This document shows, one piece after another, positions 1-28,142 of a stretch of DNA of 28,142 nucleotides. The stretch spans positions 1 to 28,142 of IMG/VR virus record IMGVR_UViG_3300043436_001302; one strand, given 5' to 3'. Numbering within the stretch: position 1 is the first letter of the stretch; each line of letters opens with the position of its first letter. The notes beneath the pieces were generated by a model, which searched no databases, was not told where the DNA came from, and was given only the letters and a program-made list of their open reading frames with translations. This stretch comes from a virus. Both the position numbers and the translations under genes were made by a program.

Positions 1-28
1 CTACGCCACAATGTTTACAGATTTTCAT
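1..28 (-). CDS. N-terminus of a CxxC protein, cut by the window edge
   Basis: An ATG at position 28 (minus) opens a frame reading MKICKHCGV before the window ends. A strong Shine-Dalgarno AAGGAG (35-40) sits 6 nt upstream, and a T4-late-type TATAAATA lies just before that. The CxxC pair at residues 4 and 7 suggests a zinc-binding N-terminus, as found in many phage HNH or endonuclease VII-like proteins, but nine residues cannot settle the family. The start is well supported; the function is unknown. Confidence 0.6.
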
Positions 29-48
29 AGAATACTCCTTTTATTGAG

Positions 49-56
49 TATTTATA
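49..56 (-). promoter_or_regulatory. T4-type late promoter box TATAAATA
   Basis: The minus strand reads TATAAATA followed by C, an exact match to the T4 late promoter -10 consensus. It lies about 20 nt upstream of the start codon at 28 and just ahead of its Shine-Dalgarno. No -35 is expected for this class, which is recognised by a gp55-type sigma factor. The match and position are seen; late use is inferred from T4 biology. Confidence 0.55.
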
Positions 57-61
57 AAACT

Positions 62-84
62 GTAGCGTTAGACCCTATCGCTAC
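62..84 (-). terminator. Hairpin, possible terminator of the tRNA/ncRNA transcript
   Basis: GTAGCG (62-67) pairs with CGCTAC (79-84). After one T-T mismatch, TAG (69-71) pairs with CTA (75-77) around a three-base loop. Read on the minus strand, the stem is followed by AGTTTT, a weak U tract. It would end transcription coming from the tRNA-Asp side just before the late promoter at 49-56. It could also simply be an insulating hairpin. Confidence 0.35.
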
Positions 85-255
85 TTGAATAGATAACGGC
101 TTTCGTACTGCGAGGGTGCCGTCAACCCTACCCAACGTATCCCGAAGGATGCTCGGCGTACTAAATGGTGGAGGAGTTTCATACCTTAATACTTTATATC
201 TCTCCCCAAGCCCGTATGTCAGGCACCCACATTGTCAAGAGGTGGGCTGTTATAA
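85..255 (-). other. Structured gene-free interval next to tRNA-Asp
   Basis: I see no convincing ORF or tRNA here. The minus strand has several short hairpins: ATCC/GGAT closed by a UUCG tetraloop (139-150), ACGGC/GCCGT (96-100 with 118-122) and CCCAC/GTGGG (226-230 with 242-246). It is more GC-rich than the flanking sequence. It may hold a second small RNA or processed tRNA trailer. The individual stems are short, so this is only a candidate. Confidence 0.3.
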
Positions 256-329
256 TGGCGATCTTGGCGAGGCTCAAACTCGCTTCTCCTCTTAGACAGA
301 GAGGTGTGATATCCATTCACTACAAGACC
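256..329 (-). tRNA. tRNA-Asp(GTC)
   Basis: Full cloverleaf: acceptor GGTCTTG/CAAGATC (one G-T), D stem GTGA/TCAC, anticodon stem CCTCT/AGAGG with loop CTGTCTA (anticodon GTC), T stem GCGAG/CTCGC with loop TTTGAGC, discriminator G and encoded CCA. It decodes GAC/GAU. It is the last tRNA of a four-gene minus-strand cluster (569-256). Confidence 0.93.
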
Positions 330-334
330 TTAAT

Positions 335-409
335 TGGTGTGCCAGAAGAGAATTGAACTCTTGACCGTCGGTTTAAGAGACCGCTGCTCTACCACTGAGC
401 TACTGGCGC
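335..409 (-). tRNA. tRNA-Lys(CTT)
   Basis: Acceptor GCGCCAG/CTGGCAC, D stem GCTC/GAGC, anticodon loop CTCTTAA (anticodon CTT), T stem AAGAG/CTCTT with loop TTCAATT, discriminator A and encoded CCA. Two mismatches stand out: C2-A71 in the acceptor and G27-A43 at the top of the anticodon stem. It should still fold. It lies 5 nt from tRNA-Asp and from tRNA-Gly. Confidence 0.88.
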
Positions 410-413
410 ATAT

Positions 414-488
414 TGGAGCGGGAAATGGGGATCGAACCCACGACATTCACGTTGGCAACGTGACGCTCTACCTCTGAGCTATACCCGC
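414..488 (-). tRNA. tRNA-Gly(GCC)
   Basis: Acceptor GCGGGTA/TTCCCGC with a T6-T67 mismatch, D stem GCTC/GAGC, anticodon stem TCACG/CGTGA with loop TTGCCAA (anticodon GCC), T stem GTGGG/CCCAT with loop TTCGATC, discriminator T and encoded CCA. It reads GGC/GGU. A second glycine tRNA (UCC) lies at 15240-15313, so between them the four glycine codons could be read. Confidence 0.93.
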
Positions 489-492
489 ATAT

Positions 493-569
493 TGGCTCCC
501 TTAATAGGATTCGAACCTATAACGGCCTGATTAACAGTCAGGTGCCGGTACCAACCCGGCTCCAAGGGA
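493..569 (-). tRNA. tRNA-Asn(GTT)
   Basis: Acceptor TCCCTTG/TAAGGGA, D arm GCCG...GGC, anticodon stem CCTGA/TCAGG with loop CTGTTAA (anticodon GTT), T stem ATAGG/CCTAT with loop TTCGAAT, discriminator G and encoded CCA. It is the first tRNA of the four-gene cluster in transcription order and follows the structured RNA candidate at 583-696 by about 14 nt. Confidence 0.95.
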
Positions 570-582
570 ATAAAACTTATCA

Positions 583-696
583 CTTCCGCGACACACCAGC
601 TAGTTTAGTTCGATAAGCTAGTATCGGACGCAGACGTTTCGAACCAACCTGTCGTCCTGTCTGGTGTGTCTCGGAAGAGATAACTTTCGTTATCTC
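583..696 (-). ncRNA. Candidate structured RNA: three-way junction plus GAAA-capped hairpin
   Basis: The minus strand can fold compactly. P1 is a perfect 10-bp stem, 590-599 with 661-670, extended by six more pairs (583-588 with 672-677) after one C-T mismatch. P2 is 600-607 with 614-621 (8 bp, one G-T). P3 is 626-633 with 649-657, 8 bp with one bulge at 652. Together these make a three-way junction. Just 5', 677-684 pairs with 689-696 (8 bp) around a GAAA tetraloop. It does not fit a tRNA: there is no anticodon arm, no usable T arm and no CCA. It sits between the CDS at 727 and tRNA-Asn. T4 also carries small stable RNAs in its tRNA cluster, so the setting fits. Function is unknown. Confidence 0.6.
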
Positions 697-726
697 CGGA
701 ACTTAACAATGTAAATCAGCAGACCG

Positions 727-921
727 TCATTCCTTGAGATCACTAAAGGATCGACTACGCGGCTCCTGATTAAAAGAGCCAGTAGCAAAGACAACGGTAT
801 CATCGGGAGCAATCTCCCGTTTAGCACGTAGATCCCATCCCGGATGGATGAAATCTGGTAGTCCGAAAATGCGACAAGCCCGAAGGTATTCGTCGCCCTT
901 AAACCCTACGAAGTGAAGCAT
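727..921 (-). CDS. Small hypothetical phage protein (64 aa)
   Basis: I place the start at 921 (MLHFVGFKGDEY...) because GAGGTGA sits a few bases upstream. The longer frame from 966 has no ribosome site, and its start overlaps the promoter motif at 941-979. The product is 64 aa, slightly basic, with no membrane segment or cysteines. Residues such as FGLPDFIHPGWD and DDTVVFATG look like a folded conserved core rather than chance translation. No family is recognised. It is the last protein gene before the RNA cluster and probably shares its transcript. Confidence 0.7.
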   Translation of the reverse strand: MLHFVGFKGDEYLRACRIFGLPDFIHPGWDLRAKREIAPDDTVVFATGSFNQEPRSRSFSDLKE

Positions 922-940
922 TCTGTCACCTCTCAATCTC

Positions 941-979
941 TCACATACTATAGATAATGCCTGCAAGTCTGTTTTTCAA
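941..979 (-). promoter_or_regulatory. Repeated tripartite promoter-like motif, copy A
   Basis: The minus strand reads TTGAAA (979-974), N7, TTGC, N7, ATCTATAGTAT (955-945), then GTGA. The same three blocks at identical spacing recur at 6068-6106. Taking TATAGT as a -10 puts transcription start about 15 nt before the Shine-Dalgarno of the gene at 921. TTGAAA is 21 nt from TATAGT, too far for an ordinary sigma-70 -35, so another activator may be involved. Confidence 0.5.
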
Positions 980-986
980 TGTTTTG

Positions 987-1021
987 TTTTGCATAGCTGC
1001 TATGTTTTTTTTGCATAGCTG
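987..1021. repeat. Two copies of a 13-bp direct repeat
   Basis: TTTTGCATAGCTG occurs at 987-999 and again at 1009-1021, 22 bp apart (two turns of the helix). The first copy continues into CATAG-CTG-CTATG, a small inverted repeat followed on the plus strand by eight T. The pair lies between the terminator at 1021-1058 and promoter motif A, so it could be a regulator-binding site or a remnant of terminator duplication. Confidence 0.5.
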
Positions 1022-1058
1022 GAAAAGAAGAACCCCGAGGCTTTCGCTCCGGGGTTCT
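1021..1058 (-). terminator. Rho-independent terminator
   Basis: AGAACCCCG (1029-1037) pairs with CGGGGTTCT (1050-1058), and a few further pairs close the inner loop around GCGAAAGC. On the minus strand the stem is followed by TCTTTTCC. The strong GC stem with a U-rich tail is typical of intrinsic terminators. It ends the short unit that begins at the promoter 1193-1223 and insulates it from the gene at 727-921. Confidence 0.75.
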
Positions 1059-1085
1059 GAGAATCTAAGTCTGATATGAGACTTA

Positions 1086-1166
1086 TTACACAGCACCCCT
1101 CAAGTCTGCCCATGATGGGCGACCTTCGAATTGATTATTTGTAATCGGGCAATAATGCTGTTTCAT
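1086..1166 (-). CDS. 26-aa small ORF in its own transcription unit
   Basis: ATG at 1166 opens a 26-codon frame (MKQHYCPITNNQ... ending ADLRGAV) with stop TAA at 1088-1086. AGGA lies only two bases before the start, a tight but possible ribosome site. The unit is bounded by the promoter at 1193-1223 and the terminator at 1021-1058, giving a transcript of roughly 160 nt with little room for anything else. The peptide has one cysteine and no membrane segment. No family is recognised, and the transcript could instead be a non-coding RNA. The position is well supported; coding is plausible. Confidence 0.45.
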   Translation of the reverse strand: MKQHYCPITNNQFEGRPSWADLRGAV

Positions 1167-1192
1167 TTTCCTGTTTCTCTTAAACTGTATTC

Positions 1193-1223
1193 TATTTATA
1201 TCACATTTGGACTGGATTGTCAA
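1193..1223 (-). promoter_or_regulatory. Promoter: TTGACA-N17-TATAAA, overlapping TATAAATA
   Basis: TTGACA (1223-1218) follows the stop codon of the 2OG oxygenase directly, then 17 nt, then TATAAA (1200-1195). The same bases read TATAAATA (1200-1193), the T4 late box. The site could therefore be read by host sigma-70 early and by a late phage sigma later. It drives the short unit 1166-1021. Confidence 0.7.
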
Positions 1224-1853
1224 CTAATCAATAATTTTTTTAATTCTTAATTTGTCGCCTAGCTTTTCTCTTCCATCAAATGCATGATCGGTATTTGGAC
1301 CATTAGCATCGACATAATGAAGAAATACCTGTGTCTGCCATTTGCCTTTATATTCTTGTCTCCAATGCCAAAGATCAATGCCCCTATAGATGAGGGCTCC
1401 ACCAACATCAATTACCTGTCTATGAATGTTTGTATATCCGTCAACTCTAGAAAAGAAGAAAGGCCATATTTCAGAATTTTTCTCATGACCCAAAGTTATA
1501 GTCAATGATATTTCACAACTGGGTCTATCTCTATGAAGCATTAGAGTTTCATTGGTCCGATAGAGTCTTGCATAAGTATATGTCGGCAATAAAGACATAT
1601 TTAACAGGTTAGACAGCTTTGGTCGACTAACCTCTAGAAAAGTGTCCATAGTAGGATCACCATATATACCAGAAGAAAAAGGACATTGCCGATCGGTTTT
1701 CATTTTGCCCTCATCGTTCAGAGCAAACATATGTCTTGTTAACGCATCGCATTCAAATTTATCAACAAACTTTGGGATATATGCCCAACCATGTTTTGCA
1801 AAATGTTGCTCTACGTTTAATCCGTATTCTCTTTGATCTAGTGTATCGCTCAT
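1224..1853 (-). CDS. 2-oxoglutarate/Fe(II)-dependent dioxygenase-like protein
   Basis: The product is 209 aa. The iron-binding HxD is visible at H107-R108-D109 (LMLHRDRPSCEISLTITL), in the position typical of prolyl-hydroxylase-like folds, with a likely distal histidine at H163 in GIDLWHWRQ. This family uses O2 and 2-oxoglutarate to hydroxylate a substrate; phage homologues are common in T4-like genomes and mostly of unknown substrate. The start at 1853 has AAGGG six bases upstream and a late box at 1872-1879. The stop TAG abuts the next promoter. Its neighbours are tRNA-Leu and a sugar O-methyltransferase, so a role in modifying a glycan or virion protein is possible but not shown. Confidence 0.8.
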   Translation of the reverse strand: MSDTLDQREYGLNVEQHFAKHGWAYIPKFVDKFECDALTRHMFALNDEGKMKTDRQCPFSSGIYGDPTMDTFLEVSRPKLSNLLNMSLLPTYTYARLYRTNETLMLHRDRPSCEISLTITLGHEKNSEIWPFFFSRVDGYTNIHRQVIDVGGALIYRGIDLWHWRQEYKGKWQTQVFLHYVDANGPNTDHAFDGREKLGDKLRIKKIID

Positions 1854-1871
1854 TTTATACCCTTTTATTCT

Positions 1872-1879
1872 TATTTATA
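1872..1879 (-). promoter_or_regulatory. T4-type late promoter box TATAAATA
   Basis: TATAAATA on the minus strand lies 18 nt upstream of the oxygenase start at 1853, in the short gap after tRNA-Leu. An expected start site about 6 nt downstream leaves just enough leader for the AAGGG ribosome site. It is an exact consensus match; late expression is inferred. Confidence 0.5.
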
Positions 1880-1891
1880 AGAAATATAAAA

Positions 1892-1973
1892 TGGTGTGAG
1901 TAGAGGGACTTGAACCCCCATGCTTACGCGGTGGATTTTGAGACCACTGTGTCTACCGTTTCACCATACTCAC
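1892..1973 (-). tRNA. tRNA-Leu(CAA), overlapping the end of a CDS
   Basis: Class II tRNA: acceptor GTGAGTA/TACTCAC, D arm GTG...CAC, anticodon stem GTGGT/TCCAC (T31-T39 mismatch) with loop CTCAAAA (anticodon CAA), an 11-nt variable arm, T stem GGGGG/CCCTC with loop TTCAAGT, discriminator A and encoded CCA. The first 21 nt are also the last codons and stop of the methyltransferase gene 1953-3035; the D-arm sequence GGTAG supplies the TAG stop. Confidence 0.92.
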
Positions 1974-3035
1974 TTTGTCTCCCACATATTCTTCGTATAC
2001 CCAACCCTTTCGGATCCATGACATGTTACGAACAATTCGCAGCATATCAGTAATATCACAAACTCTAAACCCTTCTTCTCCAAACTGATGAGGACCCGTT
2101 TCTTGATTAAGAGATATTAGATGTTTTGCATTCTTCTTAATCAAATCCAGATAATTAGTGGCACTTTCTCTACTCATCTCAATAAAACTATCAGCGTTGA
2201 GCACAAGATCATAATCTCCTGTGAAATCGCCAGTTGGCATAAAAGTAATACCATTGTATCGACTGAGGTTAGTACCAAGAAAATACATCTGCAATGTCGA
2301 AATGCTCGGCAAATCTACAATCGTTAAGTTTCGATAACCCAATCTATGTAGATAGAACGCTAGATGACCAACGCCACCACCAATCTCACAAATCCGAATG
2401 TTTTTATCTGGATACTTGTCTGCTACTGTTAGCGCCAAGTATAAGGCAAACATATCTCTTTGACTATATAGTCCAAATTCTGTTTGGATGCCTAGATTAT
2501 CGCCTGCGTATTTTGGAGCAGAGATATCAAAAGCATATGTTTTGGCAATCAAATCTAGAAAGAATTCTGGCTTCTTGTCCATGAAGACTTTAAAAGTAGG
2601 ATCTTCTGGATTGAAGCATGGTATTAATCCAATAGCTTCGGCAATAGATACTAGCTTATCAAAGACGCCAAACACAAACATGGTTCTTTCATGCTTGTTT
2701 TTTTTATAGAAATCGTATAACAAGTCTCCGCCAAAAATGCCTCGCGTGAGCGAGGAACTACACATATTTCTCAGCGTCTCATGAAGTTCCGGAAACTTCT
2801 TATCGATAAGATCCATGCCATAATCTCTATGTGTTGTGATGATTGGCGCCCATGTAATAGGATCTGCGCCATTAATGATACTCTCTTTCAACATTCGTGC
2901 ATAGAAATAGTCGCAAATGTCGTTTAGAAGACCCTCATCACACTTTTGGGTTGGCTTTCCCCAACCCTCTTTATAGTTGAGGCCACTCTCATAATAATGA
3001 TTGTGCATCAAACAATCAAGATAATTTATCTTCAT
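1953..3035 (-). CDS. Putative sugar O-methyltransferase (SAM-dependent)
   Basis: About 360 aa. The C-terminal half holds a Rossmann SAM site, ICEIGGGVGHLAFYLHRLG, followed by an acidic strand end TIVDLP and the helix STLQMYFLGTNL. This arrangement matches the 'putative sugar O-methyltransferase' (NanM-like) family, which methylates surface-glycan sugars. The reported frame opens with GTG at 3044, but ATG at 3035 with GAGTGA upstream is the better start. Its 5' end follows a tRNA-like gene by 16 nt and its last seven codons lie inside tRNA-Leu(CAA). Function rests on motif recognition; the substrate is unknown. Confidence 0.75.
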   Translation of the reverse strand: MKINYLDCLMHNHYYESGLNYKEGWGKPTQKCDEGLLNDICDYFYARMLKESIINGADPITWAPIITTHRDYGMDLIDKKFPELHETLRNMCSSSLTRGIFGGDLLYDFYKKNKHERTMFVFGVFDKLVSIAEAIGLIPCFNPEDPTFKVFMDKKPEFFLDLIAKTYAFDISAPKYAGDNLGIQTEFGLYSQRDMFALYLALTVADKYPDKNIRICEIGGGVGHLAFYLHRLGYRNLTIVDLPSISTLQMYFLGTNLSRYNGITFMPTGDFTGDYDLVLNADSFIEMSRESATNYLDLIKKNAKHLISLNQETGPHQFGEEGFRVCDITDMLRIVRNMSWIRKGWVYEEYVGDKVSMVKR

Positions 3036-3036
3036 A

Positions 3037-3255
3037 TCATTCACTCAAATTGGTTGGCGTGCTAGGTTTCGATCCTAGTCGAGAACAGTCATCTACTGCT
3101 AAAGGGTTTATAAGGCCCTCTTGTGTACCAACACCCACGCCATTAATCACTGTAGATTGTTTCAGTCCACATGTGTAATACGGACAATTCAAAAGAGCAT
3201 TGATATAATCATCTCCTTTGAAAGTCTTCTTACATTTAGGACACTTTACTTTCAT
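3037..3255 (-). CDS. Small zinc-ribbon protein whose C-terminus runs through a tRNA-like gene
   Basis: 72 aa. The N-terminal 38 residues form a zinc-ribbon-like unit with CPKC at 5-8 and two more cysteines in NCPYYTCG. The start at 3255 overlaps the stop of the upstream gene. The last about 30 codons are read through the tRNA-like sequence 3051-3142, so only the ribbon may be the ancestral protein, and the tail may come from read-through of an inserted tRNA. The stop TGA overlaps the region just before the next gene's ATG. No specific family is recognised. Confidence 0.6.
   Translation of the reverse strand: MKVKCPKCKKTFKGDDYINALLNCPYYTCGLKQSTVINGVGVGTQEGLINPLAVDDCSRLGSKPSTPTNLSE
3051..3142 (-). 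tRNA. Class II tRNA-like gene, anticodon uncertain (TAT?), possibly degenerate
   Basis: Acceptor TGGCGTG/CACGCCA pairs 7/7, the T stem CTAGG/CCTAG pairs 5/5, discriminator A and CCA are encoded, and the D loop has the conserved GG. A long variable arm forms AGCAGT/ACTGTT. Against it: the D stem is only TGT/ACA, the T loop reads ATCGAAA with A instead of T at position 54, and the anticodon stem AGGGC/ACCCT has a C-A at its base, leaving loop CTTATAA (TAT, isoleucine AUA). A long variable arm is odd for isoleucine, so it may be a decaying Leu/Ser/Tyr tRNA. It lies wholly inside the frame of the zinc-ribbon CDS. Confidence 0.55.
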
Positions 3256-3505
3256 TTATCTTTTTAATACCATTCACATAGTTCTCTGCGGCATCTTCAT
3301 GATATCGAAGTGTATGGAATGCATATGATTCCGTAGCAATAATGTTATCGCCTTTATAGAAATCGATCTCATATAGAGGAGTCGACCTATTACGCGAAGT
3401 AGACCTATTGTTACGGATCACAGCCTTTAATTTTCCATCTTCAGAAACATATTCTGCCACTATTTCTACAGGAGTATTTGGCTTTTTGTTTTTAAAATTT
3501 TCCAT
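3236..3505 (-). CDS. Hypothetical protein, 89 aa
   Basis: The start at 3505 has GAGG about five bases upstream. The basic N-terminus (MENFKNKKPNTPVEIVAEY) leads into a beta-rich core with KAVIRNN, YEIDFYKGDN and IIATESYAFHTL, then a helical C-terminus. It resembles the many small phage proteins of one beta sheet and a helix that have no assigned function. The stop overlaps the next start by 20 bases. It lies 15 nt downstream of tRNA-Met/Ile and is probably carried on the same transcript. Confidence 0.7.
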   Translation of the reverse strand: MENFKNKKPNTPVEIVAEYVSEDGKLKAVIRNNRSTSRNRSTPLYEIDFYKGDNIIATESYAFHTLRYHEDAAENYVNGIKKINESKVS

Positions 3506-3519
3506 TTTTCCTCACTATT

Positions 3520-3595
3520 TGGTGCGCCCACCAGGATTCGAACCCGGAACCAGACGGTTATGAGCCGTCAGCTCTAACCATTGAGCTATAGGCGC
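3520..3595 (-). tRNA. tRNA with anticodon CAT (Met, or Ile2 after lysidine modification)
   Basis: Acceptor GCGCCTA/TGGGCGC (one T-G), D stem GCTC/GAGC, anticodon stem GACGG/CCGTC with loop CTCATAA, T stem CCGGG/CCTGG with loop TTCGAAT, discriminator A and encoded CCA. The sequence alone does not separate elongator Met from lysidine-modified Ile; T4 carries the latter type. It is not an initiator. Confidence 0.93.
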
Positions 3596-3600
3596 TTGAT

Positions 3601-3683
3601 TGGTGTCCCCTGCCAGACTCGAACTGGCACTCCGAAGAAGCAGATTTTAAGTCTGCCGTGGCTACCGATTACACCAAGGGGAC
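3601..3683 (-). tRNA. tRNA-Leu(TAA)
   Basis: Class II tRNA: acceptor GTCCCCT/AGGGGAC pairs 7/7, D arm GTG...CAC, anticodon stem GCAGA/TCTGC with loop CTTAAAA (anticodon TAA), an 11-nt variable arm, T stem GCCAG/CTGGC with loop TTCGAGT, discriminator A and encoded CCA. It reads UUA/UUG, codons that this AT-richer phage uses freely. Confidence 0.95.
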
Positions 3684-3684
3684 A

Positions 3685-3760
3685 TGGCGACTCCTGCACG
3701 ATTCGAACGTGCGACCCGCAGCTTAGAAGGCTGCTGCTCTATCCACTGAGCTAAGGAGCC
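3685..3760 (-). tRNA. tRNA-Arg(TCT)
   Basis: Acceptor GGCTCCT/AGGAGTC (one G-T), D stem GCTC/GAGC, anticodon stem GCAGC/GCTGC with loop CTTCTAA (anticodon TCT), T stem GCACG/CGTGC with loop TTCGAAT, discriminator G and encoded CCA. It reads AGA/AGG. It is one base from tRNA-Leu(TAA) and the first tRNA of this group in transcription order. Confidence 0.95.
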
Positions 3761-3770
3761 AGTTTTTTAT

Positions 3771-3959
3771 TTATGCTACATCCTCAAGAATATAACCCTT
3801 GACATAACATCCGTCAAGAAACTTATGGCCAACATAGTGAGCATCATCCGAATTACGATAGAACTGTTCCCACACACAATCGTCTTCTTCAAAACAGTAT
3901 AGCATGAATCCAGCACGATTGTCAAGAACATAAAAATCTACATCATAAGACCTAACCAT
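3771..3959 (-). CDS. Hypothetical protein, 62 aa, acidic
   Basis: The start ATG at 3959 overlaps the stop of the gene upstream (TAATG), a mark of translational coupling. The peptide is acidic and aromatic (SYDVDFYVLDNRAGFMLY, EEDDCVWEQFYRNSDDAHY) with one cysteine pair far apart and no membrane segment. No family is recognised. An internal promoter at 3896-3925 lies within it, just ahead of the tRNA genes, so its 3' half has a double role. Confidence 0.65.
   Translation of the reverse strand: MVRSYDVDFYVLDNRAGFMLYCFEEDDCVWEQFYRNSDDAHYVGHKFLDGCYVKGYILEDVA
3896..3925 (-). promoter_or_regulatory. Intragenic promoter TTGACA-N18-TATACT
   Basis: Perfect -35 TTGACA (3925-3920), an 18-nt spacer and TATACT (3901-3896) lie inside the 62-aa gene, about 130 nt upstream of tRNA-Arg. 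It would give the tRNA-Arg/Leu/Met group its own transcript. It belongs to the set of TTGACA promoters seen across the window. Confidence 0.5.
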
Positions 3960-4186
3960 TACGCGACCTCGCGAAGCTTAATACCAGTGACCCGTTCAAA
4001 CGCGATAACAGAAACGGGGTACTGAGGATTGCCAGTGTATAAACGAAAAGTATCTTTATGATCATGTCGCTCACTTTTGATTACCCTTCCCGACTTGATG
4101 GAGACACTGTGCCGTGCGCCGTACTTGTATTCCGTACGGACATGAACCAGATCACCGACTTGAATATTCCGTTGCTTTGTCATCAT
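3959..4186 (-). CDS. Hypothetical protein, 75 aa, basic, possibly leaderless
   Basis: The product starts MMTKQRNIQVGDLVHVRT and has the look of a small SH3-like or KOW-like barrel (VGDLVHVR..., SGRVIKSE, FRLYTG), but no family is certain. No Shine-Dalgarno precedes the ATG at 4186. The promoter at 4193-4221 predicts a transcript start at about this ATG, so translation may be leaderless or may begin at the second Met. The stop is coupled by TAATG to the 62-aa gene. Confidence 0.7.
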   Translation of the reverse strand: MMTKQRNIQVGDLVHVRTEYKYGARHSVSIKSGRVIKSERHDHKDTFRLYTGNPQYPVSVIAFERVTGIKLREVA

Positions 4187-4192
4187 GTTTAT

Positions 4193-4221
4193 ATATTAGC
4201 ATTATCCAGCGGTTTTGTCAA
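4193..4221 (-). promoter_or_regulatory. Promoter TTGACA-N17-TAATAT
   Basis: Perfect -35 (4221-4216), a 17-nt spacer and TAATAT (4198-4193), placed at the 3' end of the SprT-like gene and directly before the 75-aa gene. The likely transcript start (about 4186) coincides with the start codon. It is one of the better sigma-70-like promoters in the window. Confidence 0.65.
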
Positions 4222-4723
4222 GCTTCTTGAAACGCATCAATTTTCCACCGATGTAAAGTTTTCCGTTCTTGAACTTTACCTTTTCCGATTTCAACATCAC
4301 CTGATAGAACAGGTAGAGCGAACGGTCACGACCATAAGCTTCCACTTCCCAAGGCCAGTTAAGGTAATCTTCCATTGAGTTAGTCAGCTTGAAGGTCTTT
4401 CCCTGCCACTTTGCGGTGATCAACTCGGAAGACAACTCGCCACGGGCATACTGCTTCACATGCACCATCTCATGCGCGAGGCACTGGAGCATCTTATACC
4501 GCTGCATTCCTGGACGAATACCAATCTCAAAGGAACGAGGGCGCCGTTCAGCATCAAGAGGATTACAACAACCCTCATTTTTTCCCTGATCCTCGATACG
4601 GATTTCGAAATCAAGGTTCTTGGCTAAACGCTCACCCATAACATAGTTGGCAAAGAATGCGGTAGCGAACTTGATTTCGGCCTTACACATATGCTTAGCC
4701 TTGCCGATGATCTTAATGTCCAT
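4202..4723 (-). CDS. SprT-like zinc metallopeptidase
   Basis: 173 aa. The zincin motif HExxH is at 84-88 (LAHEMVHVKQYARGE), and a downstream WPWEVEAYGR (about 123-132) provides the third-ligand glutamate region typical of SprT/Spartan-like phage proteins. Such proteins are predicted zinc proteases; SprT relatives cut DNA-protein crosslinks, but phage roles are mostly unknown. The C-terminal 40 residues are lysine-rich (SEKVKFKNGKLYIGGKLMRFKKLDK). The start at 4723 has GAGG about 10 bases upstream. It is the last gene of the run from 6053. Confidence 0.8.
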   Translation of the reverse strand: MDIKIIGKAKHMCKAEIKFATAFFANYVMGERLAKNLDFEIRIEDQGKNEGCCNPLDAERRPRSFEIGIRPGMQRYKMLQCLAHEMVHVKQYARGELSSELITAKWQGKTFKLTNSMEDYLNWPWEVEAYGRDRSLYLFYQVMLKSEKVKFKNGKLYIGGKLMRFKKLDKTAG

Positions 4724-4728
4724 TAGTT

Positions 4729-4917
4729 TTAGTCCTCAATTGTAATTGCATCAATACCGAACTCTTCCCAGTCCATGTACCATGAATTACTTTCTTTCAT
4801 CTTTGTAATTTTTCTCTCGGCGCCTTCTCTCGTTTTGTAGTAGCCGAGAATTTTGATATCGGATCTAGAAGCCCAATCAAATCGAGCCGTTAGACCAACC
4901 GCAGCATAAACTTTCAT
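4729..4917 (-). CDS. Hypothetical protein, 62 aa
   Basis: Begins MKVYAAVGLTARFDWASRSD and continues ILGYYKTREGAERKITKMKES, a beta-alpha pattern common to small phage proteins that pair a strand carrying a 'G-Y-Y-x-T-x-E-x-A' turn with a helix. There is no catalytic motif or membrane segment. The start follows the stop of the gene above by one base (TAAATG), and the stop lies five bases before the SprT-like gene, so it is embedded in the small-gene operon. Confidence 0.7.
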   Translation of the reverse strand: MKVYAAVGLTARFDWASRSDIKILGYYKTREGAERKITKMKESNSWYMDWEEFGIDAITIED

Positions 4918-5175
4918 TTACTTTGCCTTTATCATCGCCATGAAGTCCGCGACCTCATCAGCCTTAACCCAACCCTTGACCTTACCATTTTCGGTGTCAA
5001 AGTAATACCAGTTGTCATCCTTGTCCCAAGCGGCAATCTCAGCATCAACACTCTGGCCGTGATGATCACGATCCGAGATATAGTTGCCCTTGCCGAATTG
5101 AACCGAGACAGTCCAACCGTTTGCGAAGGTCATGTGAAAGCCATTCATATAGGCATTTCTATCGGTGCTAAACAT
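4918..5175 (-). CDS. Hypothetical protein, 85 aa
   Basis: Starts MFSTDRNAYMNGFHMTFANGWTVSVQFGKGNY. The GFHMTFANGWTVSVQFG stretch is a pair of beta strands seen in a group of short phage proteins of unknown function. The middle part (AEIAAWDKDDNWYYFD) is acidic and aromatic, and the C-terminus (VKADEVADFMAMI) is helical. The start overlaps the preceding stop by TAATG. No function is recognised. Confidence 0.75.
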   Translation of the reverse strand: MFSTDRNAYMNGFHMTFANGWTVSVQFGKGNYISDRDHHGQSVDAEIAAWDKDDNWYYFDTENGKVKGWVKADEVADFMAMIKAK

Positions 5176-5393
5176 TATTCTTCCTCACGCCAGTTGCTCC
5201 ACACTACAATTCCAGTATCCATTTCAGGTTCCGCATCAACGGTAAACTGACGGATAACGAGATCACGGTAGAAAACAGAATCCGGTTCATCTCCGATGTA
5301 TCGCTGTACCGCAATCATAGCGGTATCAAGGGACGAATATACACCCAAGATTATTTGGTTTTCATAGGTCGATTCGTATGCCAGAATAAACAT
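5175..5393 (-). CDS. Hypothetical protein, 72 aa
   Basis: I choose the start MFILAYESTYENQ at 5393 because it overlaps the stop of the 46-aa membrane gene as TAATG. The longer frame to 5435 would run through that gene. The sequence has a strand-rich start, then YSSLDTAMIAVQRYIGDEP, and an acidic tail ending NWREEE. It resembles small phage proteins with a ferredoxin-like layout. No function is assigned. Confidence 0.7.
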   Translation of the reverse strand: MFILAYESTYENQIILGVYSSLDTAMIAVQRYIGDEPDSVFYRDLVIRQFTVDAEPEMDTGIVVWSNWREEE

Positions 5394-5533
5394 TATTCTA
5401 ATTCCCCATGCATAAGCATTGAATAGAAGCCCCAAGCCATGAAGCCGAAGCCGATGGTACCCATCACAATCTGTAAGCCAAGACCAGTCGTGGCCGAAGC
5501 GCCCAGAACCATACCGAGTAGAAATCTAAGCAT
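5393..5533 (-). CDS. Small membrane protein, 46 aa
   Basis: ATG at 5533 overlaps the stop of the 31-aa gene (TAATG), and its own TAA overlaps the next ATG in the same way. The product starts MLRFLLGMVLGASATTGLG and is almost wholly hydrophobic, with GTIGFGFMAWGFYSML forming a second segment and a short charged tail HGELE. It therefore probably has one or two membrane helices. No family is recognised. Coupling on both sides argues that it is real. Confidence 0.7.
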   Translation of the reverse strand: MLRFLLGMVLGASATTGLGLQIVMGTIGFGFMAWGFYSMLMHGELE

Positions 5534-5628
5534 TAGAGCACCCACGAATAAATAGTTGACCAGAACCAGACAAGATATGCGATTAGCGCAATAAAGAGCG
5601 AAACGCGAACAAAAATTTCAAGGGCCAT
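5533..5628 (-). CDS. Small membrane protein, 31 aa
   Basis: ATG at 5628 overlaps the TAA of the 141-aa gene upstream, and the stop overlaps the next start, both as TAATG. The product MALEIFVRVSLFIALIAYL... ending YSWVL has a single 20-residue hydrophobic helix with one arginine near the N-terminus. Its size and shape resemble small phage membrane effectors, but no function can be named. The overlap pattern is the main support. Confidence 0.65.
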   Translation of the reverse strand: MALEIFVRVSLFIALIAYLVWFWSTIYSWVL

Positions 5629-6053
5629 TAGAGCCATCCATCCTGATAGTTGTGAGCCACATAGTCAATCGGAAGCGGAGCCTCGTCGCGCTTGATGTTT
5701 TCTTCCTCAGCGTCTTCCTGAATGTAGATCATTTCCTGAGCGCGCCATTCTTCCTCGCGCTTGATTTCGTCTTCCATCATGCGGCTGAGAAGGTCAATCT
5801 CATGTTCCAGTTCCTCATCGGACATGTCCTTGAGGTTGATGTGGCGCGGGCGACAACCCGTAACATCCTTGTACATCTCCCAAAAGAAACTTTCGTTTTC
5901 GTATCGCTTGAATTGAGCCACGGTCGTGACACCCATCTCAGCCCAGAAATCGAGTTCCTCGACATAAAGACCAGTCCAGCGGTTATCGGGATCTTCGGCT
6001 ACCCAAGCCAGCTTTTCAGCATTGAGGGCAGCCAGGTGTTCAGCAAGGGTCAT
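5628..6053 (-). CDS. Hypothetical acidic protein, about 141 aa
   Basis: The frame opens with MMTETT at 6071, but the third Met at 6053 (MTLAEHLAALNAEKLAW) has GGAG seven bases upstream, and the promoter motif at 6068-6106 overlaps the first two. The protein is strongly acidic and helical, with a coiled-coil-like stretch (SDEELEHEIDLLSRMMEDEIKREEEWRAQ written here in part as LEHEIDLLSRMMEDEIK). It ends HNYQDGWL. No family is known to me. It heads the run of coupled small genes down to 4202. Confidence 0.7.
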   Translation of the reverse strand: MTLAEHLAALNAEKLAWVAEDPDNRWTGLYVEELDFWAEMGVTTVAQFKRYENESFFWEMYKDVTGCRPRHINLKDMSDEELEHEIDLLSRMMEDEIKREEEWRAQEMIYIQEDAEEENIKRDEAPLPIDYVAHNYQDGWL

Positions 6054-6067
6054 GGTAGTCTCCGTCA

Positions 6068-6106
6068 TCATATACTATAGATGGGGATGGCAACCCGGAA
6101 TTTCAA
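6068..6106 (-). promoter_or_regulatory. Repeated tripartite promoter-like motif, copy B
   Basis: TTGAAA (6106-6101), N7, TTGC, N7, ATCTATAGTAT (6082-6072), then ATGA: identical blocks and spacing to the copy at 941-979. Taking TATAGT (6079-6074) as -10 puts the start at about 6068, just ahead of the GGAG that serves the ATG at 6053. The 21-nt gap from TTGAAA to TATAGT is unusual for sigma-70. Confidence 0.55.
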
Positions 6107-6237
6107 GGGTAGTCTTTGCATACCTGCCATGCATCCAGCGCATAGGCTAAGTCATTGATTTCTCGTCCGGCTAAGTTATTGATATCATTGGGTTCGGTCC
6201 AGACAATGGAGGAAGCGGCTGGAGCTGGTGGTTCTGG
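6103..6237 (-). pseudogene. Open frame without a start, probable gene remnant
   Basis: From the TGA at 6240-6238 to the TGA at 6105-6103 the minus strand stays open for 44 codons (PEPPAPAASSIVW... then NDINNLAGREINDLAYALDA). The residues look protein-like but there is no ATG, GTG or TTG in frame. The same frame upstream of the TGA is also open (RPESDWYGYI). It may be a decayed gene, or chance in a structured region, since a long hairpin overlaps its 5' part. Confidence 0.3.
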
Positions 6238-6277
6238 TCAGATATATCCGTACCAGTCGCTCTCCGGCCGCTTCTCC
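6208..6277 (-). other. 70-nt nested hairpin
   Basis: GGAGAAGCGGC (6277-6267) pairs with GCCGCTTCCTCC (6219-6208), 11 bp with one bulged C. Inside, GGAGAGC can pair with GCTCC, and CTGGT pairs with ACCAG. There is no U tract after it, so it is not a standard terminator. It lies between the genes ending at 6297 and starting at 6053 and could be a processing site, attenuator or small RNA. Confidence 0.5.
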
Positions 6278-6296
6278 TGCCCGATCCTACCGAGTT

Positions 6297-6533
6297 TTAA
6301 GCTGAAATGAAGTCGGAGAAGGCGGTGTTGACGTTTCGAGACAATACAACTTCCCGTAGAATAAATGTCGGAGTGAAGCCATCAAAGGCGCCACCACCAC
6401 TAAGAAACTCGGAATACTCTTCCGCCTCTTCCTCGAATGCAAAAGCTTTGATCAATTGATCGGTCTTATTTTCCATAACACACCAGATGAAATCATCATT
6501 AACAGCCAGCGGCATCACATAATAGTTATTCAT
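6297..6533 (-). CDS. Hypothetical protein, 78 aa
   Basis: I start it at 6533 (MNNYYVMPLAVNDDF) because GGGGAAAG lies just upstream and the ATG overlaps the stop of the Cys-rich gene (ATGAATAA). The longer frame from 6584 runs through that gene. The core IWCVMENKTDQLIKAFAFEEEAEEYSEFL is a strand followed by an acidic helix. There is no motif of known function. About 240 gene-poor bases follow it. Confidence 0.65.
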   Translation of the reverse strand: MNNYYVMPLAVNDDFIWCVMENKTDQLIKAFAFEEEAEEYSEFLSGGGAFDGFTPTFILREVVLSRNVNTAFSDFISA

Positions 6534-6765
6534 CTTTCTTTCCCCAGTTGCAGGTGCAGGCTTCAAATTCCATACAAGTCTCATCTATCGGCAAATAATC
6601 CCAGTCAGGACAATAGTGACAACTATCGCCAGTCAATAGATGATCATGCCAACGAAAACAATCTTGGGCCCAGACAATGGCAAAGTCTTCCTCTGTCATT
6701 TTCTTTGGATCATCTGTACTCAGCTTTTTAAATTTGTGACGCACTTCTATCTTATCATTTGTCAT
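6526..6765 (-). CDS. Cysteine-rich small protein, 79 aa
   Basis: The start at 6765 overlaps the helicase stop as ATGA. The N-terminal half is charged and helical (VRHKFKKLSTDDPKKMTEEDF). The C-terminal half has five cysteines and histidines (DCFRWHDH, CHYCPDWDY, ETCMEFEACTCNW) that could bind zinc. Its position right after the replicative helicase suggests expression with the replication genes, but there is no evidence of function. Confidence 0.7.
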   Translation of the reverse strand: MTNDKIEVRHKFKKLSTDDPKKMTEEDFAIVWAQDCFRWHDHLLTGDSCHYCPDWDYLPIDETCMEFEACTCNWGKKDE

Positions 6766-8147
6766 ACTTTGAATCCCTTGAATTTGTTTTTCCTATCATC
6801 TGGTTTATTTGTAGTGATATGTTTTGTCTGACCGCTATCAACGATATCCATCTGAGCAGAATTTTCTACATCATACAGTTTCATCTTTGCACGATCAATA
6901 CCCAATACAAATCTCTTATTCATTGTAGGATCATTATATCGGTTCTTCAACTGCTTTACCATAATCTGACCGAGTGCTTGTAGCTCTTCGGTAGATATTA
7001 AGGCAAACATGAAGTCAGCCGTTGCAGGTAGACCAAATGATTCGGAAGTATCTTCAAGACCAACATCGGAAGATGTGAAGCCGCTTCTGGTTGTCTGTGT
7101 CGCTGAAACAACTGGCACTTCAAATTCCACAGCAAGACCGCGCAACTCTTCTGCGATTGACTTAATGTATGTATATGAATTGATATTGGAACCAGGCTTC
7201 ACGCGCGAGGACATACAGATGTTAAGATAGTCTACAAAGATGATATCTGGCTTGAACGACTTCTTCAAGTTCAATTCATTCAATAGAGCTTTGAAATGCA
7301 TTGAGGATGCACCGGCAGTAGGATACTCCTTAACGATCAACTTACCATTTGTTTTAGACTTGATCATACCAGCCTTCTTTTCATACATATCTTTTGATAG
7401 AGACATCAAGTCTTCAAAGGTAATGTTCATTAGATTGGCATCGATACGCTTCGCAACTTCTTCTTCGGCCAACTCAAGGGTGATATACAATACATTCTTG
7501 CCTTGGTTCAAACACGAAGCAGCAACATGACACATGAACAAAGACTTACCAACACCAGTACCAGCCAGTGCGATATTCAATGTCTTCTTTGGTAGACCAT
7601 CTTTGGTAATCTTGTTAAAGAATTCGAGATCAAAGGGAATCTTCTCAAGCACACGATGGTAGTAATCATATCGCTTATCGAAATCTTCTAGATAATCGTG
7701 ACCAACATTTGGATCAAACGATACAGCCAAAGCATCCGAAAGAATAGATGGAATGGCCCCCGTTGTGAGGGAACCATTCTTGTTGTTCATGATTTCGATT
7801 GAGGACATGATTGCATGATACAGGGCTTTTTCCTGACAGAACTTTTCAGTGCTATCAACAAGCCAATCAATGTTTGTATCGTCCGTGTTAGAACGAAAGT
7901 CATTGATTGTGGTATTGATACTCTTGACCTGATCTTCTTTTAGAGAAGGAAGAGAATCAACTTCAATCTGCAATGCATCATATGTTGGAGCCTTGTTATA
8001 CTTAAGGACAAAGTCCTTTATCTCCTTGTAGAGAACACGATCCTCTTCTGCTGAAAAGTATTCGTCTTTAATGAATGGCAATACCTTGCGAGTATAGTCA
8101 TCATTCCTCAACAAATTCCGTAGGATCGTTTTCTCTAATTGCACCAT
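6762..8147 (-). CDS. DnaB/gp41-type replicative DNA helicase
   Basis: 461 aa. The C-terminal RecA-like motor shows Walker A AGTGVGKS (195-202), the acidic strand YITLELAEEE (220-229), Walker B IIFVDYLN (302-309), SATQTTR (348-354) and a likely arginine finger in QLKNRYND (about 399-406). The N-terminal about 150 residues form the helical collar/primase-interacting region. It unwinds DNA 5' to 3' at the fork, as T4 gp41 does. The start at 8147 has GGAG four bases upstream, within the small gene above (47-nt overlap). Order uvsX - small gene - helicase matches the T4 uvsX-40-41 arrangement. Confidence 0.92.
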   Translation of the reverse strand: MVQLEKTILRNLLRNDDYTRKVLPFIKDEYFSAEEDRVLYKEIKDFVLKYNKAPTYDALQIEVDSLPSLKEDQVKSINTTINDFRSNTDDTNIDWLVDSTEKFCQEKALYHAIMSSIEIMNNKNGSLTTGAIPSILSDALAVSFDPNVGHDYLEDFDKRYDYYHRVLEKIPFDLEFFNKITKDGLPKKTLNIALAGTGVGKSLFMCHVAASCLNQGKNVLYITLELAEEEVAKRIDANLMNITFEDLMSLSKDMYEKKAGMIKSKTNGKLIVKEYPTAGASSMHFKALLNELNLKKSFKPDIIFVDYLNICMSSRVKPGSNINSYTYIKSIAEELRGLAVEFEVPVVSATQTTRSGFTSSDVGLEDTSESFGLPATADFMFALISTEELQALGQIMVKQLKNRYNDPTMNKRFVLGIDRAKMKLYDVENSAQMDIVDSGQTKHITTNKPDDRKNKFKGFKV

Positions 8148-8418
8148 CTAACTCCGCTATATCGATAATCAATGTGTTGAGAATAAGTCCAAGATGTTGT
8201 TCGAAGTATTTGTCCTCTCGCAACTTGTCTTCCTTGAATTTACCCGATGAAAGAATTTCGTAGGAAAATCTCAGAGTGGCTGTTTCGTCCACGTTTTCAC
8301 GAACACCAACATTTGTAAAACGAAATATAACACCTTTATAGGCTTCTGTCAATAGTTCAATTGCAGAAGTATCAGTATTATATACATTACTGAAACGAAA
8401 ATCGATTCCTAAAATCAT
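8101..8418 (-). CDS. Conserved-position small protein between UvsX and helicase, 105 aa
   Basis: ATG at 8418 overlaps the uvsX stop as ATGA, and its last 47 bases overlap the helicase start, so the three genes are translationally linked. The sequence is beta-rich at first ([27 protein letters not shown]), then helical and acidic ([20 protein letters not shown]). It occupies the slot held by gene 40 in T4, but I see no sequence proof of homology. A role tied to the replisome is inference from position only. Confidence 0.75.
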
Positions 8419-9470
8419 GCTGCGTCCTCCGCATCAGACATGACATTAGACTTGCCGTAGAGGAACTCATCCTTACACTTTTCGTCAATCTGATCAAGAA
8501 TGTCCTGAGTGAAATACTTCTCTGGCTCTTTCAAAATAGCAGATTCGAATACCTTTGTTCCATTAGGAAGTTCGTAACGAGTTGATACCTTCTTGATGAT
8601 ACCAAACTTTTCAGCCAGATCGACAAGACCATAGTATGGATCAAGACCATCAGTATAATCTAGTAGAGTTTCTACCTTCTTATTCTCAATTGTCAGACGA
8701 GACTTCTTAAGATTGACAGTGATGATAGCACCGGTTACCTGATTATCTTTATCTTTGTCCTTCTTCTTAGACAAGAACAGAATACCAGAAGCAGCGTATT
8801 CTAGACCAGAACCACCACCCATCTTCTTGGTTGGCACATACGAACCAACAACATCATAAACATGATTAGTCACAATGAGAGGAACTTTGGCCTTGCCAAG
8901 CTTAAGAGTAAGAACACGGAATGCACCACGAACAAGCTGTGCGCGAGTCATATCGCGTGTGTCTTTACCGTCTGCAATGTCTGCCATTTCTTTATCAGTG
9001 GAAAGATTGCCAAGCGAGTCAAGGACAAAGAGCATTGGAGGACGTTCTTTGTTGGCCTTATCTTCAATATACTTGTCAAGGATCTTTACAGCCTGTGTGC
9101 GAAATTCCTGGATAGTAGCAACTGGCACGACTGCAACTCGTTTGGTGTCAACGCCTCGATCTGCCAACATCTGCTTAGATATTGCGGATTCTGATTCAAA
9201 GTAGAATACGAATCCTGTCGCGTTGTCTCTGAGGAATTGTCGGACAATGTTAATCGCATAAAAGGTCTTTCCGGTTGAAGGTTCACCTGCAAGTGCGGTA
9301 ACCTTGTTAGCAGGGAGGCCGCCATATATACTACCAGAAAGCAAAGCATTGAGGCTATAGCTGCCGGTACCAATGAACCCAGTAACATCACCAGCTTCAA
9401 CGCCATCTTCTGCAATTCCTGCATACTCATTATCAATCTCCTTTAATAGGGAGTTAAACATATTACTCAT
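8415..9470 (-). CDS. uvsX: UvsX/RecA-like recombinase
   Basis: 351 aa. Walker A GEPSTGKT (62-69), the glutamate-bearing FYFESESA (about 89-96), Walker [11 protein letters not shown] (147-156) and the DNA-binding L2 region rich in glycine ([15 protein letters not shown], about 214-228) follow the RecA/UvsX order. It forms filaments on ssDNA and drives strand exchange for recombination-dependent replication. The start at 9470 has GGAG seven bases upstream. A hairpin with GGAG in its loop lies just ahead in the leader. It overlaps the next gene by ATGA. Confidence 0.93.
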
Positions 9471-9495
9471 ATTGATTCTCCAATATTATGATTAT

Positions 9496-9515
9496 CGTCA
9501 AGATTCTCCTTGACG
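9496..9515 (-). other. Hairpin in the uvsX leader
   Basis: CGTCAAG (9515-9509) pairs perfectly with CTTGACG (9502-9496) around the loop GAGAAT; with the preceding G the minus strand reads GGAGAAT at the loop edge. It lies between the cupin stop and the uvsX start, with no U tract after it. It may be an mRNA-processing or translational control element. Confidence 0.5.
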
Positions 9516-9521
9516 CCGTAT

Positions 9522-9890
9522 TTAGCAGCGAACGATATCTTCTTCGCTGCATATCTCACCCATTTGAACTTCTATGGCCACAAGAGTTTCATGTAGGTGA
9601 GTATTCGTAATCTTATGTAAAGACATTCGAGGAACGTGAAATGATTCGCCCTTGCTAACAGTAAAGATATTACCATCAACGATAACCTTGCCTTCACCCT
9701 GCACAATCGTCCAATGCTCAGAGCGATGATTGTGATATTGTAGTGAAATGGCTTGATCAGGAAGAATGTGTAGACGCTTGACCTTGTAACCTTGATCTAC
9801 ATCAAGAACATGCCATTCGCCCCACGGGCGCTTCACCGATTCATATATCATTGGTTGATTCCTATCATTCGATTCATCGTAATTAGCCAT
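9522..9890 (-). CDS. Stand-alone cupin of the type II phosphomannose isomerase family
   Basis: 122 aa. KRPWGEWHVLDVDQGYKVKRL (in part) followed by ISLQYHNHRSEHWTIVQGEGKV is the signature of the C-terminal isomerase domain of ManC-type enzymes, here as a separate protein. Metal ligands are visible at Q51, H53 and E58, with H85 later in SFHVPRMSLHKI. The domain interconverts fructose-6-P and mannose-6-P, the entry to GDP-mannose. It is placed between polB and uvsX rather than with the glycan operon, so it would be made with the replication genes. The ManC guanylyltransferase half is absent here. Confidence 0.8.
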   Translation of the reverse strand: MANYDESNDRNQPMIYESVKRPWGEWHVLDVDQGYKVKRLHILPDQAISLQYHNHRSEHWTIVQGEGKVIVDGNIFTVSKGESFHVPRMSLHKITNTHLHETLVAIEVQMGEICSEEDIVRC

Positions 9891-10677
9891 TTTTTTCCAA
9901 CTCTTCCATATCTAAAAACTCTATTCGCCTTGATCTACTCATCGATATGTTGAATGCTAATAGGAGCAATACCGCTAAAGGATCAAACACAAATATGAGA
10001 ATTATTATAACAAATCTGACGGCTTTGTCAAGCAATTGTTGGTCATCTGACCCATAGATAAGTTCAGCAACATATTTTAGTGGGCCAACTTCCGCTTCAA
10101 TCTTCTTTTGATTGGATTGTAGCTTGATTCTATCAGCCTTTAATTTACCGATCTTATCAATCTCGGTTCTCTTTTCATCCACAAGAGTTTGTCTTGTTTC
10201 TTTCTGTTGCTTTGCCGCTTGTAGGGAAGATTTAGTCTGCCCCTTTTCAATCATCTTTGAAATGGAATCATCTATGACCTTTATCTGTTTATCCAAATCT
10301 GCGATGCGTTCCTCTTGGAACTTTATATCGTTATCGACAATTTCGATTTGATCACTTACACCAGTGTTCATTGTTAGTGTCTGTTCTATGTGCGCTCTTG
10401 ATAAAAAGCCAAAGATTCCCATGCTTGTTATCAGCATGAGAACCACTATTGCTATTGTGAGATATGACTTGATTAGAAACGGTGTTTGTTTCCAGTTATT
10501 GTATAGCCATGATACTGCGACGAGTTTGCCAAATTCAAGTGAAGTGCCCATAATGACCACGGGCCAAAATGCTCCTGCAAAGATTGCAGTAAGACCTATG
10601 ATTGAGTAATAGGCAGCAACGCCTGATATGATTAGTCCTGTAAGAAAGACCAGATAGTTTAAGAAATGTTGTTTCAT
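9883..10677 (-). CDS. Membrane protein with a cytosolic coiled coil
   Basis: 264 aa. Two N-terminal hydrophobic segments (about 8-50) and a third (about 70-92) precede a long charged coiled coil (about 110-200, rich in K, E, Q, D) and a last membrane helix (about 222-246, VRFVIIILIFVFDPLAVLLLL). The C-terminal tail is charged. Similar proteins occur near polymerase genes in T4-like phages, with no known role. The start at 10677 follows the polymerase stop by a few bases, and the end overlaps the cupin start. A promoter lies inside its 3' part (10004-10031). Confidence 0.8.
   Translation of the reverse strand: MKQHFLNYLVFLTGLIISGVAAYYSIIGLTAIFAGAFWPVVIMGTSLEFGKLVAVSWLYNNWKQTPFLIKSYLTIAIVVLMLITSMGIFGFLSRAHIEQTLTMNTGVSDQIEIVDNDIKFQEERIADLDKQIKVIDDSISKMIEKGQTKSSLQAAKQQKETRQTLVDEKRTEIDKIGKLKADRIKLQSNQKKIEAEVGPLKYVAELIYGSDDQQLLDKAVRFVIIILIFVFDPLAVLLLLAFNISMSRSRRIEFLDMEELEKNG
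10004..10031 (-). promoter_or_regulatory. Intragenic promoter TTGACA-N16-TATAAT
   Basis: Perfect -35 (10031-10026) and perfect -10 (10009-10004), 16 nt apart, inside the membrane-protein gene and about 110 nt upstream of the cupin start. It would transcribe cupin, uvsX, the 105-aa gene and helicase separately from the polymerase. Confidence 0.65.
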
Positions 10678-10684
10678 CTCTTAT

Positions 10685-13261
10685 TTATGAGAAGAAGTCC
10701 TCTAATGAACTGACCTGTTCTGTCTTCCAACCAATGCTATCAAGGATGATCTTCAATGGTTCCACAAAAGACTTCTCGAATTGTGTGTCATGGTCGATAT
10801 ACGATTTCAATTCAAATTCATCTGGCAGCGATTGCGGGAAAGCAATCACATTCGAATGAAGAGGATTTGGTTCTTTCAAGAAGAGGAACTTGATCTTCTC
10901 GCCTTCTTTTATAAGAGGCAACTTCTTGTCTAGATTATTGATAACGACAAAGGCATTATACAGCAATGAACCCCTCACATGAATTGGACAACCTTTGCCA
11001 TACACCATGTCCACATCTGAAAACTTTGCAAGACCATTCACACCGCGAGGGAATGAAATGTCAGCAATAGCTTGATGACGGAATTCTTGACGCCAAGTCT
11101 CGACCATGCTGATCATATCGTCCTCAGTCTTGTTGAGAACAACATCGATTGCTTCCCAAAGGATCTTACGACAATAAGATGGAGTAGAAGACTTGATCAT
11201 TTCAAGACCCATGATCTTTACTTTAGGATGAGTATACTCAACACCTTCGTTGTTATACACATTCAGAATGTAACGCTTCTTGGCTGTCCAGATACCCTTG
11301 TCTGCCAAAGCTTCACGCTTCATCTGCATCTTCTGTTCGTATGCGTTTACATACTCAGCAAGCTCAGAATAAGCCTTGTCAATAAACGGTTGAATCCGAT
11401 CTTCACACGCCTTGTCCATGAAGGTGATGATTTCTCTTGTAGTAGCATTCGGCTTCTGCTTAACAATAGTTTCGCTGACCAATTTATCAAGCGATAGGTA
11501 AATCGAGTCCGTATCTGACGCAATGACATAATCGTGATCCTTTGTCTTGAGTAACTTGTTCAGATACTCGTTTATCTTGTTCTCTATCCATCTAATAGAA
11601 AGTTGACCGGCCGTGGTAATACCCGAGGCCTGTCTAACGTCAAAGTACCTGAAATATTGGTTGCCAAGAGCGCCGTAAGCCGAATTGAGCGAAACCTTCT
11701 TCGCAAGTTGGAGATTGTTATATCGTGCAATGCGTTTTTCAATCTCATAGCGTTTTGATGGGTCGGTCTCTTTCTCAAGTTCTTTCTTAGCCGTAATAGC
11801 CTTCTTCTTGTACGCAGAGCGGTCATTATACATTGTCTCCATAATTTCAGGCAAGAATCCATGGCGTTCTTTTGTAAAGAACTGGCCATTAGGTGTTAGT
11901 GTGCAATTTAACACTTGCAATGAGGTCGTATCAACTTTTTTATTAAGTAGATTATCCACATTTATAAAATGTGCTTGACCCATTCGACCACCCTTGATGA
12001 TAACTCTATGCTCATCAGTATAATGCTCAGGCTCAATGATGGTATCAGGGCTGATATTATATTGCATGATCAAGTGTGGATACAGACTGTTTAAGTCGAA
12101 TGAAGCAACCCACTTGTGAATGCCAAGAATTGGATCCTTGACGAATGCGCCAACATATGCTTCATCCTTATGGTGCTTGATGATAGGATCAACAACGATG
12201 TTCTTCTTACGAAGATGATTGTATACGATAGCATCCCACATACGCACCTGAGAGAATGCGTCCATGTAGTTTGTCTTGGAATCATACGCAAGAGTTAGAA
12301 CAAGTTCAATCAGTTTGATCTTATCGTCAATCTTTTCTACCAGTTCAACGTCTTTAATGTTATACTCAATGAATAACTGATAGTTGTCCTTGTAGAGAGT
12401 ATGAAGATTACCGTACTCTTCATACGAAAGCTTACGCTCACCAACTTCTACATTAGCGATAGCATCAAGCTTATATGATTCCTGAGACTGACCACCAGGA
12501 GCAAACTTCTTATACATTGCGAGATAGTCCAGAATAGCAATACCCATCAGATCATAGGCTTGTTCTTCTGCACCATTATATCCACGAATCTTACGCTCAT
12601 TCACAATCATCCAAGGAGACAGACGCTTTGTTGATTCTTCACCAAGGACATTACGAATACGATTGACAAGATAAGGAATATCGAAACGCTCAACGTTCCA
12701 ACCAGTAACGATATCTGGATAGTTCTCAGCCCACTCATCAATGAACCGCTTGATTAGATCAATCTCATCACGGCACTGAATATACCAAACGTCATCGCGC
12801 TTGTTATCAAACTTGCCACAACCCAGTACAATAAACTTGCCTTGATTGTTCTTGAATGTGATAGCAGTGATAGGCTCACTGGCCTGACCAGGCTCAGGGA
12901 ATCCATTCTCGGATCCAACCTCGATATCGATATTGGTAACGTTAATATGACTTAGATCCCAGTCCACATCATCACTGAAATGGTCTGCGATGAAAGCATA
13001 CTCATACTTTTGATTGCCATAGATTTTGAAGTTCTGTACATCTTTGTATGTTTCAACAAAGTCTTTTGTTTCACGGATGTTGCCCGGCTTCATTTCAGCC
13101 ATAGCTTCACCAGAAACGGAAGAAAACCCCGTATGCTCTTTTGCGGGAACATACAGGGTTGGGAAATAATCAATCTTTCGCTTGACTTTTCTTCCGTCTT
13201 CTACACCGCGAAACAGGATACGAGAACCGTAGACCTGCACATTAGTATAGAAAGATTTCAT
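10685..13261 (-). CDS. Family B DNA polymerase (gp43-type)
   Basis: 858 aa, close to T4 gp43 in size. Exonuclease motifs: Exo I NIDIEVGSENG (D112, E114), Exo II TGWNVERFDIPYL (about 186-198), Exo III YNIKD (300-304). Polymerase motifs: A SFDLNSLYP (387-395), B KKVSLNSAYG (521-530), C SDTDSIYLS (582-590). All catalytic aspartates are present, so both synthesis and 3'-5' proofreading should work. The C-terminus ends with a hydrophobic LEDFFS, as in clamp-binding tails. The start at 13261 has AGGA seven bases upstream. A consensus promoter lies about 90 bases ahead. Confidence 0.96.
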   Translation of the reverse strand: MKSFYTNVQVYGSRILFRGVEDGRKVKRKIDYFPTLYVPAKEHTGFSSVSGEAMAEMKPGNIRETKDFVETYKDVQNFKIYGNQKYEYAFIADHFSDDVDWDLSHINVTNIDIEVGSENGFPEPGQASEPITAITFKNNQGKFIVLGCGKFDNKRDDVWYIQCRDEIDLIKRFIDEWAENYPDIVTGWNVERFDIPYLVNRIRNVLGEESTKRLSPWMIVNERKIRGYNGAEEQAYDLMGIAILDYLAMYKKFAPGGQSQESYKLDAIANVEVGERKLSYEEYGNLHTLYKDNYQLFIEYNIKDVELVEKIDDKIKLIELVLTLAYDSKTNYMDAFSQVRMWDAIVYNHLRKKNIVVDPIIKHHKDEAYVGAFVKDPILGIHKWVASFDLNSLYPHLIMQYNISPDTIIEPEHYTDEHRVIIKGGRMGQAHFINVDNLLNKKVDTTSLQVLNCTLTPNGQFFTKERHGFLPEIMETMYNDRSAYKKKAITAKKELEKETDPSKRYEIEKRIARYNNLQLAKKVSLNSAYGALGNQYFRYFDVRQASGITTAGQLSIRWIENKINEYLNKLLKTKDHDYVIASDTDSIYLSLDKLVSETIVKQKPNATTREIITFMDKACEDRIQPFIDKAYSELAEYVNAYEQKMQMKREALADKGIWTAKKRYILNVYNNEGVEYTHPKVKIMGLEMIKSSTPSYCRKILWEAIDVVLNKTEDDMISMVETWRQEFRHQAIADISFPRGVNGLAKFSDVDMVYGKGCPIHVRGSLLYNAFVVINNLDKKLPLIKEGEKIKFLFLKEPNPLHSNVIAFPQSLPDEFELKSYIDHDTQFEKSFVEPLKIILDSIGWKTEQVSSLEDFFS

Positions 13262-13263
13262 AA

Positions 13264-13578
13264 TTATCCTGGTAAAATAAGATTTGAAGTGGGAACAACT
13301 AGACCGCCAAACATGGAATTATACTGATTGACGAACTCTTTGATAGGTGACATTATAGCAATAATATGCGACTTGTCAAGTGTTACCGTCTTGTCATCAC
13401 TAAAATCTGCCCAAGGCGCAAAGCCAACATTTGGAGTCTTTGGATCAAGCTTGTTCGGCATCACAACAACACGAACGGCGTTCTTGATTAGGATCTTATC
13501 ACTGACGATACTATCCGAAACTTCAGCCAACACTTCCTCACCAGTGATGAGCTTTAAAAGCTTTACATTGTCAGCCAT
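13264..13578 (-). CDS. Hypothetical protein, 104 aa, LSm-like start
   Basis: Starts MADNVKLLKLITGEEVLAEV, a strand-turn-strand with the 'TGEEVLAEV' feature seen in small LSm-like phage proteins, then NAVRVVVMPNK and KSHIIAIMSPIKEFVNQYNSMF. Such proteins occur beside polymerase or other replication genes in T4-like phages, with unknown role. The start overlaps the stop upstream as TAATG. The polymerase promoter (13352-13379) lies within its 3' third. Confidence 0.75.
   Translation of the reverse strand: MADNVKLLKLITGEEVLAEVSDSIVSDKILIKNAVRVVVMPNKLDPKTPNVGFAPWADFSDDKTVTLDKSHIIAIMSPIKEFVNQYNSMFGGLVVPTSNLILPG
13352..13379 (-). promoter_or_regulatory. Intragenic promoter TTGACA-N16-TATAAT
   Basis: Perfect -35 (13379-13374) and -10 (13357-13352) with a 16-nt spacer, the same layout as the site at 10004-10031. 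It lies inside the 104-aa gene and about 90 nt upstream of the polymerase ATG, so it is the likely main promoter of the polymerase gene. Confidence 0.7.
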
Positions 13579-13760
13579 TATTCCAACTCCCCAACATAAT
13601 CAAACACACCAACAGTCATCCACTTAGTCGGGATGTAAGTCAGATTAGAACCCGACTCGGACTTATAGACATACTTGTTATCGTAGTCCATAACCTTAGC
13701 AAGCTTTTCCCACTTACCATCATAGGCCCGCTGCTTAAACATAGTTTCAAGAATATTCAT
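13578..13760 (-). CDS. Hypothetical protein, 60 aa
   Basis: The start at 13760 has GAGGAG six bases upstream. The sequence (MNILETMFKQRAYDGKWEKL ... WMTVGVFDYVGELE) is amphipathic and aromatic, with no cysteines or membrane helix. The stop overlaps the following start as TAATG. No family is recognised. It belongs to a run of small genes leading to the polymerase. Confidence 0.65.
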   Translation of the reverse strand: MNILETMFKQRAYDGKWEKLAKVMDYDNKYVYKSESGSNLTYIPTKWMTVGVFDYVGELE

Positions 13761-13769
13761 AGTCTCTCC

Positions 13770-13970
13770 TCAATTAAATTTTACGCCGCTCATCTTTTCT
13801 TCGGTGGTAACGAATATCATTCGTTCGCTATCATCAGTATAGTATACAGGGTTTAATCCCGCTTGTCTATAATCTTCTGCATATTTTAGTGCTATATGGA
13901 AATTGCTGTCGGGGCCGGATATTTCTGCTGCTTGTTTAATAATTTCTTCGGAAATAGTTTGATAAGTCAT
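13770..13970 (-). CDS. Hypothetical protein, 66 aa
   Basis: ATG at 13970 has AAGGA about eight bases upstream. MTYQTISEEIIKQAAEI and ALKYAEDYRQAGLNP form helices, followed by a strand VYYTDDSERMIFVTT. The layout is a short helix-strand protein of unknown function. It is nine bases from the next gene and probably cotranscribed with its neighbours. Confidence 0.65.
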   Translation of the reverse strand: MTYQTISEEIIKQAAEISGPDSNFHIALKYAEDYRQAGLNPVYYTDDSERMIFVTTEEKMSGVKFN

Positions 13971-13991
13971 AGTTCTATTCCTTCTAAAGGG

Positions 13992-14246
13992 TTACCATAC
14001 TCCGTCTTCTATTACCCACGCGCGACCATTCTCTATAAGTTTGCCAATACAATCATCACAAACATTACCTGTCTTATATTTATCCTTCTTCAAGGCAAAC
14101 TTTTGCATATCGTAGAAAGAACCATACTGAGCAATGATATAAAAATTTCCATTCATTAGATAGAGAGTTGCGGCACACCCATGACTATGTTCCATGTTTT
14201 GCTTTGTTGAGGAATAGAACTCTTGTTCACAGGTGTTACACTTCAT
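13992..14246 (-). CDS. Small protein with two cysteine pairs, 84 aa
   Basis: CNTC (3-6) near the N-terminus and CDDC (about 64-67) near the C-terminus could together hold one zinc ion, with HSHGC between them. The start at 14246 shares its first base with the stop of the 190-aa gene. The middle part (LYLMNGNFYIIAQYGSFYDM) is a hydrophobic strand pair. No family is recognised; a zinc-ribbon fold is inferred. Confidence 0.7.
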   Translation of the reverse strand: MKCNTCEQEFYSSTKQNMEHSHGCAATLYLMNGNFYIIAQYGSFYDMQKFALKKDKYKTGNVCDDCIGKLIENGRAWVIEDGVW

Positions 14247-14818
14247 CAGTCCCAGAGCCCCCGATAATATTTGCCAAAGAGACGAAAGCCGTTTGCGATA
14301 CGATCATGAATTACCTTGCGTTCTGCAAACTTTACATCATCCCAACCTTCAGGTTCGCGCTTGTAGATATTCAAGTCCCAATCTTCATCAAGCTCTTTTT
14401 CAAAGGCATAGACCATTTCATCCATGACCCAATCCCAACGCTTATGATGGTTGCTGTCGGTATCCCATTCATACTCTTTTGGTTCAGCATCAGTAGAACG
14501 AAGGTGCTCAGGCACATCTTCATCATCAACAGACGGAGAACCGTGTTTGGTAGCCTTGAGTTGCTTCAACATTGGAAGAACAATAAGAGCGAGAGTATGA
14601 TCCATATTCCAAGTATCATACTTGTCAATACGAACCTTGACCTTGCGTTCCTTCTTACTGTGTATCCAATCACAGAAATTGCCAACCCATGTATCAGCGA
14701 GCCATTCACCAAAATTATGAACACGCTCGTCCTCATCCTTGTCCATCCAGAACAGTAGCTTTTCAGCAATCTGGTATGGGCCGATCCAATCACGATATGG
14801 GCCGATGTAGACTTTCAT
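14246..14818 (-). CDS. Conserved phage protein of unknown function, 190 aa
   Basis: Starts MKVYIGPYRDWIGPYQIAEKL, an N-terminus that I recognise from a family of uncharacterised proteins in T4-like and other large phages. The rest is rich in W, D, E and H (GEWLADTWVGNFCDWIH, DTDSNHHKRWDWVMDEMVYAFE), with long acidic helices and a C-terminal KFAERKVIHDRIANGFRLF. It has no membrane segment. The start overlaps the stop of the 55-aa gene as ATGA. The function is not known. Confidence 0.8.
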   Translation of the reverse strand: MKVYIGPYRDWIGPYQIAEKLLFWMDKDEDERVHNFGEWLADTWVGNFCDWIHSKKERKVKVRIDKYDTWNMDHTLALIVLPMLKQLKATKHGSPSVDDEDVPEHLRSTDAEPKEYEWDTDSNHHKRWDWVMDEMVYAFEKELDEDWDLNIYKREPEGWDDVKFAERKVIHDRIANGFRLFGKYYRGLWD

Positions 14819-14982
14819 TCTTTAATTTCCTGCTCTTCAATGACCTTATTGGCAGATTCAATCAGAGTAGCTAAAATACCCTTTCGTGCAAAAACTAAAA
14901 GGGTATCATAATCCATAGTTACGGTAATAGTTGCACTACCATCTTCATTCTCGATGAACTCGTCTAAGGTAAAGTTATTCAT
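14815..14982 (-). CDS. Small acidic protein, 55 aa
   Basis: ATG at 14982 overlaps the stop of the secreted-protein gene (TAATG), and its TGA overlaps the next start (ATGA). MNNFTLDEFIENEDGSATI leads to a strand pair and a C-terminal amphipathic helix (ILATLIESANKVIEEQE). The double coupling and good composition argue that it is real. No known family; it may act as a small regulator or partner of the 190-aa protein, but nothing shows this. Confidence 0.75.
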   Translation of the reverse strand: MNNFTLDEFIENEDGSATITVTMDYDTLLVFARKGILATLIESANKVIEEQEIKE

Positions 14983-15221
14983 TATGTCGCGCTACCTGAC
15001 TTTCCAATAACCTTGAGTAGAGTATCGGAAGTAGCCGATTGACAGATATAAAGTACTTTGCCAGAGTTGGTACCAAGCTCAAGCTGCTTCTGATTTATGA
15101 TTGCCATACCAGATTCGTTGCAGGACTTTTCGTTGTTATATTCGGAAGAATTGGGGAATTGAACTTCGGCATAAACATCACCGTTGCTCATAACAGTAGT
15201 TAAAACGATAAACCAGATCAT
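14982..15221 (-). CDS. Small predicted secreted protein, 79 aa
   Basis: I start it at 15221 (MIWFIVLTTVMSNGDVYA) because AGG lies seven bases upstream; the longer frame enters tRNA-Gly. The first about 18 residues form a hydrophobic signal sequence ending VYA, a type I peptidase-like site. The mature part EVQFPNSSEYNNEKSCNES... has two cysteines (NEKSC and YICQS) that could form a disulphide in the periplasm. No family is recognised. Export to the host periplasm is predicted. Confidence 0.65.
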   Translation of the reverse strand: MIWFIVLTTVMSNGDVYAEVQFPNSSEYNNEKSCNESGMAIINQKQLELGTNSGKVLYICQSATSDTLLKVIGKSGSAT

Positions 15222-15239
15222 GTTATACCTCATAATAAA

Positions 15240-15313
15240 TGGAGCGGAGTACGAGATTCGAACTCGTTTCATTAGCTTGGAAGGCTAAGGCACAACCCAT
15301 ATACCAACCCCGC
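15240..15313 (-). tRNA. tRNA-Gly(TCC)
   Basis: Acceptor GCGGGGT/ACTCCGC (one G-T), D arm GTAT/GTGC (with G-T pairs), anticodon stem TTAGC/GCTAA with loop CTTCCAA (anticodon TCC), T stem ACGAG/CTCGT with loop TTCGAAT, discriminator T and encoded CCA. It stands alone, about 11 kb from the other tRNAs, and has a promoter about 70 nt upstream (15384-15412). Confidence 0.93.
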
Positions 15314-15329
15314 ATTGTTTGTATTTAGT

Positions 15330-15932
15330 TTACTTTTCGATGATAACGTCCATTTCAGATTTACCAACTAGACGATAGCCTATATCATAGAACTTTAAAA
15401 GCAAGTTGTCAAGAAATACTTTATTGCCAAGTACAGCCTGATTCTCAAATCTGATCGTAGTGATCTTCATTCCATTCTTAATAGAAGTTAATACATCAGG
15501 CATAATAAACTCTTCATGTCCTTCAGTATCAATCTTAAGATAGTTTATAGATGTTATATTATGTTTGTTGCACAGCATATCAAAGGTAATGACATTCACT
15601 GTCTTAGAGTGAATTAGATTTGGATCAAGATCCATTTCTCGTAAAACTCTTTCTACCGTTGAATGTTTCTTATCTATACTAGAGCATCCTTTGATATACC
15701 AAGGAAGATTATGCTTTTCACAAATTTCTCCGGGCACATAGTATACAGTGCAAGTGCCTGTCCTATTACTTATAGCAGCACATTCAAGTGTCACATTTGA
15801 ATGATTCTTATAATGATCCAGATAAAAGTCTAGAGGATCAACGAATAGAAAATTGTAATCTTGAGGATTTGAACTATGATCAAAGCTTGTATCAAAGTCA
15901 CATGTTCCTATGTCAACATAGTCGAAATGCAT
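15330..15932 (-). CDS. FkbM-family methyltransferase
   Basis: 200 aa. SAM-site start YVDIGTCDFD (5-14), FVDPLDFYLD (30-39), CAAISNRTGTCTVYYV (51-66) and the family hallmark YLKIDTEGHEEFIM (131-144) are all in the FkbM order. The family O-methylates sugars or polyketides, often in surface-glycan clusters. The start at 15932 follows the stop above by one base, with AGAGG in place. It is a few genes downstream of the glycan operon and could methylate its product. The 3' part holds a promoter. Confidence 0.85.
   Translation of the reverse strand: MHFDYVDIGTCDFDTSFDHSSNPQDYNFLFVDPLDFYLDHYKNHSNVTLECAAISNRTGTCTVYYVPGEICEKHNLPWYIKGCSSIDKKHSTVERVLREMDLDPNLIHSKTVNVITFDMLCNKHNITSINYLKIDTEGHEEFIMPDVLTSIKNGMKITTIRFENQAVLGNKVFLDNLLLKFYDIGYRLVGKSEMDVIIEK
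15384..15412 (-). promoter_or_regulatory. Intragenic promoter TTGACA-N17-TATGAT
   Basis: Perfect -35 (15412-15407), a 17-nt spacer and TATGAT (15389-15384) lie near the 3' end of the FkbM gene and about 70 nt upstream of tRNA-Gly(TCC). It would transcribe the tRNA and the small genes that follow. Confidence 0.55.
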
Positions 15933-16160
15933 TTAAACCTCTAACTTAGAAATACCAATCAGTTCAGGAAACTTTCTCTCAAGGAGAATAAGTGCTTCCT
16001 TCTTATCACCACGATTCCAATGATATTCAACTTCAATGATATCATGCTGTTGTTCACTAACAACAAAGAAACCTCGAGATTCAATTTCCTCAATCAAATC
16101 TTCTTCATCTAGGTCACCAAAATCAACGTCAACATAAACAGTCTGTTCAAAAGTAGGCAT
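15933..16160 (-). CDS. Hypothetical acidic protein, 75 aa
   Basis: Starts MPTFEQTVYVDVDFGDLDEE; the start at 16160 has AGAGGAAC just upstream. The strand VYVDVDF is followed by LDEEDLIEEIESRGFFVV and a helix (DKKEALILLERKFPELI), a pattern shared with several small phage proteins that look like nucleic-acid or protein-binding folds, none with known role. A promoter at 16191-16218 precedes it. The stop is one base from the FkbM start. Confidence 0.7.
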   Translation of the reverse strand: MPTFEQTVYVDVDFGDLDEEDLIEEIESRGFFVVSEQQHDIIEVEYHWNRGDKKEALILLERKFPELIGISKLEV

Positions 16161-16190
16161 TTGTTCCTCTGTGTGTTTGTCAGTATGGAT

Positions 16191-16218
16191 ATCTTAACAT
16201 ATCTAGCACAAATGTCAA
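16191..16218 (-). promoter_or_regulatory. Promoter TTGACA-N16-TAAGAT
   Basis: Perfect -35 (16218-16213), which includes the stop of the three-domain glycan protein, a 16-nt spacer and TAAGAT (16196-16191), a weaker -10. It lies 30 nt before the 75-aa gene and would start the unit with the FkbM methyltransferase. Confidence 0.5.
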
Positions 16219-18587
16219 GACTCTTTTCGCTCTTCCGCTGTATAAAAATCAAAACGATGATGGAATATAGGAGTCAATGCGAGTACAGCCGCTTTGATTT
16301 TTCCTTGCTTTTGCATCTGGAAAACATGACTCATCCAAGTCTGCTCATAAGGATGCGCCCATTTCGTATCAAGGAAAACTTTTTTGTTTCCTATTCTAGA
16401 GAACCACAGCGGCCAGTTGCAGTAGTAATAATTGCCTTCATAATATTTAACGTCTTTATATCTCTTTTCTTGTACAACTTCGATCTTTGGTGGATCTGGA
16501 TCTAATCCTTGCTCGGGTAGTTGAGGCTTGTCTGGAAAATACTGTTCTCTTATCGATTGTGGAACATTATACCATGCCCACTGTGTTCCATTGTTTCCAT
16601 AAAACTCGGAATAAGATAGTTTAAGATAGTCATACTTGTTTCGGTGTATAATTTCTAGTGACTTTAGATAGAGACTGTCGATATGTCTTCTATGACCTTG
16701 ATTGCATAACTCGTCTGTAGGATCATGTAGCGTCATATCATCTTCTAGAAAAATATAGTATTCAGAATCACTCTCGTTAAAATGTTCGGCTATAAATTGT
16801 CTAGCTCCACAGATGCCCAGATTGACCTCTTTCTTTATATGTTCAAATCCATATTCTTCGCACATCTTACTATACAAAGGATAAGTATTTGTCTCTGTTG
16901 AATTATCAATTAGAATCTTTCTGGTGCGATGAATAAAATCCGGATCATTCTTCTCATAAGACTTGATCAAAGCTTCAAACTGTTGAGGACTATTGAACGT
17001 TAGCACATATAATGAAGTCTTTAAGTCTTCGGCAGTTTTCTTTTTATCCCACGGAATAAGTTCAGCATTAGATACTGTTCTCTTCTCTACTTTATCTAAA
17101 GATTCAAAGAACGGATATACAAGTCCATTATTCTCTAACTCAAATCGATGTGTCTCGTTTGGATTAAGATACGTGAGGATTGTATGAATATTCTCTTCAG
17201 TTCCCATGTAGTCAAGTTTAAGGGTGTTATTAAGTTTCAAATAATACTCAGAGTTAAATTTTCTGATTCTATCTTTGTGTCCACCAAAGAAACCACCTCG
17301 ACAAACATATTCTGTCTTGTCTACTTCACAGAATTCAGCGAACTTTGAACTCTCAAATCCATGCACTTCATTATCATTCTGATATGGAAAAGAAAGAAAC
17401 AGCATCTTGTTTCTTATGGACTTCATATAGTCTTCAAGAGAAGACATTTTTTCTAGATAGGAAAGACCAACTGTATTTGTTAATCCGCCATCAATCCAGA
17501 AGAAATAATCTGTGTTCAAAAGATTTCTAATTGAGGAATCATGAACGAAAAAGAACTTCGACATAACAATTGGATTATAGTATTCAAGTTTAGCTTGTGG
17601 AGAATTTTCTAGCCAACTTGCTCTAGTGCGCCAGGAATCCATTGTTCTTATTCTTTGAACATCATCAAAGAAGTCGAATCCAATCTTGATGTCCTCTAGT
17701 TCTTTTACTGTAATTCTCGTATTAAGATTGGAACGTCTAGCTTCAACAAAAGGAACAAGTTCACTGGGAACATAGATATGCATGTTGAAATCTAGACTCA
17801 GAAGCTTGCCAAAGTTTTCCAAGTAATGATCAAACGATCTATTGAAGTCTGTTAGATTTCCTCTTTTAATATCCCACAGACCTGTTACCAAGGTAAAGTT
17901 TGGCATCTTTCCGATTGTTTTTGGCACATAAGGTTTCACATCGATAGTTTTGCGCTTAGTTCTACTATAAGAAGGATCCAATTCTTTCTTCTTAGTCTTA
18001 CATACCCACACGATAGATTGAAACTCGTCTTCCATTACGGGCTTTAGTTCGTTTAAAAAACAAGCGGCTGTGATATCGTCTTCTATGATCTCACACCAAT
18101 TCCAAATTTTATTTCTTATGTTTTCTTTAAAATAAGTATTAGACTTTGAATAATCATGCGCCATGATATAATCGTCGCGCTTTAAGTAGTTCGATAATTG
18201 ATTGAACTCTGTTATTTTATAACCACCATCGCAAAGAACAAGGGTTGTTCCTGGACTTTGAATGAAGTCTATTACCTCATTGTCTGTCTTGAAGATATAG
18301 TTTTCATCGAAGATATTTTCAACTTTTGAATCAATACCATTATTACGAAGAGTTTCGTATTCAGGACGAGAATGAATATCGTATGTTCTGACAGAACAAG
18401 AAAGGTCTAAACTTTTTATGATGTTTTGAAGAGCTAGTGTTAGTCCACCGCCAGCAGTGCCAATTTCTACTATTCGATTTGGACGTACCTCACGCAAAAA
18501 CTTTTCAAACACAGAATAGAAATTCTCATGTTGCATCGCGGTTAATCCTTCGTAGACGATATAACCGGTCATTTCAACATCACTCAT
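16215..18587 (-). CDS. Three-domain glycan protein: methyltransferase - HtrL/YibB-like - GT-A glycosyltransferase
   Basis: 790 aa. Residues about 20-190 hold a class I methyltransferase-like domain (IVEIGTAGGGLTLAL at 39-53, VLCDGGYK at 117-124, MAHDYS at 142-147). Residues about 228-500 resemble the HtrL/YibB family (FTLVTGLWDIKRG at 231-243, YFFWIDGGLTN at 361-371), thought to act in surface-glycan synthesis. Residues about 523-790 form a GT2-like GT-A domain (TSLYVLTFNSPQQFEALI, then ICGARQFIA and the metal site LEDDM at 614-618). It is an unusual fusion that may methylate and extend one glycan. It is the last gene of the operon. Domain limits are by eye. Confidence 0.75.
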   Translation of the reverse strand: MSDVEMTGYIVYEGLTAMQHENFYSVFEKFLREVRPNRIVEIGTAGGGLTLALQNIIKSLDLSCSVRTYDIHSRPEYETLRNNGIDSKVENIFDENYIFKTDNEVIDFIQSPGTTLVLCDGGYKITEFNQLSNYLKRDDYIMAHDYSKSNTYFKENIRNKIWNWCEIIEDDITAACFLNELKPVMEDEFQSIVWVCKTKKKELDPSYSRTKRKTIDVKPYVPKTIGKMPNFTLVTGLWDIKRGNLTDFNRSFDHYLENFGKLLSLDFNMHIYVPSELVPFVEARRSNLNTRITVKELEDIKIGFDFFDDVQRIRTMDSWRTRASWLENSPQAKLEYYNPIVMSKFFFVHDSSIRNLLNTDYFFWIDGGLTNTVGLSYLEKMSSLEDYMKSIRNKMLFLSFPYQNDNEVHGFESSKFAEFCEVDKTEYVCRGGFFGGHKDRIRKFNSEYYLKLNNTLKLDYMGTEENIHTILTYLNPNETHRFELENNGLVYPFFESLDKVEKRTVSNAELIPWDKKKTAEDLKTSLYVLTFNSPQQFEALIKSYEKNDPDFIHRTRKILIDNSTETNTYPLYSKMCEEYGFEHIKKEVNLGICGARQFIAEHFNESDSEYYIFLEDDMTLHDPTDELCNQGHRRHIDSLYLKSLEIIHRNKYDYLKLSYSEFYGNNGTQWAWYNVPQSIREQYFPDKPQLPEQGLDPDPPKIEVVQEKRYKDVKYYEGNYYYCNWPLWFSRIGNKKVFLDTKWAHPYEQTWMSHVFQMQKQGKIKAAVLALTPIFHHRFDFYTAEERKES

Positions 18588-18593
18588 TATTAT

Positions 18594-18800
18594 CTACCCC
18601 TGCCTGTTGGCCTCACGTTTGGCTTTTGTACGCGCCCTTGCTGTTTGGGCGATTTCGATTTTGCGTTCTCTTGTTGCATAGAGCCATTCGGTAATTTCTG
18701 ACGCCGTGCGGCCGCAGCCTCTGCAAGTCTTTTCTTCGTCGCTTCTATATGATCCTTCACTGTCATATTCACATACCTTTGTACAAATTGAGTTTGTCAT
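18594..18800 (-). CDS. DUF1289-type cysteine protein, 68 aa
   Basis: CTKVCEYD near the N-terminus and the block CRGCGRTASEITEW (26-39), followed by an arginine/lysine-rich helix, fit DUF1289, a small family with two cysteine pairs widespread in proteobacteria and of unknown function. This copy has a longer acidic insert (SEGSYRSDEEK) between the pairs. The start at 18800 overlaps the stop upstream as ATGA, and the stop is six bases before the next ATG, so it is inside the glycan operon. Confidence 0.75.
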   Translation of the reverse strand: MTNSICTKVCEYDSEGSYRSDEEKTCRGCGRTASEITEWLYATRERKIEIAQTARARTKAKREANRQG

Positions 18801-19666
18801 ACCTTGTCTACTAAATTTCTGATTGAAGCGTAAAGCTGTCCTGGGCTTTCATACTTCTCAAATATATAGTTTGATTTTTTTGGAATACCCATTGTGAAAC
18901 AGTCTGATTCCTGATGACCAAATGCATAGAACGTCATAACTTTATTATTCAAGTTTTCACCAGTAGATGCATAGCAGAATGGCCCAGAGTTACGACCTAT
19001 AACAAGATCACAGAATTTGGAAAGATATGCAATCTCATTCAGATCACATCTATCAGACTTAATGATATCTCCAGTGTAGATCACATTAGACGCCATGTTA
19101 TCCAGCCTGTGTGTTGTAAGAAATACAATGTCTTCGTTCTGCGCTGCAAGAGGCTCAATTATCTCCCTCATATCGCCATTGTATTCACATTGTCCTGACA
19201 TAGCTGGGCCATTACAAAACAATATCTTCGGCCTTGCTTCACCGTCAACGAAAGAACGAACATTGGCTAGATCATACTTGGTATAATCAACATACGGCAA
19301 GTAGTTTTCTACTGAACCAAGTTTCATCTTCTTCTTAAAAGTGGTATTGATATCCTCATAGATATCTGCCCACATCTTCATATTAAAGTTGAGTGTGCAT
19401 TCACCAGTATACTTATCGAAATAGGAACCAATCCAAGTGTTAACAAACAACATGTCTGGATCTTTTGGACGAAATATCTTCGTCTTATGATCTATTCCTT
19501 CAAGTCTGACAGTCTGAATTTCCAGGTCTTCAATCGCTCTAGGATCTTTATTGTGAGCATACATAACCTTTTCTTTGCCAAGATGCTTGATGACCTCGCG
19601 CACGAAGGGCTTAGAATGAAATAGATCACCATTATGATAGAAGTTGAAGAAACAAACCTTTGTCAC
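18797..19666 (-). CDS. Putative GT-B-type glycosyltransferase
   Basis: 289 aa, starting with GTG at 19666 (overlapping the TGA above). MTKVCFFNFYHNGDLFHSKP is a Rossmann start with the 'N-x-G-D-x-F' turn of glycosyltransferase 9-like proteins. A second half with PKILFCNGPAMSGQ, DIVFLTTHRLD, and LSKFCDLVIGRNSGPFCYAS matches the nucleotide-sugar side of GT-B folds. It lacks the short motifs that would name a family. The operon context supports a transferase acting on the glycan. Confidence 0.65.
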   Translation of the reverse strand: MTKVCFFNFYHNGDLFHSKPFVREVIKHLGKEKVMYAHNKDPRAIEDLEIQTVRLEGIDHKTKIFRPKDPDMLFVNTWIGSYFDKYTGECTLNFNMKMWADIYEDINTTFKKKMKLGSVENYLPYVDYTKYDLANVRSFVDGEARPKILFCNGPAMSGQCEYNGDMREIIEPLAAQNEDIVFLTTHRLDNMASNVIYTGDIIKSDRCDLNEIAYLSKFCDLVIGRNSGPFCYASTGENLNNKVMTFYAFGHQESDCFTMGIPKKSNYIFEKYESPGQLYASIRNLVDKV

Positions 19667-20019
19667 TGGACGCCCTTATATAGCTTAACAGAATCTTCAC
19701 GCAAAGATTTGCCGTGTGTAATAGCATCATCAATGATTGCATTCAATGCAGCCACAAGCTTTGGCCTCTTAACCTTGAAACAAATATCGACCTTACGCTT
19801 TAAGTCGGCCAGTTCAGCGTCAGACTTTGCTTCCTGCATAGCATCTTCAAGGTGCCATGTGCGAATGTGGAGAATAGCCAGTTTCTCCAATACTTCACCA
19901 ATGCTGTCTGATGCAGCATACTCCGGAGGATCAAGCGTCATAAGTTTTTGATCTAGTGTATTGTAAACATGTTCACGGATTACAACATCAAGAATGGTAG
20001 CAAGGGTCTTATTATCCAT
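19663..20019 (-). CDS. DUF4254-like protein, 118 aa
   Basis: The start is ATG at 20019 (AGGAG six bases upstream, overlapping the ColD-like stop). LAILHIRTWHLEDAMQEA (in part), then AELADLKRKVDICFKVKRPKL, matches the 'xxN/HxxxWHxED... K+xID' pattern of DUF4254, a helical family found beside glycosyltransferases and with no known activity. It probably partners the GT-B-like protein that follows. The match is by motif memory, so moderate. Confidence 0.65.
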   Translation of the reverse strand: MDNKTLATILDVVIREHVYNTLDQKLMTLDPPEYAASDSIGEVLEKLAILHIRTWHLEDAMQEAKSDAELADLKRKVDICFKVKRPKLVAALNAIIDDAITHGKSLREDSVKLYKGVQ

Positions 20020-21197
20020 CACAAACTCCTAATGATATTTTCAAGTATATTCATTTCTCTATCACCAACAAACTGGTTATTACCTATATAGATGCCATTT
20101 TCATGAAGAACGTCAACATTGTATGGGCCAGTCTTACATGCGATAGAATATCCTTCCATGTATGGCTGACGAAGTAAGTTGCCGCCAACGACTGGACGAT
20201 ATTCGATGAAGTTGTTCTTCAATTTTCTCAGTAGTGTTTCCTTGATCAAAGGAGTCTTTGCGATGAGAGGAAAGCAGAATGAGCTATTGCTTTCTTCCGC
20301 ATAACCTTCACCCGGCAAATGAAACTTATCAGAGCTATAGACTTTCATGATTTCAATAAATCTACGATAGTTCTTTTGGCGCTGTTCAATAAAGCCATCA
20401 AGCTTTTTCAACTGCGATAGCCCAAGCACAGCACCAAGCTCAGTATTACGGAAGTTATAACCAGCAGTCACAAACAAAAACTGCGGATCAATCTCAGGAT
20501 GAGCATCAGCATATGAGTCCGGAACCATCGATACGCGAGACATACCATGTGAACGCTTCATACGCATTAAATCATACAGGGCAAGATTATTGGTACAAAC
20601 CATGCCGCCTTCAACAGTTGACATGTGATGACCAAAGTAGAAGCTGAACGTAGAACCGCTCGACTTTGAACCAATTCTATGGCCAAATATATCTTTTGCA
20701 CCGTGACTTTCACACACATCTTCTAAAAAGATAGCTTTTGGAAATAAAGCTCTAAGTGCAAAAGTAGGAGCAGGAAGACCAAGAAGATGTGTCGTGAACA
20801 CAATATCAATCTTATGCTTATCCGCAATCTCAGCAGCATTTTTCAAATCAAAGCTATAATCATATAAATTGATATCACAGAAGATTGGTTCCATACCAAG
20901 TTGCATTACAGGATTGATATTAGTTACCCATGTACACGCGGGTACGAGGACCTTGATCTTCTTCTTGTCCTTGAAGTAAAGTTCTTTAACAGCATCAAGC
21001 AACAGGAAGTTGGCGGTACTTCCTGAAGTAACAAATAGAGAGTGCTTAACGTCAAGCCAATCTGACCAAGCTTCTTCAAACTGTTCTACTTTTCTACCTT
21101 GAGTGAAGCGATCAGCAGTCATCACAAACTTAGCCAACTTCCAGCGGTCACACCATGTCAGTGTGTCCTTCATTAACGGCCAATCATACCCGATCAT
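20019..21197 (-). CDS. ColD-like PLP enzyme: GDP-4-keto-6-deoxymannose 3-dehydratase (predicted)
   Basis: 392 aa, DegT/DnrJ fold. I start at 21197 ([11 protein letters not shown]) because GAGGT lies four bases upstream. SGSTAN (58-63), VPACTW (85-90), FLEDVCESHGA (158-168) and FSFYFGHHMSTVEGG (184-198) follow the family order. At the Schiff-base lysine position there is His190, as in ColD, where His188 allows C3 dehydration rather than amination. ColD acts on the product of GMD, encoded 1 kb upstream, and the 14-bp overlap with the epimerase/reductase gene links them. YNFRNTELGAVLGLSQLKKL and YRPVVGGNLLRQP match the C-terminal half. Expected product: GDP-4-keto-3,6-dideoxymannose. Confidence 0.85.
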   Translation of the reverse strand: MIGYDWPLMKDTLTWCDRWKLAKFVMTADRFTQGRKVEQFEEAWSDWLDVKHSLFVTSGSTANFLLLDAVKELYFKDKKKIKVLVPACTWVTNINPVMQLGMEPIFCDINLYDYSFDLKNAAEIADKHKIDIVFTTHLLGLPAPTFALRALFPKAIFLEDVCESHGAKDIFGHRIGSKSSGSTFSFYFGHHMSTVEGGMVCTNNLALYDLMRMKRSHGMSRVSMVPDSYADAHPEIDPQFLFVTAGYNFRNTELGAVLGLSQLKKLDGFIEQRQKNYRRFIEIMKVYSSDKFHLPGEGYAEESNSSFCFPLIAKTPLIKETLLRKLKNNFIEYRPVVGGNLLRQPYMEGYSIACKTGPYNVDVLHENGIYIGNNQFVGDREMNILENIIRSL

Positions 21198-22119
21198 ATG
21201 TACCTCTATTCTCCATGAACCAATCAATCGTGGTCTTTAGACCATCTTCAAGCGAAGTCTTTGCTTTCCAGCCAAGAGCATCCATCTTGCTAGTATCTAG
21301 GGCGCGCCGTGGTGTACCATTTGGCTGTGCAGTATCCCAGATGATTTCGCCTTTGTATCCAACAAGATCGGCAATCAACTCTGACAAATACCGAATTGAC
21401 ACTTCACGATTCGGTCCAATGTTTATTGGTTTAGAATCGTTGTGATTATTCATCAAGAATATTAGTCCGTCAGCCAAATCATCGGCAAAAAGAAACTCTC
21501 GCGTAGGCGTGCCGTCACCAAAGCATACTACACGGGACAAACCCTTTTCTTTCGCGTCGATAAATCGATTGATGAATGCCGGGATAACGTGACATTCATT
21601 CAGTCTAAAGTTATCGAAAATGCCATAAAGATTATTTGGCATGACGGAAACAGTTTGCATACCATATTGCTCAGTATACTTCTGGCACATGGTAAGACCA
21701 GCAATCTTCGCTAAAGCATAACCAATGTTAGTCTCTTCTAGCGGACCAGTCATTAAGTATTCTTCTTTGATTGGTACAGGTGCCATCTTTGGATAGATAC
21801 ATGCTGTACCAAGGAACATCAGCTTCTTGGTGCCATAAGCGCGAGCCGCGTCAATTACGTTTGTCTGTATCAATAGATTGTCACGAATGAAATCTGCTGG
21901 AAAAGCTTTGTTAAATACAATACCGCCAACCTTTGCAGCGGCAAGAAAAACGTACTCCGGCTTTTCATAATGGAAAAACTCACTAACATTCATTTGACTT
22001 CTTAAATCAGTATGAGTTGTTATGATATTATTGTAACCTTGAGCCTGCAACTGACGAATGAGTGCGGAACCTACAAGACCTTTGTGTCCTGCAATAAAGA
22101 TGCTACTATTACTGTCCAT
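21184..22119 (-). CDS. GDP-L-fucose synthase / GDP-colitose synthase-type epimerase-reductase
   Basis: 311 aa SDR protein. NAD(P) site [11 protein letters not shown] (10-20). All catalytic residues of E. coli GDP-fucose synthase are found at a constant offset of -2: T105 (Ser107), C107 (Cys109), Y134 (Tyr136), K138 (Lys140) and H177 (His179), in GTACIYP, YALAK and ECHVIPA. It epimerises C3/C5 and reduces C4 of GDP-4-keto-6-deoxymannose. With the ColD-like product the same chemistry at C5 would give GDP-colitose, as ColC does. ATG at 22119 overlaps the GMD stop by 11 bases. Which of the two sugars it makes cannot be told from sequence. Confidence 0.88.
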
Positions 22120-23110
22120 TGATACACATATCCTCTACTAGCTTTTCAAATGTAAACTGTGGTCTCCAACCAAGCTTCTTCTTAGCTTTTGATGGATCAC
22201 CAAGCAATGTTTCAACTTCAGCGGGACGGAAGTATTTCTCATTCACACGAACACGAACCATGCCATTTTGATCAATACCAACTTCATTTAAACCTTCGCC
22301 TTCCCATTTGATAATCATACCAAAGTATGGTGCAGCAGTCTCAACAAACTGCTTAACTGAATACTGTTCACCAGTCGCAATCACATAATCATCTGGCTCT
22401 GGTTCCTGTAACATCAGCCACATAGCCTCAACAAAGTCTTTAGCATGACCCCAATCTCTCTTCGCATTGAGATTGCCAAGTTCCATGCTCTGCTGATAGC
22501 CCATGCTAATACGAGATAGAGCCTGCACAATCTTTCTTGTTACGAATGTTTCACCGCGACGAGGAGATTCATGATTGAATAGAATGCCAGATGAGCAATG
22601 CATTCCATAAGACTCACGATAGTTCTTTACAATCCAATATCCATACAGCTTCGCAACGCCATACGGTGAGCGTGGATAGAATGGTGTTGTTTCACTCTGC
22701 GGAGTTTGTTGCACAAGACCATAAAGTTCAGATGTAGAAGCTTGATAGATGCGAACATCTTTTTCCATACCAAGAAGACGAACAGCTTCCAGAATACGGA
22801 GTGTACCAAGAGCATCAACCTGCCCTGTGTATTCTGGAATCTCGAATGATACCTTCACATGCGACTGTGCGCCGAGATTATAAATCTCAGTTGGCTTGAT
22901 TTCTTGAATCAAACGAATGAGCGACGATCCGTCTGTCAAATCTCCATAGTGTAGTTTAATGCGAGGATAGATATGATCAATGCGATCAGTATTGATAGAA
23001 GATGATCGGCGAATAATACCATGCACTTCATATCCTTTTTCTAACAAAAACTCGGCCAGATACGAGCCGTCTTGTCCTGTAATGCCTGTAATTAGTGCCA
23101 CAAATCTCAT
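22109..23110 (-). CDS. gmd: GDP-mannose 4,6-dehydratase
   Basis: 333 aa. NADP site [20 protein letters not shown] (8-27) is diagnostic of GMD. Catalytic residues T126, E128, Y150 and K154 keep the exact spacing of the E. coli enzyme, and [12 protein letters not shown] and [17 protein letters not shown] are family blocks. It converts GDP-D-mannose to GDP-4-keto-6-deoxy-D-mannose, the shared precursor of GDP-fucose, GDP-colitose, GDP-rhamnose and GDP-perosamine. The start at 23110 overlaps the stop upstream (ATGA), with AGGG eight bases before. It is slightly shorter than typical bacterial GMD (about 370) but complete. Confidence 0.95.
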
Positions 23111-24141
23111 AGAAAATCCCTCAAGTTATCATTATCACGTTGTATATTTATTGCTTCCGCGCGCGGGTATGGATTAGACTTGTTATAGTCATTGATCAGA
23201 ATGCGCTTACTATTATGTAGTCCGCTTATAAGCGCAAAATTTATAAAGCCCAACTTACGCAACATAGCGTCAGTCTGATCGTGATATTCATTTGGTCTGG
23301 CTGTAGTAAAGATAATCTGACAACCTTTATCATGATATTCTTTTATTCTATTGAAGTTTTCTGTCAAGACTTCAGGATCTGTACCATACTTGTTACTGCC
23401 ATACCGAGATTGGGCCTTGATTAGAGTACCGTCGATATCACAGAACAGGACTGGCATATCATTATACTTGTGCCAGTCATCCGCAGTGCCGACATCTACG
23501 TAATTGGTTATTGGAACTTTTTTGAACATGCATCCTTGACTCATTCTATGCTGAATGATATGGGAAACAAACAACTCGCCTTCTCTATCCTTTAGTTCGT
23601 CGTAGGCTAAAAGATAATCATCAGCAGAAGCAAACTTATATCCGCCAACACAGAATGAATCAGAAACGACTTGTTTCTCAATGATATCGGTAATGATATC
23701 TTGATTATTATACTTCACAAAGCTCTTAGAAGCAAGTCTATTCAGTGTTTCATGATCAGCAATATTTGAGACACAAACATAGTTGCCAAACACAGGAACA
23801 TGATCGAAGAACGAATCGCAGTCTTTAACGAGAAATTGAAAGTCATCTTTCTTAATCATCTTGATATCATTGATGGCAATCTTTACCGTTTCGGCTGGAC
23901 CAGATGTTGGCTTAGGTAGAATTACAATAAAAGCATCAGGCAATTCATTACGTACAAACTCTAGAGCATTATACTTTTCAACATGTTCCTGTAAAATGAC
24001 AACCGTAATATCATACTTGCCAATAAAAGGTTCAACCGCCTTAACAAGCATCATCTTGTTATCATATCCATAGTGTAGATACTTTGGCTTCACGTTTGGA
24101 AATCTGGTAGAAAGACCAGCGGCTGGCACAATCACTTCCAT
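23107..24141 (-). CDS. Nucleotidyltransferase fused to a HAD phosphatase
   Basis: 344 aa. The N-terminal about 225 residues are a GT-A-like nucleotidyltransferase: [18 protein letters not shown] (5-22) is the nucleotide loop and K19 the phosphate-binding lysine; KDCDSF (106-111) is the metal site. The C-terminal about 115 residues are a HAD fold: FCDIDGTLI (D235, D237), IIFTTARP (276-283) and NDYN (317-320). The loop differs from ManC/RmlA and is nearer to LicC-like enzymes that activate phosphocholine or small phospho-sugars. It may make an NDP-activated group, with the HAD part removing a phosphate. The substrate is unknown. Overlaps both neighbours. Confidence 0.8.
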
Positions 24142-24872
24142 AATCTGTTTATCTCCTTAACAATAAAATTGTATTCTAGCGAATCTTTCTCACAATGTAA
24201 ATAGACACGAAGCAGCATGAGTATCAAAAGATAATCATTATTTGCAATCGGGAATTTATTGAGAACATGTTCCTGAATGTTTAGTAGCTTCACATCAAGC
24301 ATGACAGGATCACGACGAAGGAACCACTTGCATTCCAAATCTTGTCTTAGCTTCGCAATATCAAATACCCAAGAGTCATACTTCAACGTCACGGCATCGA
24401 TGAAATAGAAACGACCTGAAGTATCATGGATAATGTTTTCTAGTGTCATATCTCCATGATATACCGACTTGGGCAATACCTTAGGCAGTTTGTCAATCAA
24501 CTCTTCTTTGGTGAATGGAAACATACCATCTTCTATCCATGACAACATCTCATTGTACACGTTAGTATAGTCTTTGTCAACACTTTTCGATGCGAACATT
24601 GACAATGTGTTCACCAAAAACTCTCTGAGGTCTTTGATCGAATTGTTAAGAAGATAGTTTCTCATGTCGGTACCATGGATATATTCCATGTCGAGAATTG
24701 TTCCATCATAGTGATAGATTTTAGGAACATCAACATAACCAAGAAGTGCAGTCAATCTTTCATAGTTGCGATCAACGTTTTCTATCTTGCGAACAAACAT
24801 ATGATCTTCTGACTGCATTAAGGCCACAGTCGAACCAGAATGTCCTTTGAGTTTCTTTAAGAGTTTTTCCAT
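24132..24872 (-). CDS. APH/choline-kinase-like small-molecule kinase
   Basis: 246 aa. The catalytic loop YHGDMTLENII (138-148, D141, N146) and the metal site FIDAVT (157-162, D159) define the aminoglycoside phosphotransferase/choline kinase fold; VRKI (27-30) supplies the ATP lysine. The N-lobe is short. It probably phosphorylates a sugar or an alcohol such as choline. Next to the nucleotidyltransferase-HAD gene it resembles kinase-nucleotidyltransferase pairs (LicA/LicC type). Its end overlaps that gene by 10 bases. Confidence 0.75.
   Translation of the reverse strand: MEKLLKKLKGHSGSTVALMQSEDHMFVRKIENVDRNYERLTALLGYVDVPKIYHYDGTILDMEYIHGTDMRNYLLNNSIKDLREFLVNTLSMFASKSVDKDYTNVYNEMLSWIEDGMFPFTKEELIDKLPKVLPKSVYHGDMTLENIIHDTSGRFYFIDAVTLKYDSWVFDIAKLRQDLECKWFLRRDPVMLDVKLLNIQEHVLNKFPIANNDYLLILMLLRVYLHCEKDSLEYNFIVKEINRLWK
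24552..24580 (-). promoter_or_regulatory. Possible internal promoter TTGACA-N17-TACAAT
   Basis: Perfect -35 (24580-24575), a 17-nt spacer and TACAAT (24557-24552, one mismatch) inside the kinase gene. It could boost the second half of the glycan operon, including GMD and the ColD-like gene. As it is deep in coding sequence, it is the least certain of the set. Confidence 0.35.
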
Positions 24873-25567
24873 AGATCCATATCATCACGAATAAGCGAAT
24901 GAGGAGTACCGTTGTATTTGCCTGGCGGAAATGGATTTTTCATATCAACATATACCAAGTTTTCACTAACAAGTCCACATCTATGTAGATTAGCACTCAT
25001 CATATCTTCGCCAATCATAGCACAACCGGCTTCATAATACTGACGCATATAGAGATATGTAGACATATACTCTGTCATCACAAGATTGCTACCAAAAGCA
25101 AACTGGTCATTGCCGAAGTCTCTCAGTGGTGTCATGCGACAGTTTGGAATATATAGCTTGTTCTTATCAAGTTGATCAAATGGCAGAACACCATTCAATG
25201 CATAGTCAAATCTTGTCTTCACAACCCAATCATACTTACCGTTTAGTATTTCATATTCAGTCTTCTTGATTAATGAACGAAACACCGAATAGAACATAGA
25301 CGCTGTAGCATAAGGAGGCCAACCCTTTGCGTCTGGAGTATTAGTATAAATCTTGTTGTACTTTTCAGTTATATCTTCATAAGGCATTTCAGCCTGCCAA
25401 CTCTTAGGCCGGTATAAATCAATAACATCATCCATTTTATAGACCTTATTGATCCATGTGTGAACAAAGATATCACAGTCATACTTGTCTAGAAGATTCT
25501 TCTTTAAATATTCGTATCCTTGCGCGTATGCGCGAGGTTGACCTGAGATACAGACTGCAATCTTCAT
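24857..25567 (-). CDS. Putative glycosyltransferase, GT-A-like, 236 aa
   Basis: MKIAVCISGQPRAYAQGYEYL, then CDIFVHTW, is the N-terminal strand-loop pattern of a group of uncharacterised glycan-locus proteins. YDWVVKTRFDYAL (about 115-127) holds a D-x-x-x-x-R-x-D element that may take the place of a DxD metal site. QFAFGSNLVM, and GEDMMSANLHRCGL later, are consistent with an acceptor-binding C-terminal part. The start at 25567 overlaps the GT10 stop (ATGA). Assignment is by context and fold-like pattern. Confidence 0.6.
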   Translation of the reverse strand: MKIAVCISGQPRAYAQGYEYLKKNLLDKYDCDIFVHTWINKVYKMDDVIDLYRPKSWQAEMPYEDITEKYNKIYTNTPDAKGWPPYATASMFYSVFRSLIKKTEYEILNGKYDWVVKTRFDYALNGVLPFDQLDKNKLYIPNCRMTPLRDFGNDQFAFGSNLVMTEYMSTYLYMRQYYEAGCAMIGEDMMSANLHRCGLVSENLVYVDMKNPFPPGKYNGTPHSLIRDDMDLWKNS

Positions 25568-26439
25568 GAGCGAACTCCCTTATATACACTCTCTAAGAAC
25601 CATTGATTGAAACGATCTAGATCCCAGTTTCTCAATAGTGATTTTCTAGGAAGAGCTTCGACATTTGCCATCATTTCCCATTCGCGCATATCTTGATCGA
25701 CCTCAATGATAGCATCGATAAAATTATTATCTGACACATAATTGTGACGGGAAATATAAGTACCCTCTTCAAAGTCTAATGCTACAGTCGGTGAACCCCA
25801 ATAGATCGGTACGGTCTTAGCAATAAAGCCATGCATGATCTTCTCGGTGCAGTAACCGGGCCATGAGCTATTCTCAAAGCACAATGAGAAACGACACTGA
25901 CGAAAGAAATCAATCTTAGACTGCACATCTCTAGGCAGAACACCACCAATGTTATTGAACAATGGACCGCCAGACATGACTGGCTTATATTCGTTCAACA
26001 TGTGGAATATCTTATTACGATATTCGCCATTTGGATTGGCTGCTACGAAGCCGCAGAACCATGCTTTATCATCATACTTTACATATTCTCTAGGCAGATT
26101 CAACATATCAGGCACACCATTCTTTGTCTGCACCCAGTTATCCAATACGTATAGAGGCAGACGATAGAACTGATTACCATCCAGATGATCAAATGAGATA
26201 GCATGATGAGCCTCATAATGATATGGTCGTCTATTCTCACCAGTGAAGAATATCTTGACCACTTTATTAGGATCAAAACTTTTGTTATTCTGACCAAACG
26301 TCTCGTCACAGAAGATTAGATAATCTGGATCTGTATCATCACGTTCAATATCAAAAGTCTTAGACAACACATCAATGAAGAAATCATCAAGTGTTTTATA
26401 ATAGTCTGTGAATCCCAGTCTCAGTTTCGGCTTAGTCAT
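25564..26439 (-). CDS. GT10-family fucosyltransferase-like enzyme
   Basis: 291 aa. IFFTGENRRPYHYEAHHAIS (in the first third), CGFVAANPNGEYRNKIF, then SLCFENSSWPGYCTEKIMHGF and KTVPIYWGSP are the alpha-1,3-fucosyltransferase blocks of GT10, including the FENS...TEKI nucleotide-sugar site. GT10 enzymes use GDP-L-fucose; some relatives accept other 6-deoxy sugars. The same operon makes the donor precursor, so donor and transferase are encoded together. The start at 26439 overlaps the stop upstream by eight bases. It probably acts in the cytosol on a surface or phage glycan. Confidence 0.88.
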   Translation of the reverse strand: MTKPKLRLGFTDYYKTLDDFFIDVLSKTFDIERDDTDPDYLIFCDETFGQNNKSFDPNKVVKIFFTGENRRPYHYEAHHAISFDHLDGNQFYRLPLYVLDNWVQTKNGVPDMLNLPREYVKYDDKAWFCGFVAANPNGEYRNKIFHMLNEYKPVMSGGPLFNNIGGVLPRDVQSKIDFFRQCRFSLCFENSSWPGYCTEKIMHGFIAKTVPIYWGSPTVALDFEEGTYISRHNYVSDNNFIDAIIEVDQDMREWEMMANVEALPRKSLLRNWDLDRFNQWFLESVYKGVRS

Positions 26440-27322
26440 TGTACTTGGCTCTGATCTTCTCAGCTAGACCAGCAACGCGATCATACTGATGAACAATATA
26501 GAATGGCATATCATAACTATTGAATACGATACCCTCTTCATTGATAATAGGCTGATCAGCTAGATACTTCGTCTGATATAAAAGCTGGGCAGTAGGATCG
26601 TTTCTCTGACCAATATCGCCAGAACCGGATGCAATAGCAGGCAAAGTTGTACCAAGATTGCATGCCCAGCCCGAACCATTGCCGAAGAACTCAGTACGGT
26701 TCTTGAAAACGTCAGTATTCAGAATGAAGTTATATACAGCCTGATCAACAATAGGAATTGGACGATTGACGCTCAACTGTAAGATCATCAACATCATATC
26801 CCGCACAAGACTCATTTCTCCTGCCATCACACCAACGTTATAGATTTCCTTATCTTTGATGATATTATGGAAAAACGGACCGAATGCTTGTAGATAGTTG
26901 TTATTACCCCACGGTTCATCTTTGTATGCTAGACCTTCACCTGCTGCAATGAATCCATTGAATGTATCACCGCGCAAGAATGTCATAGGATTGCGCTGAA
27001 ACACAACGTCACGAACATCGGTTGTGACAACAAACTCATATTCTTCTTTCGTAGTATTCAAGAAATTCCAGATGTGAAAGAAGCGTTCAACATGAGGCGG
27101 CATCTGACTGTTAGATGTATAATTGCCATCATTGTCTTTCTGACCATACGCTAAAATCTGCACACCCTTTTCAGCAATCTTTTCAAGTTCTGCTAATACA
27201 ATGTTAGTGACAACTAGAACAATATCACCATCAAAGCCAGACTTCTTGATTGAATTGATCCAGTATTTTACATCATCGTACTTGTAGTTTGACGCTCCGC
27301 CGATGATTAGATCTTTAGCCAT
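26432..27322 (-). CDS. Putative GT-A glycosyltransferase, 296 aa
   Basis: MAKDLIIGGASNYKYDDVKYW begins a Rossmann-like half; EFVVTTDVRDVVFQRNP (about 95-111) has the strand-D-x-R-D form of a GT-A metal site. GFIAAGEGL, IYNVGVMAGEMSLVRDMM and IVDQAVYNFIL follow, typical of transferases that check acceptor and donor. It is not clearly GT8 or another numbered family. GGAG lies seven bases before the ATG at 27322. Second gene of the operon. Confidence 0.7.
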   Translation of the reverse strand: MAKDLIIGGASNYKYDDVKYWINSIKKSGFDGDIVLVVTNIVLAELEKIAEKGVQILAYGQKDNDGNYTSNSQMPPHVERFFHIWNFLNTTKEEYEFVVTTDVRDVVFQRNPMTFLRGDTFNGFIAAGEGLAYKDEPWGNNNYLQAFGPFFHNIIKDKEIYNVGVMAGEMSLVRDMMLMILQLSVNRPIPIVDQAVYNFILNTDVFKNRTEFFGNGSGWACNLGTTLPAIASGSGDIGQRNDPTAQLLYQTKYLADQPIINEEGIVFNSYDMPFYIVHQYDRVAGLAEKIRAKYND

Positions 27323-28065
27323 GGTAGTTCTCCATTATAATGTGCGAGTTGTTCTGCATTACCTTTGATGAAGAAGTCGGCATCAACCGAACCAGGATTT
27401 CCATCTAGACGATAGCAGAGAGTGTGTTTACAATTTGTATCCCACTTTGGATTTTGTGGCAATACGCTATACAGATATCTACGATCACCGCCCCAACCAG
27501 AATGCCAGAGATGACAAGTATTTTGCAAGAACTTTCTTTCAAAAGCGAATGAAGATGTATCTACGAGATATTGGGGATCGTTATGTGTGAAATAGATCGG
27601 CCACTTGCCAAGAGCTTCGCAGTTGTCATCCGCAACAAAAGACTTGTCGGGATTATAAATCTTGCGGAGAGAATGTGCGAAATCATTACCGCGATCAAGT
27701 ACTTCGACAAGAGAAGATACATGATCCGGTTCATACCAATTGTCTTCATCAAGAAAGAAGATATAGTCGGCATTAAGGAGATGAGGAACACCAGCATAGA
27801 TTCTGTGACCGTAGAATCCGTTTGCGCCTGTATTGTAAGGCACAATCATAGTGCGGACAGATTTTAAATTACCTTCGGGAAATCTGTTCCATGTAGAACG
27901 AAATGCTTCGTTAGTAGCATCTTCATAATCATATCCATCAACAACCACAAGATGTTCAAGATTGCCATATGTTTGCTTTTGAACGCTTTCAACAGCATCG
28001 GCTAATTTGGGAGAACCGATTGTGGGTGTGACAACGACTACGGATTTTTCAATAATGAGTTTCAT
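27307..28065 (-). CDS. GT2-family glycosyltransferase
   Basis: 252 aa from the start at 28065 (MKLIIEKSVVVVTPTIGSP). The longer frame from 28116 overlaps the promoter and is rejected. VVVVTPTIGSPKLADAVESV, YGNLEHLVVVDG and the metal site YIFFLDEDNWYEPDH follow the GT2 order. A later SGWGGDRRYLYSVL may be the acceptor base region. It is the first gene of the glycan operon and ends overlapping the next start by 16 bases. Donor and acceptor are unknown. Confidence 0.82.
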   Translation of the reverse strand: MKLIIEKSVVVVTPTIGSPKLADAVESVQKQTYGNLEHLVVVDGYDYEDATNEAFRSTWNRFPEGNLKSVRTMIVPYNTGANGFYGHRIYAGVPHLLNADYIFFLDEDNWYEPDHVSSLVEVLDRGNDFAHSLRKIYNPDKSFVADDNCEALGKWPIYFTHNDPQYLVDTSSFAFERKFLQNTCHLWHSGWGGDRRYLYSVLPQNPKWDTNCKHTLCYRLDGNPGSVDADFFIKGNAEQLAHYNGELPWLKI

Positions 28066-28095
28066 AATATACCTATAAAGAAAGAAGAGGATGCT

Positions 28096-28124
28096 AGTAT
28101 ATAGCACCCTCTCCACAAAGTCAA
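28096..28124 (-). promoter_or_regulatory. Promoter of the glycan operon: TTGACT-N17-TATACT
   Basis: TTGACT (28124-28119) follows a TAG directly, then 17 nt, then TATACT (28101-28096). The start is expected at about 28090, giving a 25-nt leader to the GT2 gene. It has the same 'stop codon then TTGAC' layout as the promoter at 1193-1223. Confidence 0.6.
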
Positions 28125-28142
28125 CTATTACTGAAGCGGGAT

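Follow-up and report, generated by a model that had tools for sequence, protein, structure and literature searches.

A promoter class with heat-shock-like cores and an upstream palindrome in an uncultured lineage of T4-like phages

Two copies of a motif in a fragment of viral DNA, referred to here as sites 1 and 2, represent a genuine repeat and are members of a class of promoters found in an uncultured lineage of T4-like phages. The window, meaning the whole stretch of DNA that was analysed, is a 28,142-bp IMG/VR fragment, and a whole-genome view is possible only through its relatives. The phage is T4-like; its gp43, uvsX and gp41 share approximately 49-60% identity with proteins of cyanophages, and the Methylophilales phage Melnitz and Pelagibacter phages have the closest counterparts of a relative's major capsid protein. 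The accepted view is that T4-like phages begin infection on sigma-70 promoters and then proceed to MotA or gp55. For the present lineage we favour, with moderate confidence, a reading in which these are early or pre-late promoters whose core would be recognized by RNA polymerase carrying the host heat-shock factor RpoH (sigma32), together with an activator.

Recurrence of the motif

A first-pass annotation had described the motif TTGAAA-N7-TTGC-N7-ATCTATAGTAT as occurring twice with equal spacing, each time just before a gene, and both observations were confirmed. The two copies match without mismatch and with identical spacing on the minus strand (Table 1); even with up to three mismatches allowed, only 0.01 copies are expected in the window by chance, and two copies arose in none of 100 shuffled sequences. 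At the same tolerance, no further copy was found in the window. The genes directly downstream start 23 nt (site 1) and 18 nt (site 2) from the inferred +1, with leaders GAGAGGTGACAGA and GGAGACTACC, respectively. The window holds nine tRNA genes (256-569, 1892-1973, 3520-3760 and 15240-15313), eight of them downstream of sites 1 and 2.

Table 1. Features at the two promoter sites of the window
Feature	Position	Strand	Remarks
Site 1 promoter core, 35-base motif	945-979	-	exact match; orthologues in G001, G003, G004, G006, G009, G010, G011
Site 1 -35 element TTGAAA	974-979	-	preceded by A, giving ATTGAA, 5/6 to RpoH -35 CTTGAA
Site 1 inferred -10 region CATTATCTA	951-959	-	17 bp from TTGAAA to TATCTA; 4/7 to E. 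coli RpoH CCCCATNT
Site 1 inferred +1	944	-	register from dnaKp1 numbering (PMC10216364) and leaderless relatives
Site 1 activator-like palindrome ACATAGCAGCTATGC	991-1005	-	11 bp upstream of TTGAAA; extra half-site TATGC at 1013-1017
Intrinsic terminator hairpin AGAACCCCGGAGCGAAAGCCTCGGGGTTCT, then T-rich DNA	1029-1058	-	read in the sequence; closes the upstream unit just before site 1
Gene after site 1, 64 aa, MLHFVGFKGDE..., without assigned function	727-921	-	followed by four tRNA genes (569-256)
Site 2 promoter core, 35-base motif	6072-6106	-	exact match
Site 2 RpoH-type core CTTGAA-N15-CCCCATCTA	6078-6107	-	spacing as in E. coli htpG and groE
Site 2 inferred +1, A of ATGA	6071	-	inferred from register
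Site 2 activator-like palindrome GCATGGCAGGTATGC	6118-6132	-	extra half-site TATGC at 6140-6144
Site 2 first IHF-consensus element AATCAATGACTTA	6148-6160	-	consensus match
Site 2 second IHF-consensus element TATCAATAACTTA	6172-6184	-	24 bp upstream of the first
Gene after site 2, 141 aa, MTLAEHLAALNAE..., without assigned function	5628-6053	-	first in a run of small genes

Further copies, for which a wider scan had been proposed, were found outside the window. On scanning 2.9 million viral IMG/VR contigs, the exact 21-base motif was observed in 73 stretches from approximately 66 contigs, and the reversed pattern, used as a control in the same viral DNA, in none. A relaxed model built from nucleotide profiles gave roughly 150 sites over 1.07 Mb. 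Searching with a pattern derived from the upstream palindrome described below recovered 87 stretches, and among the new viral ones only L123 resembles a chance match. Alignment of the sites revealed that conservation extends well past the three blocks originally noted, and that the core is conserved before many different downstream genes while the flanks have diverged. Coincidence, or a mobile repeat that has no role as a promoter, could appeal only to the presence of just two copies in the window; it is already refuted by the recurrence of the motif, is further opposed by the variety of downstream genes and the kept core, and has a negligible probability.

A palindrome marking a host regulon was rejected, as the combination of palindrome, TTGAA and AGT gave three chance-like matches in 84,980 species genomes. 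Among the nearest isolates (Melnitz, Mosig, HTVC008M, DLP_6 and S-RSM4) and T4, no exact palindrome was found and neither pattern was clearly above the reversed control, and blastn of the promoter against isolate phages gave chance matches only. Judged by these searches, the promoter class is missing from all six of these phages.

Register of the core promoter

Anchoring on the palindrome and TTG gave 60 clusters, 57 of which are plausible distinct promoters. Members of this set had to have the palindrome, a TTG and AT close to -11, and they are related by descent, not independent. When the first base of TTGAAA is numbered 0, positions 24, 25 and 27, corresponding to -11, -10 and -8, are A, T and T in 98% of the set. 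Positions 26 and 28 vary, and TATAGT is found in only part of the promoters. The gap of 21 nt between TTGAAA and TATAGT had been measured correctly. The designation of TATAGT as the -10 element was not upheld, since TCCAGT and TCTAGT stand in its place in relatives, and a universal -10 of this sequence was rejected because it is missing in many of them. The near-invariant letters instead place the -10 17 bp after TTGAAA, four bases further upstream, and relatives with TTGACT-N17-TATATT and TTGTAT-N17-TATATT (G020:95744, G020:128668 and G021:2983) point to the same spacing. The mean match to TATAAT is 3.72/6 at a spacer of 21 and 3.13/6 at a spacer of 17, the difference being driven by TATAGT in many members.

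The TTGC block is replaced by TCGC, TTCC, CACC or TGTC in relatives and is best regarded as spacer. It had been likened to the MotA box of T4 middle promoters, which is centred at -30 (PMC2988021). In a test for a MotA box (TGCTT core at -30, 12 +/- 1 bp from the -10), TTGC was located at -22 to -19 and was not followed by TT, so the likeness did not survive. A transcription start at position 35 is supported by genes that have an ATG at positions 35-40 (G007:2843, L008 and L006). At G007:2843, L008:7408, L006:3381 and G002:52169 the ATG lies at the inferred start, so these mRNAs may be leaderless.

In the 57 promoters, TTGAA is present in 47 and TTGAC in two. C is frequent in front of TTGA and from -15 to -12, and T, nearly invariant at -8, occurs at -7 in 19%. 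The segment from -15 to -8 reads CCCCATCT or CCCCATAT in 18/57 and ACCCATAT in 5/57.

Resemblance to heat-shock promoters

The -35 element of sigma32 promoters is CTTGAA, and the dnaKp1 sequence is given in the same source (PMC10216364). The core of site 2, CCCTTGAA-N15-CCCCATCT, has this -35 exactly and a -10 that agrees with CCCCATNT at 7/7 letters; the gap from CTTGAA to CCCCAT is 15 bp, inside the 13-17 bp range for RpoH promoters. In the E. coli K-12 genome, htpG and groE carry CTTGAA-N15-CCCCATNT, and dnaK P1 is the 14-bp form. By its letters, CCCTTGAA ... CCCCATNT is the consensus of heat-shock promoters. The match is weaker at site 1, which has a -35 of ATTGAA (5/6) and a -10 of CATTATCT (4/7 to E. 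coli RpoH). Among the relatives, 18/57 match CCCCATNT perfectly and others have CACTATAT or TCTTATCT. In 1.18 Mb of related contigs, the pattern CTTGAA-N13..17-CCCCATNT was counted 10 times, versus 0.2 expected, and each copy was accompanied by the palindrome.

The earlier statement that the motif does not fit sigma-70 alone was borne out. The fit to RpoH exceeds that to E. coli sigma-70 in 53/57 promoters and that to alpha-proteobacterial sigma-70 in 51/57, these being counts of consensus letters and not likelihoods, a crude measure over related promoters that should not be taken as a probability. In a test against sigma-70 (TTGACA and TATAAT at 16-18 bp), the mean -10 match was 0.55, with a few TTGACT/TATATT relatives as exceptions. 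Sigma-54 (-24/-12) was rejected by inspection, as the distances and the GG/GC elements misfit.

A strict RpoH pattern, CCCTTGAAA-N14-CCCCATNTA, was found in 43 stretches of viral contigs, 26 from the T4-like family and 17 from others. Most of these 17 trace to a small number of phages whose conserved promoters share the core, CTTGAAA-N14-CCCCATAT, lack the palindrome and precede an exonuclease-like gene, a HAD-type gene and others. Six loci (L190, L191, L192, L197, L200 and L204) have 2-5 RpoH-consensus promoters each and four (L193, L194, L199 and L205) have one. L200 and L205 encode a PHROG-family terminase small subunit or tail terminator and an exonuclease-like protein. This second lineage looks different from the T4-like one.

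Upstream elements

The first-pass annotation had not recorded that both sites share a palindrome, (A/G)CATRGCAGSTATGC, at the same distance upstream. Across the class, this element has the form GCATA-N5-TATGC with a further half-site seven bases upstream, and it is nearly confined to these promoters. It mostly ends 11 bp before TTGAA, and in a minority 21 bp before (for example G005:10844, G003:58295, L042:2883 and G019:115981). The two offsets differ by about one helical turn, which suggests a protein that touches the polymerase from the correct face. Centred near -54, the palindrome is a likely activator site, and the activator would probably be dimeric. The earlier idea of a promoter class with its own activator stands as far as the class is concerned, and an activator is likely; the reading of TTGC and TATAGT as its functional blocks was not supported.

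The consensus for IHF is WATCAANNNNTTR. Two perfect matches, 24-35 bp apart, are present upstream in 20/57 promoters, where 0.008 site is expected per region. Site 2 has such a pair and site 1 has none at the corresponding place, following an intrinsic terminator instead (Table 1). Like the palindrome and its phasing, the IHF-consensus sites are read directly in the DNA. For the repeated ATCAA....TTAGCC, a coding origin (I-x-x-L-A) was considered and a DNA-level signal was preferred, since synonymous positions are invariant. A separate group of promoters (G003:13826 in L087, L055:3487, and orthologues in G004, G006 and G009) keeps the core and has another palindrome, GCGAC-AGGTT-GTCGC, approximately 21 bp upstream; this GCGAC-N5-GTCGC group looks as if the specificity of the activator had been swapped.

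Neighbouring genes and candidate regulators

Promoters of the class lie between gp41 and the region of tRNA and small genes, beside gp46 and in small-gene clusters; none was seen in the structural block of the contigs examined. The T4-type late-promoter motif TATAAATA occurs in the window at 49-56, 1193-1200 (minus strand) and 1872-1879, separate from sites 1 and 2, and is absent from their -10 positions. In a 167-kb relative it was mildly more frequent than in shuffled sequence (15 versus 6-11). The gp55 gene and these motifs mark a separate late class, and structural genes appear to use such gp55-type late promoters. Downstream of a TATAAATA motif, the gene at 1224-1853 of the window matches PHROG ferrochelatase families (5.5e-41).

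In six contigs (G001, G002, G003, G013, G017 and G019), a helix-turn-helix protein of 40-47 aa is encoded in the operon of paired promoters, for example at G019:149427-149570 (L158:10127-10270) and G002:51305-51427; it is the first candidate to consider for binding to the palindrome. When 149 proteins from the 167-kb relative were compared with Pfam, no obvious activator appeared among the families listed, at most 25 per table. MotA (PF09114) gave no match in seven related contigs (fragments of 38-167 kb), while the T4 control was detected at 3e-63. For the sigma region 2 domain, the only match was a weak one at the gp55 position of G007. At G002:51791-52051 (L078:11991-12251), and in G002 only, an 86-aa protein is encoded that has a helix-turn-helix resembling sigma-70 region 4 (PF08281 over the cut-off).

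Proposed mechanism and alternatives

In the mechanism that we favour, RNA polymerase with host RpoH would bind a core in which some 15 bp separate a -35 of CTTGAA from a -10 that is CCCCATNT or nearly so. A dimeric protein, encoded by either phage or host, would bind GCATA-N5-TATGC 11 or 21 bp upstream and contact the polymerase, and at many cluster-opening promoters two IHF-type sites would bend the DNA. The promoters would then drive small genes without assigned function and tRNA-containing units. We infer from the arrangement of these elements that RpoH is used and that an activator takes part, as well as when the promoters are active and where transcription starts. The same elements suggest that the host has RpoH and IHF and is a proteobacterium. 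Several observations speak against the RpoH reading: the -10 of site 1 is weak by the E. coli consensus, some relatives with TTGACT or TTGTAT-N17-TATATT suit a housekeeping sigma, the alpha-proteobacterial sigma-70 consensus, CTTGAC-N17-CTATAT in S. meliloti (PMC2873474), has near-identical letters and register, and the mean match to TATAAT is slightly better at a spacer of 21 than at 17.

In a rival reading, the core is recognized by the host housekeeping sigma, of the alpha-proteobacterial type or as a relaxed sigma-70; the weak -10 would then depend on the upstream activator, and the likeness to heat-shock promoters would be coincidental. The canonical 17-bp spacing, the G020 and G021 promoters and the shared register with S. 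meliloti favour it. The prevalence of TTGAA over TTGAC, the better fit of 51/57 promoters to RpoH, the C residues at -15 to -12 and before TTGA and the strong T at -8 with little T at -7 argue against it, as do C at -12 and A at -7 in site 2; it is the less probable choice, although one that deserves weight. The original picture of a middle class, in which a phage activator replaces sigma-70 region 4 contacts as MotA/AsiA does in T4, with TATAGT as the -10 and TTGC as a box, has become decidedly unlikely. TATAGT matches TATAAT at 5/6 in the window copies, and TTGC is present in both and common in relatives; both blocks vary in relatives, however, the MotA box does not fit in position or sequence, no MotA domain was found in the seven related contigs by the search that detected that of T4, and the conserved extra element is the palindrome near -54, not an element at -30. 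A phage-made sigma-like factor would account for a core unlike that of sigma-70, and the region-4-like protein of G002 is encoded in an operon of the class. That protein is confined to one contig and sigma region 2 gave just the weak match at the gp55 position; a phage-encoded sigma was rejected with only gp55 and this small protein in view, and such a factor is very improbable.

A further alternative, which would hold with either sigma factor, bears on the palindrome alone. The palindrome could be a repressor operator, so that the promoters would be on at entry and later be shut by a phage protein, e.g. the 40-47 aa helix-turn-helix protein, whose gene closely follows the promoter pair in the six contigs named above. 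A position upstream of the -35 at 11 or 21 bp is, however, the geometry of an activator, and a repressor site would usually overlap the core; we consider an operator improbable.

Under the preferred RpoH reading, a broader and more tentative proposal may be made. The T4-like lineage may run its pre-late programme through the host heat-shock sigma, using a set of RpoH-dependent promoters that each carry an activator palindrome specific to the phage and, in many cases, tandem IHF sites, such that the stress of infection switches on phage genes, and the different-looking lineage may use the core independently. If true, phage gene expression would be tied directly to host stress, there would be one reason why several phages stabilise sigma32, and a testable prediction would be available for uncultured phages. 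The defined palindrome provides a handle for seeking the activator.

Comparison with known systems

The E. coli htpG, groE and dnaK P1 promoters have the same CTTGAA -35 and CCCCATNT -10 with 14-15 bp between them, and site 2 has the spacing of htpG and groE. E. coli RpoH promoters drive chaperones, whereas the phage class drives genes without assigned function, has a fixed upstream palindrome and IHF-consensus sites, and deviates in the -10 at site 1 and in several relatives. In alpha-proteobacteria, the RpoH1 consensus is CTTGAA-N15-16-CCTATAT (PMC4843759) and that of RpoH2 is CTTGCC-N15-16-CCTATCT; the CACTATAT and TCTTATCT variants are 1-2 letters off in the same register. Site 2 differs from these in following the CCCCATCT form.

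Among phages, the middle promoters of T4 (MotA/AsiA) are likewise a class that apparently needs an activator besides RNA polymerase; they differ in having the MotA box at -30, whereas here there is none, no MotA was found and the activator-like site is upstream of the -35. The early promoters of T4 and RB43 (sigma-70) are likewise numerous and located in regions of small genes without assigned function. Their -35 is TTGACA rather than the CTTGAA seen here, and the -10 of the present class is mostly not TATAAT-like. Searches of the open-licence literature turned up no description of RpoH-type promoters as a phage-wide set. PMC3486835 cites Frazier and Mosig (1988) for a role of sigma32 in the expression of T4 genes and also reports that Rki of RB43 and CIII of lambda stabilise sigma32. 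These two proteins likewise link phage to host sigma32; they act by stabilising the factor, whereas in the lineage described here it is the promoter class that bears the consensus.
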